DNA from: Affinundibacterium nitidum
GTDB lineage: Bacteria; Pseudomonadota; Gammaproteobacteria; Burkholderiales; Burkholderiaceae_D
Reading direction: 5' to 3'
Length of the DNA stretch: 64,000 nt
NCBI RefSeq assembly: GCF_014284155.1
Contig: NZ_JACOFZ010000007.1
Span: 91,850-155,849 of the forward strand
The notes beneath the pieces were generated by a model that worked only from the letters and a program-made list of their open reading frames with translations, was not told the origin of the DNA and searched no databases. This document shows, piece after piece, positions 1-64,000 of this stretch. How positions within the stretch are numbered: position 1 is the first letter of the stretch; each line of letters opens with the position of its first letter. The translations under genes were made by a program, and so were the position numbers.

Positions 1-1
1 G

Positions 2-1774
2 TTTAGTTACAGCGCTGGCATCTGGCATCGCAATTGGCGCATGCATATTCCCTATTATGGAGGTAGCGGTCACTTTACGTCGATTCCCTACGTATCTGTG
101 CTGCGCGGCGAAGTATCGAACGAAGTATTTCGGGATAAGTATGTGTTGATCGGTGCCACAGCTCAAGGTATGGCCGATGCTTTTCCAACACCGGTCACCT
201 CAACAGAAGGAGTTTTATCCGGTGTTGAAATCAATGCCAATATCTTAGCGAGCTTACTCGACCAACGTAGCATTATGCCCGCCAACAATGCGCAAACGCT
301 GGCCTTTACCGCTTTGATTTTGCTACTGGCACTGTCGAGTTTCCTGTTTGCGTCGCCACGCATTGCGCTTATCACAGTCTTAGGTTTGACTTTGTTTTGC
401 GTGCTCAGTTGCGCCTTACTTCTGCATTTCGGATACTGGATTGCGCCCGGTGCCTCTATCGTGGTTTTGATCATCGCTTATCCGCTTTGGGGCTGGCGTC
501 GCCTTGAGGCCGCCATCGTTTTCCTTGGTCAAGAATTTGTCTTGCTAGATCAAGAACCCAATCTATTACCGGAACCAAACGTCGAAATTGCTTCCAAAGA
601 CGGCATCCCCAGCCCAGCGCAAACACAAATTCAAGATCGGCTAGAACGTCATATTCAAGCGATGCGAGCGGCCGTACGGCGCGTACGAGACTTGCGTCAA
701 TTTGTGACCGATAGCCTGCACAGCCTGCCCGATGCAACGATGGTGACCACGATTGATGGCAATGTGGTTTTGACCAATCCTGCTGCAGTGGAATACTTTA
801 AAAGCATAGGCATGCCGCATGTAATCGATACCTTGGTCCCCTATCTATTCTCAAATATGAGCCAGCCTCATACCGAGTATTTAGTGCAACCACAACAGTT
901 TAGTTGGTGGCATATTCTCGACCTCGATCAAACTGAATTGCTGAGCAAAGGTGTTGAAGTCGAAGACCCGAAAGGCCGCGATCTGATTATCAAGAGTGCC
1001 CCCTGCTACACCAGCAAAAAAGTCTTGATCGGTTGGATCATCAGCTTGATCGACATCTCCGAAATTCGCCAAGCAGAGCGTCGTCGTGATGAGATGCTGC
1101 ATTTCATTTCTCACGATATGCGAGCCCCGCAAGCATCGATTTTGGCTTTGATCGAGATGCAAAAAAATCCCGATACGGCAATTGAACATCAAGAGTTTTT
1201 GAAACGCATAGAAAAAGCATCCAATACCACCTTAAGTCTCGCGGATAGTTTTGTACATCTCGCCCATGCGGAGGCGACCGAATATCGCTTCCAAGAGGTC
1301 GACTTACAAGATCTCTTGATCGACGCCACAGAAGAAATGTGGACCTTGGCGAAAAATAAACGGATCACCTTACACAATGACATTCCTGAGGGTGAATATC
1401 CGGTACGCGTAGACCGCAGCTTGATGACCCGCGTTCTGACCAATCTCTTATCCAACGCGATCAAATACAGTCCGACCGATACCACCGTGACCTGCAGCTT
1501 AGGCTTCACCACACGAAATCTGAACGACTATGTGGTGTGTACGATTCAAGACCAAGGCTACGGCATTGCCCGTGCTGATCAAAGCCGTTTATTCCAACGC
1601 TTCCAACGTTTTAGCTTTGGACGCGGTCCCGATCAAATCAAAAATGATGGCGTTGGCCTCGGGATGGTATTTGTGAAAACCGTCATCGACCGCCACTTTG
1701 CGCAAATTCGCTTTACCAGCATCCCTGGCGAAGGCACCTGCTTTACCATCGAAATTCCAGCAAATGGTATCTAA
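2..1774 (+). CDS. CHASE2-domain sensor histidine kinase, 5' end outside the window
   Basis: The frame is open from base 2 with no stop before the first ATG at 41, so the N-terminus lies upstream of the window. The visible 590 residues begin in the C-terminal part of a CHASE2 extracellular sensor domain (RDKYVLIGATA, then GVLSGVEINANILASLL). About three hydrophobic segments follow (roughly residues 110-180), then a linker, a PAS-like domain (about 245-350) and a HisKA domain with the H-box HFISHDMRAP, phospho-acceptor His near residue 371. The HATPase_c domain shows an N-box (NLLSNAIKYSPTD), G1 (DQGYGIA) and G2 (GVGLGMVFV). It should autophosphorylate at the inner membrane in response to a periplasmic signal. 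No response regulator is visible here, so its partner may lie upstream. The ligand cannot be read from the sequence. Confidence 0.92.
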   Translation, partial: FSYSAGIWHRNWRMHIPYYGGSGHFTSIPYVSVLRGEVSNEVFRDKYVLIGATAQGMADAFPTPVTSTEGVLSGVEINANILASLLDQRSIMPANNAQTLAFTALILLLALSSFLFASPRIALITVLGLTLFCVLSCALLLHFGYWIAPGASIVVLIIAYPLWGWRRLEAAIVFLGQEFVLLDQEPNLLPEPNVEIASKDGIPSPAQTQIQDRLERHIQAMRAAVRRVRDLRQFVTDSLHSLPDATMVTTIDGNVVLTNPAAVEYFKSIGMPHVIDTLVPYLFSNMSQPHTEYLVQPQQFSWWHILDLDQTELLSKGVEVEDPKGRDLIIKSAPCYTSKKVLIGWIISLIDISEIRQAERRRDEMLHFISHDMRAPQASILALIEMQKNPDTAIEHQEFLKRIEKASNTTLSLADSFVHLAHAEATEYRFQEVDLQDLLIDATEEMWTLAKNKRITLHNDIPEGEYPVRVDRSLMTRVLTNLLSNAIKYSPTDTTVTCSLGFTTRNLNDYVVCTIQDQGYGIARADQSRLFQRFQRFSFGRGPDQIKNDGVGLGMVFVKTVIDRHFAQIRFTSIPGEGTCFTIEIPANGI

Positions 1775-1811
1775 ATAACAATTGATTTTACTCAAGATTC
1801 GGCCCGTGTCG

Positions 1812-1840
1812 ATGAAAGCCGGCTTGAGTCGCGCTATAAT
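1812..1840 (+). promoter_or_regulatory. Candidate sigma-70 promoter of hemA
   Basis: A perfect TATAAT lies at 1835-1840, 25 bases before the hemA ATG. The hexamer 17 bases upstream (ATGAAA) is a poor -35 match. A leader of under 20 bases would follow. The -10 box is seen directly; promoter activity is inferred. Confidence 0.45.
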
Positions 1841-1864
1841 GCAGGCCTTCACTCGAAAATCATT

Positions 1865-3139
1865 ATGCAATTACTCGCCGTCGGCCTTAACCACACGACT
1901 GCACCTCTCGCTTTACGCGAGAAGGTAGCCTTCTCGCCTGAGCAAATTTCTCAGGCGGTGGTGGGCGCACGTGCATGGTTTGCGCGTAATGGTTCCCAGC
2001 AAGCTTCAGAAACGGCGGTGTTGTCGACCTGTAATCGCACTGAGTTGTATGCGGTAGCCGATGTCGCTAATCCTATCGACACCACAGCACAATTCTTAGC
2101 CGATTTTCACAAGCTGCCCTACCAAGATTTACGCCATCATCTTTACACACTGCCACAAGACAATGCCGTGCGCCACGCTTTCCGCGTAGCCTCTGGCTTG
2201 GATTCTATGGTGCTCGGTGAACCGCAGATTTTGGGACAAATGAAAGATGCCGTGCGTCAAGCCGAAGAAGCTGGTGGTCTTGGCACTTATCTGCACCAAC
2301 TGTTTCAACGCACTTTTGCGGTGGCAAAAGAAGTCAGAAGCACGACAGAAATCGGCGCACATAGCGTTTCCATGGCAGCTGCAGCCGTGCGCTTATCTCA
2401 ACGCATCTTCGATAAGATCGCCGATCAAAACATTCTGTTTATCGGCGCGGGTGAAATGATCGAATTATGCGCGACGCACTTCGCCGCACAGAATCCAAAG
2501 AACATCACCATCGCCAACCGCACCTTAGAGCGCGGTGAGAATTTGGCGAACCGATTTAACGGTAAAGCGATACGCTTAGCCGATGTACCGAACCGCTTGC
2601 ACGAGTTTGATATCGTTATCTCTTGTACCGCGTCCACCTTGCCAATTTTGGGTTTGGGCTTAGTTGAACGCGCCATCAAAGCACGTAAGCATCGCCCGAT
2701 TTTCATGGTCGACCTTGCCGTACCACGTGATATTGAATCGGAAGTGGCACAACTCGACGACGTGTTTTTGTACACCGTGGATGACTTAGCAAGCGTCGTA
2801 CAAAGCGGTTTAGAAAACCGCCATGCTGCTGTCGCGCAAGCGGAAGCAATTATCGAAACGCGCGTGCAATCGTTTATGCATTGGGTCGATGGTCGTCACG
2901 TGGTCCCTGTGATTCAAGACTTACACGAGACCAGCGAATTAGTCCGCCAACACGAACTCGAACGCGCGCGCAAAATGCTAGCCCGCGGTGAAGATGTGGA
3001 AGCTGTGCTCGAAGCACTTTCTAAAGGCATCACCGCCAAGTTCTTGCATGGCCCGCAACAGGCTTTGCATCAAGCACAAGGTGAAGAGCGCGCCCATCTG
3101 GTTCGCTTACTGCCGCAACTCTTCCGCACCAAACGTTAG
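1865..3139 (+). CDS. hemA: Glutamyl-tRNA reductase
   Basis: It reduces glutamyl-tRNA(Glu) to glutamate-1-semialdehyde with NADPH, the first committed step of C5-pathway tetrapyrrole synthesis. The 424 residues match the family length. The catalytic motif STCNRTE places the nucleophilic Cys at residue 56. [15 protein letters not shown] is the conserved signature near residue 110, and a Rossmann motif ([11 protein letters not shown]) marks the NADP domain near residue 195. The C-terminal helical dimerisation domain is complete. The next gene is prfA, a common neighbour of hemA in proteobacteria, but a 188-base gap suggests prfA could have its own promoter. HemA is often controlled by haem-dependent proteolysis; nothing in this sequence tests that. 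Confidence 0.98.
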
Positions 3140-3327
3140 CTAGGCTAGTTCCATCTCAACATGGACTGGCCGACTTGTGTTTGACCTCATTTTCCCAGTT
3201 CCATACTTAAGATTTTTTCGAATCTGACGCCGGTGGTAGTGCGAATAAGACGCCACCGAATCGTGATACCAGCCAACGATTCGAACCCCAATACAATCAT
3301 CAAGCTATAGAAGATAAAGAGCACATC

Positions 3328-4407
3328 ATGAAACCATCGATGCTACAAAAATTAGATCAACTTTCCGAACGCTTGGTCGAAGTTGGTCAACTCTTGGTGC
3401 AAGAAGGCGTCACCAATGATATGGACAACTATCGCAAGCTCAATCGCGAACATGCCGAGCTTGAACCATTGGTTGCGCTGTATAACAACTATCAACAGGC
3501 GCAAAACGACATCATCGAAGCGCAAGAGATGCTCAACGATCCTGAGATGAAAGAGTTTGCGCAAGAAGAGATCAGCGCGGCTAAAGAACGTATCGAAGGC
3601 TTGCAGCGCGATTTGCAAACCATGCTGTTGCCGAAAGACCCTAACGATGAGCGCAATATCTTGCTCGAGATTCGTGCAGGTACTGGCGGTGACGAAGCAG
3701 CCCTGTTTGCAGGCGACTTACTACGCATGTACACCCGCTTCGCAGAACGCAATCGCTGGCAAATCGAAGTGATGTCGGAGTCTGCATCTGAACTCGGCGG
3801 CTACAAAGAAGTCATCATCCGTATCGCAGGTTTTGGAGCTTACTCCAAGCTCAAATTTGAATCGGGCGGCCATCGTGTACAGCGCGTGCCAGCGACAGAA
3901 ACCCAAGGTCGTATTCACACTTCAGCATGCACCGTCGCCGTCATGCCAGAAGCCGATGAATTAGTCGACGTGGTCATTAACAACGCCGATCTCCGTATTG
4001 ATACTTTCCGCGCTTCTGGTGCCGGTGGTCAGCACATTAATAAAACAGATTCTGCAGTACGTTTGACGCATATTCCGACAGGCATTGTGGTCGAATGCCA
4101 AGACGGCCGTAGCCAACACCAAAACAAAGCACAAGCGATGCGCGTATTGGCGACCCGTATCATGGACGGCCAGTTGCGCAAGAAGCAAGCAGAAGAAGCG
4201 GCCACGCGTAAGAGCCTGATCGGCTCAGGCGACCGCAGCGAACGCATCCGCACGTACAACTATCCACAAGGCCGCATGACCGATCACCGCATCAACCTCA
4301 CTCTGTACAAACTCGATTTCATCATGGATGGTGATTTAGTGGAATTGACTAATGCTTTGGTGGCGGAACATCAGGCGGAGTTGTTGGCTAGTTTGGGCGA
4401 TGATTAA
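3328..4407 (+). CDS. prfA: Peptide chain release factor 1
   Basis: RF1 reads UAA and UAG stop codons and triggers peptidyl-tRNA hydrolysis on the ribosome. At 359 residues it is the usual length. The codon-recognition tripeptide PAT is seen in [10 protein letters not shown], and the peptidyl-transferase motif GAGGQ puts GGQ at residues 233-235, the same numbering as in E. coli. The surrounding [16 protein letters not shown] is the class I release-factor signature. The start ATG follows a purine-rich stretch (AAGATAAAGAG). The methyltransferase gene prmC (hemK), which modifies the GGQ glutamine and often follows prfA, is not next to it here. Confidence 0.98.
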
Positions 4408-4445
4408 AGTTTAGAATTGCCTCGAGCGCTCTTTCAATAGATAAG

Positions 4446-4478
4446 GTGCGCTCCGGGGCTGCTCCATTGGTAGCGCAC
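4446..4478. other. Intergenic hairpin between prfA and the HD-domain gene
   Basis: GTGCGCT (4446-4452) pairs with AGCGCAC (4472-4478) around a GC-rich 19-base loop. No T-run follows, so an intrinsic terminator is not supported. It could be a weak terminator or simply structured DNA. Confidence 0.35.
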
Positions 4479-4587
4479 GTCAGTTAGGCGAAGACACTGG
4501 GTAAGCTTGATACATTTCATATTGAAGAACTAGTTGGCGTTTTCGCCCTGTACCACTCAAAATTAAATTTACTTCTTCAAGCCACTT

Positions 4588-5208
4588 ATGCAAACCAATC
4601 CACTCATTCAAAGACTCACTTTTTTGAGTGAAATTGATCGCCTAAAATCAGTCATTCGGCAATCTCCGATACTTGACCAAAGCCGTAAGGAAAACAGCGC
4701 GGAACACTCTTGGCACGTAGCCATGTTCGCATTGCTCTTGCAGGATTATGCAAGCAGCAGCGTCAACATTGAACGCGTTATTAAGATGCTCCTCATCCAC
4801 GACGTAGTCGAAGTCGACGTCGGAGATACGCCTATTCATGGAGGTTCATCACCAGACGAACAACATTACCTTGAAACTCAGGCGGCCAATCGGCTCTTTG
4901 GTCTACTCCCCAAAGAGCAGGCTGCAGAGCTCTTGGCGCTATGGCACGAATTTGAAGAGGCACAGTCTGAAGATGCACTATTCGCAAAAGCATTAGATCG
5001 AATACAACCATTGCTCGCCAATGTTAGCACCGGCGGTGGGACTTGGACCGAAAGCAATGTCACACTCGAACAGGTGTTACAGCGGTACGGTCCTACGATT
5101 GAGCGCGGATGTCCTGCGCTATGGAGTATCTGCAAGCAATTGTCTGAAGAACACTTTGCAATATCCAAACATCCAACGACTACGACCACATCGACTTCAA
5201 TGAAGTAG
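4588..5208 (+). CDS. HD-domain phosphohydrolase, YfbR/HDDC2-like
   Basis: This 206-residue protein has the HD-domain metal-binding pattern: ENSAEHSWHVAMFALLL (first His), then LLIHDVVEVDVGDTPIHG (the HD pair and nearby acidic residues), with a later Asp in LDRIQPL. This layout is typical of the YfbR/HDDC2 group, whose characterised members are 5'-deoxynucleotidases acting on dNMPs. The substrate here is inferred only from that resemblance. It is cytosolic with no signal peptide. The gene stands alone between prfA and small unknown genes, with 180 bases upstream that contain a GTGCGCT/AGCGCAC hairpin. The C-terminus ends in a Thr/Ser-rich tail that is unlikely to be structured. Confidence 0.85.
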   Translation: MQTNPLIQRLTFLSEIDRLKSVIRQSPILDQSRKENSAEHSWHVAMFALLLQDYASSSVNIERVIKMLLIHDVVEVDVGDTPIHGGSSPDEQHYLETQAANRLFGLLPKEQAAELLALWHEFEEAQSEDALFAKALDRIQPLLANVSTGGGTWTESNVTLEQVLQRYGPTIERGCPALWSICKQLSEEHFAISKHPTTTTTSTSMK

Positions 5209-5307
5209 TTTAAGAAACTTGGCAAAAAGATCTTTGATGTGTAATTCAAGGGTTCGACGATCAATGGTTTAGAGTGCACCATTTAATCTTTTAAGTTAGG
5301 TCTGTAG

Positions 5308-5847
5308 ATGCCACAACGCCATTTCTTCGCAACAGCTGACGATCTGTTGTCTTTGTTCGAGCTAGTTGAGAAAAAACATAGTATTTGCTATGTACTTACG
5401 GGCCTTTTCGATCAACAGGAACGAACCAATTTCACCACCGGAACCTCATTACCAACGCTTCGAGCTACTGCGAAAGAATCGTCATTAATGTGTCCAACAT
5501 ACTTAGTTATGCTGAAGAATTTGGCCATCAATGTACGGAGCGTCGTGCAAACAGATGGCAGTGTTCTATACTCGGTTGATCAACTATTGAATCCCGATAG
5601 CATTACATTTACTCATGGTGGAATGTTTTCTCATGAAGTCCTCATCTCAGGGAGAGTTGCAACTGTATCTAGCACACCAACATCGAGATCACTACACTCG
5701 ACCTTTTCCAATGCGATCGCAAAACTCTTCACCCGCGTGAATACGTTTTATGTTGGACCAGTTGCCCTGGGTCTACTTCGCCAAGGATGTCGCCTTACAA
5801 ATGCCGTGCAATCGCCACAGGAATTCGACCTCGAAAAACCGATCTAA
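5308..5847 (+). CDS. Conserved hypothetical protein, 179 residues
   Basis: No characterised family is recognised with confidence. The protein is cytosolic-looking: no signal peptide or membrane segment. The C-terminal stretch, with FYVGPVALGLLRQGCRLT followed by QSPQEFDL, looks like a conserved motif of uncharacterised proteobacterial proteins. The preceding part (residues 60-140) is predicted mostly beta. It begins 100 bases after the HD-domain gene on the same strand with only a weak ribosome site (TTAGGTCTGTAG). Base composition is similar to the neighbours. It may be co-transcribed with the HD gene, but nothing shows this. Confidence 0.7.
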   Translation: MPQRHFFATADDLLSLFELVEKKHSICYVLTGLFDQQERTNFTTGTSLPTLRATAKESSLMCPTYLVMLKNLAINVRSVVQTDGSVLYSVDQLLNPDSITFTHGGMFSHEVLISGRVATVSSTPTSRSLHSTFSNAIAKLFTRVNTFYVGPVALGLLRQGCRLTNAVQSPQEFDLEKPI

Positions 5848-6032
5848 CCCTTTGGAGCCTGTGCAACTCGCTCTATTCGAACTCGACTCACCAATCATGA
5901 ATCCATTTCAAATCGGTTCAAATTTCGTTGAACCGTTAATGCCAGTCTATATCGATTTAGAATCAATGGGTTGAATAGAAAGTGTGAAGTTATCAACTAC
6001 AACCGACTCTACATCGAACTAAGGAGATTTCT

Positions 6033-6503
6033 ATGCAAAGTGTTATCCACCAACTGAAAGCGTTCTGTAAACTCTTCTCGCCAAAATTTCGTCAGTCTCG
6101 TGCCGAACGCTCACAGAAATCATTGTGGATTGCGGCCGTATTCGCCTTGATCTCCTCACTAGCCATTGCTCAGGTTCCAACGCAAGCGACTGTAAGTGCC
6201 TCAGAGGTGCTAGGCACATGGAAAGTAGATCTACGTCCGACCCCAGATGCCGCGCCCTACTTTCAAGAATTTGTCGTAACAAAGATTAACCCCAACAACA
6301 CCTTTGAAGGCACGTTCTACGGCGCACCGATCACCCAAGGAAGAATCAATACAACGTGGGGAGCGGTACGCATCGCATTTGTTACCGCAGACCAGTCTGG
6401 CCCCTACAATCATTCTGCCGTGCTCAAAGGAGGTCATATGGAAGGCCTTACCAACTCAACTGGACGCGAATTTCTTGCTTATTGGTCTGCGGTAAAGCAA
6501 TGA
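6033..6503 (+). CDS. Exported hypothetical protein
   Basis: The start is set by a strong Shine-Dalgarno (AAGGAG, about eight bases upstream). Residues 1-46 look like a signal peptide with an unusually long, basic n-region, a hydrophobic core (WIAAVFALISSLAIA) and a likely cleavage site near AIAQ. The mature ~110-residue domain begins VLGTWKVDLRP and is rich in beta-type and aromatic residues, as in small lipocalin-like or heme-free beta-barrel folds. That comparison is only structural intuition. No catalytic motif is seen. It stands alone, with a downstream convergent gene. Confidence 0.72.
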   Translation: MQSVIHQLKAFCKLFSPKFRQSRAERSQKSLWIAAVFALISSLAIAQVPTQATVSASEVLGTWKVDLRPTPDAAPYFQEFVVTKINPNNTFEGTFYGAPITQGRINTTWGAVRIAFVTADQSGPYNHSAVLKGGHMEGLTNSTGREFLAYWSAVKQ

Positions 6504-6657
6504 TGGGTAGATGCAATATTACGTAACAAGAACCCTCGCAGAAAATAAGTCAATTTCACTTAAATGAACTTTAATCTGCGCGAGTTGCCGTCACAAAATA
6601 GGAGGCGTCTGAGATCCGCTTACCTAAGAGAAATTCGCAATGCACTAGGCACCACTT

Positions 6658-7134
6658 TCACTCCTTCTCAGGAGGCCATCGCTTCACTTCAATCAGCATC
6701 GTCGCCCCATCACTCTTACGCTTATGATCAAGACGCACGCTCAAATCCTTTTCAAGAAAGCTGCTTTCATAAATATTGATACTAATGTCTTGTAAATTCA
6801 CTTGCACATTTGGTTCAAACGGGTCTTTCCCCTGCAAACAGGCCAAAATGCGTCTGAAATTCATCTCTGGAAACTCGGTCGACGAATGGCGCGACAGATA
6901 GGTGCAAAAAGCTTTCGCTCCCTCACTTTGATCGTGAGAACAACTTTTCTCCCCTATCGAGATCGTGTTGCCCGTTTTTCTCACGCCCCAGAACGTCGTC
7001 AATTCGACAAAGCTCGGTTTTCCTTCAATGCTTGAGTTCGCAAATTGACTTAAGTTTGTACACAACTCTTGATTACTGGCGCAGACCGGAAGCGATACTA
7101 GAATCAGTAAGGACAAAAACATAGGGCGTTTCAA
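6658..7134 (-). CDS. Exported hypothetical protein with TTG start
   Basis: A signal peptide is evident (KRPMFLSLLILVSLPVCAS) followed by a ~138-residue mature region with four or five Cys, consistent with disulphides in the periplasm. The TTG at 7134 is chosen because GGAG lies six bases upstream of it. The nearest in-frame ATG (7122) would leave a truncated n-region and no ribosome site. No family is recognised; the C-terminal half (VQVNLQDISINIYE...) appears beta-rich. It lies just downstream of sigZ on the same strand (44-base gap), so it may be read through from that operon. Confidence 0.68.
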   Translation of the reverse strand: MKRPMFLSLLILVSLPVCASNQELCTNLSQFANSSIEGKPSFVELTTFWGVRKTGNTISIGEKSCSHDQSEGAKAFCTYLSRHSSTEFPEMNFRRILACLQGKDPFEPNVQVNLQDISINIYESSFLEKDLSVRLDHKRKSDGATMLIEVKRWPPEKE

Positions 7135-7178
7135 AACATGCTCCGAATGATGATTGATAATCTACACTGTAATCTAAA

Positions 7179-7742
7179 TCAACAAGCTTTAACACACTTT
7201 GTATTCGGAAAATAATCACTGACCACACCATCCTGCATCTCCACATGGCAGCATTTCAATACCTTATCTTTCAACATGCTGCGTGCGCGGCTGACGCGAC
7301 TCTTGATTGCCGATAGGCTGACACCTTCACGCTCTGCAAGTTCACGCATTCCTATGCCATCGAGCTCGCTTGCCAATAAGCTGTCGCGATAGATCGGCGC
7401 GAGTTGCTCGGCAAATGGTCGCAGGCAGAGTGCGAGTTTGCTATGCAGTTCTAGTTCATTTTCTTCTGATATCCAATGCGATTCGTCGAGTTCGACATGG
7501 GGTTCTGCTTGCGCACGATAGTGATCAATCACGGTCGTGCGCGCCGCAGTGTAAAGCCATGCAGTGACATTCGCAATCGTCTTTCCGGAGCGATGCGACT
7601 GCAGCGCTTTGACAAAAATATCTTGTAGCAGATCGTCTGCCACACTCGCATCAGATACATGGCGTCGCAAGAAACTGCGCAACTGCTGGCGCAAGGCTAG
7701 GTAGGCGGTTCCGAGCTCAGGTGATGTAGCTGCAGCAAGCAA
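7179..7742 (-). CDS. sigZ: ECF RNA polymerase sigma factor, SigZ-like, with Cys-rich tail
   Basis: Region 2 (DLLQDIFVKAL and the AWLYTAARTTVIDHYR stretch) and region 4 with its helix-turn-helix (MRELAEREGVSLSAIKSRVSRARSML) identify a sigma-70 family ECF factor of 187 residues. The C-terminal ~25 residues (from KCCHVEMQDG to TKCVKAC) hold four Cys and a His, a feature I associate with SigZ-type factors and which could bind metal. The start is TTG at 7742: AAGGAG sits five bases upstream, right after the arsI stop, and no ATG fits. The ten-base gap to arsI indicates an operon. No anti-sigma gene is adjacent, so the Cys tail may itself sense thiol-reactive metals; that is inference. Confidence 0.85.
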   Translation of the reverse strand: MLAAATSPELGTAYLALRQQLRSFLRRHVSDASVADDLLQDIFVKALQSHRSGKTIANVTAWLYTAARTTVIDHYRAQAEPHVELDESHWISEENELELHSKLALCLRPFAEQLAPIYRDSLLASELDGIGMRELAEREGVSLSAIKSRVSRARSMLKDKVLKCCHVEMQDGVVSDYFPNTKCVKAC

Positions 7743-7751
7743 GGGGACTCC

Positions 7752-8249
7752 TTAGCAGCAAGAAGATTTGGTCGCCGTAGCCTGCTTAGGCACACAGCAA
7801 TTGCCGGCTGCTTTTTCTTCCGCATTGCTCATCACGGGAATGCAGCACGCTGTAGAGTCGGGCGCATGGTCGTCACCAAATTCGACAGCGTCGGCCATCG
7901 TAAAATAATGTTCCCATGCGAGGCCTTGTGGGTCGAGCGTCCAATGCTTTTCGCTCTTCGCATAACAGCAAGTGGCGTTTGATTGATCAATACTTTGTCC
8001 TTGCGATGCGGCATCTGCCAGGGCCTTTAATTCCGCCAACTCTTCTGCTGTATCAACCTGCATGCCGAAATGATTCAAGCCGACGGTGTGGCCTCGCTTC
8101 GAAATCGCAAAGTTGATGCGCGGATCGTCCAACATCCATTTCGCATAATCCGCTTGTTGCTTACTCGGTGCCTGTCCAAACAATTTGCTGTAGAAGGCAA
8201 TATTGGTATCTAAGTCGTCTACTGATACGTGTACATGAAAGCGTTTCAT
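7752..8249 (-). CDS. arsI: ArsI/CadI-family metalloenzyme (C-As lyase-like dioxygenase)
   Basis: A vicinal-oxygen-chelate fold protein of 165 residues starting MKRFHVHVSVDDLDTNIAFY. Metal ligands fit the family: His in the first strand, His in LNHFGMQV and Glu in LAWEHYF. The vicinal pair in ATCCYAKSEKHW corresponds to the Cys pair that binds trivalent organoarsenicals in ArsI. The tail carries three more CC pairs and ends SSCC. ArsI cleaves the C-As bond of methylarsenite using Fe(II) and O2; CadI relatives are induced by cadmium. A good ribosome site (AGGAGAATCC) precedes the ATG. Unusually, no arsR repressor, arsenite pump or arsC is next to it; instead the SigZ-like sigma factor follows. 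Confidence 0.9.
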   Translation of the reverse strand: MKRFHVHVSVDDLDTNIAFYSKLFGQAPSKQQADYAKWMLDDPRINFAISKRGHTVGLNHFGMQVDTAEELAELKALADAASQGQSIDQSNATCCYAKSEKHWTLDPQGLAWEHYFTMADAVEFGDDHAPDSTACCIPVMSNAEEKAAGNCCVPKQATATKSSCC

Positions 8250-8296
8250 TGGATTCTCCTATTGAATTGTCGATTCATCGATATGATGTACTGGTA

Positions 8297-8324
8297 TAGA
8301 CGTCGCTTGTGCAAAAAGGTCGCA
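8297..8324 (-). promoter_or_regulatory. Candidate ECF-type promoter upstream of arsI-sigZ
   Basis: On the minus strand TGCGACC (8324-8318) and CGTCTA (8302-8297) are separated by 15 bases, matching the general form of ECF promoters (GAAC/GACC-like -35, CGTC-type -10). Initiation would fall about 40 bases before the arsI ATG. This suggests autoregulation by the sigma factor; it is inference from motif spacing only. Confidence 0.4.
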
Positions 8325-8376
8325 AAAAAATCGCTTTCGATTACAATGATATTTTTTTATCAACGTCATTCAGCCG

Positions 8377-11300
8377 ATGCAATTTTTTTCTCCACTTCGC
8401 AGCAAACTCATTCTCATCTTATCTTGTGCGCTAATTGTCTCTGCATGTAGTGATTCTCATCGTGAAACTACTTCCAACCCTAGCATGGTGCTTGCAGGTG
8501 CTCCTGCGTCTGGGCAAATTACCCTGAATTTTCCCAGAGAAAATTATAGTATCGAACGACGTGGCGATCGTTTTGCCTTGATCGACAACGTGTCGGGCGC
8601 TGCGGAAATTTTGGTGAGTGCTGACAGTACCATCATTTTCTCTGACTATACGCTGAACCTCAGTGTCGCCGGAAAGTCCATCACGATTTCAAACGAAAGA
8701 CTACGACAACTGGCCGAACTCTACGTCGCCTTCTTTAATCGCATTCCCGATGCCGATGGAATGGCTTACTGGATTGAGCAAATTCGTAATGGTATGAGTA
8801 ATGATCAGCTCGCCGACCAATTCTACAATGCGGCTGTCTTGTACTCGGAGCAGACTGGCTATTCAAAGAATATGTCAAATGCTGATTTCGTCAAAATTAT
8901 CTATAAGAACGTGCTCGGACGTAGCGGCCCAAGTGCGCCAGGTGATGACGAGGTAGGCTATTGGGTTAAGGAATTGGAGTCCGGAAAGACCAAATCTTTC
9001 TTGGTACTGACTATGTTGAACTCCGCCCATACATTTAAGGGAGACGCCACCTGGGGTTGGGTTCCACAACTCCTTGACAACAAAGTCGACGTCGGCTTGC
9101 TCTTCTCGGTACAGCAAGGACTCAATTTCAAAACACCGGAAGAGTCGATTACTCGCGGTAGTGCGATCGCTTCTTTAATCGAAGCTGGCGACACATCGAA
9201 GGCATTGTCGCAAGTCAAAGTAAGAGACATTGAATTCGACTTAACAGCGAGTGTCACGCTACTGCCTCAAAGCACACAGGTGAAAGCAGGTGCGACAGCA
9301 ATCGAAATCAAGACTAGTCGCAAAGGGACAGGTGTCATCACTTGGTCACTATCGAATGAAACTCTCGGAACCTTGGATCAAATAAATGGCGACCAAGTGT
9401 ACTTTACGCCGGCCGCTAGTATCGCGGAAGACCTCAGCGTCACTATTACCGCACGTTTAGGTGGTGCGAGTTCAAGTACGCAAATTTTGATTCAACGAGG
9501 GGCAGGTATTTCGCTGCTGGCTGGCCTTGAGCTAGAGGGGGCAATTGATGGCTCAGCAGAATCCGCTCGATTACTCGGACCCGCCGGCATTGCGCATGAT
9601 GCTCAAGATAATGTTTTCTTTGTTGACGGAGGAACCCTCGTTCGGAAACTGTCTGCGGACGGCAGTGTCACCACTATCGCGGGCATCGCAGAATCTTTTG
9701 GTAGCGTCGATGGCAACGCGCGATTTGCGAAGTTCAATGGACTCCGTGGCATCGCGATTGATCGTACTGGAAATATCTACGTTACCGAAAATATCAGCAA
9801 AACAATTCGCAAAATTACCCCCAATGGTGTCGTGTCTACGGTGGCTGGGAAAGCGGGTGAAAGTGGGTTTGTCGACGGCTATGGCACCAATGCGCGATTC
9901 ACCCAACCCATCGGTATTGCGATTGATGGCAACGGTGAAATATGGATTGCTGACATGGGAGATCCAGCACTTGGAATTTCCGGTAAGGTACGGCGCGTCA
10001 ATACGGCTGGTTTGGTCCAAACAATTAGTATTACAGGTGATATTCCAGCAGCTCCTGCGGGCATCGCGATTGCGCCCGATGGGAACATCGTCGTGAGCGA
10101 CACCGAATCTTCTAATGTGTATACATTGCGCGGTTCGGGTACTAGCTACACTTCCACAAAAAATTTCGACCTGCTAAATGGAGTCCCAGCTGGCACTGAA
10201 GTTGGATACCTCAGCGACAACCCAGTCCTCAGTTTTAACAACGCTGGACGATTAATGATTGTTGACTCCTACACCAACAGATTATTTCTTATCAATTCAT
10301 CGTGGGCAGGCGCTTTCCGTGAAGTCGGAAACTTCAATGACGGAACTCTCTCTAGTGCTGCATTTAACTCTCCTGTTGGAATCACGCAAACCAGCAATGG
10401 CGATATCTACGTCAGCGATCTCGGCAACAAAATGATTCGACGGGTTCGCGGCAACCTCGTTACTAACGTGGTCGGCAAGCAGAGTTACGGTGCCAATGAT
10501 GGGGTAGGCAAGTACGCCAGTTTCTATTCACCATTTGGATTGGCAAGTGATGGCAATGGAAAGATTATCGTCACCGATGCGAATAATAATCTCATTAGAA
10601 AGATCGATTCAAATGGTCGTGTTGAAACGCTCGCTGGTTTTCCCACCGAATTTGGATTCACAGACGGGTTAAAAAATATTGCGCGATTTAATTCACCCCG
10701 TGCGCTTCATTTGGTTAAAAACGGCGATATTTACGTATCTGACACTTACAACAATCTCATCCGAAAAGTGACTAGTGAAGGGCAAGTAACAACCTTTGCT
10801 GGAGCATTGTCAACGGATACTTATCACAATGGTCTTCATTCAAACCCTAACGTGGATGGAGCTGCAAGAGATGCGCGCTTCTTCTCACCACGTGGTGTAA
10901 GCAGTGATAGCAAAGGCAATCTGTATGTCGCAGACTATTACCACCGTACGATACGAAAAATTGGCCCAGATGGAACAGTGAGCACATTCGCCGGCTCCCC
11001 GAATACTGCGGGAACCACCGATGGTCGAGGCAGCAATGCTCGTTTCATGCGTCCAGTTGGGATGACGATTGATGGCAACGACAATGTCTACGTTGCTGAC
11101 TGCTACGCCCATAACATTCGCAAGATTAGTCCTAGTGGAGACGTCACGACTTTCGCTGGCGTCGCGCAGTCTTCAGGAGAGCTAAATGGCGCCGCGGCAT
11201 CGGCTAAATTCAACTGCCCACGAGGATTAACTTTCGACGAGCAAGGCAATCTATATGTAGCCGATAGTAATAACGACAGTATCCGTATGATTTCGAGCAG

Positions 11301-11472
11301 AGGCACTGTCAGCACTTTGGTTGGTTCGACAAGTGCGATGAATGGCAGTAATAGAATACGCTTAGGGCCACTTCCAGGGTATCTCGGAACACCGAACGAC
11401 GTTGTCTATATCGGAAAAAATACATTGGCAGTTAGTGCGGGTCATGCCGTTTATCGTGTAGTCCTGCCCTGA
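8377..11472 (+). CDS. DUF4214 and NHL-repeat lipoprotein, 1031 residues
   Basis: The N-terminus is a lipoprotein signal (LILILSCALIVSAC, lipobox Cys near residue 24) followed by a Ser/Thr-rich linker. Residues about 110-220 form a DUF4214 domain (LYVAFFNRIPDADGMAYW, then IYKNVLGRSG), a module found in S-layer and type I-secreted proteins. A short Ig-like stretch (about 290-375) comes next. From about 390 to the end there are at least nine units of ~50 residues with the pattern DG...A.F..P.G...D..GN.YVAD..N..IRKI...G.V.T.AG, which are NHL-type beta-propeller blades, with one or two degenerate units in the middle, possibly making two propellers. It is probably an outer-membrane or surface protein that binds a protein or carbohydrate; no enzyme motif is seen. 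Confidence 0.88.
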   Translation: MQFFSPLRSKLILILSCALIVSACSDSHRETTSNPSMVLAGAPASGQITLNFPRENYSIERRGDRFALIDNVSGAAEILVSADSTIIFSDYTLNLSVAGKSITISNERLRQLAELYVAFFNRIPDADGMAYWIEQIRNGMSNDQLADQFYNAAVLYSEQTGYSKNMSNADFVKIIYKNVLGRSGPSAPGDDEVGYWVKELESGKTKSFLVLTMLNSAHTFKGDATWGWVPQLLDNKVDVGLLFSVQQGLNFKTPEESITRGSAIASLIEAGDTSKALSQVKVRDIEFDLTASVTLLPQSTQVKAGATAIEIKTSRKGTGVITWSLSNETLGTLDQINGDQVYFTPAASIAEDLSVTITARLGGASSSTQILIQRGAGISLLAGLELEGAIDGSAESARLLGPAGIAHDAQDNVFFVDGGTLVRKLSADGSVTTIAGIAESFGSVDGNARFAKFNGLRGIAIDRTGNIYVTENISKTIRKITPNGVVSTVAGKAGESGFVDGYGTNARFTQPIGIAIDGNGEIWIADMGDPALGISGKVRRVNTAGLVQTISITGDIPAAPAGIAIAPDGNIVVSDTESSNVYTLRGSGTSYTSTKNFDLLNGVPAGTEVGYLSDNPVLSFNNAGRLMIVDSYTNRLFLINSSWAGAFREVGNFNDGTLSSAAFNSPVGITQTSNGDIYVSDLGNKMIRRVRGNLVTNVVGKQSYGANDGVGKYASFYSPFGLASDGNGKIIVTDANNNLIRKIDSNGRVETLAGFPTEFGFTDGLKNIARFNSPRALHLVKNGDIYVSDTYNNLIRKVTSEGQVTTFAGALSTDTYHNGLHSNPNVDGAARDARFFSPRGVSSDSKGNLYVADYYHRTIRKIGPDGTVSTFAGSPNTAGTTDGRGSNARFMRPVGMTIDGNDNVYVADCYAHNIRKISPSGDVTTFAGVAQSSGELNGAAASAKFNCPRGLTFDEQGNLYVADSNNDSIRMISSRGTVSTLVGSTSAMNGSNRIRLGPLPGYLGTPNDVVYIGKNTLAVSAGHAVYRVVLP

Positions 11473-11533
11473 ACATGGTTGAAAGAGTCGCTAGGCGCCG
11501 CAAGGGCCTAGCCTCAATCAGAAAAAACGACAC

Positions 11534-11974
11534 CTATCCTACTTCAGGCTCCACCAGCAAGGCCAATTGCGCCAAAGACTCTTGCCAACCGAGATAACAA
11601 AGTTCTAGCGGTATCGCCTCAGGAATCCCCGACTGAACAACGCGCAACTCAGTACCGCACAAGACAGGGCGAAGTGTAACGATCACGTCGAGGACACCTG
11701 GTAAATTCGGATCATCAAATTGATCGGTATAACGAATCAATTCGTTCGGTACTAGCTCAATGTACTCGCCGCCAAACGACTGGCTTTGTTGCTTGGCAAA
11801 ATTGGTGAAGGTCATCTTGAAACTACCGCCGACCAATGGCTCAAAATGATGCACTGTGCATGTGTAGCCATAAGGTGGAATCCATTTTGCCATCGCCTCA
11901 GCGTTGAGAAATGCACGATACAAGCGTTCGGCAGGTGCCGTAAAGACACGGTGAAGCGTGACAGTATTGCTCAT
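11534..11974 (-). CDS. SRPBCC/AHSA1-family protein
   Basis: The protein of 146 residues has the START-like fold signature of the activator-of-Hsp90-ATPase C-terminal family: VFTAPAERLYRAFLNAEAMAKWIPP at the start, GGSFKMTF in the middle, and a C-terminal helix LGWQESLAQLALLVE. Proteins of this type bind hydrophobic ligands, and many bacterial members have no known substrate. It is cytosolic, with a ribosome site (AGGAG) before the ATG. It is convergent with the NHL-repeat lipoprotein gene and divergent from ald. A GC-rich hairpin around 11490-11511 lies between the convergent ends. Confidence 0.85.
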   Translation of the reverse strand: MSNTVTLHRVFTAPAERLYRAFLNAEAMAKWIPPYGYTCTVHHFEPLVGGSFKMTFTNFAKQQSQSFGGEYIELVPNELIRYTDQFDDPNLPGVLDVIVTLRPVLCGTELRVVQSGIPEAIPLELCYLGWQESLAQLALLVEPEVG

Positions 11975-12138
11975 TTGATGGGCTCCTATTTGACTCTCAT
12001 GGTTAAGGTTTTCGACGTTCTGTCTGAAATTTCTTACAGCAAGACGAAAACTGTACAGCTTTTCTTACAATGTGCGAACGCACAATTTCCAAAATTCATT
12101 TAAATCCAGCTTTGTGTGAAACAGCGAACATCTTGAAA

Positions 12139-12151
12139 TGGCATGGTGCCA
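12139..12151. promoter_or_regulatory. Small inverted repeat upstream of ald, possible operator
   Basis: TGGCA-TGG-TGCCA is a perfect inverted repeat with a three-base spacer, 114 bases before the ald start and immediately downstream of a TTGAAA. An operator role is a guess from position and symmetry; alanine dehydrogenase genes are often Lrp-controlled. Confidence 0.25.
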
Positions 12152-12264
12152 TAATTTCCTCGACTAATACCCTTTAGTTGTTGCAATCAAGATGGCACTG
12201 ATCTTACCCGGCCACTGCCGTCCGTTCCCATCAAACTCAACAAATCAAAAACAAGAGAGACATC

Positions 12265-13380
12265 ATGATCGTAGGCGTTCCTAAAGAAATCAAGAACCAC
12301 GAATATCGCGTGGGTATGACCCCCTCTTCAGTACGTGAATTAACGTCGCGCGGGCACCAAGTATTGGTACAAAAAAATGCTGGTGCTGAGATTGGACTCA
12401 GCGATGCGCAATATCTCGCCGTTGGTGCAGAACTGGTCGAAACGGCCAAAGAAATTTTTGAACGCGCGGAAATGATCGTCAAAGTCAAAGAGCCGCAACC
12501 CGTTGAGTGCGCGATGCTGCGCCCAGGTCAGATCTTGTACACTTATTTGCACTTGGCTCCTGATCCAGAACAAACCGCTGCGTTGGTGAAGTCTGGTGCA
12601 ATCTGCATCGCTTACGAAACCATCACCGGTGCGAATGGTGGCTTACCATTGTTGGCGCCGATGAGTGAAGTAGCAGGTCGTATGTCTATCCAAGCGGGTG
12701 CTGCGCACTTAGAAAAATCCAAAGGCGGTATGGGATTGTTACTCGGTGGTGTGCCAGGAGTAGCGCCTGGGCATATCGTCATCATTGGTGCAGGCGTGGT
12801 CGGCACCAATGCCATGCAAATGGCGGTAGGAACTGGTGGCCGCGTCACGGTACTCGATAAGAGTATAGATCGTTTGCGTCAATTGGATTTAGTGTACGGT
12901 AATCGTATTTCTACTGTGTATTCCAATGCACAATCGATAGAAGAGGCGGTATTGTCTGCAGATTTGGTGATCGGTGGCGTCTTAGTTCCGGGTGCTGCTG
13001 CGCCGAAACTGGTCAGCCGCGATTTGATTTCTCGCATGAAGAAAGGTGCAGTTGTCGTCGACGTCGCCATTGATCAAGGCGGTTGTTTTGAGACTTCACA
13101 CGCCACGACTCATGCAGAACCAACTTACGTGGTTGATGGTGTGATTCACTACTGCGTGGCCAACATGCCAGGTGCGGTTGCACGCACTTCGACATTCGCT
13201 CTCAACAATGCTACAGTCGGTCACGCAATTGCTTTGGCTAGCAAGGGTTGGAAACAAGCATTACGTGATGATGTTCATTTGCGCAATGGCTTGAATGTAT
13301 GTGAAGGTAAAGTGACGTATGAAGCAGTCGCACGCGATTTAGGGTATGCCTATGTTGCAGCGGATAGTGTTTTGAATTGA
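12265..13380 (+). CDS. ald: Alanine dehydrogenase
   Basis: It interconverts L-alanine and pyruvate plus ammonia with NAD. At 371 residues it is full length. The family signature begins MIVGVPKEIKNHEYRVGMTP. The catalytic Lys75 (KVKEPQ) and His96 (YLHLAPD) fall at the expected positions, and the Rossmann nucleotide-binding motif IIGAGVVGTNAMQMA is near residue 172. The Asp in VVDVAIDQGG is also conserved. An AAGAGAGACATC purine-rich site precedes the ATG. The gene is monocistronic and ends in a strong hairpin terminator. Its role is probably catabolic use of alanine, or ammonium assimilation. Confidence 0.97.
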   Translation: MIVGVPKEIKNHEYRVGMTPSSVRELTSRGHQVLVQKNAGAEIGLSDAQYLAVGAELVETAKEIFERAEMIVKVKEPQPVECAMLRPGQILYTYLHLAPDPEQTAALVKSGAICIAYETITGANGGLPLLAPMSEVAGRMSIQAGAAHLEKSKGGMGLLLGGVPGVAPGHIVIIGAGVVGTNAMQMAVGTGGRVTVLDKSIDRLRQLDLVYGNRISTVYSNAQSIEEAVLSADLVIGGVLVPGAAAPKLVSRDLISRMKKGAVVVDVAIDQGGCFETSHATTHAEPTYVVDGVIHYCVANMPGAVARTSTFALNNATVGHAIALASKGWKQALRDDVHLRNGLNVCEGKVTYEAVARDLGYAYVAADSVLN

Positions 13381-13413
13381 CGGTAAGTTAAGCGCACAAT
13401 TCATTCGCAAAAG

Positions 13414-13446
13414 AAAACGGCTAGCACATCATGCTAGCCGTTTTTT
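13414..13446. terminator. Bidirectional intrinsic terminator after ald
   Basis: CGGCTAGCA (13418-13426) pairs with TGCTAGCCG (13432-13440) around a five-base loop, with AAAA before and TTTTTT after. It serves ald on the plus strand and the convergent gene on the minus strand. Confidence 0.92.
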
Positions 13447-13471
13447 CTTGCTTTAACCCAAGCAAAGTAAC

Positions 13472-14116
13472 TTATTTGCCTGCGCTAACGCCACCAATAC
13501 CGTCCACCGTTTTACTGATGGATTTTGGATGTCCATAGTAGTTCAGAGAACCGATGCCTTGTACATTGGCTTTCAATTTTTCCGACGCATACACATTCAC
13601 TGAGCCGATACCCTCGACATTCGCCTCGACGTTCTCAGCAATCAACTCTTTCGCTTCAACATGACCAACGCCCTGCGCACGTACTTTAAAGTTAGTCACT
13701 TTACCGGTCATCACCAGCATGCCAACGCCTTCATAGTTCAAATCAAAACGGTCACCACTAATCTTCTTAACTGTGGTCATGCCCGCACCTTCCATTTTAA
13801 ATTTCGTCAGACTCGGCGTTGTCACAATCACTTTTAGATCATCGGAAATGCGGATGTTTTTCTTTTCTTTGTAGCTGATCAATAACTCGTCGCCAGTAAT
13901 ATCAGTAACTACTTGCGAAATGTATTTATCGTCGCCTTTCACGCGAATTGAATAGGCTGGTCCCACTTCAACTTCAACGATCAACGCACCTTGAGTACGA
14001 ATCGCTGTAAATGGAGTTGCATTACGACTTTGCTCTCCAGCCAAAGCCAAACCTGAAACCAATGTGAGTGCTGTACCAACAGCTGCTGCCATACCGAAAA
14101 GACGAGATTGACGCAT
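13472..14116 (-). CDS. Exported GIN-domain (DUF2807) protein
   Basis: A signal peptide (MRQSRLFGMAAAVGTALTLV ending GLALA) leads into a ~185-residue DUF2807 domain, recognisable from the regularly spaced beta-helix-like repeats: FKMEGAG, LNYEGVGMLVM, VRAQGVGHVEA, ANVEGIGSVNV, ANVQGIGSLNYYG. Each turn carries a G.G pair. Proteins of this kind are periplasmic or surface-exposed and have no known enzyme activity. The start at 14116 is chosen over an open extension to 14314 because TTAAGGAG lies just upstream and the signal peptide begins there. It shares a bidirectional terminator with ald. Confidence 0.88.
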   Translation of the reverse strand: MRQSRLFGMAAAVGTALTLVSGLALAGEQSRNATPFTAIRTQGALIVEVEVGPAYSIRVKGDDKYISQVVTDITGDELLISYKEKKNIRISDDLKVIVTTPSLTKFKMEGAGMTTVKKISGDRFDLNYEGVGMLVMTGKVTNFKVRAQGVGHVEAKELIAENVEANVEGIGSVNVYASEKLKANVQGIGSLNYYGHPKSISKTVDGIGGVSAGK

Positions 14117-14295
14117 TTGAAGCTCCTTAAATGAGAACTGAGTGAGTACTGAGTGAATACTGAACAATGAGTGTTGCTTGAGGTTTAACTGATTGAACCA
14201 TGGAAGGAAGTTTGCCCGTTTTTTCGAACGCTGTCTGCAAAAGGCGATAAATTGCCGATAGTGTGTGACGAACTGCAAAAAAGCCTGCCTCAAAT

Positions 14296-14324
14296 GCAAA
14301 AGAAAACGGCGCACAAGGCGCCGT
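14296..14324 (-). terminator. Intrinsic terminator downstream of the Ala/Lys-rich gene
   Basis: On the minus strand ACGGCGC (14324-14318) pairs with GCGCCGT (14312-14306), followed by TTTTCTTTTGC. It is placed 31 bases after the stop of the Ala/Lys-rich exported protein gene. Confidence 0.82.
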
Positions 14325-14354
14325 CTTTCTCAACTTACTGCAATGCTTGCACGA

Positions 14355-14777
14355 TTATTTCATGGAGGCGGCAGAAGCTGCTGATGCCGCAGCAGATGCT
14401 GCTTTGTGCGCTTTATGAGTCGCTTTACCATGTTTCTCTGCTGCTTTATCAGAAGCTTTTTCTGCTGCCTTTTCTGTGCTTGCTGCAGCACTAGCAGCGG
14501 CCGCTTTTACTTCAGTTTTCACTTCTGGTTTAGCCGCTGGTTTCGCTTCAGCCTTAACAGCAGGTGCGCTAGCGACTGCACTTGCAGCAGCACTGGCGGC
14601 ATGTGCTTTAGGCGCAGATGCATGGGCACTTGATGCCGCCGCTGCAGCGGGCGCAGCTACTGGTGCGCTGGCTTTCGCTGCAGATGCAGGCGCTGCTGTC
14701 TGCGTTTGCGCAGCATTTGCAAAAGCTGCACCCAAAGTAAATGTCGCAGCAACGATAGAGAGTGTGAGCTTTTTCAT
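14355..14777 (-). CDS. Secreted Ala/Lys-rich low-complexity protein
   Basis: The 140-residue product has a clear signal peptide (MKKLTLSIVAATFTLGAAFANA), then an almost wholly Ala, Lys, Pro, Ser and Val mature part. The first half is Ala/Pro-rich and the second is built of KAAEKASDKAAEK-like heptads ending in A/S runs. Helical, positively charged segments resemble histone-H1-like or phasin-like tails, but the signal peptide argues for the periplasm or cell surface. The start at 14777 is chosen because GAAGGA sits seven bases upstream; a longer frame to 14795 lacks this. No enzymatic role can be assigned. It lies divergently from the heat-shock gene hsp20. Confidence 0.75.
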   Translation of the reverse strand: MKKLTLSIVAATFTLGAAFANAAQTQTAAPASAAKASAPVAAPAAAAASSAHASAPKAHAASAAASAVASAPAVKAEAKPAAKPEVKTEVKAAAASAAASTEKAAEKASDKAAEKHGKATHKAHKAASAAASAASAASMK

Positions 14778-15062
14778 GATCAATCCTTCTTCCATTAAGT
14801 AGTGTTCTGTATCAGAACTAAAGGGTGCTTCTGTTATTCGATATTGCCTTACTTCGTTTTACATCGCAGCCTTGTTACTGCGTACTGCCATAACGGTGCC
14901 CAAGTTTTTTGTGTTGACAGCATTTTGAAATATTTTTTCGCTCGGTTTTTACCTTGTTTTTCAAATGAACATGCTAAAAGCCACCGACACAACAAATGAA
15001 AATCGTCTCAAATGGGGTTAGTTTTAAGCCTTTCAAGACCCGAATTTTTATAAATTTTTTTC

Positions 15063-15092
15063 TCTTGAAAAGTCTTTTTACCCGCCACATAT
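15063..15092 (+). promoter_or_regulatory. Sigma-32-like heat-shock promoter for hsp20
   Basis: CTTGAAA (15063-15069) exactly matches the -35 of heat-shock sigma RpoH, and CCACATAT (15085-15092) resembles its CCCCATNT -10 after a 15-base spacer. Transcription would start near 15100, giving a ~105-base leader that contains the RNA thermometer. Confidence 0.6.
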
Positions 15093-15127
15093 CCGAATCA
15101 GCAGATGCTCAAGTGAGGTCTGTCAGA

Positions 15128-15208
15128 GGTGAAAAAGATTCAAATTGCAAATCAATTTCACCACTCATATTTATTTTATCGCTTCAATTAAAAAGGATAA
15201 TCATCATG
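15128..15208 (+). promoter_or_regulatory. ROSE-type RNA thermometer in the hsp20 leader
   Basis: Two stem-loops can be drawn. The first pairs GGTGAAA (15128-15134) with TTTCACC (15156-15162), with an inner GATT/AATC helix. The second pairs TTATC-G-CTT (15176-15184) with AAGGATAA (15193-15200), leaving one bulged G at 15181 and burying the Shine-Dalgarno AAGGA. The anti-Shine-Dalgarno strand contains UCGCU, which fits the UYGCU signature of ROSE elements that melt at heat-shock temperature. Base pairing is seen directly; temperature control is inferred from the family. Confidence 0.72.
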
Positions 15209-15670
15209 CGTAATTTCGACTTTTCTCCACTCTATCGTTCCGCAATCGGCTTTGATCGTTTGGCACATTTGTTCAACGAAGCACAACGTGCAGAATCCAC
15301 GCCGAGCTACCCACCGTACAACATTGAATTAGTGAACGAAGATCAATACCGTATCAGTATGGCGATCGCAGGTTTTGATCGCAGTGAGATCGAAATTGAA
15401 ACTGAGCGTGATGTATTAAAAGTTGTTGGTCGCAAAGCGAAACCCGAAACGCAAGGCACCTTCCTGCACCGTGGCATCGCGTCGCGCGATTTTGAACACA
15501 ACTTCCGTCTAGCAGACCATGTCAAAGTCGTGGGCGCTCATCTCGACAACGGTCTGCTCAATATCGAATTGCAACGCGAAATTCCAGAGGCACATAAACC
15601 TCGTCGCATCTTGATCGATGCTGAACCACTGCGTACGGTGAATACCCCAGACCAGTTACAAGCAGCCTAA
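15206..15670 (+). CDS. Small heat shock protein, Hsp20/IbpA family
   Basis: This ATP-independent holdase chaperone binds unfolding proteins in the cytoplasm. It has 154 residues: an N-terminal arm (MRNFDFSPLYRSAIGFDRLAHLF) typical of class A IbpA-like proteins, an alpha-crystallin domain (about 35-125; PYNIELVNEDQYRISMAIAGF, HRGIASRDFEHNFRLAD, then LDNGLLNIELQRE), and a C-terminal tail. PRRIL close to the end supplies the I/V-x-I/L-type anchor in variant form. The start at 15206 follows AAAGGAT; an upstream in-frame ATG at 14996 would add an unrelated 70-residue segment covering the promoter and thermometer. A strong terminator follows. Confidence 0.95.
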   Translation: MRNFDFSPLYRSAIGFDRLAHLFNEAQRAESTPSYPPYNIELVNEDQYRISMAIAGFDRSEIEIETERDVLKVVGRKAKPETQGTFLHRGIASRDFEHNFRLADHVKVVGAHLDNGLLNIELQREIPEAHKPRRILIDAEPLRTVNTPDQLQAA

Positions 15671-15741
15671 TGTAGTCAGGTGCTCATCGAGCACCAAGTA
15701 GGACACTTTGTTTTCTTCATTGTTGTTTCGTTTCCCTTGTG

Positions 15742-15771
15742 GCGTAGCTGGTGACAGCTACGCTTTTTTTT
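15742..15771 (+). terminator. Intrinsic terminator of hsp20
   Basis: GCGTAGCTG (15742-15750) pairs perfectly with CAGCTACGC (15755-15763) around a GTGA loop, followed by eight T. The remaining ~270 bases up to the next gene are AT-rich and presumably hold its promoter; no gene is seen there. Confidence 0.93.
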
Positions 15772-16042
15772 ATCTATGCCTTCCATTTAACTAACGGAAA
15801 CCGTCATTCCACTGTTTTACCGACAATTCACCGCATAAGGCACAGCATGGGCATAAAGTATAAAAATATTATACCAAATACATCAATAATATCAACCAAA
15901 TACAATTAAGTTGAATATTAATATTCCGAATGGCACAGTTCGTCTCAAGCCTGCTCCGCTTCAGTCTTGGCAACATCATTTGCACAGACCAGCGCGATGG
16001 CTTGAATAAATGAATCCATCCACAGCCATAGGAATAGAAAGC

Positions 16043-17245
16043 ATGAATCAGCAAATTGAATCGCTTGCAAACACTGAATTTGTCTTAAATGCACCGGAAG
16101 TGATTTCGCCGGTCAATGCGGAGTCAGCGGCACGCGCGTTGCCTTTGAATCCAGATTTACGTTCCGCCGTCGAAGAGCAAGTCGAACGCTTTATGCATGC
16201 CTTGTTGACGGAAGATCTGCAAAGCGAAGATTTCAAACATAAACTCGATAGTGCGTTTGCCCTAGGTCGCGAGGAAATCGCGGTAGCCTCAGGCTTAATG
16301 CAATCGCGTTTAATGCAAGCGAACTTTATCGGCGTTGAAGAAGGTTCAGCATTCAAAGCCATACAAGAAATGCGTTCGCAACTTGATGCGCTTAACCCTG
16401 GTAAAGAAGGTGATTTGCTACAAGCAAATAAATGGTTAGGCATTATCCCTTACGGAAACAAACTAAGAACCTACTTCCGTAAATATCACGCAGCATCGAC
16501 ACAACTGCAAAAGAGTATGCAGCAGTTATATGCGGCACGCGATGACTTACAACGTGATGTTGTAGACATTGAAGCCTCACGCGTGAAGTTGTGGGAAGCG
16601 ATGCAAAAGTTGATCGCAGCAGTTCACTTCGCTCGGACCTTGGATACACGATTACAGCAGCAAGTTGAACAGCTCAAAATCAATGATCATGCTCGCGCAA
16701 AAGCGCTGGAACAAGAGGTGCTGTTTTACGCTCGACAAAATTTGCAAGACATGTTGACGCAACAGGCTGTTTGTACCAATGCTTATTTGGCGCTCGATGT
16801 ACTGAAGCGCACTGGACGTGAAATGATGAATGGCTGCAGTCGCATCGCCACCACTGGCATGAGCGCCTTAGTTGTGGCGCAAACGGTAGCGCGGGCAACC
16901 GGCAATCAGATCAAGGTGATGGATAGCTTAAGTAGCATCAATCAAACCATAGAGAACATGATCTCGGAAACGGGGGGCGCCTTGAATCAACACGTCGATC
17001 GCGTCAATCAATTTGCGCAGAATCCTATGGTAGGAATTGATAAGCTGAAGGAGATGTTCGATCAAACTTTTCAAGCCATGGATGCCATGGACAACTTCCG
17101 CAGCAAGGCAATTGAAGTGATGGGACAAAACAATCAGGTGATCGCTGATCAGTTGGAGAGAGCCAAACACTATCTTGATCGTCATCGTCAACAGCAAACC
17201 CGCGAACTGCACAAAGCTGAGCTAGCTGGTCCAGTCGCGCTTTGA
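16043..17245 (+). CDS. telA: Toxic anion resistance protein, TelA family
   Basis: A 400-residue largely helical cytosolic protein matching the TelA/KlaA family. Recognisable parts are the N-terminal LRSAVEEQVERFMHALL, the central NKWLGIIPYGNKLRTYFRKY with the following coiled-coil, and the C-terminal region VVAQTVARATGNQIKVMDSL with VMGQNNQVIADQLERA. Plasmid relatives are tied to tellurite or colicin resistance; chromosomal ones appear to be involved in cell-envelope stress, with no known enzyme activity. The start at 16043 (MNQQIES) follows AGGAATAGAAAGC; an ATG at 16010 would add eleven residues. The next two genes encode a YiaA-type membrane protein and a coiled-coil membrane protein, suggesting a functional group. 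Confidence 0.9.
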   Translation: MNQQIESLANTEFVLNAPEVISPVNAESAARALPLNPDLRSAVEEQVERFMHALLTEDLQSEDFKHKLDSAFALGREEIAVASGLMQSRLMQANFIGVEEGSAFKAIQEMRSQLDALNPGKEGDLLQANKWLGIIPYGNKLRTYFRKYHAASTQLQKSMQQLYAARDDLQRDVVDIEASRVKLWEAMQKLIAAVHFARTLDTRLQQQVEQLKINDHARAKALEQEVLFYARQNLQDMLTQQAVCTNAYLALDVLKRTGREMMNGCSRIATTGMSALVVAQTVARATGNQIKVMDSLSSINQTIENMISETGGALNQHVDRVNQFAQNPMVGIDKLKEMFDQTFQAMDAMDNFRSKAIEVMGQNNQVIADQLERAKHYLDRHRQQQTRELHKAELAGPVAL

Positions 17246-17327
17246 GTCTGTTTCAAAAAACGAATTTAAGAACTTAGGTCGCTTAGTAATAACGAAATTT
17301 AACAACATCAAACAATAAGGATTCGAT

Positions 17328-17768
17328 ATGGCAACGCAATACATTATGCAACGAGATAGTAAGGGCTGGCATTTTCAGGTGTGGGTTTCATTTATTTTGG
17401 CGATCGTAGCTGCTGGCGCTGGCGTGATTCAGTTACCGGGACAAGAGCTCGATCGTGCCTTCGTCGCACTCGGTTTGTTCTTTAGTTTGTTCGCGAGCTT
17501 TACCGTAGCAAAAATGATTCGTGACAACCGTGATGGCCAAATCGATACCACCTCATGGACGATGACAGTATGGGCAGCCTTTGTCGCCGCACTCTCATTA
17601 ACCGCTTGGGGTTTATGGCGTATGAATATTCCTGTATGGGAAAAGAGCTATATGGTGGTCAGTTGGTTATTCTTGATCACCACCACTTTTACTCTTGCGA
17701 AGACCATACGCGACGCTCATGAAGCAGAATTAATGGAACGCGCGGCGATGAATGCGAACAATCACTAA
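17328..17768 (+). CDS. yiaA: YiaA/YiaB-family inner membrane protein
   Basis: The 146-residue protein contains two copies of a two-helix unit. The first helix pair is about residues 17-70 (VWVSFILAIVAAGAGVIQL, FVALGLFFSLFASFTVAKMIRD) and the second about 80-132 (TMTVWAAFVAALSLTAWGLW, YMVVSWLFLITTTFTLAKTIRD). Each ends with the same T.AK.IRD motif, so the repeat is internal and clear. This is the YiaAB fold of uncertain function. It starts 82 bases after telA on the same strand with AAGGATTCG before the ATG. YiaA-like genes commonly accompany telA, but the role is unproven. Confidence 0.88.
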   Translation: MATQYIMQRDSKGWHFQVWVSFILAIVAAGAGVIQLPGQELDRAFVALGLFFSLFASFTVAKMIRDNRDGQIDTTSWTMTVWAAFVAALSLTAWGLWRMNIPVWEKSYMVVSWLFLITTTFTLAKTIRDAHEAELMERAAMNANNH

Positions 17769-17771
17769 TGT

Positions 17772-18581
17772 TCACAAATCTAAGTTAGAAGAGCGAGGTA
17801 TTTGAACCTGCTTAGCCTCAAGAAAACGCTGCTGTTGCACGAGTTGCTCAGTAGCGTTTTCTTGTAGGTGAGATTCATGTTCTTGCAAGCCTTGCTGCAG
17901 CAATATCAGCTGGGATTTCAAGAGCATCAGCGCAGTTTTATTTTCTACAATGACTTGGTCGCAACGCGCTTGTGCCGGAACCTTCAAATATGCCTGCAAG
18001 CTATCCGGCAAATAACGCTCGACAAATTGCTGCAGATAAAAGCGCTGTTCTAAGTTGAGAGACAATCTCGAATCAGCATTCGCCAACATCTGCATCACGC
18101 GATCTAGTTGCTGCCTGATCTGCTGCAAACTCACCTGAACTTCCTCATCACTCTCCGCATTGACTTTGGCGATCAATTGATCGACTCGTTGCAAGTGATC
18201 AAGTTGAAAAACGAAGGGTAGCGCTTGCTCCACGTGCTTCCGCTTGTTTTCACGCACACCATGTAGATACAAAAAGCCACTCAAGCCCACACCTGCAGCT
18301 GCAATTGCTGCGAGTATCCCTGAGCCGCCGATAATCGCCACTCCAAGCATGCCGCCCGAACATAGCAGAGTACCTCCCGCGATCAACTTTCCACTCGTCA
18401 TGTGACTCTGCTTGGGCGAAGCGGCTCCAACCAATGAAGTTTGATGCCTTTGTTTTAGTAGCGCGACCCGTTGCTGTTCCGCAGCGCTCAATTGCGCTTG
18501 CTGCTGCGATGCCTGTTTGCGAGCAGTACGCAAATTAATAGGCTGTGAAGAGCGAACCTGATGGGGGTCTTGATTAGACAT
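17772..18581 (-). CDS. Gln-rich coiled-coil membrane protein
   Basis: The 269-residue product starts with a basic, Gln-rich segment (RTARKQASQQQAQLSAAEQQ), then has a Gly/Ala/Ile-rich double membrane segment (about 85-130: LIAGGTLLCSGGMLGVAIIGG, ILAAIAAAGVGLSGFLYLH) and ends in a ~150-residue coiled-coil region rich in Gln and Leu. No enzyme motif is present. It is convergent with yiaA, whose stop lies three bases from its own. The cytosolic coiled coil resembles the helical content of TelA and could interact with it. That is inference from proximity alone. No named family is recognised. Confidence 0.78.
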   Translation of the reverse strand: MSNQDPHQVRSSQPINLRTARKQASQQQAQLSAAEQQRVALLKQRHQTSLVGAASPKQSHMTSGKLIAGGTLLCSGGMLGVAIIGGSGILAAIAAAGVGLSGFLYLHGVRENKRKHVEQALPFVFQLDHLQRVDQLIAKVNAESDEEVQVSLQQIRQQLDRVMQMLANADSRLSLNLEQRFYLQQFVERYLPDSLQAYLKVPAQARCDQVIVENKTALMLLKSQLILLQQGLQEHESHLQENATEQLVQQQRFLEAKQVQIPRSSNLDL

Positions 18582-18678
18582 GCGCTTATGAGCTGTGATG
18601 GTACAAGAAAATGAAGTCTATATTGAATGAACTAGATATGGGTTCGATCATACCATTTTCAATTCTGTGTAGTGGTAT

Positions 18679-19596
18679 TCAGATGTCTGCAAAAAGATCG
18701 ACTAGGCATTGGCGCAGCCACTGGTTACCCTCATCTTGTGAAAAACGACGATGCCAAAAAATATTGGTTTGTAAGCTCGGTAATTTTAGAGGCACTTTGC
18801 TATACGCTAGTCTAAAATGCTGGGCAGCACTCGCCGCCAATTTTTGCGGCACGATGGCGACCAAATCTGTGTGGCTCAAGATATAGGGAACTGCTGAGAA
18901 ATGCGGTACGGTAAAGTTCGCACCGGCACTGATTCCCGCCTTCTCTAATGCTTGATTAATTTTGTCGTAAGGACTTTCTTTGGTCGACACAATTAAGTGC
19001 TCCGCGGCTAAGAATTCTTTCAGACCTACTTCCTCGCCCGCGTCACGCAGCACTGGGTGATGCTGACGATGCAAACAAACATAGTCTTGCTGGAACAAGC
19101 GACGATGATAGAGTGCGCCGGAAATCTCATCAAAAGCACCTAAGGCCAGATCTATCCTTCCTGTTTCCATTTCCGCCATCAAATCCACGCTATTGGCGCG
19201 TACGGTCGCGATTTGGATATGGGGTGCTAGTTGCCTACATTGCTCGATCAAGAGCGGCATGAAATACATCTCGCCGACGTCGGTCATGGCAATCGTAAAA
19301 CGACGTTGGCTATTGGGACTATCAAAACGCTCTTGTTGATTGAGTGCCTTGGTCACGTTAGCTAGCGCGGCAGCTATCGGGTCAGCCAACTGCTGAGCCA
19401 AAGGGGTGGGCTGCATGCCTAGTGAGGTGCGGACAAATAACTCATCATTAAAGGTTTTGCGTAAGCGCGCGAGCGCGTTACTGACCGCAGGCTGCGACAA
19501 ATTAAGCTTACGCGCCACACTAGAAATTTGTCGTTCTTGAAACACTTCTTGAAACACAACCAACAAATTTAAGTCGATGTCTTTAGCTTCGATCAA
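18679..19596 (-). CDS. LysR-family transcriptional regulator
   Basis: This 305-residue regulator has the winged helix-turn-helix (DLNLLVVFQEVFQERQISSVARKL and LSQPAVSNALARLRKTFNDELFVR) followed by a two-lobed effector domain. It starts at a TTG (19596) since no ATG fits and the frame begins exactly at the usual LysR N-terminus; GGGG lies six bases upstream. It is divergent from hmgA with ~210 bases between, so it may control homogentisate catabolism, though its own target set is unknown. It resembles the NahR/NodD-like subgroup in its DLNLL start. Confidence 0.9.
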   Translation of the reverse strand: MIEAKDIDLNLLVVFQEVFQERQISSVARKLNLSQPAVSNALARLRKTFNDELFVRTSLGMQPTPLAQQLADPIAAALANVTKALNQQERFDSPNSQRRFTIAMTDVGEMYFMPLLIEQCRQLAPHIQIATVRANSVDLMAEMETGRIDLALGAFDEISGALYHRRLFQQDYVCLHRQHHPVLRDAGEEVGLKEFLAAEHLIVSTKESPYDKINQALEKAGISAGANFTVPHFSAVPYILSHTDLVAIVPQKLAASAAQHFRLAYSKVPLKLPSLQTNIFWHRRFSQDEGNQWLRQCLVDLFADI

Positions 19597-19610
19597 ACCT
19601 TACCCCACTA

Positions 19611-19628
19611 TTGATTTCATGAATGATC
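19611..19628. promoter_or_regulatory. Candidate LysR binding site between the regulator and hmgA
   Basis: TTGATTTCATGAA fits the T-N11-A form of LysR boxes and contains the palindrome TTCATGAA (19616-19623). It lies 15 bases before the regulator start and about 185 bases before hmgA. The role is inferred from position and shape. Confidence 0.35.
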
Positions 19629-19808
19629 TACATTTTAGTATTTATATCGCAAAAAAGGGAGCTTTCCACTACATTAGCGTCTCATTCTGCGACGCTAAGT
19701 GAACAGAGCAATTCAGACCTGTTGCTAAAGACGGCTGAAAGCCTAGCGAATAAGTGCAGCACTTCCCTATTTACCTTGACCGTTTTCTCCTTTCATTTGG
19801 AAATGATG

Positions 19809-21104
19809 ATGAACAAGAACTACATGACCGGCTTTGCCAATGAATTCGCGACCGAAGCGCTGCCCGGTGCTTTGCCGCAAAACCAAAACTCCCCGCAAAA
19901 ATGCGCCTACGGCCTGTATGCAGAACAGATTTCGGGTACGGCCTTCACAGCGCCACGTCATGCAAATCGTCGCTCATGGACTTATCGTATTCGCCCAGCG
20001 GCCATGCACCAGCCTTTCGGACAGATCAACAATGGCCAGATGACGAATGACTTCACACAAGTACCAAGCACACCGAATCAATTGCGCTGGGATCCACAAC
20101 CCATACCAAGCACGCCAACTGATTTTATCGAAGGCTGGATGACGATGGCAGGCAATGGCTCAGCCGATGCGCAAACCGGTTGCGCGATTCATTTGTATGC
20201 GGCGAATCGCAATATGGTCGACAAATTTTTCTACGATGCGGATGCGGAACTGTTAATCATTCCACAGCAAGGTCGACTGCATATTAAAACCGAGATGGGT
20301 TTAATTGATATCGAACCACAAGAAATCGCGGTCATTCCACGTGGTGTTCGTTTCCAGGTTGAGCTGCCTGATGGCGACGCACGCGGCTATGTTTGTGAAA
20401 ATTTTGGTGTCATGTTGAAGCTGCCAGACTTGGGCGTCATCGGCTCCAATGGTTTAGCCAATCCGCGTGACTTCCTGACGCCAACCGCGTGGTATGAAGA
20501 TCGTGAAGGCGACTTCCAATTGGTAGCGAAATTCAGCGGTAATTTGTGGAGCGCGAAGATTGGCCATTCTCCACTCGATGTCGTTGCATGGCACGGCAAT
20601 ATGGCCCCCTACAAATACGACCTGCGTCATTACAATACGATAGGTTCGATTAGTTACGATCATCCTGATCCATCGATCTTTTTGGTCTTGCAATCACCAA
20701 GCAATACACCTGGTGTCGACACCATCGATTTCGTGATTTTCCCACCGCGTTGGTTGGCGGCAGAGAACACCTTCCGCCCGCCTTGGTTCCATCGCAATAT
20801 CGCCAGTGAATTTATGGGCTTGATTCACGGTCAGTACGACGCGAAATCAGCGGGCTTCCGTCCAGGTGGTGCTAGCTTACACAACTGCATGAGCGGTCAT
20901 GGTCCAGACGCGCCGACCTTTGACAAGGCGAGCAATATCGACACCAGCATCCCGCAAAAAGTGGATAACACGATGGCCTTCATGATCGAAACCAATACGA
21001 TTATCAAGCCAACACGTGCCGCGATGAACTCACCACAATTGCAGCCAGATTATTTCCAATGCTGGCAGGGTATCAAGAAAAATTTCAATCCGAATCAAGC
21101 GTAA
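19809..21104 (+). CDS. hmgA: Homogentisate 1,2-dioxygenase
   Basis: It opens the aromatic ring of homogentisate to maleylacetoacetate, using Fe(II) and O2, in tyrosine and phenylalanine breakdown. The 431-residue protein begins [20 protein letters not shown], the usual start. The iron ligands are visible in the block [19 protein letters not shown]: His, Glu and His, followed by the conserved [18 protein letters not shown]. The start at 19809 is chosen from three consecutive ATG codons because GGA ends seven bases upstream; a longer frame to 19623 is unlikely. fahA follows after 24 bases, so the pair forms an operon. Maleylacetoacetate isomerase is not in the window. Confidence 0.97.
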
Positions 21105-21128
21105 TTTTTGCGCATCTGAAAGCGACCT

Positions 21129-22454
21129 ATGTCAGTACAACTTAATGAAACTCACAATCCAGCACTGCGTAGCTGGGTCAATTCTGCCAATAGCAGCGAC
21201 ACCGATTTTCCAATCCAAAACCTACCTTTTGGTGTTTTTCGTCGCGCGGGCAGTCATGAGCAATTTCGCATTGGCGTTGCGATTGGTGATCAAATTCTTG
21301 ATATCCATTTGGCGCAACAAGCTGGTATTTTTGCAGAGGTGACGAACTCTGCGCTAGCAAATGCCTTAGCAGCATCGAGCTTGAATGCGTTGATGAATTT
21401 AGGCAATGGCGTGTCATCACAAGTACGATTGGCTTTGTCCAAAGCCTTGCGCGAAGGCGCGAGTGCGCAAGAAAAATTAGTTGGTGCTTTAATCGCGCAA
21501 GTTGAGGCTGAATACGCATTACCGGCGCAAATTGGTGACTACACTGACTTTTATACGTCGATTTATCACGCGACTTCTGTCGGTAAATTATTCCGTCCAG
21601 ATAATCCTTTACTGCCGAATTACAAATGGGTGCCGATTGGTTACCACGGCCGCTCGTCGTCGATCGGCGTCTCAGGCCAACAATTCCGTCGTCCGATTGG
21701 GCAAACTATGCCACCAAATGCCGCAACTCCATCGTTCGGCCCAGCGAAACGCATGGACTACGAATGTGAAGTCGGTATCTTCATTGGTCAAGGCAATGCT
21801 TTGGGTGATGCCATCAGCATCGATCAAGCAGAACATCATGTGTTCGGTTTATGCCTACTCAATGATTGGTCTGCACGCGATGTGCAAGGCTGGGAATATC
21901 AACCGCTTGGCCCTTTCTTAGCGAAGAATTTTGCCTCGACGATTTCACCTTGGGTCGTCACCATCGAAGCCTTGGCTCCGTATCGCAAAGCCTGGCAACG
22001 TGACGCCGCCGATCCACAGCCTTTGGCGTACTTGGAGCATGCGGATTTGCGCACAAGCGGTGCATTTGATATCCAACTCGAAGTCTTACTGCAAACAGAG
22101 AAAATGCGTCAAGACGACCTGTCAGCGCAGCGCTTGTCATTGTCGAATTTCAGTCATTCCTATTGGACTGTTTCACAGATGGTCACGCATCACACAGTCA
22201 ATGGCTGTAATTTACAAGCAGGCGATTTCCTTGGTTCTGGCACACAGTCTGGCCCCTTGCCGGAAGAAGCAGGCTCGCTGTTGGAATTGACTGAAGGCGG
22301 TAAGAAACCTATCGTCTTCAGCAATGGTGAGCAACGCGTTTTCATCGAAGACGGCGACAGCATCATCATGCGTGGCTGGGCACAAAAAGACGGTGCGCCG
22401 CGCATTGGCTTTGGCGAAGTAGAAGGCCGTTTACTGCCAGCACGTTCGTTCTAA
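21129..22454 (+). CDS. fahA: Fumarylacetoacetase
   Basis: It hydrolyses fumarylacetoacetate to fumarate and acetoacetate, the last step of tyrosine breakdown. At 441 residues it is slightly above the usual length. Motifs: DYTDFYTSIYHATSVGKLFRP with the metal-binding Asp, YHGRSSSIGVSG with the catalytic His, YECEVGIFIGQGN with two metal-binding Glu, and NDWSARDVQGWEYQPLGPF with Asp. A run NGCNLQAGDFLGSGTQSGP marks the C-terminal domain. It follows hmgA with a 24-base gap, then an intrinsic terminator. Confidence 0.97.
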   Translation: MSVQLNETHNPALRSWVNSANSSDTDFPIQNLPFGVFRRAGSHEQFRIGVAIGDQILDIHLAQQAGIFAEVTNSALANALAASSLNALMNLGNGVSSQVRLALSKALREGASAQEKLVGALIAQVEAEYALPAQIGDYTDFYTSIYHATSVGKLFRPDNPLLPNYKWVPIGYHGRSSSIGVSGQQFRRPIGQTMPPNAATPSFGPAKRMDYECEVGIFIGQGNALGDAISIDQAEHHVFGLCLLNDWSARDVQGWEYQPLGPFLAKNFASTISPWVVTIEALAPYRKAWQRDAADPQPLAYLEHADLRTSGAFDIQLEVLLQTEKMRQDDLSAQRLSLSNFSHSYWTVSQMVTHHTVNGCNLQAGDFLGSGTQSGPLPEEAGSLLELTEGGKKPIVFSNGEQRVFIEDGDSIIMRGWAQKDGAPRIGFGEVEGRLLPARSF

Positions 22455-22482
22455 TTTGCTCTCGTCCACGAAGATCAAGAAT

Positions 22483-22512
22483 AGTCATGCCACGCCGGCA
22501 TGACTTTTTTTT
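22483..22512 (+). terminator. Intrinsic terminator of hmgA-fahA
   Basis: AGTCATGCC (22483-22491) pairs with GGCATGACT (22497-22505) around a five-base loop, followed by a run of eight T. Confidence 0.93.
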
Positions 22513-22945
22513 GCATTCAGCTTTTTCTGTCTCGCATAAAACTCAGAGCAAAACTCGATTCCACTACTTACCTGTAGTTAAAAAATTCTCGCACGCACGC
22601 CCTTCACCACATCTGATCAAGTTTTAATAACTATTAATTAACAACATAATAAAAATGCACAAGTGTCAGCACAAAAAGTTAAAGGTAACGTCGATTACAC
22701 GCTGATATCAAATAAATAGCATGCAAAATATGAACAAACAAAAGCAAACACAAATTTCACTAAAATCTTCTTAATTTATCTATACATCTCGTTGTCCAGC
22801 CAATATATCAAACTCATATTTACCTGTCTTGAATTATGTTTTACTAGGCCCTCGCTAGCAAAAAGTCATCATTAAATCGACTTAAATTATCCGCTAGTGA
22901 GACGCTTCTTAATCAAAACAATAACCGGACAATTCAGGAGGTAGT
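22513..22945. other. AT-rich intergenic region before the metalloprotease gene
   Basis: This 433-base stretch has no plausible gene on either strand. It is strongly AT-rich (runs such as AAATAAATAGCATG and TTTCACTAAAATC) and most likely holds the promoter and regulatory sites of the secreted metalloprotease, whose ribosome site AGGAGGTAGT lies at its end. No distinct operator could be singled out. Confidence 0.6.
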
Positions 22946-24781
22946 ATGAAAAAATCAATGAAATTGAGCAGCTTAGGCATGATGCTGGTGATGGCTGGCA
23001 TTTCTCAGCTTGGTCACGCCCAATCACTTGCGAGCACGCCACGTCAACTCGGCTCGGTCGACGCCGTCATTAATAGTCTTAGCAATCAACAATCGATAAA
23101 CCCGTTATCTGCACGTTCTGCGGGTACAACGACTGGTTTAGAAACCATCGTCAGCCACGTGCATAATAAAGACGGCTTGGTCTCCATCAGTGGTAGGGCA
23201 GCAGATTCCAACAACTCCACGTTTTACCTTAAAGGCTCAAACAAATCATTGCGCGGTTACCTCATCAAGCATGACAGCAAACAGGCCTATGAATACAGTA
23301 CAGATGCCAAAGGAATTGTGTTCGTGGTCGAAGTACCGATCGCCAAGGTTATTCCTGATTTCGACGCCAAATGGGTCGCTGCAACCAACGCAGCGACCGC
23401 CACTATCGCGAGCGCCGTTCACCCAGTCTACAGTGCGTTTGCACAGCGCCAAGCACCCCACATCGGCCCCTACAATAATGAAGATGTCACCAAACTAGAA
23501 AGCAAACCTGGCAGCCCTTGGGTGTTCTACTTGAACACTACTGCTGTGATGAGTGGCTCAACACCACTCAATGGCGTGACTAAAGAAAATATGTATCGCG
23601 CATGGCAAGTAGTGGCGAGCCAATATTCGATGTACAACATCAATATCACAACCAACGCTGCCGTTTATAACGCAGCGAAATCCGCCAACATTTTACGTAC
23701 TGGCGTAATTAACTTCGTGAATCAAGATGGTCGCTCCAACGCGCCGCTGTCTTCATTCGGCACGACATCTGCCGGTACGCTCTACCGTAACCCGTCCTCT
23801 GGTTTTGATTATGGTTACGGTATCGGTATGACTGCCGCCCATGAAGTTGGACACCAAATGGGGATGTCCCATGACCACGGTGGCACTGGTGGCGAATACT
23901 TTGAAGGGATCGCAGCATATCAATGGGGTCCTATCATGGGTAACTATTGGATGGGGGCCAATTGGGCCAATAGTTTATGGACCTGGAGCAAAGGCGAATA
24001 CAATACTGCGACCAACTTCGAAGACGATTTGCGCATCACCAACGTGAATGAAAACGTGCCATTCGTCGCAGATGACAATGTCAACGGCAAAGCCCTCGTC
24101 ATCAGCAATACTGGCGTGATCGGCCCGGCACAAAACTTCGGGCAAATCGAAAAAACCGGTGATACTGACGCCTTCACATTCACGGTAACTGGTAATGGTA
24201 AGCTCGATCTAAAAATTGAGCCTATTGAATATTTCGGCATGCTTGACGTCGACGCCAAGATCTACAACTCGGCCAACACTTTGGTGGCTAGTAGTAACAA
24301 AGGTGTTAATCGCACAGCTGAATTTGTGGCGTTGAATCTTCCAGCTGGAAGCTACCGTTTGGTGATTGCGGGTGGCGCCGAAGGTACGCCATCGAATGGT
24401 TTTTCTAATTACTCTTCTTTAGGTTACTACGGCATGAGCGGTACCTTGGTGGGTTCCACTCCACCAGCTGATGTCGTCCTTACCAGTGGTGTCGCGCTTG
24501 GTGGCCAAAGCGGTAGTGCGGGCACTTGGAACTACTATGCGATTGACGTTCCTAGTGGCAAAACTAGCGTCGTATTTTCCATCAATGGCGCCAACGGTGA
24601 TGCCGACTTGTTCTCCCAATTGACGGTAAAACCAACCGCAACTGCGTACAAATGCAAATCGGATGGCTCTACTTCGATCGAAACTTGTACTGTTTCAGCT
24701 CCGGCAGCAGGACGTTACTACCTCGGCGTTTACGCCTATAGTGCTTACAGCGCATTAACGGTAAAAGCGACTGTCAACTAA
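22946..24781 (+). CDS. Secreted reprolysin-like zinc metalloprotease with PPC domain
   Basis: This 611-residue protein has a signal peptide (MKKSMKLSSLGMMLVMAGIS ending GHAQ), a propeptide-like region to about residue 180, a catalytic domain and C-terminal beta domains. The zinc motif HEVGHQMGMSHDH starts at His299 and fits HExxHxxGxxH of metzincins, with the general-base Glu at 300. A bacterial pre-peptidase C-terminal (PPC) domain follows (about 520-611: GTWNYYAIDVPSGKTSVVFSI, ADLF, YLGVYAY), with another related beta-domain at about 385-500 (GPAQNFGQIEKTGDTDAFTF). It is likely secreted and activated by propeptide removal. A near-perfect ribosome site (AGGAGG) precedes the ATG. It is monocistronic with its own terminator. 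Confidence 0.92.
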   Translation: MKKSMKLSSLGMMLVMAGISQLGHAQSLASTPRQLGSVDAVINSLSNQQSINPLSARSAGTTTGLETIVSHVHNKDGLVSISGRAADSNNSTFYLKGSNKSLRGYLIKHDSKQAYEYSTDAKGIVFVVEVPIAKVIPDFDAKWVAATNAATATIASAVHPVYSAFAQRQAPHIGPYNNEDVTKLESKPGSPWVFYLNTTAVMSGSTPLNGVTKENMYRAWQVVASQYSMYNINITTNAAVYNAAKSANILRTGVINFVNQDGRSNAPLSSFGTTSAGTLYRNPSSGFDYGYGIGMTAAHEVGHQMGMSHDHGGTGGEYFEGIAAYQWGPIMGNYWMGANWANSLWTWSKGEYNTATNFEDDLRITNVNENVPFVADDNVNGKALVISNTGVIGPAQNFGQIEKTGDTDAFTFTVTGNGKLDLKIEPIEYFGMLDVDAKIYNSANTLVASSNKGVNRTAEFVALNLPAGSYRLVIAGGAEGTPSNGFSNYSSLGYYGMSGTLVGSTPPADVVLTSGVALGGQSGSAGTWNYYAIDVPSGKTSVVFSINGANGDADLFSQLTVKPTATAYKCKSDGSTSIETCTVSAPAAGRYYLGVYAYSAYSALTVKATVN

Positions 24782-24800
24782 GGCCTCAGTCGCCACTTTG

Positions 24801-24831
24801 GGGCATGCGCGGTATGGGCATGCCCTTTTTT
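24801..24831 (+). terminator. Intrinsic terminator of the metalloprotease gene
   Basis: GGGCATGC (24801-24808) pairs with GCATGCCC (24818-24825), followed by six T. Confidence 0.9.
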
Positions 24832-24955
24832 CATTCGCATTCGACAAGAATATCTCCACGCATGGCGGATGACAAATATCAAACCTTCACGCCCCCGTTT
24901 TTGCGAGGAATGCTCGGCTAGTCGGCTATACTAGAGTCTTTGCCCGAAAGATAGT

Positions 24956-25291
24956 ATGTCCAGCTTACCTGCCTGCCCTGTTTGCGGCCTCGAAAACACT
25001 TACCCTGATAGTGACAATTACGTTTGCGCAGATTGCGGCCACGAGTGGCCTATGCAAGCTGCCGAAGAGGAAAGCGATGAGCGCATCGTTAAAGACTCTA
25101 ATGGCAACGTGTTAAATGATGGTGATGCAGTGGTATTGATCAAAGACCTGAAAGTCAAAGGTTCTTCGACTACCCTCAAGCAAGGTACGAAAATCAAGAG
25201 TATTCGTATCGTGGGCGGTGATCACGAGGTTGACTGCAAAATGGATGGCGGCAGTTTCATGCTCAAAGCATGCTATCTGAAGAAGGTCTAA
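24956..25291 (+). CDS. yjdM: YjdM/PhnA-family zinc-ribbon protein
   Basis: It is a 111-residue cytosolic protein with an N-terminal zinc ribbon (PACPVCGLENTYPDSDNYVC and ADCGHEW, giving two CxxC pairs) and a PhnA C-terminal domain (DSNGNVLNDGDAVVLIKDLKVKG, then a KGTKI-type turn). The family was named from its E. coli phosphonate operon neighbour and has no established phosphonate-related activity. It stands alone here with no phn genes nearby. The start is supported by GAAAGATAGT before the ATG. Confidence 0.93.
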   Translation: MSSLPACPVCGLENTYPDSDNYVCADCGHEWPMQAAEEESDERIVKDSNGNVLNDGDAVVLIKDLKVKGSSTTLKQGTKIKSIRIVGGDHEVDCKMDGGSFMLKACYLKKV

Positions 25292-25301
25292 ATCGCTCAA
25301 C

Positions 25302-25324
25302 GCCGCAGACACCTTGTCTGCGGC
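25302..25324. terminator. Strong hairpin between convergent yjdM and a hypothetical gene
   Basis: GCCGCAGACA (25302-25311) pairs perfectly with TGTCTGCGGC (25315-25324) around a CCT loop. Only a weak T-run follows, so termination efficiency is uncertain. Confidence 0.6.
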
Positions 25325-25355
25325 ATTCTATCGCGGTTAAAGCATGAGAACTGTA

Positions 25356-25703
25356 TCAGATCCTTGCGACTGGTACTGGCAAAACCAAGCCAGTCACGTC
25401 CGATAATGCTTTCCAAATCACGCCGACTAAAGCATTCCACACTTTCTCAACCGTCGCCAGAATCAAACCACGTAAAGTCTTCACAAAATTGAGACTCATG
25501 TCCTCAATCGCGTCGAGGAAAAAATCTTTGGTTTCTTCAGTAATTTGCTTGGTGGCGATGCCGATCGCAACAAATTCCGTTTGTTTCGCAATCGCCTCTA
25601 ACTGCCGTTCAGAGAAGCCTCGAAAAGCACTGACATCAGCGTTCAGCTCTGTGCTGGCAGCCGCTTTCATATCGATGACGAGTTGCGCCGTATTGATTCC
25701 CAT
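25356..25703 (-). CDS. Hypothetical protein, 115 residues
   Basis: No family is recognised. The protein is mostly helical (LDAIEDMSLNFVKTLRGLILATVEKVWNALVGVIWK), with an amphipathic C-terminal half and a final hydrophobic stretch. It has no cleavable signal peptide. The N-terminal 60 residues are rich in Ala, Glu and Thr, and the C-terminal helix could sit on a membrane. It is 49 bases downstream of the lipoprotein-like gene on the same strand and probably co-transcribed with it. Confidence 0.65.
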   Translation of the reverse strand: MGINTAQLVIDMKAAASTELNADVSAFRGFSERQLEAIAKQTEFVAIGIATKQITEETKDFFLDAIEDMSLNFVKTLRGLILATVEKVWNALVGVIWKALSDVTGLVLPVPVARI

Positions 25704-25752
25704 ACTCTACTTTCGATTTAATGTTGAGCGCTCAATGATTAGCACTCTTTGA

Positions 25753-26268
25753 TTAACGCTGTAAGAAATTTTCGTAAGTGATCGCTTGATCAAAATAAAT
25801 ACTCGCCTGCTGTTTAAAAGCGATAACTTCATAGGTAGTCAGACCCTGCTTAATATCAGTGTCTCGCATTTTCGTCATGGTCTCGGCAATCTTACGAATC
25901 GCGACCACGCTAGGCAAACGTGCATCACTGTGTTCAACGGTAACGGGTATTGTTTTATCGAGTACGGCATTCACTTTGTCAGTCACAGCGTTCTTTGGAA
26001 TGGGTCTCGCATTGGCAGAAATCGCTAAGGCATCAAGTTTGCCAATGACCTGAGCGTATTGGTCCGCGCGGCTCGCAAAGTCTTGCTTTTGAACACCGAG
26101 ACTCACACCCGCAAACAGTGTCATCGCATCCGTGTTGGCAACATTTAAGGCTTCACTCACCGCTTTATCGTAAGTGGGGGCTAGGGGCATGGCGCAGGCG
26201 CTCAACATGCATAGCAAACAGACGGTAATTTGGAGCGAGCACCAGGTGCGCAAACGAGGAAACGACAT
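25753..26268 (-). CDS. Hypothetical lipoprotein
   Basis: The 171-residue protein has a lipoprotein signal: a basic n-region, a hydrophobic core (LQITVCLLCML) and the lipobox LSAC, with the modified Cys near residue 25. The mature part is helical with a Lys/Asp-rich character (residues about 40-165), and a repeated pattern of ADQYAQVIGKLDALAI-type helices. No catalytic motif is seen. The start is taken at the ATG at 26268, just before the signal peptide; a longer frame to 26316 would put a hydrophilic segment ahead of it. Confidence 0.72.
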   Translation of the reverse strand: MSFPRLRTWCSLQITVCLLCMLSACAMPLAPTYDKAVSEALNVANTDAMTLFAGVSLGVQKQDFASRADQYAQVIGKLDALAISANARPIPKNAVTDKVNAVLDKTIPVTVEHSDARLPSVVAIRKIAETMTKMRDTDIKQGLTTYEVIAFKQQASIYFDQAITYENFLQR

Positions 26269-26431
26269 AACACTACTTTCAGGAGTTTCATCCGGTGACG
26301 ACGAATCACGCTGCAATGAAAATTACTTGAATTGAATAAAACATTGACTATACTGCACTACTGTAGATGCGCGTTTTGCGCTTCTACAAATCTAATAAGC
26401 ATTATCGTTCATACAACCAAAATTAGCTATC

Positions 26432-26713
26432 ATGAAAACAACGTTCAAATTGAAATTGCTGGTTCTCGCACTTGCCTTGATATCTTTGATGATGATTTTT
26501 TCGAACGATGTCTTGCCAAACGTTGCAAAACTCACTGTCTTAACCTATACCTTAGGTGGTCTCATGGTATTGGCCGCTTGTTTATTCGCGGTGATAGTCA
26601 TCAAAGCGAATATCAATCAAATCGTGCTTAATCATGGCGGCCTCGATACGGCGTGGCTCTGGTTTGGCCGTAACCCAAAAGGTTTAGAACAAGCTCAAAG
26701 TAACAAAGAGTAA
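26432..26713 (+). CDS. Small inner-membrane hypothetical protein
   Basis: A 93-residue protein with two membrane helices (residues about 8-27, KLLVLALALISLMMIF, and 40-62, YTLGGLMVLAACLFAVIVI) and a hydrophilic C-terminal tail of about 30 residues. No family is recognised. Its ribosome site is weak. It ends at a clear terminator shared by position with the convergent gene. Confidence 0.6.
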   Translation: MKTTFKLKLLVLALALISLMMIFSNDVLPNVAKLTVLTYTLGGLMVLAACLFAVIVIKANINQIVLNHGGLDTAWLWFGRNPKGLEQAQSNKE

Positions 26714-26741
26714 GAAACTCGTACCAACACACTGACAGCGA

Positions 26742-26779
26742 AAGGCTGCCACTGGTTATTTTCCGGTGGCAGCTTTTTT
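26742..26779 (+). terminator. Intrinsic terminator between convergent genes at 26.7 kb
   Basis: GCTGCCAC (26745-26752), extended by a wobble-containing three-base stem, pairs with GTGGCAGC (26766-26773). Seven T follow on the plus strand. On the minus strand it overlaps the end of the YfeK-like gene. Confidence 0.88.
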
Positions 26780-27157
26780 ATTCCGTATTTCTCTCAATGC
26801 AGCCTGCAACCATAGGGCACTCTCTTGCGCAGCGTCATTGCCGCATTTCACCTGATACGCCTTGCCGCTCATGCTACTTTTACTTGCAGCGGCATCGATG
26901 AATTGCTCTGCGGTCGTCGCCAATTTTTTCTCGACAACATAATCGAGCTTCTTGCTTAAATGTGCTTTCGCTTCTTGTGCTGAATACCAAGTGCCATTTC
27001 GGTTGAACTGACACCCAGAATTCGATAGGTGATTTAATAAAACTTCGACTTCAACACGGCTCGCTGCTGACATCTCTGCCGCAGACGCTGAAGTGAATGG
27101 CATAAATATGGAAACAATCAGGGTGTAAGCAAGATATTTACAGAACGAGGCTTTCAT
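26756..27157 (-). CDS. Exported DUF5329 (YfeK-like) protein
   Basis: A signal peptide (MKASFCKYLAYTLIVSIFMP ending ASA) precedes a ~108-residue periplasmic domain with a conserved FNRNGTWYSAQEAKAHL block, a LDYVV helix, and paired Cys (one before FNRNG, one in YQVKCGND) that probably form a disulphide. This fits DUF5329/YfeK, a family with no known biochemical role. The gene's 3' end reaches into the terminator hairpin at 26742-26779. Confidence 0.85.
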   Translation of the reverse strand: MKASFCKYLAYTLIVSIFMPFTSASAAEMSAASRVEVEVLLNHLSNSGCQFNRNGTWYSAQEAKAHLSKKLDYVVEKKLATTAEQFIDAAASKSSMSGKAYQVKCGNDAAQESALWLQAALREIRNKKAATGK

Positions 27158-27349
27158 CGGTCGAACTCCATATAGAATGAAATGGCATTCTATTCGATTA
27201 AGTCGACAAGACTCAAGTGAGGGAAGAACATCAGACTAACGAGGGGAGGCCAGTGTTCACCTTTCTAACTCGCAAACTTTCTGCGAGCTTCATTATTTCT
27301 TCATATTCCTTTTTTAAACTCTGGCTTTCATCAATTGAAGGAGATCAAA

Positions 27350-27673
27350 ATGCGCAAACTATCCTATGCAATGACTTGCCTCAGTCTTATGGCTTTGGTC
27401 GGCGCCCATAATGTGCATGCTTCACCGCAATCTGCTGCGGCGAGCAAACCAGCGAACAGTCGTTCAGAGCCACCACACCGAGAACCACCACCGCAAGCCT
27501 ATGAAGCATGCAAGGCTAAGAAAAAAGGTGATGTAGTCGACATCATCACACCGCGCGGCGATAAACTCAAAGGCAACTGTACTGAGTCACCCAAAGGCCT
27601 TTTCGCACGACCAGAACATCCCCCTGAAGACAAAACAGGGGATGATCGCCGCCCTCCGCCACCAAAGAAATAG
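27350..27673 (+). CDS. Small exported Pro/Lys-rich hypothetical protein
   Basis: The 107-residue product has a signal peptide (MRKLSYAMTCLSLMALVG ending VHA), a Pro/Ser-rich linker, then a ~40-residue core AYEACKAKKKGDVVDIITPRGD with a Cys pair, and a Pro/Lys-rich tail ending RRPPPPKK. I recognise the ACKxKKxGD...TPxG core as one seen in small uncharacterised periplasmic proteins, without a function. The start at 27350 follows AAGGAGATCAAA; an in-frame TTG 15 bases earlier overlaps that ribosome site. Confidence 0.7.
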   Translation: MRKLSYAMTCLSLMALVGAHNVHASPQSAAASKPANSRSEPPHREPPPQAYEACKAKKKGDVVDIITPRGDKLKGNCTESPKGLFARPEHPPEDKTGDDRRPPPPKK

Positions 27674-27682
27674 GATTTGGCT

Positions 27683-27720
27683 AAGGAATGCGAGAAGACA
27701 AAAAACTTCTCGCATTCCTT
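27683..27720. terminator. Long perfect hairpin between convergent genes
   Basis: AAGGAATGCGAGAAG (27683-27697) pairs perfectly with CTTCTCGCATTCCTT (27706-27720), 15 base pairs with an eight-base loop. There is no long T-run on either strand, but the stem stability and position between convergent ends support a termination or mRNA-end role. Confidence 0.7.
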
Positions 27721-27724
27721 GGGC

Positions 27725-28537
27725 TCAATTGGTCTTTACCATGGTCGGCCTTTGTGCTGTTCCAGCCAACATGCCGCCATCGATATTGAGCTCGGTTCCT
27801 GTCATATAAGTCGCTTCATCTGAAGCGAGTAAAACCGCCAACGCTGCGACTTCATCGACATGCCCAAATCGTTGTAGGGGGCAGTCCTTCACAAACGCTT
27901 GTACTCGTCCCTCACGCTCTGCATCATTACCTAGAAGCGGTTCCCACATCGGTGTCAAAATTGCCGCGGGATGAATCGAATTACATCGAATTGCCAACCC
28001 TTGCTCTGCACAATACAGAGCGACTGACTTGGTGTGATTACGAATAGCTGCTTTCGATGAAGCGTAAGCCGCAGCACCGGGGATCCCAACTAAGCCAGAA
28101 CGAGATGAAATATTGATGATGGCACCGCTGCCTTTGGCACGCATGCTCCGTATTGCATACTTGCAGCCCAAGAAGCAACCGTCGAGATTGGTTTGATGTA
28201 CAGCACGCCAATCTTCAAGACTGGCATGCTCAGGATCATGCTGACGAAAACCCTGTTCGAAGCCGGTAATACCTGCGTTATTGACCACCACATCGAGGCG
28301 CCCATGCTTTTGCAACACGCGTTCACACACGATTTGCCATTGCCCTTCTTCACGCACATCCAAATGCTGATAACTTGCCTGAGCACCTAAACCAACTGCG
28401 AGTTGAAGACCAAGCACATCATCAATGTCGGTCAGGAAAACGATGGCACCTTGCTTTACAAACTGAGTGGCAATTGCAGCACCAATACCGCGCGCGGCGC
28501 CAGTAACTAGTGCTACTTTTTGATGTAGACGTGACAT
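27725..28537 (-). CDS. Short-chain dehydrogenase/reductase
   Basis: A classical SDR of 270 residues: NAD(P)-binding [12 protein letters not shown] near residue 15, VNNAGITG, the catalytic Ser in [12 protein letters not shown] and the YASSK active site (Tyr and Lys). Asp in LTDIDD after the second strand favours NAD over NADP. The C-terminus [11 protein letters not shown] is usual for this family. It is cytosolic, and similar proteins oxidise secondary alcohols or sugars; the substrate cannot be told from sequence. It shares a hairpin with the convergent upstream gene and stands alone. Confidence 0.9.
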
Positions 28538-28761
28538 ATGATTCCTTTACTCAAAGTATCAGCGAGTTACACCATCAATGGCGTCAACACTCGCAAGAAA
28601 TCGATCATTAATCATCGCAATAATTAATAATCGAAGCTAAATTTAAGCAAGGAAATGGTTCACTTTATCGTCTCGGGGGCGCTTGGCCTAGGAAATTACA
28701 ACAAAAAATTGATTACACATCTTGACGCGTAGTGTAGCAGAAGCGGTGTGCTGAAAGAAGT

Positions 28762-30930
28762 CTAAAGCTTCGGCAAACTAATCCAAAATACTGTTCTAAC
28801 TTTCTCTTCTGAGCTAAAACCTATATTGCCCAACATCTTTTCCACGAGGGTCTTCGATATATGCAGCCCTAAACCCGCCCCCTCTTTTTGACGAGTAGAG
28901 GAATCGGTCGCCTGTGCAAATTTGCCAAAAATTCTATCGTGAAAATCGCTAGGAATACCACGCCCATGATCTTCGACTTCAATCACGTATGAATCGTCCT
29001 TAGCGATTAGGCGCACATCGACCACATCATTTTCTGATGAAAATTTTGCTGCATTCGACAAGATATTGGCCATCACTTGCATCAACCTGTCACTATCGGC
29101 TAAAACCATTGCCCGACTGAACTCCGTTTGCAATTGATAGCGCACGCGGTAAGTTTCGGCATAAGGTGCATTTGCCTCAAGTGCTTGCGGCAATAGTTCG
29201 CACAAATTCAACTCACACATGTTCAAGACCATCTGCCCAGTAGCGAGTTTTTCCATATCCAAGATATCGTTCACCAGGGCCGTCAAACGCTGACTATTCT
29301 TATGCGCGATATGTACCAACTGCCACGCTTTCGCTGGGAGTTCTCCGACCACACCTGACTCAAGTAAACCCATGGAGCCACGTATCGAGGTTAATGGAGT
29401 ACGCAACTCGTGGCTCACAATAGAAATAAATTCTGATTTCAAATGATCGATACGTTTCTGTTCGCGCAGATCGAGCACAAATCCTACCCATTCATTTTCA
29501 CTATCGGCCAATTTCGAAACACCAAACATAATAGGAATTTGCCTGCCTTCGCGATCCAATAAATATGTTTCAAATGGTGGAATCGATTCAACTTGATCGA
29601 GGCTACGAATCGCGTTGATCTGCCGCGTCAACTCCGGCGGATTGCTCAACTCGAACCAATTCACATCCGCTTGGTCGATCGACGATCGTTGCAAACCCAA
29701 AAGCTGTAACAAGACGTCATTGGCTTCAATCAAAACACCGGTCGCATTCCCTTGCATCATACCGATCAAGCTCGAATTCATTAGCCGTCGTAATCGTTGT
29801 TCACTTGCCTCGAGCGCGTGATAACTCTGCAGAACCTCTTGCTCTAATTGTTTTTGCTTGGCTTCAACCATCGCTTGTTCAGTGAAATCCGCAATGTAGC
29901 CATGCCAAAGAATACTGCCATCGTTTAGTTTCTCGGGTTTCGCTTGCCCTATAAGCCAGCGTAGCCCTTGACGCGGTAAGACGACGCGATATTGAGCATG
30001 CCAAGTCTCCAGAGTGTCAGCAGACTGACGAATCGACGCAATCACTTCGTCTCTATCCTCAGGATGAATCCTTTGCAAAAGCATGAAGGCATCATGTTCC
30101 ACTTCACTAGCAGTCACTTCATAGATTTTTTCAATTCCAGCACTGGCAAAAGGAAAGCAACTTCGCCCATCAGGAAAGCGTTGATACTGATAGATAGTTC
30201 CGGGCACTAAGCTTGAAAGGCGCTCGAATAAATGTGTCTTCTGCAGAAGCTCTTTCTCCGCGCGATTATGTTGAACCAAGTAACGGTCATTGCACATCAG
30301 AATAAAGCCGAAGGGTAACAAGACTGAGAACAGATAAAAGATGATCAGGGACGCATCTTTAAAACCATTTCCACTAAATGGCTGTTGATCTGGTGCGGTC
30401 GAAATAAGCAAAAAATAGAAAACACGTAACAACATGAAGCTGCCGCAAAAGGCATATAGGCCGGTCATGAACCGACTACTCGGAAGTAGATTGGAGCGAT
30501 TAAGCAATAATAGTCGCGCGCTCTGAAAGGCAATCAAAGACAAACAAAAAGAAATCACCGCGGTACGAATGGCGACATCATTTTGCAATGCCGTAAAGTA
30601 GACCAAGGTAGTGCAGAGCAGCGCTAGCATGATAAACCAAGGCCTGCGGTTAAGACGCTGCTGTAAAAAGTCGGCAATGATGATCATGTAGTACATGACC
30701 GAAAATACGATCAAACCGTTACCGACGACGATAGAAAGTAGATCTGGAACGGTACCGCGTAGCAGTCCGGTGAAAATCCATCCGAGCGAATGCATCGCCG
30801 TCGCCATTGCCCACCGTGAGATACCTGTTACTTTGCCTAGCGGGCCGCGCGCCACCAGCGCAAGCCCAAGCGCGATCAATATCGTACTAAGTGTGATAAT
30901 GAATACAAAAGTACGCGCATCTAGCATCAT
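28762..30930 (-). CDS. 7TM sensor histidine kinase with two PAS domains
   Basis: This 722-residue protein begins with about seven membrane helices (residues 5-220) like a 7TM sensor module. A PAS_3-type domain follows (about 240-355, with FASAGIEKIYEVTA and WHAQYRVVL), then a second PAS (about 380-490), a HisKA domain with SIVSHELRTPLTSIRG (His near residue 507), and a HATPase_c domain (N-box NILSNAAKFS, G1 DHGRGIP, G2 GAGLGLHIS). There is no attached receiver and no adjacent response regulator gene. It is an inner-membrane kinase. The ligand is unknown. Confidence 0.92.
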   Translation of the reverse strand: MMLDARTFVFIITLSTILIALGLALVARGPLGKVTGISRWAMATAMHSLGWIFTGLLRGTVPDLLSIVVGNGLIVFSVMYYMIIIADFLQQRLNRRPWFIMLALLCTTLVYFTALQNDVAIRTAVISFCLSLIAFQSARLLLLNRSNLLPSSRFMTGLYAFCGSFMLLRVFYFLLISTAPDQQPFSGNGFKDASLIIFYLFSVLLPFGFILMCNDRYLVQHNRAEKELLQKTHLFERLSSLVPGTIYQYQRFPDGRSCFPFASAGIEKIYEVTASEVEHDAFMLLQRIHPEDRDEVIASIRQSADTLETWHAQYRVVLPRQGLRWLIGQAKPEKLNDGSILWHGYIADFTEQAMVEAKQKQLEQEVLQSYHALEASEQRLRRLMNSSLIGMMQGNATGVLIEANDVLLQLLGLQRSSIDQADVNWFELSNPPELTRQINAIRSLDQVESIPPFETYLLDREGRQIPIMFGVSKLADSENEWVGFVLDLREQKRIDHLKSEFISIVSHELRTPLTSIRGSMGLLESGVVGELPAKAWQLVHIAHKNSQRLTALVNDILDMEKLATGQMVLNMCELNLCELLPQALEANAPYAETYRVRYQLQTEFSRAMVLADSDRLMQVMANILSNAAKFSSENDVVDVRLIAKDDSYVIEVEDHGRGIPSDFHDRIFGKFAQATDSSTRQKEGAGLGLHISKTLVEKMLGNIGFSSEEKVRTVFWISLPKL

Positions 30931-31117
30931 TGCGAGTGATTTTCGTGGTTATGTGGTGAAAAATAGTCTGGATTTAAAGAACGTGCTTTAAAGCAATAAT
31001 AAAGTATCACCTCGACGAACCACCCGTCATTACATATTTCTCAATTTGCTGTCAGAGCGCCACATGCACTAAAAATAAGAGGCAATTCGAAAAGTCTTTT
31101 TGACAATGATCGCATGC

Positions 31118-31145
31118 AAAAAAAAGTGCGGGACTTCGCCCGCAC
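31118..31145 (-). terminator. Intrinsic terminator of the MazG-like gene
   Basis: On the minus strand GTGCGGG (31145-31139) pairs with CCCGCAC (31132-31126) around a six-base loop, followed by eight T. Confidence 0.93.
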
Positions 31146-31176
31146 TCTCTTCCAATACGACTTTTCTGGTGCAGAA

Positions 31177-31608
31177 CTATTCCTGCTTCATACTTTCAAG
31201 CAAAGCACGAATTTTTGGTTCTGGTTTCCAATAATTAGGTCCCTTCATGACTTTCCCGCGTTCGTCGTAAATCGGCAAACCATCGGCACCTAACTTAGAA
31301 AAATTGGACTGCATGATAACGCCAAGGACTTGATCTAGAGGCAGGCCAAATTTTGCCATTTCCGAAGCACAATAAACTTGTATATCACCCAATAAATCGG
31401 CCAACATAGTAAGCACTTCAAGTGGGTCTTTACCCTCCTTTTGGGCTGCAATGATTTCATCGATTTCGTGCACTTCCTCAATCAGAATATCTTTAAAGGC
31501 AGCCATTCGTTCGGCAGCGGGGACACCGACGTCCAAGGTTGGTGCAGTATTTACCGGCAACTTATAGATACCATTAAACTTCGCGATATCGTTAGCAAAT
31601 TCACTCAT
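31177..31608 (-). CDS. MazG-like all-alpha NTP pyrophosphohydrolase
   Basis: The 143-residue all-helical protein has the metal-binding motifs of the MazG/HisE/dUTPase superfamily: EEVHEIDEI (EExxE) near residue 41 and ADLLGDIQVY (ExxD-like) near residue 71. The C-terminal stretch GKVMKGPNYWKPEPKI is a conserved feature of a subset of these proteins. It is cytosolic and would hydrolyse a nucleoside triphosphate to the monophosphate plus PPi, for example to clear non-canonical nucleotides; the exact nucleotide is not known. Its gene follows the three-gene membrane cassette 40 bases downstream on the same strand. Confidence 0.85.
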   Translation of the reverse strand: MSEFANDIAKFNGIYKLPVNTAPTLDVGVPAAERMAAFKDILIEEVHEIDEIIAAQKEGKDPLEVLTMLADLLGDIQVYCASEMAKFGLPLDQVLGVIMQSNFSKLGADGLPIYDERGKVMKGPNYWKPEPKIRALLESMKQE

Positions 31609-31648
31609 ATTTCACTCTCAATCAATGTACTGAAGACCTGCGTTTCTT

Positions 31649-32314
31649 CTAACGACGAACCCAGAAGTAACGCAATAAAAACACAATCAAACCTAATGCT
31701 ACCCAGCGAAACGACAACAATATATCGCGCCAAGAATTATCTGCAACGCCACTCCAAATTTCGACATCGACTTTTTCAAAATCAAAATTCTCAGCTTTTA
31801 CAAGAGCCAATACTGCAGAAACTGTTTGTTTATCTTTGAAACGATTTGGTGCTGCAGCCCTCTTGATCACTATCGTTTCACCTGCCTTGACATCGAGCTT
31901 GGACAGACCAGGAAACGCTGTCAAGCGAGTGCCACCATCTACCGCCCATCCGAAATTCCACATGGTACTGACGTCTCCGCGATAACGAGATTTACCAGTC
32001 AAGGTAACAACCACGGTGTAGGGGCCAGACTCGCGATCGACGCCCAATGGTGGCCCTGTCCAATCTTCAGTTACCGCGCTCAAGGACGACACCTGATTTA
32101 ATTCTTTCAGGTTTTCAGCTGGGGCGACAAACTTCGCAAAGCGCTCAATTTGATCACGATCTAAACTATACTGCGCGACCAACTTTCTACCGTAATCACC
32201 CACTTTTGGATTGTTATCTGCCAAAGCGGTACCCGTACCAACACAACTCAACATGACCGTCAGCATCAACGCCATATTCAGATGAGTTTTGATTATTTGA
32301 TTCCACTTACTCAT
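31649..32314 (-). CDS. Exported hypothetical protein with C-terminal membrane anchor
   Basis: The 221-residue protein has a signal peptide (LMLTVMLSCVGTGTALA), a periplasmic region of ~155 residues and a C-terminal membrane helix (VALGLIVFLLRYFW) followed by VRR, so it is a type I membrane protein facing the periplasm. The centre contains beta-type segments (YTVVVTLTGKSRYRG, GETIVIKRAA). I do not recognise a family. It is the last gene of a cassette with the two membrane genes at 32342 and 32808 on the same strand, with gaps of 27 and 85 bases. Confidence 0.72.
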   Translation of the reverse strand: MSKWNQIIKTHLNMALMLTVMLSCVGTGTALADNNPKVGDYGRKLVAQYSLDRDQIERFAKFVAPAENLKELNQVSSLSAVTEDWTGPPLGVDRESGPYTVVVTLTGKSRYRGDVSTMWNFGWAVDGGTRLTAFPGLSKLDVKAGETIVIKRAAAPNRFKDKQTVSAVLALVKAENFDFEKVDVEIWSGVADNSWRDILLSFRWVALGLIVFLLRYFWVRR

Positions 32315-32341
32315 ACTTTACCCAATCTTAGAAAAACTCAT

Positions 32342-32722
32342 TTAGGCTTTCACAGGAACACCGGGGCGACCACTCAAGCGCCAACTTGCCCATAAGGGCA
32401 ACGACCACAGCGCTGGCAAAACGAGCTGAAACATGAATGCTGTTAGCAGGATCAACACCACACAAATCAGAACAACTCTTGCAAGAATCACTGAGTAAAC
32501 TGGCATAAACAGAAGCACAAGCGCCAACAAGCAGGCAAGGACAAGCGTAAGCGCGACTACACCATTATGTGCCTGACCGAAGGCAAGTGGTGCCAGCCAT
32601 GCATCAGAAAAAGACACCAAGCTCTGCCACGATACACCTTTCGGCAACCATATTGCATTGACAGCGACACAGATCAACAACAAGATCGCAGTCACAGTTC
32701 TGAATCGAAAAACAAATCGCAT
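32342..32722 (-). CDS. Hypothetical integral membrane protein
   Basis: The 126-residue protein has three or four membrane helices: VTAILLLICVAVNAIWL at the N-terminus, ALTLVLACLLALVLLFMPV, then VVLICVVLILLTAFMFQLVL. There is no recognised family. A short loop before the second helix contains His and Asn. It sits between two other envelope genes of the same cassette, so a small membrane complex is possible. Confidence 0.7.
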   Translation of the reverse strand: MRFVFRFRTVTAILLLICVAVNAIWLPKGVSWQSLVSFSDAWLAPLAFGQAHNGVVALTLVLACLLALVLLFMPVYSVILARVVLICVVLILLTAFMFQLVLPALWSLPLWASWRLSGRPGVPVKA

Positions 32723-32807
32723 TTTCTATTTTGGCCAAAAATATGGCACTCGAATAAACAAACTATTAACACAAAGCCCTATAAGCCCAGTGGCGGCAAC
32801 TAATCAT

Positions 32808-33302
32808 TTAGACAGATGTGATCGGCGTTCGCTTCAATTGGCGCTCTAGAAAGTAAAAAATGGCCGTCACAAGAAAGGCCACACTCAAGGCGACCCACAA
32901 CAAGAGGACATCAAATTGCCTGAAAACTAGGGGTTTAACCATCTCAGCCTCTATTGCATATTCGGCAGATTGCCGCTTCCATGATTGGCTGACCGTTAGC
33001 TGTACTTTTCCCGCCCCCAAAGGCGACAAACTAAATTGTTGTCCTTCGGCGGTCGTAAAAACCCCGCTTGAGGCATTCGCAATCAAGTGCGACTTATAGG
33101 AATCTGGGGCTTTCACATACTGCTTCCACTGAATCAAAGTCGGTACACCCTGATCGATTACGGCCACTGGGAATTGCAGACTAATTTCATTTTTACCTTG
33201 ATAGCGTTCCGCAAATATGTAAAAGAAGAGTGCGAGGAGCGCAGCAAAGAAAACTGAAACAAACACCAATATTTTACTTATCCAACGGGTTGATACTGCC
33301 AT
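32808..33302 (-). CDS. Hypothetical membrane protein with a periplasmic domain
   Basis: The 164-residue product has an N-terminal membrane helix (ILVFVSVFFAALLALFFYI), a ~85-residue periplasmic domain rich in beta-type residues (VQLTVSQSWKRQSAEYAIEA) and a second helix near the C-terminus (VLLLWVALSVAFLVTAIFYFL), then a short basic tail. No family is recognised. It is the first gene of the cassette (upstream on the minus strand). Confidence 0.72.
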   Translation of the reverse strand: MAVSTRWISKILVFVSVFFAALLALFFYIFAERYQGKNEISLQFPVAVIDQGVPTLIQWKQYVKAPDSYKSHLIANASSGVFTTAEGQQFSLSPLGAGKVQLTVSQSWKRQSAEYAIEAEMVKPLVFRQFDVLLLWVALSVAFLVTAIFYFLERQLKRTPITSV

Positions 33303-33458
33303 CTTTTTATTCTCCGAGACGAGGTCGATTACTTTGCCGATATGATAATGGATTTCATCGCGATCACGTGGTTTTTTCGGATTTCGGCTAGACGTTCAAT
33401 ACAACACCGCAAGCAGCGCTCGAACGTCAAGTACCAAACTCGTTTAAACCAATCTGCA

Positions 33459-33974
33459 TCAATCGCTTGTAAGCCTGCACATATATACTGCATCGGCACC
33501 ATAAGTACGGAGTTTATCGTCGATGCCCTCGCTCGTTTGCACGGGGACAAAACCCTGTTTTTGCCAAAAGCTTGACGAATTTTGAACTGCCGTCAAAAAC
33601 ATTCGATTGAGCTTAAATTGGTCGAGAAGAGGTAAGAGACTCACAAATAATGAACGTGCCACTTCGCCGCCGCGGGCACCAGGGTCTACCGCTAAATCAT
33701 GGACATATAAACAATCTATCACTGAAGGGATCAAACAATCAGGCGAGTTCAGTGCCGGCGGTGCCCCACTACTCCAAGGAAGGGCGAAGACATATCCTAA
33801 TAACTGCCTCTCATCATGTGCAACAAAACAGGACGTCGGTGCGGCCAACAGTTTTGCCGTTAACGAGGCACGTGATTCAGGAATATCTCCAGCATAAGAT
33901 GCTGCTTGTATTCGCAGAACCTCGCTCAAATCAGACTCCTGCATCGGACGAACAACTGTGATCGCGTTTTTCAT
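33459..33974 (-). CDS. GNAT-family N-acetyltransferase
   Basis: The product has the acetyl-CoA fold: an N-terminal strand-helix (VVRPMQESDLSEVLRIQAASY), VAHDERQLLGYVFALP, and the pyrophosphate-binding region LAVDPGARGGEVARSLF (motif A variant, R-G-G in place of the usual G-x-G). The start at 33974 (MKNAITVV) is preferred to a GTG at 34031 that would add a hydrophilic segment with no ribosome site; neither start has a strong one. The substrate is unknown. It is divergent from the S9 peptidase gene. Confidence 0.85.
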   Translation of the reverse strand: MKNAITVVRPMQESDLSEVLRIQAASYAGDIPESRASLTAKLLAAPTSCFVAHDERQLLGYVFALPWSSGAPPALNSPDCLIPSVIDCLYVHDLAVDPGARGGEVARSLFVSLLPLLDQFKLNRMFLTAVQNSSSFWQKQGFVPVQTSEGIDDKLRTYGADAVYMCRLTSD

Positions 33975-34144
33975 GTACGACTTTAGATGATAAAGATCAG
34001 CTTCACTCGAACGAAGCTTAAGGTACAGCACTCAATAAGTAAGATGAAATAGGGAACTTTTTAAGGCTACAATAGTCCGATAATAACTCAAACTGCTTAA
34101 GAAAAAACAGTAAGACATTTCGACAAATACAGGATACATAAAAA

Positions 34145-36571
34145 ATGAAAACAAGAAACCAACTACTCACACTCGCCTTCAGCATCGCTTGCATCGGCCT
34201 ATCTAGTCCTTTGTTTGCACAAGAAAATCTTAACTATCAAAAACCACCGAAATCCATCCTTGATCTGGCCGATGTCGTGCGAGCGCCTACGGTGCAGATC
34301 GACTCTAAGATGGACAATATCCTGCTGAGCTATCGCAACACCTTCAAAACCCTGTCCGAACTCAATCAAACAGAAGTTCGCCTCGGTGGCTTGCGTATTA
34401 ACCCTGTCACGAACATTTCTAGCTCAATGACCTATATCAACGACTTGAAATTACGTAAGGTCAAAGAGAGTAAAGAGATCACGATCAAAGATCTACCTAA
34501 AAATCCATTGATTGCAAATATCAGTTGGTCACCGAATGAGAAAAAAATTGCTTTCACCAATACGACCGAAAAGGGTGTTGAGTTGTGGGTGATTGATGTC
34601 GCTAGCGCACAAGCAAAAAAATTGAGCGCAGCCAACTTGAATGCCAATCTCGGATCGCCCTTCATGTGGTTCAAGGATAGCGATAGCCTTCTGCTGAAGA
34701 CCCTACCGAAAGATCGTCCGGCACTTCTCGACTCCAGCAAGGACCTACCACAGGGTCCAATTACTTCTAACTCTTCAGGGACCGCATCTCAAAATCGCAC
34801 CTATCCTGATCTCTTGAAGAATCAAAACGACGAAGCTAATTTCGTCATGCTCAGCACATCTGAATTAGTCAAGGTCGACTTGAATGGTAAGAGCAGCGTT
34901 TGGAAAAAAGCCGACATGTATGTGGATGAGAGTTTTTCACCAGATGGCAAATATCTGATGCTGAGCTCAATACAAAAACCATTTTCATACATCGTTCCTT
35001 ACAATCGATTCCCGAGCAAGACCGTGGTGTACGACCTCAGTGGTAAGGCGATCAAAACAGTTAACGAAGTCCCTTTGACCGAAACCATGCCTAAAGGCTT
35101 TAGCGCAACACGAAGTGGGAAGCGTAGCTTGTCATGGCGCGCAGATAAACCTGCAACTTTGGCGTATGTCGTCGCACTAGATGATGGCGATCCAGCGAAA
35201 AAGGTGGAGTATCGTGACGAAGTATTCCAATGGGATGCTCCATTTGAGAAGGCAGCAACATCTTTGGCTAAAACCAACCAACGCTTCAGCGGCATCATTT
35301 GGGGCAACGACCAGCTCGCTGTCATCTCAGAGAATTGGTACGACACACGAAACGAGCGTAGTTTCTTCTTTAACCCATCCAACCCAAGCGCCAAATTACG
35401 TCTCGTCTCTGATCGTAACTCGCAAGATATTTACAGCGACCCAGGACGTTTTGAAACCAAACGTAATCAATATCAGCGTCGCACACTCGCCATCGAAAAT
35501 GGCCAAGTCTACTTAATGGGCGCTGGTCATAGTAAAAAAGGACAATTTCCGTTTATCGATGCATTGAATGTTGAGACTTTAAGCAAAACCCGTCTCTATC
35601 AGTCTAGCTATACCGATAAAATCGAGAATCTGATCACGATTGAAGACTCAGCTAAAGGCGACGTCTTGGTCCAGATTCAGTCTAAAACCGAATACCCCAA
35701 CTACTTCTTACGTAATGTGAAGTCAGGTGCGTTAAATCCAATTACACAGTTTAAGAATCCGTATGAAGGTTTAAAAGATGTCTCGAAAGAAGTCATCAAA
35801 TATCAACGTAAAGATGGTGTTGAGTTGTCTGGTACTTTGTATCTACCGGCTGGTTACGACAAAGCGAAGAAGGACAAGCTGCCACTGTTGATTTGGGCGT
35901 ATCCAGCAGAATACAAAGACAAAAATTCTGCTGGCCAAAGCACGCATAATCCGAATGCCTTCACTGCACCGAATTATGGCTCTTTTATTTATTGGGCGAC
36001 ACGTGGTTATGCAGTATTAGACGATGCAGCATTCCCGATTATTGGTGAAGGCACAACCGAACCAAACGATAATTTTGTTCCACAATTAGTCGACAACGCA
36101 GAAGCCGCCATCGATGCTGTCGATAAATTGGGCTATATCGACCGTCAACGTGTCGCCGTAGGTGGACATTCCTATGGTGCGTTCATGACCGCCAACTTGC
36201 TTACGCACTCTAAGCTGTTTGCCTGCGGCATCGCACGCAGTGGCGCTTATAACCGCACCTTAACGCCGTTTGGTTTCCAAAGTGAGCAACGCAATTACTG
36301 GGAAACACCTGAGGTCTACACCAAAATGTCGCCATTTATGAATGCCGACAAAATGAAGACACCGATCCTATTGGTTCATGGTGAAGCCGACAATAATCCT
36401 GGAACCTTCACACTGCAAACCGAACGTTACTTCCAAGCTTTGAAAGGATTAGGTGCGCCAGCACGAATGGTCATCCTACCGAAAGAAAGCCATGGTTACG
36501 CTGCGCGTGAAAACATTCTTCATCTCTTATGGGAACAAGACCAATTCTTAGAGAAATGTCTGAAGAAGTAA
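34145..36571 (+). CDS. Secreted prolyl-oligopeptidase-family (S9) serine peptidase
   Basis: The 808-residue protein has a signal peptide (NQLLTLAFSIACIGLSSPLF then AQ), a beta-propeller region (about 30-540) and a C-terminal alpha/beta hydrolase domain. The catalytic triad is visible: Ser676 in GGHSYGAFMTANLLTHS, Asp749 in LVHGEADNNPGT and His783 in KESHGYAAR. Order and spacing fit family S9 (S9C/D-like, near the glutamyl endopeptidase group), acting on short peptides in the periplasm. The gene is monocistronic with an intrinsic terminator. Confidence 0.95.
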   Translation: MKTRNQLLTLAFSIACIGLSSPLFAQENLNYQKPPKSILDLADVVRAPTVQIDSKMDNILLSYRNTFKTLSELNQTEVRLGGLRINPVTNISSSMTYINDLKLRKVKESKEITIKDLPKNPLIANISWSPNEKKIAFTNTTEKGVELWVIDVASAQAKKLSAANLNANLGSPFMWFKDSDSLLLKTLPKDRPALLDSSKDLPQGPITSNSSGTASQNRTYPDLLKNQNDEANFVMLSTSELVKVDLNGKSSVWKKADMYVDESFSPDGKYLMLSSIQKPFSYIVPYNRFPSKTVVYDLSGKAIKTVNEVPLTETMPKGFSATRSGKRSLSWRADKPATLAYVVALDDGDPAKKVEYRDEVFQWDAPFEKAATSLAKTNQRFSGIIWGNDQLAVISENWYDTRNERSFFFNPSNPSAKLRLVSDRNSQDIYSDPGRFETKRNQYQRRTLAIENGQVYLMGAGHSKKGQFPFIDALNVETLSKTRLYQSSYTDKIENLITIEDSAKGDVLVQIQSKTEYPNYFLRNVKSGALNPITQFKNPYEGLKDVSKEVIKYQRKDGVELSGTLYLPAGYDKAKKDKLPLLIWAYPAEYKDKNSAGQSTHNPNAFTAPNYGSFIYWATRGYAVLDDAAFPIIGEGTTEPNDNFVPQLVDNAEAAIDAVDKLGYIDRQRVAVGGHSYGAFMTANLLTHSKLFACGIARSGAYNRTLTPFGFQSEQRNYWETPEVYTKMSPFMNADKMKTPILLVHGEADNNPGTFTLQTERYFQALKGLGAPARMVILPKESHGYAARENILHLLWEQDQFLEKCLKK

Positions 36572-36612
36572 ATCGCAGCGATATCCTCAAAAATTGATGC
36601 AGTATGAACCAC

Positions 36613-36650
36613 AAAAAGGCATCGTCGGATTGGTCGACGATGCCTTTTTT
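36613..36650 (+). terminator. Intrinsic terminator of the S9 peptidase gene
   Basis: GGCATCGTCG (36618-36627) pairs with CGACGATGCC (36635-36644), flanked by AAAAA and six T. It shows that any reading frame crossing it is not the start of the next gene. Confidence 0.95.
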
Positions 36651-36768
36651 GTGTCATATCAAGACACTTCAATCGAGAAGTCTTGGCGTAGTTCTACTTC
36701 GTACGGTAGACTCAATTCAGCCCAACACCTACACGAATAGAGTTACGCATATTAGGCATATTCAAGTA

Positions 36769-37653
36769 ATGACTTCATTTTCAGCACCGGTGCGAAAGAG
36801 ACCATGGTTCATGAGTATAGTCATGAGCCTTTACCTATTGCTCCACGCTGTCGCGCATGCAGAAAGCACGCCTATTCGCATCCAAGATCTAGAACGCACC
36901 AACGACCCCATAGCAAGTTATATCGTTGAGATTTTGCGACTCGCGATCAAAAAAAGTGGGGGCGATTATGTGATCGTTAAATCGACAGAAGCCCCCGTCC
37001 CTCAAGCAAGGCAAATTTTTGACTTATCGCAGAATCAAGGCAAACTCGATGTAATCTGGACCATGACCAGTGACGAGAGAGAGAAGCAGATTCGTGCGAT
37101 CAAGATCCCCATCGACAAAGGTTTCTTTGGTTGGCGCATTCCTTTCATTCATAGCGATAACCCAGCGCTCTTGAAGAGCGCCACCAGCCTTACAGCACTC
37201 GCGAAATTTCGTGCCGGCCAAGGAACGCAATGGCCCGACACCGACATCCTCAGACATAACGGATTACCAGTAGTCACGGGCAGCGATGAGGCATTAGCAA
37301 ATATGTTGCGCGCCAAACGTTTCGACTATTTCCCACGCCCGATTATCGCCATTTGGAATGAACAAAAAAATGTGGAATATCGACATTTCGTTATCGATAA
37401 AACTTTTGTATTGCACTACCCCACCGCTTTCTATTTTTTTGTATCACCGAAGCGCACGCAACTAGCCGAAGACTTAACGCGCGGATTAGAACTAGCTGTT
37501 GAAGATGGGAGTTTCGATCGAACCTTCAATAAGTATTTTGCTGATTTTATTCGCGATGCAGATATCAAACATCGATATGTCTTCGACCTCAAAAATCCTT
37601 TGATCAAAGAAGGGTCTCTGCCAGCGAATCCCAAGTATTGGTTTAAGCCTTAA
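36769..37653 (+). CDS. Periplasmic solute-binding-like protein (family 3 type)
   Basis: The 294-residue product has a signal peptide (MSIVMSLYLLLHAVAHAES) and a bilobed binding-protein fold: an N-terminal lobe from PIRIQDLERTNDP, a central LDVIWTMTSDEREKQIR and a C-terminal lobe with EDGSFDRTFNKYFADF, which is the family 3 binding protein end signature. The start at 36769 (MTSFSAPVRKR) is chosen because upstream frames run through the terminator. No transporter permease or ATPase is adjacent, so it may be an orphan binding or sensory protein. Confidence 0.82.
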   Translation: MTSFSAPVRKRPWFMSIVMSLYLLLHAVAHAESTPIRIQDLERTNDPIASYIVEILRLAIKKSGGDYVIVKSTEAPVPQARQIFDLSQNQGKLDVIWTMTSDEREKQIRAIKIPIDKGFFGWRIPFIHSDNPALLKSATSLTALAKFRAGQGTQWPDTDILRHNGLPVVTGSDEALANMLRAKRFDYFPRPIIAIWNEQKNVEYRHFVIDKTFVLHYPTAFYFFVSPKRTQLAEDLTRGLELAVEDGSFDRTFNKYFADFIRDADIKHRYVFDLKNPLIKEGSLPANPKYWFKP

Positions 37654-37662
37654 GTTCAATTC

Positions 37663-38187
37663 TCATAAATTTATCTCGTAGAGCTTGAGATAACGATCGC
37701 CGTCTGGATGCAGCATATTTTCTTTGAAAAGCATTCCTAATTTTTCGAGAAGTCTAGACGAGCGTTCATTATCAAGACGCGTCGTTGCCACCAAGCTTTT
37801 TAGGTGTAGTTGGTTTTTGGCGAATTGTAAACATGCTGCTGCAGCTTCAAATGCATAGCCGTTACCTTCGTATTCAGCTAGCAAAGCGAAGCCGATATCT
37901 GGAGCATTAAGATATTCCCGCTGTGCAAGGCCGCACATACCAACAGCTGCCCCTGTCTCGATAGATTCAAGCAAATAGAAACCAAAACCCAAACGCTGAT
38001 AGTTTTGAATTGCCCCATTCAACAAATATCGACGTGCTTGCTCGACATCGTGGACGCCGCGCTCACCAATGTAACGAAGCCAACCAGGATCGTTCAATAA
38101 GTTCAACATGAAAGCGGCGTCTGCTTCCTGGAAGTGCCGCCCGCGTAGGCGTTCTGTTTGGAATACGATCATGGGTTTATATGGCAT
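37663..38187 (-). CDS. GNAT acetyltransferase, RimJ/RimL-like
   Basis: The 174-residue protein has the ribosomal-protein acetyltransferase-like pattern: TERLRGRHFQEADAAFMLNLLNDP, then GVHDVEQARRYL, VGMCGLAQREYLNAPDIGFALL, YAFEAAAACLQFAKNQL and TRLDNERSSRLLEKLGM. The last two blocks form the acetyl-CoA site. It is cytosolic, with an unknown acceptor. A start at the Met of MIVFQTERL (38172) is equally possible. Confidence 0.9.
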   Translation of the reverse strand: MPYKPMIVFQTERLRGRHFQEADAAFMLNLLNDPGWLRYIGERGVHDVEQARRYLLNGAIQNYQRLGFGFYLLESIETGAAVGMCGLAQREYLNAPDIGFALLAEYEGNGYAFEAAAACLQFAKNQLHLKSLVATTRLDNERSSRLLEKLGMLFKENMLHPDGDRYLKLYEINL

Positions 38188-38249
38188 AAGCTTGATATGC
38201 CAAATCTCTCAAACAATGCGGTGCCGAAAAACACCACTGCTTACAGCAC

Positions 38250-38945
38250 TTAATTCCCAACTTTGATATAAGCTTGATCTTTCAGTGCATTCTTCAATTG
38301 CAGAGTCTCATCGTACAGTCTTTCAAAATCCACCATGTTCAAAGTCATACGCCAGACCAGTTGCGGCTTTGCCGCTGGGCTCATTGCTAAACGTACTGCA
38401 TATCGGCAGTTAGCAAAAGTGTCTAAGTTACTTGCGTAATTCAATTGTAGCCCTGCTGCTGCTTCACACTGAGTAATTGGCGTTACATCTTTACCTGCAC
38501 GCTTCTCCACCCAAGACACATCGGTTGCACCACGCGTCATCGCTGGCACACCATATTTTGACGACATCGTTTTCGCAAGATCACTCAAAGTAATTTCGAC
38601 ATTAAATCGCTCACTACGGCTTAAAGCAACAACCCGACTCGTTACAGGGCTAAACACCAACATCATGTAATCAGGTTCAAGATTGCGGCCATCTTTTTTG
38701 TATTGTGCTGTAGCGATGCGCTCAGGTAGACCTGCCGCAGCCTTATGGTTTGTCTTACGCCAGAATACCCATCCCTCTTTTTTCAGAGCAAGCTCCATAT
38801 CGGCGACCGAATCGCCCAACTTAACGCCTTCCGTCTCTAAATTTTTTACAGTAGTTTGCGCGTGCACAGCAGGCTGCACAGCGAATGAAGTAATGCCTAC
38901 GAATAGTGACAATACTGACGACAGTAATTTAGTTTTCATATTCAT
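38250..38945 (-). CDS. Exported hypothetical protein, paralogue of the gene at 39951
   Basis: The 231-residue product has a signal peptide (MKTKLLSSVLSLFVGITSF ending VHA) and a periplasmic domain. It starts VKLGDSVADMELALKKEG and continues through LVFSPVTSRVVALSRSE, LAKTMSSKYGVP and ANCRYAVRLAM, with two conserved Cys. The same order of motifs appears in the gene at 39951: GGISLGMNVNDAIPIIKKL, then a strand ending VSRRIE, NALFEKYDAP, and NTCALALTTSA. This suggests a shared fold and ancestry. No known family is recognised. Confidence 0.75.
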   Translation of the reverse strand: MNMKTKLLSSVLSLFVGITSFAVQPAVHAQTTVKNLETEGVKLGDSVADMELALKKEGWVFWRKTNHKAAAGLPERIATAQYKKDGRNLEPDYMMLVFSPVTSRVVALSRSERFNVEITLSDLAKTMSSKYGVPAMTRGATDVSWVEKRAGKDVTPITQCEAAAGLQLNYASNLDTFANCRYAVRLAMSPAAKPQLVWRMTLNMVDFERLYDETLQLKNALKDQAYIKVGN

Positions 38946-39060
38946 CTAACGAAAAAATTAAAACAAAGAATTGCCCCGCGAATTTAATCGATATGCCCGA
39001 CAATTCACTAAATGGTATTCGACGGCAAAAACAGTAAGCCACCGTGCACGTAAAGTTAGC

Positions 39061-39870
39061 TTATGGCTTAACAAACTTAAGCGTCATACGATCACTCTCA
39101 CCAATCGCAAGATATTTTTCTCGTTTGTAAGCGCCATTGCTTAAGCTTGGAGGCAAAGACCAAACACCAAACGTATAGTCTGCATCATCTTTAGGATTCG
39201 CATTGATTTCAGACTTTGCCACTAACTTGAAACCAGCTTCCTCAGCTAAGCGAATCACGTAGGATTCGTGAATATAACCACTCATCGCTCGTGTATCTTG
39301 AGGCATAGCAGGTGGGCGACGGTGATCGACTACACCAAAGACACCACCTGATTTCAAACTAAGGAAGACAGCTTTAAACGCCGCTCGCACTGTTTCATCT
39401 TTCTCACCTACCCAGTTGTGCACATTTCTGAACGTGAGAACCATGTCGACAGTGCCATCTTTCGCGAAATCAAATTTCTTTGTCTGCGGCTGAAACAGCC
39501 CCATTTTTACGCGATCATACACGACAGGTTTAGTTGCCAAAAAGTCGCGAAACTGTCTTGTATAAAAACCTTTTTCACCTTCGACGATGGGGCCATCAAC
39601 GCCGATCAGCGTCCCCTTTTCGCGTAAATATGGCGCCAAGATCTCAGTGTACCAGCCACCCTCAGGTATCAATTCAACGACAGTCATATCTGGTTTGATA
39701 CCGAAGAAACTCAAAGTTTCATATGGGTGACGAGCAGCGTCTCGTGCTACATTTTCCTTGGTACGAGACGGTGCAGCGACGGCAGCCTTCAGAGCAAGAT
39801 CTTCGGCCAGCGTTGGAGCTTGTACCGCGAAAGCCAAGATCGAGGCGCACATCCAATGGGTCAATTTCAT
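39061..39870 (-). CDS. Exported class I SAM-dependent methyltransferase-like protein
   Basis: The protein of 269 residues has a signal peptide (MKLTHWMCASILAFAVQAPT then LA) and a Rossmann-type fold with MTVVELIPEGGWYTEILAPYL as motif I. The EGGW run is the glycine-containing loop, followed by GTLIGVDG, MVLTFRNVHNWVG and LKSGGVFGVVDHR. This is the pattern of the predicted methyltransferase group COG4798, exported members of which are uncharacterised. A SAM-dependent enzyme in the periplasm is unusual because SAM is cytosolic, so the actual role is uncertain. It lies between the two related exported genes. Confidence 0.82.
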   Translation of the reverse strand: MKLTHWMCASILAFAVQAPTLAEDLALKAAVAAPSRTKENVARDAARHPYETLSFFGIKPDMTVVELIPEGGWYTEILAPYLREKGTLIGVDGPIVEGEKGFYTRQFRDFLATKPVVYDRVKMGLFQPQTKKFDFAKDGTVDMVLTFRNVHNWVGEKDETVRAAFKAVFLSLKSGGVFGVVDHRRPPAMPQDTRAMSGYIHESYVIRLAEEAGFKLVAKSEINANPKDDADYTFGVWSLPPSLSNGAYKREKYLAIGESDRMTLKFVKP

Positions 39871-39950
39871 GGTCCATCCTTTGTCGAGTATGTTTTAAAA
39901 CTGTGTGTTTGAATATCTAGCCTACCAAATTGCCGTGCTGCTGAAACGAA

Positions 39951-40925
39951 TTAAAACTGCGGTTTGTTCGCCCGCGCTTTCTCTTCCGCTTCACGTTTTT
40001 GCTTCAGATATTCCGCTTGCTGCGCATTCACGCTATTCACATCACGAATCAAGGCTGGTGAATACATCTGCACGGTATAGCTTTGAATTAAATTTGTATT
40101 GGATTGCATGTACGCGCTGGTTGTCAGCGCTAACGCACAGGTGTTGCGGAAATTATTCGGGATGGTCACAGAATCCGTAATCGGTACATACATGGTGTAA
40201 GGTAATGAGGCACAAGGTCCCGATTTGGAATCCAAATTATGCGAAGCATGTTGCTGACCATTCATACCAAAGGACCAAGTAAAATGTGGGTAATTGACAC
40301 GGCTACGTTCAGAGATGAGCGCGTTCGGGGCATCGTATTTCTCAAATAACGCGTTCTTGTACGTTTCCAACAGCAGAGGTTGATCTTTCGGCAGTTCAAT
40401 GCGGCGACTAACCAGCCAAATGTTGCCTGCCTCATTAAAATATACCGTGAACTGATCTGTCGGAATAGCATTCGCAGGGCCTGCTTTCGCAGTCACACCT
40501 CGATAATTATTCACCATAATTTTCAGAGTTTCTACGCGATAGGCTGGATTGAGCTTTTTAATGATGGGGATAGCATCATTCACATTCATCCCTAAACTGA
40601 TGCCACCAATTTCTGGCTTTCGAATCGACGCTGCAAACTTGGCGAAAGAATTCGAATCCATCAGCAAACCCGGAGAACCCGGAATAGGCAAGCCATCTAA
40701 TTGGACAACACCTTCTTTCACCGGAGTAGATCCGACGCTGCCTGGCATGGTCGGCGTGCTATTCGCGTTAGCTTGTGCACCAGAAGTCTGTTCAGGCTTA
40801 GAAGCGGTCTGTTCTTTAACACTATCCTTAATAATTTTCTTAAGACTAAATCCAGATGACTGTGCGTTCGCATGGACAGGCGACAAAGCGAGACCTGCCA
40901 AAAGAAGTGAGGCTATAATTTTCAT
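39951..40925 (-). CDS. Exported hypothetical protein, paralogue of the gene at 38250
   Basis: The 324-residue product has a signal peptide (MKIIASLLLAGLALSPVHAN), a low-complexity Gln/Ala/Ser/Pro linker (residues ~20-75) and a domain starting GGISLGMNVNDAIPIIKKL. It continues with VYFNEAGNIWLVSRRIELP, NALFEKYDAPN and NTCALALTTSAYM. The tail (SVNAQQAEYLKQKREAEEKA) is a charged coiled-coil. Motif order matches the gene at 38250, with the linker and tail as additions. No function is known for the family. Confidence 0.75.
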   Translation of the reverse strand: MKIIASLLLAGLALSPVHANAQSSGFSLKKIIKDSVKEQTASKPEQTSGAQANANSTPTMPGSVGSTPVKEGVVQLDGLPIPGSPGLLMDSNSFAKFAASIRKPEIGGISLGMNVNDAIPIIKKLNPAYRVETLKIMVNNYRGVTAKAGPANAIPTDQFTVYFNEAGNIWLVSRRIELPKDQPLLLETYKNALFEKYDAPNALISERSRVNYPHFTWSFGMNGQQHASHNLDSKSGPCASLPYTMYVPITDSVTIPNNFRNTCALALTTSAYMQSNTNLIQSYTVQMYSPALIRDVNSVNAQQAEYLKQKREAEEKARANKPQF

Positions 40926-41080
40926 GAGTGGGTTCAGGTAGATTATAAAAATTTTCGCGTTCGTATCGGTCCTTGCACCTTACCCACGAATAGCATGAAA
41001 TAGGATATCAAGTGCGTGTGGGCATTGTATGAGAAATTATCTTATGTACCAATTTATTTTGATAACTGGCAAGAATTGCG

Positions 41081-41237
41081 GGGCGGATGGTGCAATCCGC
41101 GCTGACATAAACGTAGGGCGGGTGCAACCCGCGCCGCCGGAATTTTCAGAATACCGCTATCGTGATTTGAAGCGAGAGAAAATATTTGAACGATAAATCG
41201 TTTCGGTGATTTACAGCGCGGGTTGCACCTGCCCTAC
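41081..41237. repeat. Three-copy REP-like palindromic repeat cluster
   Basis: GTAGGGCGGGTGCAACCCGCGC (41113-41134) occurs again in inverted orientation at 41216-41237 with one mismatch. A degenerate form, GGGCGGATGGTGCAATCCGC, lies at 41081-41100. Each unit is itself partly palindromic (CGGGTGCAACCCG). The arrangement, in an intergenic gap of about 320 bases otherwise lacking genes, is that of a dispersed REP or small MITE-like element. Confidence 0.75.
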
Positions 41238-41246
41238 TTGATTAAG

Positions 41247-41669
41247 TCAAGACGAGCCAAAATGCTTCCGGATTTTGCGCATCAACCGAGTAAGAAAATA
41301 AAGCCCTTCAGCAAAAAGCAATGAATATTCGAGAATCTTGAGGAGATTTATCAAAATTAAGCTACCACCCCAATAACCGACCAGATCTATAATGAATTGC
41401 AAAAATAAAGCTGTAAAAGCAATGATTATAAATAGAATAGTTGCCGTACCAGACTCTACGATAGTGTGAAATATTTCCGACCCACCATTTTTTTCTACGT
41501 TTATATGGTTCTTATTCCGAACAATGGAACGATGTTTTCCTGTCGGGAAAGGTGGTCTATAAGACGAACGTTGACGGGAGACTTCAAACGGGATTTTTAA
41601 AAAATGGACTAACGTCCTAAAAAGAAGATGGCACGAACGTACCACCAAGTTGATTGTCGTTGGTTTCAT
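41247..41669 (-). CDS. Hypothetical membrane protein
   Basis: A 140-residue product with two membrane helices in the second half (ATILFIIIAFTALFLQFII and SLILINLLKILEYSLLFA) and a basic tail (RLMRKIRKHFG). The first 65 residues are basic and unlike any family I recognise. The AT content is higher than in the neighbours, so acquisition or a fast-evolving gene is possible. It lies next to the repeat cluster. The start codon is not firmly fixed. Confidence 0.5.
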   Translation of the reverse strand: MKPTTINLVVRSCHLLFRTLVHFLKIPFEVSRQRSSYRPPFPTGKHRSIVRNKNHINVEKNGGSEIFHTIVESGTATILFIIIAFTALFLQFIIDLVGYWGGSLILINLLKILEYSLLFAEGLYFLTRLMRKIRKHFGSS

Positions 41670-41939
41670 ATTTACCTCAGCGCCACAAGGCGTTCAACTA
41701 CTACTCAAAATACCTCACTGCAAATCAAACCCCACCAGAAGTGACAGCAAGGAGACGTATCGCAAAACTACATCTGCGACAGCTCTATTGTCTGTGCCAT
41801 TAAACTTCTTGTCAATAATTTTATTCACAAAAACTAAAGACTCAAAACTTTACAACCTCGTGCATATTACAAATAACGCGCTTGGAAATTCAATAAACGG
41901 AATACTTCGAGCAAGATGCAGTGCATCGCTCCTACGGAG

Positions 41940-42284
41940 CTAGTCACTGTCTAAGATTTCTAAAGCCTGTTCTTGACTAAATTTCTCGACAAACACCTTA
42001 AGACCTTCAGGCAATAGAATCGCCCCACCAGAAATTTCTCGATATTTATCGAAGATGTTCTTATTTAAGGATTCATCAACTGCCTTGTAGTTACCAAACA
42101 ACTCCAATAATTTATCTTTGTCATTGTATGCGATCAGCACCAAGCAATAATCGTTATTGATTTCACCAAAAGTTCTAATAGAAAGTGTATCGACATCATA
42201 TTTCGAGTACGCGAAATCCTTCAATCGAGCCGGGATAAATTCAAATTCGAGCAAGTCAGAGATGTTCGGCATACATAAATACAA
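41940..42284 (-). CDS. Hypothetical protein, 114 residues
   Basis: The product begins MYLCMPNISDLLEFEFIPAR and is mixed helix and strand with no signal peptide or membrane segment. It ends VEKFSQEQALEILDSD, an acidic helix. No known family is recognised. AT-rich composition matches the preceding gene, so the two may form a small acquired pair. The in-frame ATG at 42272 (MPNISDL) is an alternative start. Confidence 0.55.
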   Translation of the reverse strand: MYLCMPNISDLLEFEFIPARLKDFAYSKYDVDTLSIRTFGEINNDYCLVLIAYNDKDKLLELFGNYKAVDESLNKNIFDKYREISGGAILLPEGLKVFVEKFSQEQALEILDSD

Positions 42285-42370
42285 AAAAAGAGAAAATGAA
42301 ACTGTTCAATCATCTGGATGACATGCCGGAAAATTCAATTAGCGGGATACAGAGCTAGGCGCTTCCCGCA

Positions 42371-42388
42371 GCAATACTGAAGTATTGC
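42371..42388. other. Hairpin downstream of icmF
   Basis: GCAATAC (42371-42377) pairs with GTATTGC (42382-42388) around TGAA. There is no T-run. It lies 66 bases after the icmF stop and could help define the transcript end. Confidence 0.35.
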
Positions 42389-42453
42389 GAGGACCGCTGT
42401 TTTAGCACCTTACAACGCGCTGTGCCCGCCAATTGGATTTAACGGCGTGTCAT

Positions 42454-45400
42454 TTACATGTTGCGTCTATACTGCCCACCCACCTCAAACAAGGCAGTCG
42501 TAATCTGCCCCAAAGAACAAACCCGCGCCGCGTCCATCAATTTCGCAAACACGTTTTCATTATTGATCGCGGCTTGCTGCAATGCTGCCAGCGCTTGTGG
42601 CGCAACGTTGGCGTGGCGTTGATGGAAGTCTGCCAAGCGCGTGAGTTGCGATTGTTTTTCTTCCTCGGTGGAACGTGCCAATTCTATCTTCTGTGGTGCT
42701 TCGCCGCCTTTTGGATTGCGGAAGGTGTTAACGCCGATGATAGGTAAAGTGCCGTCGTGCTTCAGGTGCTCGTAGTGCATGGATTCTTCTTGAATCTTGC
42801 CACGTTGGTAGCCGGTTTCCATCGCACCCAATACACCGCCGCGTTCTGCGATGCGTTCAAATTCTTGCATTACCGCTTCTTCGACCAAATCGGTCAATTC
42901 TTCGATGATGAAGCTACCTTGGATAGGGTTTTCGTTTTTCGCTAAGCCCCATTCCCGGTTGATGATCAACTGAATCGCCAAAGCACGACGTACCGATTCG
43001 TCGGTTGGTGTAGTGATCGCTTCGTCGTAAGCATTGGTATGCAAGCTATTGCAGTTATCGTAGATCGCGATCAAAGCTTGCAGCGTGGTGCGAATATCGT
43101 TGAAGTCGATTTCTTGTGCGTGCAAGCTGCGGCCTGAAGTTTGGATATGATATTTCAACTTCTGACTACGGTCGTTCGCACCGTATTTGTCGCGCATTGC
43201 TACTGCCCAGATACGGCGAGCGACGCGGCCCAAGACAGTGTACTCTGGGTCCATTCCATTACTGAAGAAGAAAGACAAGTTCGCCGCGAAATCATCAATG
43301 TGCATACCGCGTGCGAGGTAGGCTTCGACAAAGGTGAAGCCATTCGACAAGGTGAAGGCCAATTGAGAAATCGGGTTCGCACCGGCTTCAGCGATATGGT
43401 AGCCAGAGATCGAGACCGAGTAGAAATTGCGCACTTGGTGATGCACGAAATACTCTTGAATATCGCCCATGACTTTGAGTGAAAACTCGGTTGAGAAGAT
43501 GCAGGTATTTTGACCTTGGTCTTCTTTCAAAATATCGGCTTGTACCGTACCACGAACATTCATCAGCACCCACGCACGGATTTTCGCTGCTTCATCTGCC
43601 GTTGGCTCACGCTTATTATCAGCACGGAATTTATCCATTTGCTGATCAATCGCAGTGTTCATGAAGAAGGCCAAGATCGTTGGTGCTGGGCCATTGATTG
43701 TCATCGATACCGATGTCGCTGGATCGCAGAGATCGAAGCCATCGTACAAGACTTTCATGTCTTCCAAGGTGGCGACAGATACACCGGAGTTGCCAATCTT
43801 ACCGTAGATGTCTGGGCGGATCGCTGGGTCTGCACCGTACAAAGTGACGGAGTCAAACGCGGTCGACAAACGTTTCGCATCCATGCCTTGCGATACGAGT
43901 TTGAAACGACGATTCGTGCGGTAAGGGTCACCTTCACCAGCAAACATGCGCGTTGGATCTTCGCCCTCGCGTTTAAACGCAAACACGCCAGCAGTGAATG
44001 GGAAAGAACCAGGGACGTTTTCTAACATCAACCAACGCAAGATTTCGCCGTGGTCTTCAAAGCGTGGCAAAGCGACTTTGCGTATTGTGGTGCCGGACAA
44101 AGATTTTTGCGTGAGACGAGTGCGAATTTCTTTGTCGCGAATTTTAACAACGTATTCATCACCTGCGTAGGCCTTCTGCATATCTGGCCACATGGCGACC
44201 AGTTTTTTGGATTCTGCATCGAGCTTGTTGTCACGATCCGTAATCAAATCATCGAAGTCGGCAGTCCTACCTGCGACGGTCAACATCTGCTTAGTTGCTT
44301 GCAGCTGTTGACGTTCACGTGCGATACCGACTTGTTTGTAGGTATGCTTATGGTAGGCACGTACCGTGTCGGCGATCTCAGCCAAGTAGCGCGTACGTGC
44401 TGGTGGCACGATGACATTTTGTGCGCTGGAGGTTTTGGTATTCACGGCTACCAATTTACTTGGTTTTGTCTTGAGACCACGCGCCACCAACTCAGGCAAG
44501 ATGCCTTGATACAAAGCGGTGACCCCATCGTCGTTAAAGCGCGATGCTTGCGTACCATACACTGGCATTTCGTCTGGCTTCTTGCTCCACATTTCGCGGT
44601 TGCGTTGATACTGTTTCGCCACGTCGCGTTGTGCATCGAGTGCGCCTTTGCGGTCGAATTTATTAATGGCGACAAAGTCAGCGAAATCGAGCATGTCGAT
44701 TTTTTCTAATTGAGATGCTGCGCCGAATTCTGGTGTCATCACATACATCGACAAATCGACGTGGGGCACAATCGCGGCGTCGCCTTGACCGATACCGGAG
44801 GTTTCGACAATCACCAAATCAAAGCCTGCTACTTTGCAAGCAGCGATGACGTCTGGCAATGCCTGAGAAATTTCTGAGCCTGCTTCACGGGTCGCCAAAG
44901 AGCGCATGAAAACTTTGACTTTACCCTTCCATGGGTTGATCGCATTCATACGAATACGGTCGCCGAGCAAAGCTCCACCCGATTTACGACGTGATGGGTC
45001 GATAGAGATCAAAGCGATATTGAGTTCATCATCTTGATCGAGACGAATACGACGAATCAATTCATCAGTGAGAGAAGACTTACCTGCACCACCGGTACCG
45101 GTGATACCAAATGCTGGCGTCTTAATGGCTTTCGCCGACTCGATAATTGTTGCGCGCAAACTTGCATCGACTTTATCGTTTTCTAACGCGGTAATTAGTT
45201 GTGCGAGCGGGCGATGTTTATCGGCAATCTCGCCTTGTTGCAACACATCCAAACTCGTTGGGGCAAATGGTGAGAGATCGATATCGCACGCTTCTATCAT
45301 GGATAAGATCATGCCGACCAAGCCCATACGTTGACCATCTTCTGGACTGAAGATGCGTGTCACACCATAGGCATGTAAATCTGCGATTTCATCTGGCACG

Positions 45401-45732
45401 ATCACGCCACCGCCGCCACCGAATACTTTGATATGCGACCCACCACGTTGCTTGAGCAAATCAATCATGTATTTGAAATACTCGACGTGCCCGCCTTGGT
45501 AACTCGAAATCGCAATACCTTGCGCATCTTCTTGCAAGGCTGCTGTAACGATTTCTTCTACCGAACGGTTGTGGCCCAAGTGAATCACTTCAGCACCATT
45601 CGCCATCAAGATGCGACGCATGATATTGATCGAGGCGTCATGGCCATCGAACAAAGATGCGGCAGTCACAAAACGGACTTTATTGCTAGGTTTGTATTCG
45701 GTTAACTTCTCGGCGATGGATAGATCGGTCAT
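42454..45732 (-). CDS. icmF: Fused isobutyryl-CoA mutase (IcmF)
   Basis: This 1092-residue enzyme interconverts isobutyryl-CoA and n-butyryl-CoA through adenosylcobalamin radicals. Domains in order: a B12-binding domain ([12 protein letters not shown], cobalt-ligand His31, GSGG-like VFGGGGG), a MeaB-type chaperone GTPase ([15 protein letters not shown]-loop, [11 protein letters not shown] switch) and the mutase TIM barrel with [21 protein letters not shown] near the C-terminus. The start at 45732 (MTDLSIAEK) follows AAAAAGGAAAAC; a further upstream Met seven codons earlier overlaps this ribosome site. It is downstream of the indolepyruvate oxidoreductase gene on the same strand with 233 bases between, containing an inverted repeat. 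Confidence 0.97.
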
Positions 45733-45882
45733 GTTGTTTTCCTTTTTGTTCATTCGATAACTGCTTATGGCAATTACGCTATGCTTCGATTATATGACGT
45801 TTCGATTTACGTTTACGTTCACGTCACTTATTAATTGTGGTTTTATGTTGGTTTTAGCGATGATTCTGAGGCGATTTGTTAT

Positions 45883-45952
45883 TCCTGCGAAGGCAGGAAT
45901 CCAGTGGCGTAGTCTCAACAACAAAAGTCACTGGACTCCTGCCTTCGCAGGA
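45883..45952. repeat. Near-perfect inverted repeat between icmF and the oxidoreductase gene
   Basis: TCCTGCGAAGGCAGGAATCC followed by AGTG (45883-45906) is repeated in inverted orientation at 45929-45952 with one mismatch. Each arm is itself a small palindrome (CCTGCGAAGGCAGG), so two tandem hairpins or one long one can form. This type of TTCCTGCGAAGGCAGGAATCC unit is a widespread proteobacterial intergenic repeat. It may stabilise or end the upstream transcript. Confidence 0.85.
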
Positions 45953-45965
45953 GTGACATGCAAAA

Positions 45966-48900
45966 TCAAGCCGCTTGCTGTTTCACCGGCGCACTCATCA
46001 ATGCCGCTTTCTCCACATAATACGCTTGCATTGCCTTTTCTTTCACATGACCATAGCCACGGATTTTCTCAGGCAAACTGGCGATAGCGACGATTTGATC
46101 TAAATTGTCCGCATTGAGCTTCGTGAGCAAGGACAAGATCGTATCGCGGTAATCAGTGATCAAGGCGCGTTCTTTCTGACGTTCTTCTGTGTAACCAAAG
46201 ATATCGAGTTTAGTGCCGCGTAAGCCCTTCAATTTCGCCAACAATTTGAAGGCTTGCCACATCCAAGAACCATACTGCGCTTTCACCAAATGGCCTTGGC
46301 CATCTTTTTTAGCGAATAGCGGTGGTGCTAAATTGAATTTCACCGAGAAATCACCTTCAAATTGTTGCTTCAATTTTTCTGTGAAATCACCATTGGTGTA
46401 CAGACGCGCGACTTCATATTCATCTTTGTAGGCCATCAATTTGTAGGCATACTTGGCCACTGCGGTCGCCAGTTTATTCCCTTTGCAGAGCTTTTCTTCT
46501 GCGGCGCGTACTTGTTGTACCAAGTTTTCATAGCGCTTCGCATACGTAGCATCTTGGTATGCAGTCAGTTCGGCCATACGACGTTTGATCAAGCTATCCA
46601 AGCTTTGCGGCATTTGAATGACGACGGGTTGCGCTGGGATCGCGACTCTTTCTACGCGCGCCAAATCGACTGCCGCTCTACGCCCCCACAAGAAGGCCTT
46701 CTTGTTGGCGTCGATCGCGACACCATTCAACTCAATCGCGCGCAATAAGGCTGCTTCAGATAAAGGTATCGCGCCTTTTTGGAAAGCAAAGCCCAGCATG
46801 AACAAATTGGTTGCGATCGAATCGCCCATCAATGCTGTCGCGAGTTTTGTGGCGTTGACGAAATCGACATTGCCTCCAACAGAATCCGAGATCAAACGCT
46901 CGGTCGATTCTAATGGGAATTGCCAATCAGGATTTTTTGCAAACGCACCAGTGGGTTGCTCGTGGCTATTGATGACGGCACGCGTGCGGCCTGCACGCAT
47001 TTTAGAGATCGCATCATGTTGGCCTGCCGTCAAAATATCGCAGCCCAAAATCAAATCTGCTTCACCCGTTGGGATACGTTGCGCGCGTAGTTTGCTGACT
47101 TTTTCGACGATACGAATATGTGATGTCACCGAACCATTTTTCTGCGACATGCCCGTCATGTCCAACACGGATGCAACTTTACCTTCGAGATGTGCCGCCA
47201 TACCGAGCAAGGCACCTACCGTAATCACGCCTGTGCCGCCGATACCATTCAACAAAATATTGTAAGAGGTGTCGCAGCTTGGTAGGGTTGGCAATGGAAT
47301 GTCACCGAATTCATCCTGTTTGGCAACGCCAGTTTTGGATTTAACTAATTTGCCACCTTCGACTGTCACAAAACTAGGGCAGAAACCTTTGACGCAAGAA
47401 TAGTCTTTATTGCAGGACGATTGATCAATCGCGCGTTTGCGACCAAATTCAGTTTCCACCGGCATGATGGAAGTACAGTTCGATTGCACGCCACAATCGC
47501 CACAACCCTCACACACCGCTTCATTAATGAACATGCGTTGGTTCGGGTCAGGGAATTGTCCCTTTTTGCGACGGCGGCGTTTTTCGGCCGCGCAGGTTTG
47601 ATCATAAATCAACACCGTTGCGCCTTCGATCTCGCGCAACTCACGTTGTACCGCATCCATGTCTTTGCGATCATGCAAAGTGATTTGTGCAGGTAGGCCA
47701 CTGCGGTCTTCATAGCGGCTCAAATCTTCGGTTACTAAGGCAATGCGCTTCACACCTTCGGCCGCCATTTGCTGCGCCATCATTTGTACACTGATGGTGC
47801 CATCAACAGGCTGGCCACCTGTCATCGCTACCGCATCGTTATACAAGATCTTGTAAGTAATATTGACCTTCGCCGCCACGGCGGCGCGGATCGCTAAATA
47901 ACCAGAGTGGAAGTAGGTACCATCACCCAAATTTTGGAACACATGTGGCAAAGTCGAGAAGGCTGCTTGGCCTATCCACGGTGCGCCTTCGCCACCCATG
48001 TGCGTGGTCAATTTATTGAACTCAGGATAAATCGCTGTCGCCATCACGTGGCAACCAATACCGGCTAATGCCAAACTGCCCTCGGGCACTTTCGTTGAAG
48101 TATTGTGCGGGCAACCCGAGCAATAGTAAGCAGGACGTGCAGGCGTGTTGACCTGTTTGTTCAACACTTCATCTTTGGCTTCCAGGAATGCCAAGCGCGC
48201 TTTGATCAAGTCACTCGTGTGGAATCGAGCGATACGTGCGGAAATGACGCGTGCGATTTGCGACACGGAGAAATCGGCTTTCGATGTCAACAACCATTCA
48301 CCGCGCGGTGCAACCCATTCGCCTTTTTCGTCAAACTTACCGATCACGCGTGGACGCACATCGTCGCGCCAGTTGTAGAGTTGTTCTTTAAGTTGGTACT
48401 CGACCATTTGGCGTTTTTCTTCGACCACCAAAATCTCGTCCAAGCCTTGCGCAAATTCACGTACGCCGTCCGGTTCTAATGGCCAAGGCATAGACACTTT
48501 GTAGAGACGAATACCAATATCGGCCGCCATTTGTTCATCGATGCCCAGGTTTTCAAATGCTTCCAAGACATCGAGATAAGACTTGCCTGAAGCGACAATA
48601 CCGAGCTTCGCATGCGGACTATCAATCGTCACATGATTGAGCTTATTCGCACGTGCATACGCCAAGGCCGCATAGATTTTGTAATCTTGCATCAAGGCTT
48701 CTTGCTTACGCGCTTGGATGCCTAAAGTATCGAGCGACAGGCGAGTATTGAGGCCACCTTCTGGCATCACGAAATCTTCTGGGATTGTGATTTTCAAACG
48801 GAAAGGATCGGCATCTACCGAGGAAGTGGATTCAACCGTATCAGCCAAAGCTTTGAAGCCGACTGCGCAACCTGAGAAGCGCGACATCGCCCACGCATGC

Positions 48901-49586
48901 AAACCCAGGTCTAGGTATTCCTGCACATTGGCTGGATACAGCATAGGAATCATGCAGGCGGAAAAGATATGATCAGACTGATGAGGTAAGGTCGATGAGT
49001 AAGCACCATGATCGTCACCTGCGACCAAGATCACGCCACCGTGTTTCGAGGTACCCGCATGGTTCATGTGTTTGAAGACGTCGGCACTGCGATCGACGCC
49101 AGGACCTTTGCCGTACCACAGGCCAAACACGCCATCGTATTTAGCAGGGCCGATCAGATCAACTGTTTGCGTGCCCCACACCGCAGTGGCGGCGAGATCT
49201 TCGTTAACGCCGGGTACAAACTTGATGTGATTTTGTTCGAGAAGTTTTTTGGTTTTCCACAAAGTTTCATCCAAACCTCCGAGCGGTGAACCACGATATC
49301 CGGAAATGAAACCAGCCGTATTCAAGCCAGCGGCGAGATCACGCTGTCTTTGTATCATCGGCAAGCGCACTAATGCCTGAATGCCTGATAAGAAAATGGT
49401 GCCGGTATTCGACGTGTATTTGTCGTCGAGCGTGACTGGTGCTAATTCGTGTACAAATGCAGTCGTTGCGTTGACGTCGGACGATGTTGCTGAATTCGTT
49501 GCTGAATTTGTTTCAGGTGCTGTGGCGGACGAAAGCGAAGACGCTTCCACCAGACCAGCAGATTTCATTGCTGTGTCGGATGACAT
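45966..49586 (-). CDS. Indolepyruvate ferredoxin oxidoreductase family protein (fused)
   Basis: The 1206-residue fusion combines the alpha and beta/gamma parts of the 2-oxoacid:acceptor oxidoreductase superfamily. It has a pyrimidine-binding N-terminal region (GFISGYRGSPLGGLDETLW), then a thiamine-diphosphate core with SGCPHNTSTKVPEGS and GGEGAPWIGQA, a ferredoxin-like Cys cluster (CEGCGDCGVQSNC and CNKDYSCVKGFCPS) for 4Fe-4S binding, and a gamma domain (NGIGGTGVITVGALLG). It oxidatively decarboxylates aryl or branched-chain 2-oxoacids to acyl-CoA. Beside icmF, a role in branched-chain or aromatic amino acid breakdown is likely. The start follows TTTTTTGGAGCTCTACA (GGAG about nine bases upstream). 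Confidence 0.95.
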   Translation of the reverse strand: MSSDTAMKSAGLVEASSLSSATAPETNSATNSATSSDVNATTAFVHELAPVTLDDKYTSNTGTIFLSGIQALVRLPMIQRQRDLAAGLNTAGFISGYRGSPLGGLDETLWKTKKLLEQNHIKFVPGVNEDLAATAVWGTQTVDLIGPAKYDGVFGLWYGKGPGVDRSADVFKHMNHAGTSKHGGVILVAGDDHGAYSSTLPHQSDHIFSACMIPMLYPANVQEYLDLGLHAWAMSRFSGCAVGFKALADTVESTSSVDADPFRLKITIPEDFVMPEGGLNTRLSLDTLGIQARKQEALMQDYKIYAALAYARANKLNHVTIDSPHAKLGIVASGKSYLDVLEAFENLGIDEQMAADIGIRLYKVSMPWPLEPDGVREFAQGLDEILVVEEKRQMVEYQLKEQLYNWRDDVRPRVIGKFDEKGEWVAPRGEWLLTSKADFSVSQIARVISARIARFHTSDLIKARLAFLEAKDEVLNKQVNTPARPAYYCSGCPHNTSTKVPEGSLALAGIGCHVMATAIYPEFNKLTTHMGGEGAPWIGQAAFSTLPHVFQNLGDGTYFHSGYLAIRAAVAAKVNITYKILYNDAVAMTGGQPVDGTISVQMMAQQMAAEGVKRIALVTEDLSRYEDRSGLPAQITLHDRKDMDAVQRELREIEGATVLIYDQTCAAEKRRRRKKGQFPDPNQRMFINEAVCEGCGDCGVQSNCTSIMPVETEFGRKRAIDQSSCNKDYSCVKGFCPSFVTVEGGKLVKSKTGVAKQDEFGDIPLPTLPSCDTSYNILLNGIGGTGVITVGALLGMAAHLEGKVASVLDMTGMSQKNGSVTSHIRIVEKVSKLRAQRIPTGEADLILGCDILTAGQHDAISKMRAGRTRAVINSHEQPTGAFAKNPDWQFPLESTERLISDSVGGNVDFVNATKLATALMGDSIATNLFMLGFAFQKGAIPLSEAALLRAIELNGVAIDANKKAFLWGRRAAVDLARVERVAIPAQPVVIQMPQSLDSLIKRRMAELTAYQDATYAKRYENLVQQVRAAEEKLCKGNKLATAVAKYAYKLMAYKDEYEVARLYTNGDFTEKLKQQFEGDFSVKFNLAPPLFAKKDGQGHLVKAQYGSWMWQAFKLLAKLKGLRGTKLDIFGYTEERQKERALITDYRDTILSLLTKLNADNLDQIVAIASLPEKIRGYGHVKEKAMQAYYVEKAALMSAPVKQQAA

Positions 49587-50172
49587 TGTAGAGCTCCAAA
49601 AAATTTGTGATTTTTGTGTGCAAAGAACTTGGGCTGCGTCCGGTAAGACACAAGTCTGTTCTGAGCTTATGGGAAGGTAATCGCCATAAGTTCAAGTTGC
49701 ATCGGCTGAGATAGCAGCCATTTTAATTCAATTTGCCCATTCAGCGATAGCCAAAGGCGAGGAAAACACCGAGTTCTTTGCCTCGGCTATTTCCGAAAAC
49801 CAAATTGTCGAAATGCACATTCTGCAGACGAGAATCAGGTTTTAGGACTTCCAACATCCCTTCCTACGCTGATCGCAAACTGGAGACATCAAAGAAAGCT
49901 TTCGAAATTCTGGGATGGAGACCACACCCATTCGCTGCAGCGCTTTCTCGACTTCCTTTGAAATCTGCTGTGTTCACAGTGTAGTGAGACTAGGACGGTT
50001 TGGAAAATACGGAATTTAAATAGGGATATCATGAAAAACGATACCCCTACTTTTGGAAAGCGTCGAATTAAACAGTTCAACAATACCAAACGACCATAAG
50101 CCTCAATAGGTGTCGCGTAGGATTGCTGATTTCATCACTTCTGCCCATCTGGGTAAGAAGCTTTAACTTCAA
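49587..50172. other. Intergenic region with no convincing gene
   Basis: This 586-base stretch lies between the oxidoreductase gene start and the end of the acyltransferase gene, both on the minus strand. Short open frames on either strand lack ribosome sites and composition support. It probably holds the oxidoreductase promoter, but no clear -35/-10 pair is visible. Confidence 0.55.
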
Positions 50173-51408
50173 TCATCGAGTGATTGCCTTTTTCTTGTCC
50201 TGTTCCTTCCACGGCATGCCAAAAAATGGCCGTAACAATGGAATACGTCGAATGCATTCAAATCCCACCCAACAAAAGGCGAAACAGAGGCCAATGAGTG
50301 CGAACGCTTCAATTCCAGCGGGAAGATGCCACGCTCGCATATTCCAAGCCAAAATAACAATCAGGGTCTGATGCAAGATATACACTGGAAACACTGCCTG
50401 CGTTAGATGCTGCCGCAATGGATGATCAATATTCCAATGCTGACGTGCAAACCCACACAGGGCCAAGATTGCATTCCACGCCATCATTATCCAAACAGCA
50501 CGTTGAATGTACAACATTAATTGTGAGGGCTCATTGCTATCATTGAAGTAAGAAAAATACGAGACTAAGAATACCCATCCCAACCCGGCGATCACTGCAC
50601 TACGCCACCGCTTCTGCGCCACTCCTTGCCAAAATGTATTCTGCTTTGCCAAGAAGAACCCGCACAGAAATAAGAAGAGATAGCTTGCATGGTTATACCA
50701 ATCATTGGTCAGATTATTGGTCTGTGGGTGATTACTCAACATACTGATGCGCACCATTGCCAAATAGCTAACGGGCAAAACGACAATCCAAATTCCACGA
50801 AATTTCTTTTCTATAGTTTGATCGAGCCAAACAATAAAACGCGGAGCACTCGCGACGAAAGCGGCGATCAGCATTGAATACACCCACAAATACGGTAAAA
50901 ACCACAAATGATTCCATGTGGGTAGCACAAGACGCTTTCCCTCAATCATGAAACCTTGATAGTTTTGGAAGTATAGATTCAGAAAATCGCTATAACTTCC
51001 TGCGTAGCCGAGCCGCTGCACCACTTCTAAATAGGCCTGAGGCGGCACGATCACTGCCATGCCAAAAACCAGCGGCAACAAAATCCTTAAGCTACGTGCG
51101 GAAGCAAATGACTTCGTGGTCTGTTTGCCGAGCATAAATCGCGTTGCTACGCCTGAAATCATGAACAATAATCCCATACGCCAAGGATTGGTCAGAAACA
51201 TTAAGGGTTCTATTGTGCTGCTCGCGGCATCACTCTTGATATGCCAGTACCATGTCACGTAGTACATGCCGACATGGTAAAAAATCAGGAGACAGAAAGC
51301 GAAGATTCTCACCCAATCAAGAAAATATAATCGCTCGCACGATTCAACAGCATCGAGCTGTTTAACGGTATTGCCTGGTGCTAAAGAAAAACTGAACGCG
51401 GTCATCAT
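50173..51408 (-). CDS. Acyltransferase 3 family membrane protein (MdoC/OafA-like)
   Basis: The 411-residue protein has about ten membrane helices. The first begins YFLDWVRIFAFCLLIFYHVG, with the catalytic-type His of the family. Further features are GLLFMISGVATRFMLGK, a long central stretch with WNHLWFLPYLWVYSMLIA and a late FPVYILHQTLIVILAW. That layout is typical of the acyltransferase 3 group, which transfers acyl groups to glycans or lipids at the inner membrane. MdoC (glucan succinylation) is the closest-looking relative; the acceptor is not known. It lies downstream of the LytTR two-component genes on the same strand, after a 116-base gap. Confidence 0.88.
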   Translation of the reverse strand: MMTAFSFSLAPGNTVKQLDAVESCERLYFLDWVRIFAFCLLIFYHVGMYYVTWYWHIKSDAASSTIEPLMFLTNPWRMGLLFMISGVATRFMLGKQTTKSFASARSLRILLPLVFGMAVIVPPQAYLEVVQRLGYAGSYSDFLNLYFQNYQGFMIEGKRLVLPTWNHLWFLPYLWVYSMLIAAFVASAPRFIVWLDQTIEKKFRGIWIVVLPVSYLAMVRISMLSNHPQTNNLTNDWYNHASYLFLFLCGFFLAKQNTFWQGVAQKRWRSAVIAGLGWVFLVSYFSYFNDSNEPSQLMLYIQRAVWIMMAWNAILALCGFARQHWNIDHPLRQHLTQAVFPVYILHQTLIVILAWNMRAWHLPAGIEAFALIGLCFAFCWVGFECIRRIPLLRPFFGMPWKEQDKKKAITR

Positions 51409-51524
51409 TCATCCGATCACAAAAAAGAAGAATGAAGGCACTTTATTCAAAGCAGAGAAGCAAACCAAGGAAAAAGGGGCAAATTGGGCTTAGCGCGTGG
51501 CGAATCGGAAAGCCGGACGAAGAT

Positions 51525-52235
51525 CTAGGATGAGCTGAGTTGTTGCTTTAAGCCTTCGCGATATTGCCGACTGCAAGGCAGCTCTACTCCGCAATGCAGG
51601 ACAAGTTCAGCATCGCCTTTCAGTAGCGCACGGCTTTCAGCGATTTGGTCAACCCGAACCAAATATCGCCGATGACAACGTGCAAACGCGGAACCTAGAC
51701 GCTGAGCCAAGCCACTCAAAGTCTGACGCATCATATATTGCTGATCACGGGTATGAATCATGACGTAGTTATCAGCCGCTTCCGCCCAGACGATATCTTT
51801 TATCTGTACTACTTTGACACTACCACGGTCACCAATCAAGAGCGGGGCGTCATCATTGGAGGTGGATGGCGCATGTCTCGATCGCACTTTATTGATTGCC
51901 TTCAAAAAGCGGGCTTCATCGTAAGGCTTGAGCAGATAATCGATCGCGTTTGCATCAAACGCTTGCAGAGCAAACTGATCGTATGCGGTCACAAAGATAA
52001 TAGCAGGGACAGGTGCGTTCAAGGCTTGCGCCACTTCCAAACCATCGATTTCAGGCATTTGAATATCGAGAAAAATTAAATCAATTTTGTGTTCGGCGAG
52101 AAGCTGCAGAGCCGCGTTCCCATCGGCGGCTTGATATAAATGCGCATCAGGCCAATGCTCATGTAATAGACGGCATAATTTATCCCTCGCCGGTCGTTCG
52201 TCATCCACAATCGCGATCTGCACCGGCGTCTTCAT
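51525..52235 (-). CDS. LytTR-family response regulator
   Basis: This 236-residue protein has a receiver domain (IAIVDDERPARDKL with the acidic pair, phospho-acceptor Asp57 in LIFLDIQMPE, Thr in FVTAYD, Lys in LLKPYD) and a C-terminal LytTR DNA-binding domain (IWAEAADNYVMIHTRDQQY, MRQTLSGLAQRLGSAFARCHRRYLVR). AlgR/LytR is the closest-looking type. It overlaps the histidine kinase gene by four bases (ATGA), so the pair is translationally coupled. It sits upstream of the acyltransferase gene, which is a plausible target. Confidence 0.95.
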   Translation of the reverse strand: MKTPVQIAIVDDERPARDKLCRLLHEHWPDAHLYQAADGNAALQLLAEHKIDLIFLDIQMPEIDGLEVAQALNAPVPAIIFVTAYDQFALQAFDANAIDYLLKPYDEARFLKAINKVRSRHAPSTSNDDAPLLIGDRGSVKVVQIKDIVWAEAADNYVMIHTRDQQYMMRQTLSGLAQRLGSAFARCHRRYLVRVDQIAESRALLKGDAELVLHCGVELPCSRQYREGLKQQLSSS

Positions 52236-53302
52236 TTGTTTGCGTGCTGCATGGGGATCAAGAGAGTGGTGCGTACGCCACCGCCAGCACGCACCTCAAT
52301 TGTGAGTTGTGCGCGCTCACAGTAAATCGATGCAAGGCGTTGTCGTAGATTGTTGAGCCCAACACCACCTTCATTCGATTTCAAGACGCCTATATCATCT
52401 TGCACGATAAGCTCTAACATTTCATGTTCGATTCGGGATTGAATATCAACCGTAGTCAAACGTGAATTTTTTTCGACCGTATGCTTAAACGTGTTTTCCA
52501 ATAGGGTCTGCAACGCCAAGACCGGCACTAGGCAAGAAAGACTAGCGGAATCCAATTGCCAACGGATCACAACGCGATCAACAAATCGTAGAGACATTAA
52601 TTCAGCGTATGCCTGCAGCATTTCGACTTCTTTTTGCAAGCTTGCGGTATCTGCTTGATTCAAGTCCAGACTCGATCTCAGCAACTCAGCGAGGCGGCTT
52701 ATTGCGGTATCGGCAGCTTTGAGATCGGAATACATTAATGAAGAAATCGTGTTCAACGCATTGAATAGGAAGTGAGGTTGCATTTGTTGCGTCAAACGTT
52801 TTAACTGTGCTTTCTGCAATTGTGCGAGCGCTTGCGTTGCCTTCTCACGCTCATCCACGAGCAACATATATGATTGAATGCCAAAAAAAATAACATAGAA
52901 CAGGCTCAGAAAAAGGCTGAGTTTGATGGTTTCATAGAGAAACACCTTATCCCACGGTTCGTGTAGATATTGGTGTCCCATCGCGGCATACACCAGATGT
53001 CGTATAGCGAAAACGGCGATGACAAACACCACGCACACTAAGGGATGCCACAGCAACACCCGCGCAAACCAACGACGTGGTGTCCGCATTAAAGTTTGAT
53101 CATTTAATACAGGGTTAAGTGCATACAATAAGACACTAATGACAACCGCAGAAGACAATTCCCACAAGACGGGTTGCCAATAATACTTACCACCATTTCG
53201 TTGATAATCTTGCACCTCGACGGCCAACATCATGGCCCAGAATAGAACCCAACCGATCAACTCGGTTATGGCGACTCGACGTTTTAGATCTTCGGAGTTC
53301 AT
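52232..53302 (-). CDS. LytS-like sensor histidine kinase
   Basis: The 356-residue membrane kinase has four to five N-terminal helices (ELIGWVLFWAMMLAVEV, ELSSAVVISVLLYAL, VCVVFVIAVFAIRHLVYA, LSLFLSLFYVIFFG), then a His_kinase domain QMQPHFLFNALNTISSLMYS with His177 as phospho-acceptor and a HATPase domain (LQTLLENTFKHTVEKNS, GVGLNNLRQRL). It begins four bases after the LysR stop and overlaps the response regulator gene by four bases, so all three genes form one operon. The signal is unknown. Confidence 0.94.
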   Translation of the reverse strand: MNSEDLKRRVAITELIGWVLFWAMMLAVEVQDYQRNGGKYYWQPVLWELSSAVVISVLLYALNPVLNDQTLMRTPRRWFARVLLWHPLVCVVFVIAVFAIRHLVYAAMGHQYLHEPWDKVFLYETIKLSLFLSLFYVIFFGIQSYMLLVDEREKATQALAQLQKAQLKRLTQQMQPHFLFNALNTISSLMYSDLKAADTAISRLAELLRSSLDLNQADTASLQKEVEMLQAYAELMSLRFVDRVVIRWQLDSASLSCLVPVLALQTLLENTFKHTVEKNSRLTTVDIQSRIEHEMLELIVQDDIGVLKSNEGGVGLNNLRQRLASIYCERAQLTIEVRAGGGVRTTLLIPMQHANK

Positions 53303-53306
53303 AAGC

Positions 53307-54248
53307 CTAGCTGCTGGAATTCAGCAATTCCGCACCCAGCCATTTACCGCTACCGACCAGATCGCGACTGAGTTCAAGCACTAATTTTTCCACCGCCATA
53401 GCCGCATTAGTTAGTGGAATATTTTTCGATGCGCAAAGACTCACAGTACGTGACAATTTGACGTCATTAATTGGACAAGCGCGCATCTCTCCACGTTCGA
53501 TTTCCGCTAGCAACGGTGACACTGGCAAAATGGTGGCGCCCATATCAGCGAGGATGGCCGACTTCAGAATCGCGATAGACGTGATGTCAATGACATGCTC
53601 TATCTTCAGCCCTTGGTCACGCACGACCTGTTCGATACGAGGGCGTACACCATGTTGTATGCTGGGCAAAATCAAAGGCACTTGCAAGGCTTTCGCTAAG
53701 CTGATCGATTTCTTCTTGCAAGCAAATTGAGAATCCGCTCGCGTGATGAACATCATCTCCTCTTCCACTAAGGGTTTAGTGGCGAATTTACCGAGCTGAC
53801 CATCGTCAAACAGAATCGCTAGGTTCAAGCGTCCTGACGCCAACTGCTCTGTCAGATTACCGGTTAACTCTTCGGTCAACTGAAAAACAATTTCAGGATA
53901 AGCCGCACGCACAGCGGTCAGCAAGGGAAAAGCCAGTGCACCCGATGCACTTTGAGGAATGCCCAGTGCCACCGTACCTGAAGGCTTGTCTGTCGATTGG
54001 CTGACTGCAGATTTGGCATCACTAACTTGTTTAAGAATCGCCAGCGCGTGTTCATAAAAAATCTTTCCCGCATCCGTCGCTTGCATCCCTTGTGCTGAAC
54101 GATGTAACAAGGTTGCGCCTAACTCTTCCTCAAGTTGTTGCAACTGTTGAGTTAATGCTGGCTGCACAATATGCAGAACGCGCGCGGCGCGCGACAAAGA
54201 ACCGTGGTCAACGATAGCAACAAAATAGCGAAGTTGGCGTAGTTCCAT
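53307..54248 (-). CDS. LysR-family transcriptional regulator (Nac/Cbl-like start)
   Basis: The product of 313 residues has a winged helix-turn-helix MELRQLRYFVAIVDHGSLSR then AARVLHIVQPALTQQLQQLEEELGATL, and a two-lobed co-inducer domain. The LRQLRYFVAI start is common to the nitrogen-assimilation and aromatic-compound branches. It lies directly upstream of the LytS-like gene with a four-base gap and so should be co-transcribed with the two-component pair, an arrangement worth testing. It is preceded by the terminator of the GGDEF gene. Confidence 0.93.
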   Translation of the reverse strand: MELRQLRYFVAIVDHGSLSRAARVLHIVQPALTQQLQQLEEELGATLLHRSAQGMQATDAGKIFYEHALAILKQVSDAKSAVSQSTDKPSGTVALGIPQSASGALAFPLLTAVRAAYPEIVFQLTEELTGNLTEQLASGRLNLAILFDDGQLGKFATKPLVEEEMMFITRADSQFACKKKSISLAKALQVPLILPSIQHGVRPRIEQVVRDQGLKIEHVIDITSIAILKSAILADMGATILPVSPLLAEIERGEMRACPINDVKLSRTVSLCASKNIPLTNAAMAVEKLVLELSRDLVGSGKWLGAELLNSSS

Positions 54249-54286
54249 GGCGACGTTTTGGAGAGATGATGGTGTAAAAGCTGCTT

Positions 54287-54320
54287 AAAAACAAAATGGC
54301 TGCAGTGTCGCTGCAGCCAT
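54287..54320 (-). terminator. Intrinsic terminator of the diguanylate cyclase gene
   Basis: On the minus strand ATGGCTGCAG (54320-54311) pairs with CTGCAGCCAT (54305-54296), followed by TTTGTTTTT. It separates the GGDEF gene from the LysR operon. Confidence 0.92.
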
Positions 54321-54340
54321 CGAAATTGAGTAAGCGTTGA

Positions 54341-55396
54341 CTAGAAGAATTCGACGCTGTCTTGCGATACTTCGATGCGCAATTCACCAGAGGTAATCAG
54401 ATCCTCATAATGACAAACGCGGTTACGTCCATTGCTCTTTGCAAAGTACAGAGCTTGATCGGCGCGCCCAATAATACCTACCGCTGGTTCGAATGGATCG
54501 ATATGGGCGAAACCAATACTGATCGTCACCGTGCCAACTTGTGGGAAAGGATAGCGCGCCACGTTTTCACGGAAACGTTCAAAAATCATCTTAGCGTCTT
54601 CTTTCGAAGTCGAACGCAACAAGATCACAAACTCTTCACCACCGAAACGGAATAATTTGTCGGTTGGACGGAACGAGGAGCGCATCAAATTGGCGACCAA
54701 AATCAAGACTTCATCACCATACAAATGACCAAACTGATCGTTGACGCGTTTGAAATGGTCGATATCCAATACGGCCAGCCAATGCTGCTTTTCGCGGTCA
54801 CTATGACGACGCTCTACCTCGACGTCGCCTTTTTCAGCGTCGATCAAACTCTGTTTCTGTACACTGGTGCGTAGAATCTTAGAGAAATTGTCGTCAAAAG
54901 TCTTGCGATTGAGCAGGCCGGTGAGGGAATCGCGTTCCGAGTAATCGAGGAGATTTTGGAAATTACGATACACCACCAAGATACCGCCCATGACTTCTTT
55001 GGTGTTTTCGGTGTAGTTTGCTGGATTGAGAATTTCAAGGCAGACATTGACCTTCTCATTCATCCACACTGGCAACCAAATTGTACGGTCACCATTCGCA
55101 TCCAGAAATTCAGCCACGCTTTCATGCTTGCCAAGCGCTTCTGCTAGCTGTGGAAACTGCTCAACAGGCACCTCAGGTGATACCACACCAGACATTTCCT
55201 CGGATGGAGCGAGTTTGCCTTTGACGATCGTAATCTGTGGCTTAACGAAAGACTTTTCCCCGACATGCAAGATATCGAGGACACGTGCGCGACCCGCATT
55301 GGTCAGCTCACTCAAAGCGGAGATCACGGAAATGTTCAGAAGATCGTGGTCACGATGCCCTGTAATTTCCATCAAATGTTTGATAATTGATTCCAT
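54341..55396 (-). CDS. Diguanylate cyclase (GGDEF protein)
   Basis: The 351-residue protein has an N-terminal helical region of ~165 residues with a GAF-like look (ISALSELTNAGRARVLDIL, TIWLPVWMNEKVNVCLEIL) and a C-terminal GGDEF domain. The domain has the active signature GGEEF (in FRFGGEEFVILL) with the inhibitory I-site RxxD (RPTD) five residues upstream. It also has DSLTGLLNRKTFDDNF and LDIDHFKRVNDQFGH. It should make cyclic di-GMP from GTP with product inhibition. No phosphodiesterase partner is adjacent. It is cytosolic. Confidence 0.94.
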   Translation of the reverse strand: MESIIKHLMEITGHRDHDLLNISVISALSELTNAGRARVLDILHVGEKSFVKPQITIVKGKLAPSEEMSGVVSPEVPVEQFPQLAEALGKHESVAEFLDANGDRTIWLPVWMNEKVNVCLEILNPANYTENTKEVMGGILVVYRNFQNLLDYSERDSLTGLLNRKTFDDNFSKILRTSVQKQSLIDAEKGDVEVERRHSDREKQHWLAVLDIDHFKRVNDQFGHLYGDEVLILVANLMRSSFRPTDKLFRFGGEEFVILLRSTSKEDAKMIFERFRENVARYPFPQVGTVTISIGFAHIDPFEPAVGIIGRADQALYFAKSNGRNRVCHYEDLITSGELRIEVSQDSVEFF

Positions 55397-55858
55397 ATGT
55401 ACTATTTAAGGCACAGCATCAATTGAACACAAGTACAAATATCTCACGTTCGCCAAGTGCCAGCTACAAAAACGATTCCTCTATCTAGCTAAAATCATAA
55501 TTTTAGCAAAATCGTAATATAGAACAGTTTCCGCAGTCTGGGCGGGAAAATTGTCAAAAACCGCGGCTTTGACTTCGACAGGCGCTTTGCGCTCATATTA
55601 ACTTTATATGGCGAAACAGAGCAAGTGAATCATCTTTCCCATCTGAAATATTCATTTTTTGTTGTAACAGTGGCGCAAATCACACGCTACTTCCGCTACA
55701 AGAGCTTCTAATATAGGCGTTTGAAAAGCCTATGCCGAAATTTTTCAATATTTAACCAAAGTAATTTTTTGCCTATCTGACCTCATTTTTGACGCTTTTC
55801 GTGCCCCTCTTGCGGTATCCTTAGAAGATTCGCATTAACTACAAAAAAACCTGAAAAA
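55397..55858. other. Divergent intergenic region upstream of ettA and the GGDEF gene
   Basis: This AT-rich 462-base gap lies between two outward-reading starts, so it must hold both promoters. A TTGACG at 55789-55794 is a fair -35, but the TATCCT at 55816-55821 is 21 bases away. No gene or strong hairpin is visible. The ettA ATG lacks a clear ribosome site, being preceded by AAAAAAACCTGAAAAA. Confidence 0.55.
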
Positions 55859-57526
55859 ATGGCCAATTACGTCTATACCATGAACCGCGTCGGCAAAATC
55901 GTGCCGCCGAAACGTCAAATTCTGAAAGATATTTCACTCTCCTTTTTCCCTGGCGCCAAAATTGGCGTCTTGGGTTTGAACGGCTCAGGTAAATCTTCAC
56001 TGTTGAAAATTATGGCGGGTATCGATAAAGATATCCAAGGTGAAGCAGTACCGATGCCTAACCTGAATATCGGTTATTTGCCACAAGAACCGCAACTTGA
56101 CCCGGAACAAACGGTACGTCAAGCGGTTGAAAGCGCGCTCGGCGAAGTGTTCGAAGCCAAAGCAAAACTAGAAGAAGTGTATGCCGCTTACGCTGACGAG
56201 AATGCGGACTTCGACGCGCTGGCGAATGAGCAAGCTCGCTTGGAAGCCATTATTTCAGCTTCCGCTGGTGATAATGTGGAATTGCAATTAGAAATGGCCG
56301 CTGATGCTTTGCGCTTGCCACCATGGGATGCCAAGATCGGCGTGTTATCCGGTGGTGAAAAGCGTCGTGTAGCATTGTGCCGCTTGTTGCTTTCCAAGCC
56401 TGATATGTTACTGCTCGACGAACCAACCAACCATTTGGATGCGGAATCCGTTGATTGGTTGGAACAATTCTTGTTGCGCTTCCCTGGTACCGTTGTTGCG
56501 ATTACCCATGATCGCTACTTCCTCGACAATGCCGCCGAATGGATCTTGGAATTGGATCGTGGTGCAGGTATTCCTTGGAAAGGCAACTATTCTTCTTGGC
56601 TTGATCAAAAACAAGCACGTTTGAAACAAGAAGAAGCCACCGAATCTGCACGCCAACGTGCTCTACAAAAAGAGTTGGAATGGTCTCGCCAAAATCCTAA
56701 AGCACGTCAAGCAAAGAGTAAGGCACGTTTGGCGCGCTTCAATGAAATGAGCGAACATGAATACCAAAAACGTAATGAAACACAGGAGATTTTTATTCCT
56801 GTTGCAGAACGCTTAGGTAATGAAGTCATCGAATTTAAAAACGTCAGCAAAGCTTTTGGTGATCGTCTCTTGATCGACAATCTGAGCTTCAAGATTCCAC
56901 CAGGAGCGATCGTCGGCATCATCGGTCCTAACGGTGCGGGTAAATCGACTTTGTTCAAAATGATTAAAGGGTTGGAGCAACCTGATAGTGGTGAAGTCGC
57001 CCTCGGTCAAACTGCGAAAATTTCTTTGGTGGATCAGTCTCGTGAAGACCTTGGAAATACGAAAACCGTTTTTGAAGATGTCGCTAATGGCGCTGACATT
57101 TTGACGGTCGGCCGTTTCGAAATGCCTTCACGTGCTTATCTCGGTCGCTTCAATTTTAAAGGTGGTGATCAACAAAAGATTGTTGGCAATCTCTCTGGTG
57201 GTGAACGCGGTCGTTTGCATTTGGCGAAGACTTTGCTACAAGGTGGTAACGTACTTCTACTCGATGAACCGTCGAATGATCTTGACGTTGAAACGCTGCG
57301 CGCACTTGAAGATGCTTTATTAGAGTTCGCTGGTAGCGTGATGGTGATTTCACATGATCGTTGGTTCTTAGATCGTATCGCAACACACATTTTGGCGTTC
57401 GAAGGTAACTCTCAAGTGACCTTCTTCGACGGCAATTATCAAGAATATGAAGCCGATAAGAAGAAGCGTTTAGGTGAAGAAGGTGCTAAACCGAAACGTA
57501 TTCGCTATAAGCCTCTTACTGTGTAA
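55859..57526 (+). CDS. ettA: Energy-dependent translational throttle protein EttA (ABC-F ATPase)
   Basis: The 555-residue protein (same length as E. coli EttA) has two ABC domains: Walker A GLNGSGKSS, signature LSGGEKRRVAL, Walker B LLLDEPTNHLD in the first; GPNGAGKST, LSGGERGRLHL and LLLDEPSNDLD in the second. The inter-domain linker is highly charged (about 245-310). It binds the ribosomal E site and gates entry into elongation according to energy level. It has no membrane segments. It is the first gene of a plus-strand run. Confidence 0.97.
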   Translation: MANYVYTMNRVGKIVPPKRQILKDISLSFFPGAKIGVLGLNGSGKSSLLKIMAGIDKDIQGEAVPMPNLNIGYLPQEPQLDPEQTVRQAVESALGEVFEAKAKLEEVYAAYADENADFDALANEQARLEAIISASAGDNVELQLEMAADALRLPPWDAKIGVLSGGEKRRVALCRLLLSKPDMLLLDEPTNHLDAESVDWLEQFLLRFPGTVVAITHDRYFLDNAAEWILELDRGAGIPWKGNYSSWLDQKQARLKQEEATESARQRALQKELEWSRQNPKARQAKSKARLARFNEMSEHEYQKRNETQEIFIPVAERLGNEVIEFKNVSKAFGDRLLIDNLSFKIPPGAIVGIIGPNGAGKSTLFKMIKGLEQPDSGEVALGQTAKISLVDQSREDLGNTKTVFEDVANGADILTVGRFEMPSRAYLGRFNFKGGDQQKIVGNLSGGERGRLHLAKTLLQGGNVLLLDEPSNDLDVETLRALEDALLEFAGSVMVISHDRWFLDRIATHILAFEGNSQVTFFDGNYQEYEADKKKRLGEEGAKPKRIRYKPLTV

Positions 57527-57588
57527 TTTAGGGCTGTAACCACCACTCTAACCACCCGCAACCAGCGTCAAGCAAAAAGGAGTAAGCA

Positions 57589-58008
57589 ATGATTCTTCGA
57601 TACAAGCGCACGATAGCAATGATCACCATGTTCATTGGAATGCTTGCTTATTCCGCTGGCGCTTCCGCGAATAGTGGTGGTAGTGCAAGTGCGAGTGCCG
57701 CAGGTGCCCCTACCGCGCATTTGGAGCCATTCGTGGTGAATTTGTCGAGTTTCGATCGTTATCTTCAGGCTGTCATTACTTTGCAAGTTACCGCAACAGA
57801 AGTCGCTGATAAAGTGAAAACCTATATGCCGGTTGTTCGTCATGTAGTCATCATGACTCTCAGCAGTAAAGATTCCGCTGATGTGCAATCGTCGAGTGGT
57901 AAGAAAGCCTTGGTCGAAGAGTTACGCGAGAAAATCAATAAGGCACTCAATTCCAAAGAACATGAAGGCGTGAGCGATGTTTTCTTTGAAAATTTCGTGA
58001 TCCAGTAA
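57589..58008 (+). CDS. FliL-like protein
   Basis: The 139-residue product starts with a membrane or signal segment (MITMFIGMLAYSAGASA), a Gly/Ser/Ala linker, then a FliL-type periplasmic domain: EPFVVNLSSFDRYLQAVITL, TATEVADKVKTYMPVVRHVVIM and LVEELREKINKALN. This resembles the flagellar basal-body protein FliL but sits away from any flagellar gene, so it may belong to the wider family of FliL-like orphan proteins. A good ribosome site (AAAAAGGAG) precedes the ATG. Confidence 0.85.
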   Translation: MILRYKRTIAMITMFIGMLAYSAGASANSGGSASASAAGAPTAHLEPFVVNLSSFDRYLQAVITLQVTATEVADKVKTYMPVVRHVVIMTLSSKDSADVQSSSGKKALVEELREKINKALNSKEHEGVSDVFFENFVIQ

Positions 58009-58021
58009 GTTTTATTTTTGG

Positions 58022-58043
58022 GCCGGAGCTCGTGAGCTCCGGC
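58022..58043. other. Intergenic hairpin after the fliL-like gene
   Basis: GCCGGAGCTC (58022-58031) pairs perfectly with GAGCTCCGGC (58034-58043) with a two-base loop. The absence of a T-run makes it a doubtful terminator; it may be a short repeat unit. Confidence 0.5.
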
Positions 58044-58059
58044 ACTTCTGAAGTCATCT

Positions 58060-58647
58060 ATGTATCAACTCAAATCGGCCGTCTTTGCCGAACTCGAGAT
58101 CAAGAAGAGTCGTTTCCTTGGTCAACTCTACCCCATCTATAGCCGATCTGAAGCACAGACTTTGCTGGCAAAATTACGCGCCGAACATCCGAATGCCGTG
58201 CACGTGTGCTGGGTCTTGTTATGCGAAGGAGACTCAGGCCTAGACGATGATGGTGAGCCATCTGGAACTGCCGCCAAGCCTATGTACAACGTCTTGGTGC
58301 ATAAAGAGTTATTCAATGTGTTAGCCGTTGTTGTGCGCTATTGGGGCGGCATTAAACTCGGTGCTGGCGGTTTGACGCGTGCTTACGGACAAGCAATTTC
58401 AGATGCCTTCAAAAATGCTGAATTGATTCCTATCGAGATTTTGAGTGAAGCACGCTTCGCCGTAGAATTTGCTGACGAATCACAATTGCGTCGCTTATGC
58501 GAACAACGCAAGGCCATCATCGAAGCGGTCAATTACGCAGACAAAGCCGAGATCAGTATCAAAATCAAATCAACAGAACTTGCCAGCTTCACGGAAGAGG
58601 CGTTCAATCTTTTGCGTGGAAAATTGATCGTACTCGATGCGGATTAA
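58060..58647 (+). CDS. yigZ: YigZ/IMPACT-family protein
   Basis: The 195-residue cytosolic protein has the UPF0029 N-terminal domain with FAELEIKKSRFLGQLYPI, NAVHVCWVLLCEG, DDDGEPSGTAAKPMYNVL and VVVRYWGGIKLGAGGLTRAYG, and a C-terminal DUF1949-type domain. Related proteins in eukaryotes and bacteria act in translational control, but the bacterial function is uncertain. Its stop overlaps the stop of the convergent slmA gene by four bases. Confidence 0.95.
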   Translation: MYQLKSAVFAELEIKKSRFLGQLYPIYSRSEAQTLLAKLRAEHPNAVHVCWVLLCEGDSGLDDDGEPSGTAAKPMYNVLVHKELFNVLAVVVRYWGGIKLGAGGLTRAYGQAISDAFKNAELIPIEILSEARFAVEFADESQLRRLCEQRKAIIEAVNYADKAEISIKIKSTELASFTEEAFNLLRGKLIVLDAD

Positions 58648-59216
58648 AGCAAGACAGCAAGCTGTGTCGGCGCGTGTTCTGTCGGTAAGGCTTTAAAACC
58701 TGTCTTGGCAAATCGCTGCCAACGTCCCAGAACGAAGGTCACCAATAAATTCGAACGAATCGCTATTTCGGCTTCAGGAATTTGACCTAGCACCGCGGCT
58801 TGGCGCAAACATTGTTTATAAGCTAGCTCTAAACGGTCCATTAAATGATTCATACGCACTTGCAAGCGTTCATCTTCATTAACCAATGCGTCACCAATCA
58901 ACACGCGTGTCATACCGGGATTACGTTCTGCAAAACTCAATAACATCATGCTGATATTATGCGCTTGCGACAGACCTTCTTTATCTTGCACAGTGATCTG
59001 ATTGATTAGACCAAAGATCGTTGATTCGATGAACTCGATTAAACCTTCAAACATCTGTGCCTTGCTCGCAAAGTGACGATAGAGCGTCGCTTCGGACACA
59101 TCAATTTTTGCCGCCAAGGCAGCCGTCGTAATCTTCTCGCCCTTGGGGTTTTCCAACATTCCCGCTAGCGCCTGCAAGATCTGCAGCTTACGTTCACCTG
59201 GTTTGGTTATCGACAT
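58644..59216 (-). CDS. slmA: Nucleoid occlusion factor SlmA
   Basis: This TetR-like DNA-binding protein (190 residues) blocks FtsZ ring assembly over the chromosome. MSITKPGERKLQILQALAGM is the SlmA N-terminus, followed by a helix-turn-helix (TTAALAAKIDVSEATLYRHFASKAQMFEGL) and helices that match the SlmA C-terminal domain (FGLINQITVQDKEG, then MTRVLIGDALVNEDERLQ). The start at 59216 follows CAGGAAAGACC; the extended frame to 59252 adds a charged segment that is unlikely to be made. It lies after the pyrimidine nucleotidase gene, an arrangement common in the Burkholderiales. Confidence 0.95.
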   Translation of the reverse strand: MSITKPGERKLQILQALAGMLENPKGEKITTAALAAKIDVSEATLYRHFASKAQMFEGLIEFIESTIFGLINQITVQDKEGLSQAHNISMMLLSFAERNPGMTRVLIGDALVNEDERLQVRMNHLMDRLELAYKQCLRQAAVLGQIPEAEIAIRSNLLVTFVLGRWQRFAKTGFKALPTEHAPTQLAVLL

Positions 59217-59269
59217 GGTCTTTCCTGATTTCTCTTCAATCTCAGTGCACACTCAGCACCAACGCCATG

Positions 59270-59965
59270 TCAAATTTTATGCTTGAACAAACGCGCTAGC
59301 TGAAATACAGATTTTACTGTGATATCGGCGCTGGCTGTAACACTTTTCTGCACCACATGTTGTCCATGCCCCGTAATCATCACCGTACGCAAGCCAATTC
59401 GCTTCGCTGCTTGTAAATTCGCCACACTATCCTCGACCAAAATGCATTGACGTGGGAGCCAACCGTGTTGTGCTAGCAATTTACGTAAATAGGCTTTACT
59501 CGGTTTAGGATGCGACTTCCCATGCACCCGCATCGTTTCAATCGAAATATGACCAGCAAAATCTCTATGTAAATTAAGTTGACGCATCACTTGTTTTGAG
59601 TACTGCTGCGGTGCATTCGTGAATAGAATTTTCTTACCCGGCAAAGTCTTAAGCACTCTCGCCACACCACGCTCTAAGTGCAAGAGTTGTTCGAGGTTGT
59701 CGAAGCGATGGGCTTCACGCAAAAACTCTTCTTCTTTAACACCGTGATGTATCACCATGCCCTTCAAGGTCGCGCCATAGCGTCTTAAGTATTCTGTGCG
59801 GAGGTGATTAACGTGTTCCATGTCGACCTCGCCACTTTCCTTGGAGAGAACTTGGGCGATGTAGCGGGTCATGTTATTGGCGATGGCGGGGAACACCGCT
59901 TTGCTGGCGTTGTGGAGGGTGTTGTCTAGGTCGAAGAGCCAGATGGTATTTTTCTTATTATTCAT
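59270..59965 (-). CDS. Pyrimidine 5'-nucleotidase (HAD family)
   Basis: The 231-residue HAD hydrolase has motif I WLFDLDNTLHNA (nucleophile Asp), motif II ILFTNAPQQYS, motif III around GKSHPKPSKAYLRKLL and motif IV ILVEDSVANLQAAKRIG. This pattern is of the SDT1/pyrimidine 5'-nucleotidase type, dephosphorylating UMP, CMP or related nucleotides. It is 53 bases upstream of slmA, within the argB-nucleotidase-slmA order. Confidence 0.93.
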   Translation of the reverse strand: MNNKKNTIWLFDLDNTLHNASKAVFPAIANNMTRYIAQVLSKESGEVDMEHVNHLRTEYLRRYGATLKGMVIHHGVKEEEFLREAHRFDNLEQLLHLERGVARVLKTLPGKKILFTNAPQQYSKQVMRQLNLHRDFAGHISIETMRVHGKSHPKPSKAYLRKLLAQHGWLPRQCILVEDSVANLQAAKRIGLRTVMITGHGQHVVQKSVTASADITVKSVFQLARLFKHKI

Positions 59966-60042
59966 TTTTTGTCTGAGCTAACTTGATTGACTACAGGTCG
60001 GATGTGGCCCCGACAGCTACTGCATTGCTTGCAAGCAGATTA

Positions 60043-60088
60043 GAGATTGATGGCGCAAAGCATGCTTTGCGAAACCCCGTCAATCTCC
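60043..60088. repeat. Long palindromic stem-loop in intergenic DNA
   Basis: A perfect inner palindrome CGCAAAGCATGCTTTGCG (60054-60071) is nested between GAGATTGA (60043-60050) and TCAATCTC (60080-60087), making a long imperfect hairpin. It sits between the nucleotidase gene and the SMI1-like ORF and looks like a repeat element remnant. No gene is present from 59966 to 60167. Confidence 0.7.
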
Positions 60089-60167
60089 ATTCGGGTGCCC
60101 AATTGTGGAGAACAAAAAAAGGGGCCAGATTTACACCCACAAACGTAAGGGGGGAATTCTCTAAGTC

Positions 60168-60527
60168 TCACTTGCTCATGAAACCCTTGAATTCCAGTAA
60201 ATCGCCCGCGATCTTGATCGCGTCATCAGGCTCCATTCCAATTGCAGGCAGATAAAAAACTTCTCCAACTTGATTCAGCGCCAATAGTTCACCACCATTT
60301 CCACCAAAAGCGATAAATCCAGGCGCGAATTCGGATAACTGATAACCTTGATTTAACTCTTCGAGCTCAACTGGCAGCCAAAGTACATACCATCCTGGGT
60401 CAACAGACAGCTCGCCCTCAAGGAACCCTTCCTCTATCCATGAGCATAGTATTTCTTTAAGTGCTTCAATATGCATGACAGCAGTCGAACCCTGAACGTC
60501 GAAACTCCAAGGCAAGCAACAACGCAA
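60168..60527 (-). CDS. SMI1/KNR4-like protein, short
   Basis: The ~119-residue frame carries the SMI1/KNR4 core: PGWYVLWLPVELEELNQGYQ, then FAPGFIAFGGNGGELLALN and IGMEPDDAIKIAGDLLEFKG. Full members are usually longer, with an N-terminal helical region and an LPxDY motif that are absent here. The upstream part (LRCCLPWSFDVQGS) does not supply them. The start is uncertain: TTG at 60527, ATG at 60476 or an upstream ATT are all possible, none with a strong ribosome site. This family includes immunity proteins of polymorphic toxins, but no toxin gene is adjacent. It might be a truncated remnant. Confidence 0.6.
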   Translation of the reverse strand: MRCCLPWSFDVQGSTAVMHIEALKEILCSWIEEGFLEGELSVDPGWYVLWLPVELEELNQGYQLSEFAPGFIAFGGNGGELLALNQVGEVFYLPAIGMEPDDAIKIAGDLLEFKGFMSK

Positions 60528-60550
60528 TGCGCCCCAGAATGGAATTTACT

Positions 60551-62205
<1,655 letters not shown>

Positions 62206-62252
62206 ACCGGAATTTGAACCTCAGTTTGACCTGTTATTGAGTCCTTAAGCCT

Positions 62253-62447
62253 ATGCGTTTCTTTTACACTTGCAAACAAGCTCATCAAATGCTGTCTGAG
62301 GGCATGGACCGTCAGCTCAGCGTGGCAGAACGTGCTCAACTCAAGCTACATTTAAGCATGTGTCGTTCTTGCACCAACTTCAGTGGCCAAATGCGATTAT
62401 TGCGTGAAGCCATGAAGAAGATGTCGAAAGATGGTGGTAACGAATAA
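62253..62447 (+). CDS. Zinc-binding (ZAS) anti-sigma factor, zf-HC2 type
   Basis: This 64-residue protein has the ZAS ligand set C7, H33, C37 and C40 (HxxxCxxC), the zinc-dependent anti-sigma signature. The N-terminal helix-loop-helix (HQMLSEGMDRQLSVAERAQL) matches the sigma-binding part. There is no sensor domain beyond this, so it is a bare anti-sigma. It probably binds the sigma factor encoded immediately upstream and could respond to oxidants that release zinc. That last point is inferred from the family. Confidence 0.9.
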   Translation: MRFFYTCKQAHQMLSEGMDRQLSVAERAQLKLHLSMCRSCTNFSGQMRLLREAMKKMSKDGGNE

Positions 62448-62647
62448 GCGTTTGACCTCATTCACTACGAGCTAAGAATGACGTAACATTGTGCTGGCTA
62501 GGAGTGGTGCCGAAGGTAGTGCAAACGCACGACGAAGTGAACGCAACAACGCCAGCGCCTGTTTTATGTATGTCCAAAACAGAGAATTGCTGATTCAGTT
62601 ACCATATCAACTTCTTGCACTTTTTTGCCTAAACCGCCTAAGGGCGA

Positions 62648-63373
62648 ATGGAAAATACCATGCCAACCGAATCTACATATACTGCGGTCACAAGCGAACC
62701 GATTCCAGTCTCTCAGCGCATCCGTGAACGCATCGTTAAAAGCAAAACGCGTTACCACGCTAACGATAATATCGCTGACTTTATTGAACCTGGCGAACTC
62801 GATGAATTGCTTGCTGAAGTTGAAGGCAAATTGCGCGGCGTGTTGGAGAGCCTAGTCATCGACACGAAAAGCGATCACAACACTTTAGATACAGGCCGCC
62901 GTGTCGCCAAAATGTACATTAACGAAATCTTCAAAGGTCGTTATGTACCGATGCCACCGGTCACTGAATTCCCCAACGCTTCGCACCTCAATGAACTGAT
63001 GATTATTGGCCCAATCACGGTGCGCAGCGCTTGTTCACATCACCTATGCCCTATCATCGGCAAGGTATGGATCGGTGTCATGCCGAATGAACATTCAAAC
63101 CTGATTGGCCTATCTAAGTACGCACGGATTGCCGAATGGATTATGAGTCGCCCACAAATCCAAGAGGAAGCTGTGGTGCAACTCGCCGATGCCTTACAAA
63201 GCAAAATGCAACCCGATGGCTTGGCGGTGGTGATGGAAGCGGATCACTTCTGTATGCATTGGCGCGGCGTGAAAGATATGGACTCCAAAATGATCAATAG
63301 TGTAATGCACGGTTCATTCTTGAAAGACCCTAATTTGCGTCGCGAGTTTTTGTCACTGATCAAGAAATCCTAA
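62648..63373 (+). CDS. folE: GTP cyclohydrolase I
   Basis: It converts GTP to dihydroneopterin triphosphate, the first step of folate or pterin synthesis. The 241-residue protein has ITVRSACSHHLCPIIGKVWIGVMP, with the zinc ligands Cys and His, and VMEADHFCMHWRGVKD with the second Cys. It is complete. An alternative ATG at 62660 (MPTEST) has a slightly better-spaced ribosome site, so the true start may be there. The gene lies 200 bases after the anti-sigma and 39 bases before the BLUF gene. Confidence 0.95.
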   Translation: MENTMPTESTYTAVTSEPIPVSQRIRERIVKSKTRYHANDNIADFIEPGELDELLAEVEGKLRGVLESLVIDTKSDHNTLDTGRRVAKMYINEIFKGRYVPMPPVTEFPNASHLNELMIIGPITVRSACSHHLCPIIGKVWIGVMPNEHSNLIGLSKYARIAEWIMSRPQIQEEAVVQLADALQSKMQPDGLAVVMEADHFCMHWRGVKDMDSKMINSVMHGSFLKDPNLRREFLSLIKKS

Positions 63374-63412
63374 TTCGACGTCAAGAAATCACCTTACCCT
63401 AAGAGGTTTACC

Positions 63413-63838
63413 ATGTTAGTTCGTCTCTTGTATGCCAGCCGCGCGGTGGACAATAATTTGAATCAGACCGTACAGGCCATCATGCAGCAATCGCGTGATC
63501 ACAATCCCCAGCATGGCATTACCGGGATTTTATGCCATAGCGATGATGTGTTCATGCAAGTACTGGAAGGTGGACGTGAAGCTATCAACACTTTGTACAG
63601 CATGATCTTGCGCGACCCTCGGCACAAAGATGTCGTGTTGCTGCACTATGAAGAAATCAGCGAACGTCGTTATGCCGGCTGGACCATGGGTCAAGCCAAT
63701 CTCGGCAAAATCAATCCATCCATTTTGTTGAAGTACTCTGCTTTGCCAGAGCTCAATCCGCATCGTATGTCGGGAAAAATGTCCTTGGCTTTGATCGAGG
63801 AATTAATGGCGACCGCTGCTATTGTTGGTCGAGCATAA
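63413..63838 (+). CDS. BLUF-domain blue-light photoreceptor
   Basis: The 141-residue protein is a stand-alone BLUF domain that binds FAD. The residues known to form the light-switching hydrogen-bond network are all present: Tyr7 (LLYASR), Asn31, Gln49 (FMQVLEGG), Trp90 and Met92 (AGWTMG). The first ~95 residues form the BLUF fold and the last ~45 a helical tail for partner contact. There is no attached enzyme domain, so it must signal through another protein. A clear ribosome site (AAGAGG) precedes the ATG. It lies just after folE in a plus-strand run that begins with the sigma/anti-sigma pair. Confidence 0.95.
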   Translation: MLVRLLYASRAVDNNLNQTVQAIMQQSRDHNPQHGITGILCHSDDVFMQVLEGGREAINTLYSMILRDPRHKDVVLLHYEEISERRYAGWTMGQANLGKINPSILLKYSALPELNPHRMSGKMSLALIEELMATAAIVGRA

Positions 63839-63882
63839 GTCCTTATGCACCAAACAAAAAGGAAGATTCGGTGAATGAACTG

Positions 63883-63919
63883 AACCCCAAAAGTTGGACA
63901 CCAACTTTTGGGGTTTTTT
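63883..63919 (+). terminator. Hairpin and T-run inside the IS end, ahead of the transposase
   Basis: AACCCCAAAAGTTGG (63883-63897) pairs perfectly with CCAACTTTTGGGGTT (63901-63915), then TTTTTT. The arrangement blocks outside transcription reaching the transposase ATG at 63921, and would also end the folE-BLUF transcript. Confidence 0.85.
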
Positions 63920-63920
63920 A

Positions 63921-64000
63921 ATGACGAAACATGCAGAAGAATTTAAGTACCGTGTAGTGCAAGAATATTTAGAGGGCCCGATGGGATATGTCGCCTTGGG
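63921..64000 (+). CDS. IS3-family transposase OrfA, partial
   Basis: The 26 visible residues (MTKHAEEFKYRVVQEYLEG...) match the start of the helix-turn-helix protein of IS3/IS150-type elements. The frame is cut by the window edge. It is the DNA-binding subunit that acts with a downstream OrfB integrase in intact elements. Confidence 0.78.
   Translation, partial: MTKHAEEFKYRVVQEYLEGPMGYVAL

Follow-up and report, generated by a model that had tools for sequence, protein, structure and literature searches.

What controls the small heat-shock gene that lies on the plus strand at 15206–15670 (stop codon included) of the window, as we call the whole 64,000-nucleotide stretch of DNA analysed here, and does the RNA ahead of its ATG at 15206 take part in sensing temperature? 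The first-pass annotation of this stretch had placed both a heat-shock promoter and a ROSE-type RNA thermometer in front of an Hsp20 gene. The gene itself is as described: its 154-residue product matches PF00011 with 63.5 bits, is the only protein of the genome to do so at E <= 0.001, and has the IbpA model as its best NCBIfam match (173 bits, which is below that model's own cut-off of 212). The closest relative of the protein comes from an Oxalobacteraceae MAG (99% identity), followed by proteins of Undibacterium species (92–93%), and these nearest named relatives agree with the betaproteobacterial placement assumed earlier. We consider it likely, with a probability of roughly 0.87, that the leader of this ibpA-type gene acts as a short ROSE-like RNA thermometer, judging from the leader sequence, from predicted folds and from the likeness to experimentally tested leaders of other bacteria.

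The element on which this reading turns is a plus-strand hairpin at 15176–15200, in which TTATC (15176–15180) and CTT (15182–15184) face GATAA (15196–15200) and AAG (15193–15195), giving eight pairs, an eight-base loop and one bulged G at 15181. UCGCU (15179–15183) is thereby set opposite the Shine-Dalgarno sequence AAGGA (15193–15197, with AGGA at 15194–15197), so that the 3'-proximal hairpin contains the U(U/C)GCU motif of ROSE-like elements, imperfectly paired with the Shine-Dalgarno site. The unpaired G, which a review describes as the key to ROSE elements (PMC13104619), is represented by G15181, itself opposite the Shine-Dalgarno site. With three hairpins ahead of its small heat-shock gene, the leader falls within the range of two to four that ROSE-like elements have; upstream of the 3' hairpin the first-pass annotation had seen a single further hairpin, and there are in fact two, hairpin I at 15101–15123 and a middle hairpin at 15128–15162 (both plus strand). 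The masking hairpin with its bulged G and UYGCU signature, by contrast with this miscount, was read in the sequence just as claimed, and it is the minimum-energy RNAfold structure of 15165–15208 at 25, 30, 37, 42 and 47 °C.

Conservation of this hairpin, including its anti-Shine-Dalgarno strand, is extensive. Among relatives chosen by the Hsp20 protein alone (the best 80 of 153 were kept), 79 of 80 carry it directly before the start codon, the exception being L077, and it is found in all 30 loci recovered from a genus sample in which 40 of 44 genomes had a protein match, the window's own locus being one of the 30. A survey of distinct leaders found the hairpin in 89 of 90, with the core CgCUU in 65, UgCUC in 20 and UgCUU in 4, and the doubly strong core CgCUC in none of the 89. 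Such a distribution fits selection for a 3' hairpin that can be opened, with the split mostly tracking the divide between beta- and gammaproteobacteria and so not constituting independent evidence. Further comparisons drew on 63 distinct leaders, most of them betaproteobacterial, made up of L002–L054 and the genus loci and cut by identity; L082, the locus of the window itself, belongs to this set, as does L048, a MAG with the label Moraxellaceae. One further leader with an unresolved start, L098, is outside this set and entered only the 3' hairpin survey that gave 89/90 and 30/30. Of 576 records of plasmid relatives, 338 have Rhizobium, Sinorhizobium or Agrobacterium as their first word.

When 40 compact leaders chosen from the 63 were aligned (alignment A1) and folded with no structure given, the unconstrained consensus contained the 3' hairpin as well as hairpin I, and the bulged G was present in both. 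Pairing cells made up 96.0% in A1 against 93.1% in shuffles, and two-sided changes occupied 27 cells against 8.6, all of them in the outer stem of hairpin I. These changes fell on three pairs, an unremarkable number that 320 of 500 shuffles reached. The 3' hairpin shows no covariation in A1 because it is too conserved there. With gammaproteobacterial leaders added (alignment A2, 40 hand-chosen of 90), 14 two-sided cells appeared in the 3' hairpin against 5.4 in shuffles, while the number of pairs involved, two, was reached by 219 of 500 shuffles. The loop-closing pair of the 3' hairpin is U-A in 20 of the A2 leaders, U-G in 8 and C-G in 12, and at the lower core pair 25 leaders have C-G and 15 have U-G; the bulged G is invariant in both alignments of 40 leaders.

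A covariance model, R1, built from the 40 A2 leaders with the window left out and same-genus leaders included, found the window at 15081–15208 with 47.9 bits (E 3.4e-11). The next match in the whole genome scored 17.0 bits (E 1.6, with 150 of 1517 candidates scored), and we set aside this and another weak match of 14.9 bits, both at loci without Hsp20. Scans with R1 scored few candidates per genome, so that their counts are lower bounds: in 200 genomes of the order there were at least 10 matches, the window's own included, and all nine others precede an Hsp20 gene; in 369 genomes of the class (E <= 0.1) there were at least 21, again with the own match included, and of the 20 outside its own genome 13 lie at loci with an Hsp20 gene and 7 at loci that lack one.

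The outcome with the Rfam ROSE covariance models, which had been put forward as a check, was negative: neither RF00435 (ROSE) nor RF01832 (ROSE_2) matched in the window, nor at a relaxed threshold in 14900–15400, and neither matched in any of 196 genomes of the family. RF01832 does match in E. coli, and of 299 genomes sampled from the phylum 19 have a match to RF00435. Matches to the rox2, DdR5 and caiA families on 14900–15400 scored far below the gathering scores and were rejected as chance. We read the misses as a gap in the two ROSE models, because R1, which was made from leaders of other species, detects the window with high significance, and because the leader has the defining motif in conserved form. 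The leader is therefore filed as ROSE-like, outside both Rfam families; it shares the context of the gene and the motif in the 3' hairpin with RF01832 (E. coli) and with RF00435, which we take to be of alphaproteobacterial type, and yet neither model recognises it. Since both models miss such leaders, surveys relying on the two of them would overlook this group.

Sigma-32 promoters consist of CTTGAAA and CCCCATNT-like boxes, 11–16 bases apart. Ahead of the hsp20 gene, at 15064–15092 of the plus strand, CTTGAAA (15064–15070) is followed after a 14-base spacer by CCACATAT (15085–15092); the sigma-32-like promoter reported earlier thus stands, with its spacer shortened from 15 bases to 14. By chance, 0.03 occurrences of this pattern would be expected per window, and two were observed, one before hsp20 and the other as a back-to-back copy on the minus strand. 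In the mostly betaproteobacterial set, a sigma-32-like −35 box stands in all 63 leaders, and 54 of 63 have it together with a fitting −10 box, whereas both boxes were found in 23 of 6300 base-shuffled leaders. Such a sigma-32-type promoter would raise hsp20 transcription on heat shock; its position points to a transcript start near 15098–15100 and to a leader that would be 107 bases long. The earlier suggestion that transcriptional and translational heat control combine at this Hsp20 gene fits these observations, and it is a combination already known, sigma-32 control together with a ROSE-like leader having been described for P. putida ibpA (PMC3669281).

How might such a leader respond to heat? 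At growth temperature, UCGCU of the 3' hairpin would pair with AGGA of the Shine-Dalgarno site and keep ribosomes off; upon warming, the weak, bulged and A-U-rich 3' hairpin would be the first to open, with the two hairpins upstream of it remaining closed, and IbpA would be made. We infer this order of opening from conservation, from relative stabilities and from the likeness to the tested Pseudomonas leaders. Between 30 and 42 °C the predicted stability changes from −9.5 to −7.0 kcal/mol for hairpin I, from −9.6 to −6.8 kcal/mol for the middle hairpin and from −3.6 to −1.7 kcal/mol for the 3' hairpin, which is the weakest by far, so that it alone of the three would be near melting. Folding with RNAfold at 30 and 42 °C, as the first-pass annotation had suggested, confirmed the hairpin but not its opening at 42 °C, where GGA is still about 94% paired; opening is gradual and small, with GGA half-open only at 62 °C, and hence RNAfold predicts no switch by itself. 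The published ROSE structure reportedly contains non-canonical pairs around the bulge, which the rules of RNAfold exclude. Predicted half-opening temperatures scatter widely across the leaders, from 10 °C (the lowest tried) to none up to 70 °C, and we do not use them as evidence for a switch. One might then suppose that the hairpin is there by chance or has no regulatory role, the promoter alone regulating the gene, as the silence of the Rfam ROSE models and the missing switch at 42 °C in RNAfold would allow. We hold this to be very improbable, as the presence of the hairpin in all but one of the 80 relatives speaks strongly against it, and the consensus fold and the independent R1 match do so too.

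The thermometer reading draws on the ibpA leaders of Pseudomonas, with which the window leader has in common the ibpA gene, sigma-32 control (predicted for the window), the U(U/C)GCU motif, the unpaired G opposite the Shine-Dalgarno site, and a stable hairpin I ahead of a weak 3' hairpin (PMC3669281). Compared by the published description, the window leader differs in its additional middle hairpin, its A-U-richer 3' hairpin, the C-G pair beside the bulge, and its length, 107 bases by our estimate against 61–62 (PMC3669281). RNAfold gives the 3' hairpin −3.2 kcal/mol at 37 °C, and heat-responsive 3' hairpins of Pseudomonas have −4.1 to −7.6 kcal/mol (PMC3669281); being weaker than these, the hairpin of the window may repress in a leaky manner. 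For P. putida it was reported that replacing U-G by C-G next to the bulge lowers induction to 1.7-fold, that this replacement together with deletion of the G locks the leader, and that deletion of the G alone leaves 6.8-fold induction (PMC3669281). The window leader has C-G beside the bulge and weak flanking pairs, an arrangement that might bring a lower working temperature or, again, leaky repression. The Pseudomonas leaders are heat-responsive in E. coli and in vitro without need for hairpin I, and the same paper describes the function of this hairpin as not fully understood (PMC3669281).

What, then, might hairpin I do in the present leaders? In the window, where both RNAfold and conservation support it, it reads GCAGAT, a bulged G at 15107, CTC facing GAG (15115–15117), and GTCTGT. 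Its core is a pyrimidine, a bulged G and CUC facing GAG, then G, as in the 3' hairpin; both cores fit Y, bulged G, CUY facing RAG, G, a likeness that was noticed post hoc. A search for GCTC..GAG with at least six outer pairs found hairpin I in 60 of the 63 mostly betaproteobacterial leaders and in 1 of 12,600 shuffled leaders; gathering by motif search favours detection, and the unbiased support is the A1 consensus fold. Among gammaproteobacterial leaders, 11 of 27 have the core (GAG then G or A) and 16 lack it. The CgCUC core occurs in hairpin I of 17 leaders, 10 of the 60 mostly betaproteobacterial ones and 7 of the 11 gammaproteobacterial ones. Because the outer stem covaries and the core hardly varies, the core seems to be held for its sequence and not for pairing alone, and its repetition within the leader hints at what hairpin I may do.

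In E. coli, IbpA acts on the leader of its own messenger, which it binds and whose translation it represses; R93 is essential for this, and IbpA of C. neteri and of V. harveyi likewise represses through its own leader (PMC10474464). The equivalent arginine is present in the window protein and in all 80 relatives (the best 80 of 153). Drawing on the nearly invariant core of hairpin I, on this arginine and on the self-repression in E. coli, one may entertain, tentatively and at rather long odds, the idea that the ROSE core occurs twice per leader for a purpose, one copy being heat-labile over the ribosome site and the other locked in hairpin I as a putative dock for IbpA or a decoy for ribosomes. 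If that were true, a single leader would read temperature through one copy of the core and free chaperone through the other, and the hairpin I core would offer a concrete candidate site for IbpA on its own messenger, where the available part of PMC10474464 names none. Several observations argue against docking: hairpin I is dispensable for the heat response in Pseudomonas, the E. coli ibpA leader yielded no hairpin I in the same motif search, and the core is lacking in the 16 gammaproteobacterial leaders mentioned above.

A rival reading, in which the leader is chiefly an operator whose bulged-G hairpins are bound by IbpA, with repression lasting until aggregates remove the protein and melting being minor or additive, strikes us as unlikely. 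It would account for the self-repression by IbpA in the three gammaproteobacteria and for the essential R93 (PMC10474464), for the matching arginine in the window protein and its 80 relatives, for a nearly invariant hairpin I core within a covarying outer stem, and for the small extent of melting at 42 °C by RNAfold; the arginine, however, might owe its conservation to something else, heat response in Pseudomonas leaders does not need hairpin I (PMC3669281), and the very leader that IbpA is known to bind, that of E. coli, is one in which the motif search found no hairpin I. The window resembles the self-repressing systems in its thermometer-type leader and in an IbpA-type protein that has the arginine equivalent to R93; as a difference, the self-repression described in the available part of PMC10474464 concerns gammaproteobacteria only. 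A ROSE-like thermometer remains our preferred reading of the leader.

The middle hairpin, predicted by RNAfold, has a counterpart in the nearest relative, L002, with arms GGTGAAA..TTTCACC in the window and GGTGAGA..TCTCACC in L002, and is missing in compact leaders. Long leaders with a middle hairpin are L020, L022, L026, L032, L038, L041, L049, L086, L094, L095 and L100, and its sequence, judged by eye, varies by lineage as if it had been inserted or renewed several times. A 20-codon frame that starts with GTG at 15129 and ends just before the Shine-Dalgarno site was considered as an upstream reading frame and rejected, because the matching GTG of L002 runs stop-free into the hsp20 ATG and the frame is thus not conserved. 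Also considered was an alternative fold in which 15090–15094 pair with the Shine-Dalgarno strand; RNAfold predicts it from 37 °C upwards for an RNA that begins at 15090, and the putative start near 15098–15100 would exclude it.

What is new here needs to be judged against the ROSE elements of other bacteria, among them one from Variovorax, which is a betaproteobacterium. This published and tested element, one of the ROSE-G thermometers, stands before an ABC-transporter gene; it is related to the window leader through an anti-Shine-Dalgarno motif with a bulged G, and it is distinguished by CUGCU, two opposed bulged Gs and association with ABC-transporter genes, where the window has UCGCU, one bulge and an Hsp20 gene (PMC12857270). 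Neither CUGCU nor opposed bulged Gs on both strands, the marks of ROSE-G, were found in the window leader. ROSE elements have been described for alpha- and gammaproteobacteria (PMC10474464, PMC4166951, PMC2873474), and literature searches of partial coverage turned up none that belongs to a betaproteobacterial small heat-shock gene. Given this negative result, the Pseudomonas precedent and the Variovorax element, we therefore regard the present leaders as a probable new branch of a known type of control, which would extend ROSE-like regulation of ibpA to Undibacterium, Herminiimonas, Herbaspirillum, Noviherbaspirillum and other relatives. Three Hsp20 genes (L023, L039 and L044) occur in Herminiimonas fonticola S-94, each with a ROSE-like 3' hairpin, and the leader of L044 has lost a recognisable hairpin I.

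Lastly, the minus-strand copy of the promoter pattern deserves a comment. This second sigma-32-like match, at 15010–15037, lies back to back with the hsp20 promoter across a gap of 26 bases and faces a minus-strand gene at 14355–14777 for an alanine-rich protein; the next minus-strand gene, at 13472–14314, encodes a DUF2807 (head GIN) domain by profile match. Of the 10 closest loci, 9 (L002–L009 and L011, not L010) have such a divergent match, which in all nine faces the alanine-rich protein gene; among the 53 loci L002–L054 it is kept in 15. The window copy of the alanine-rich protein has no Pfam or NCBIfam match, its N-terminus looks like a signal peptide, giving it a secreted appearance, and its gene is probably heat induced as well. 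In three other Undibacterium loci (L012, L014 and L017) a divergent sigma-32-like match precedes another gene, whose product looks like thymidine kinase.
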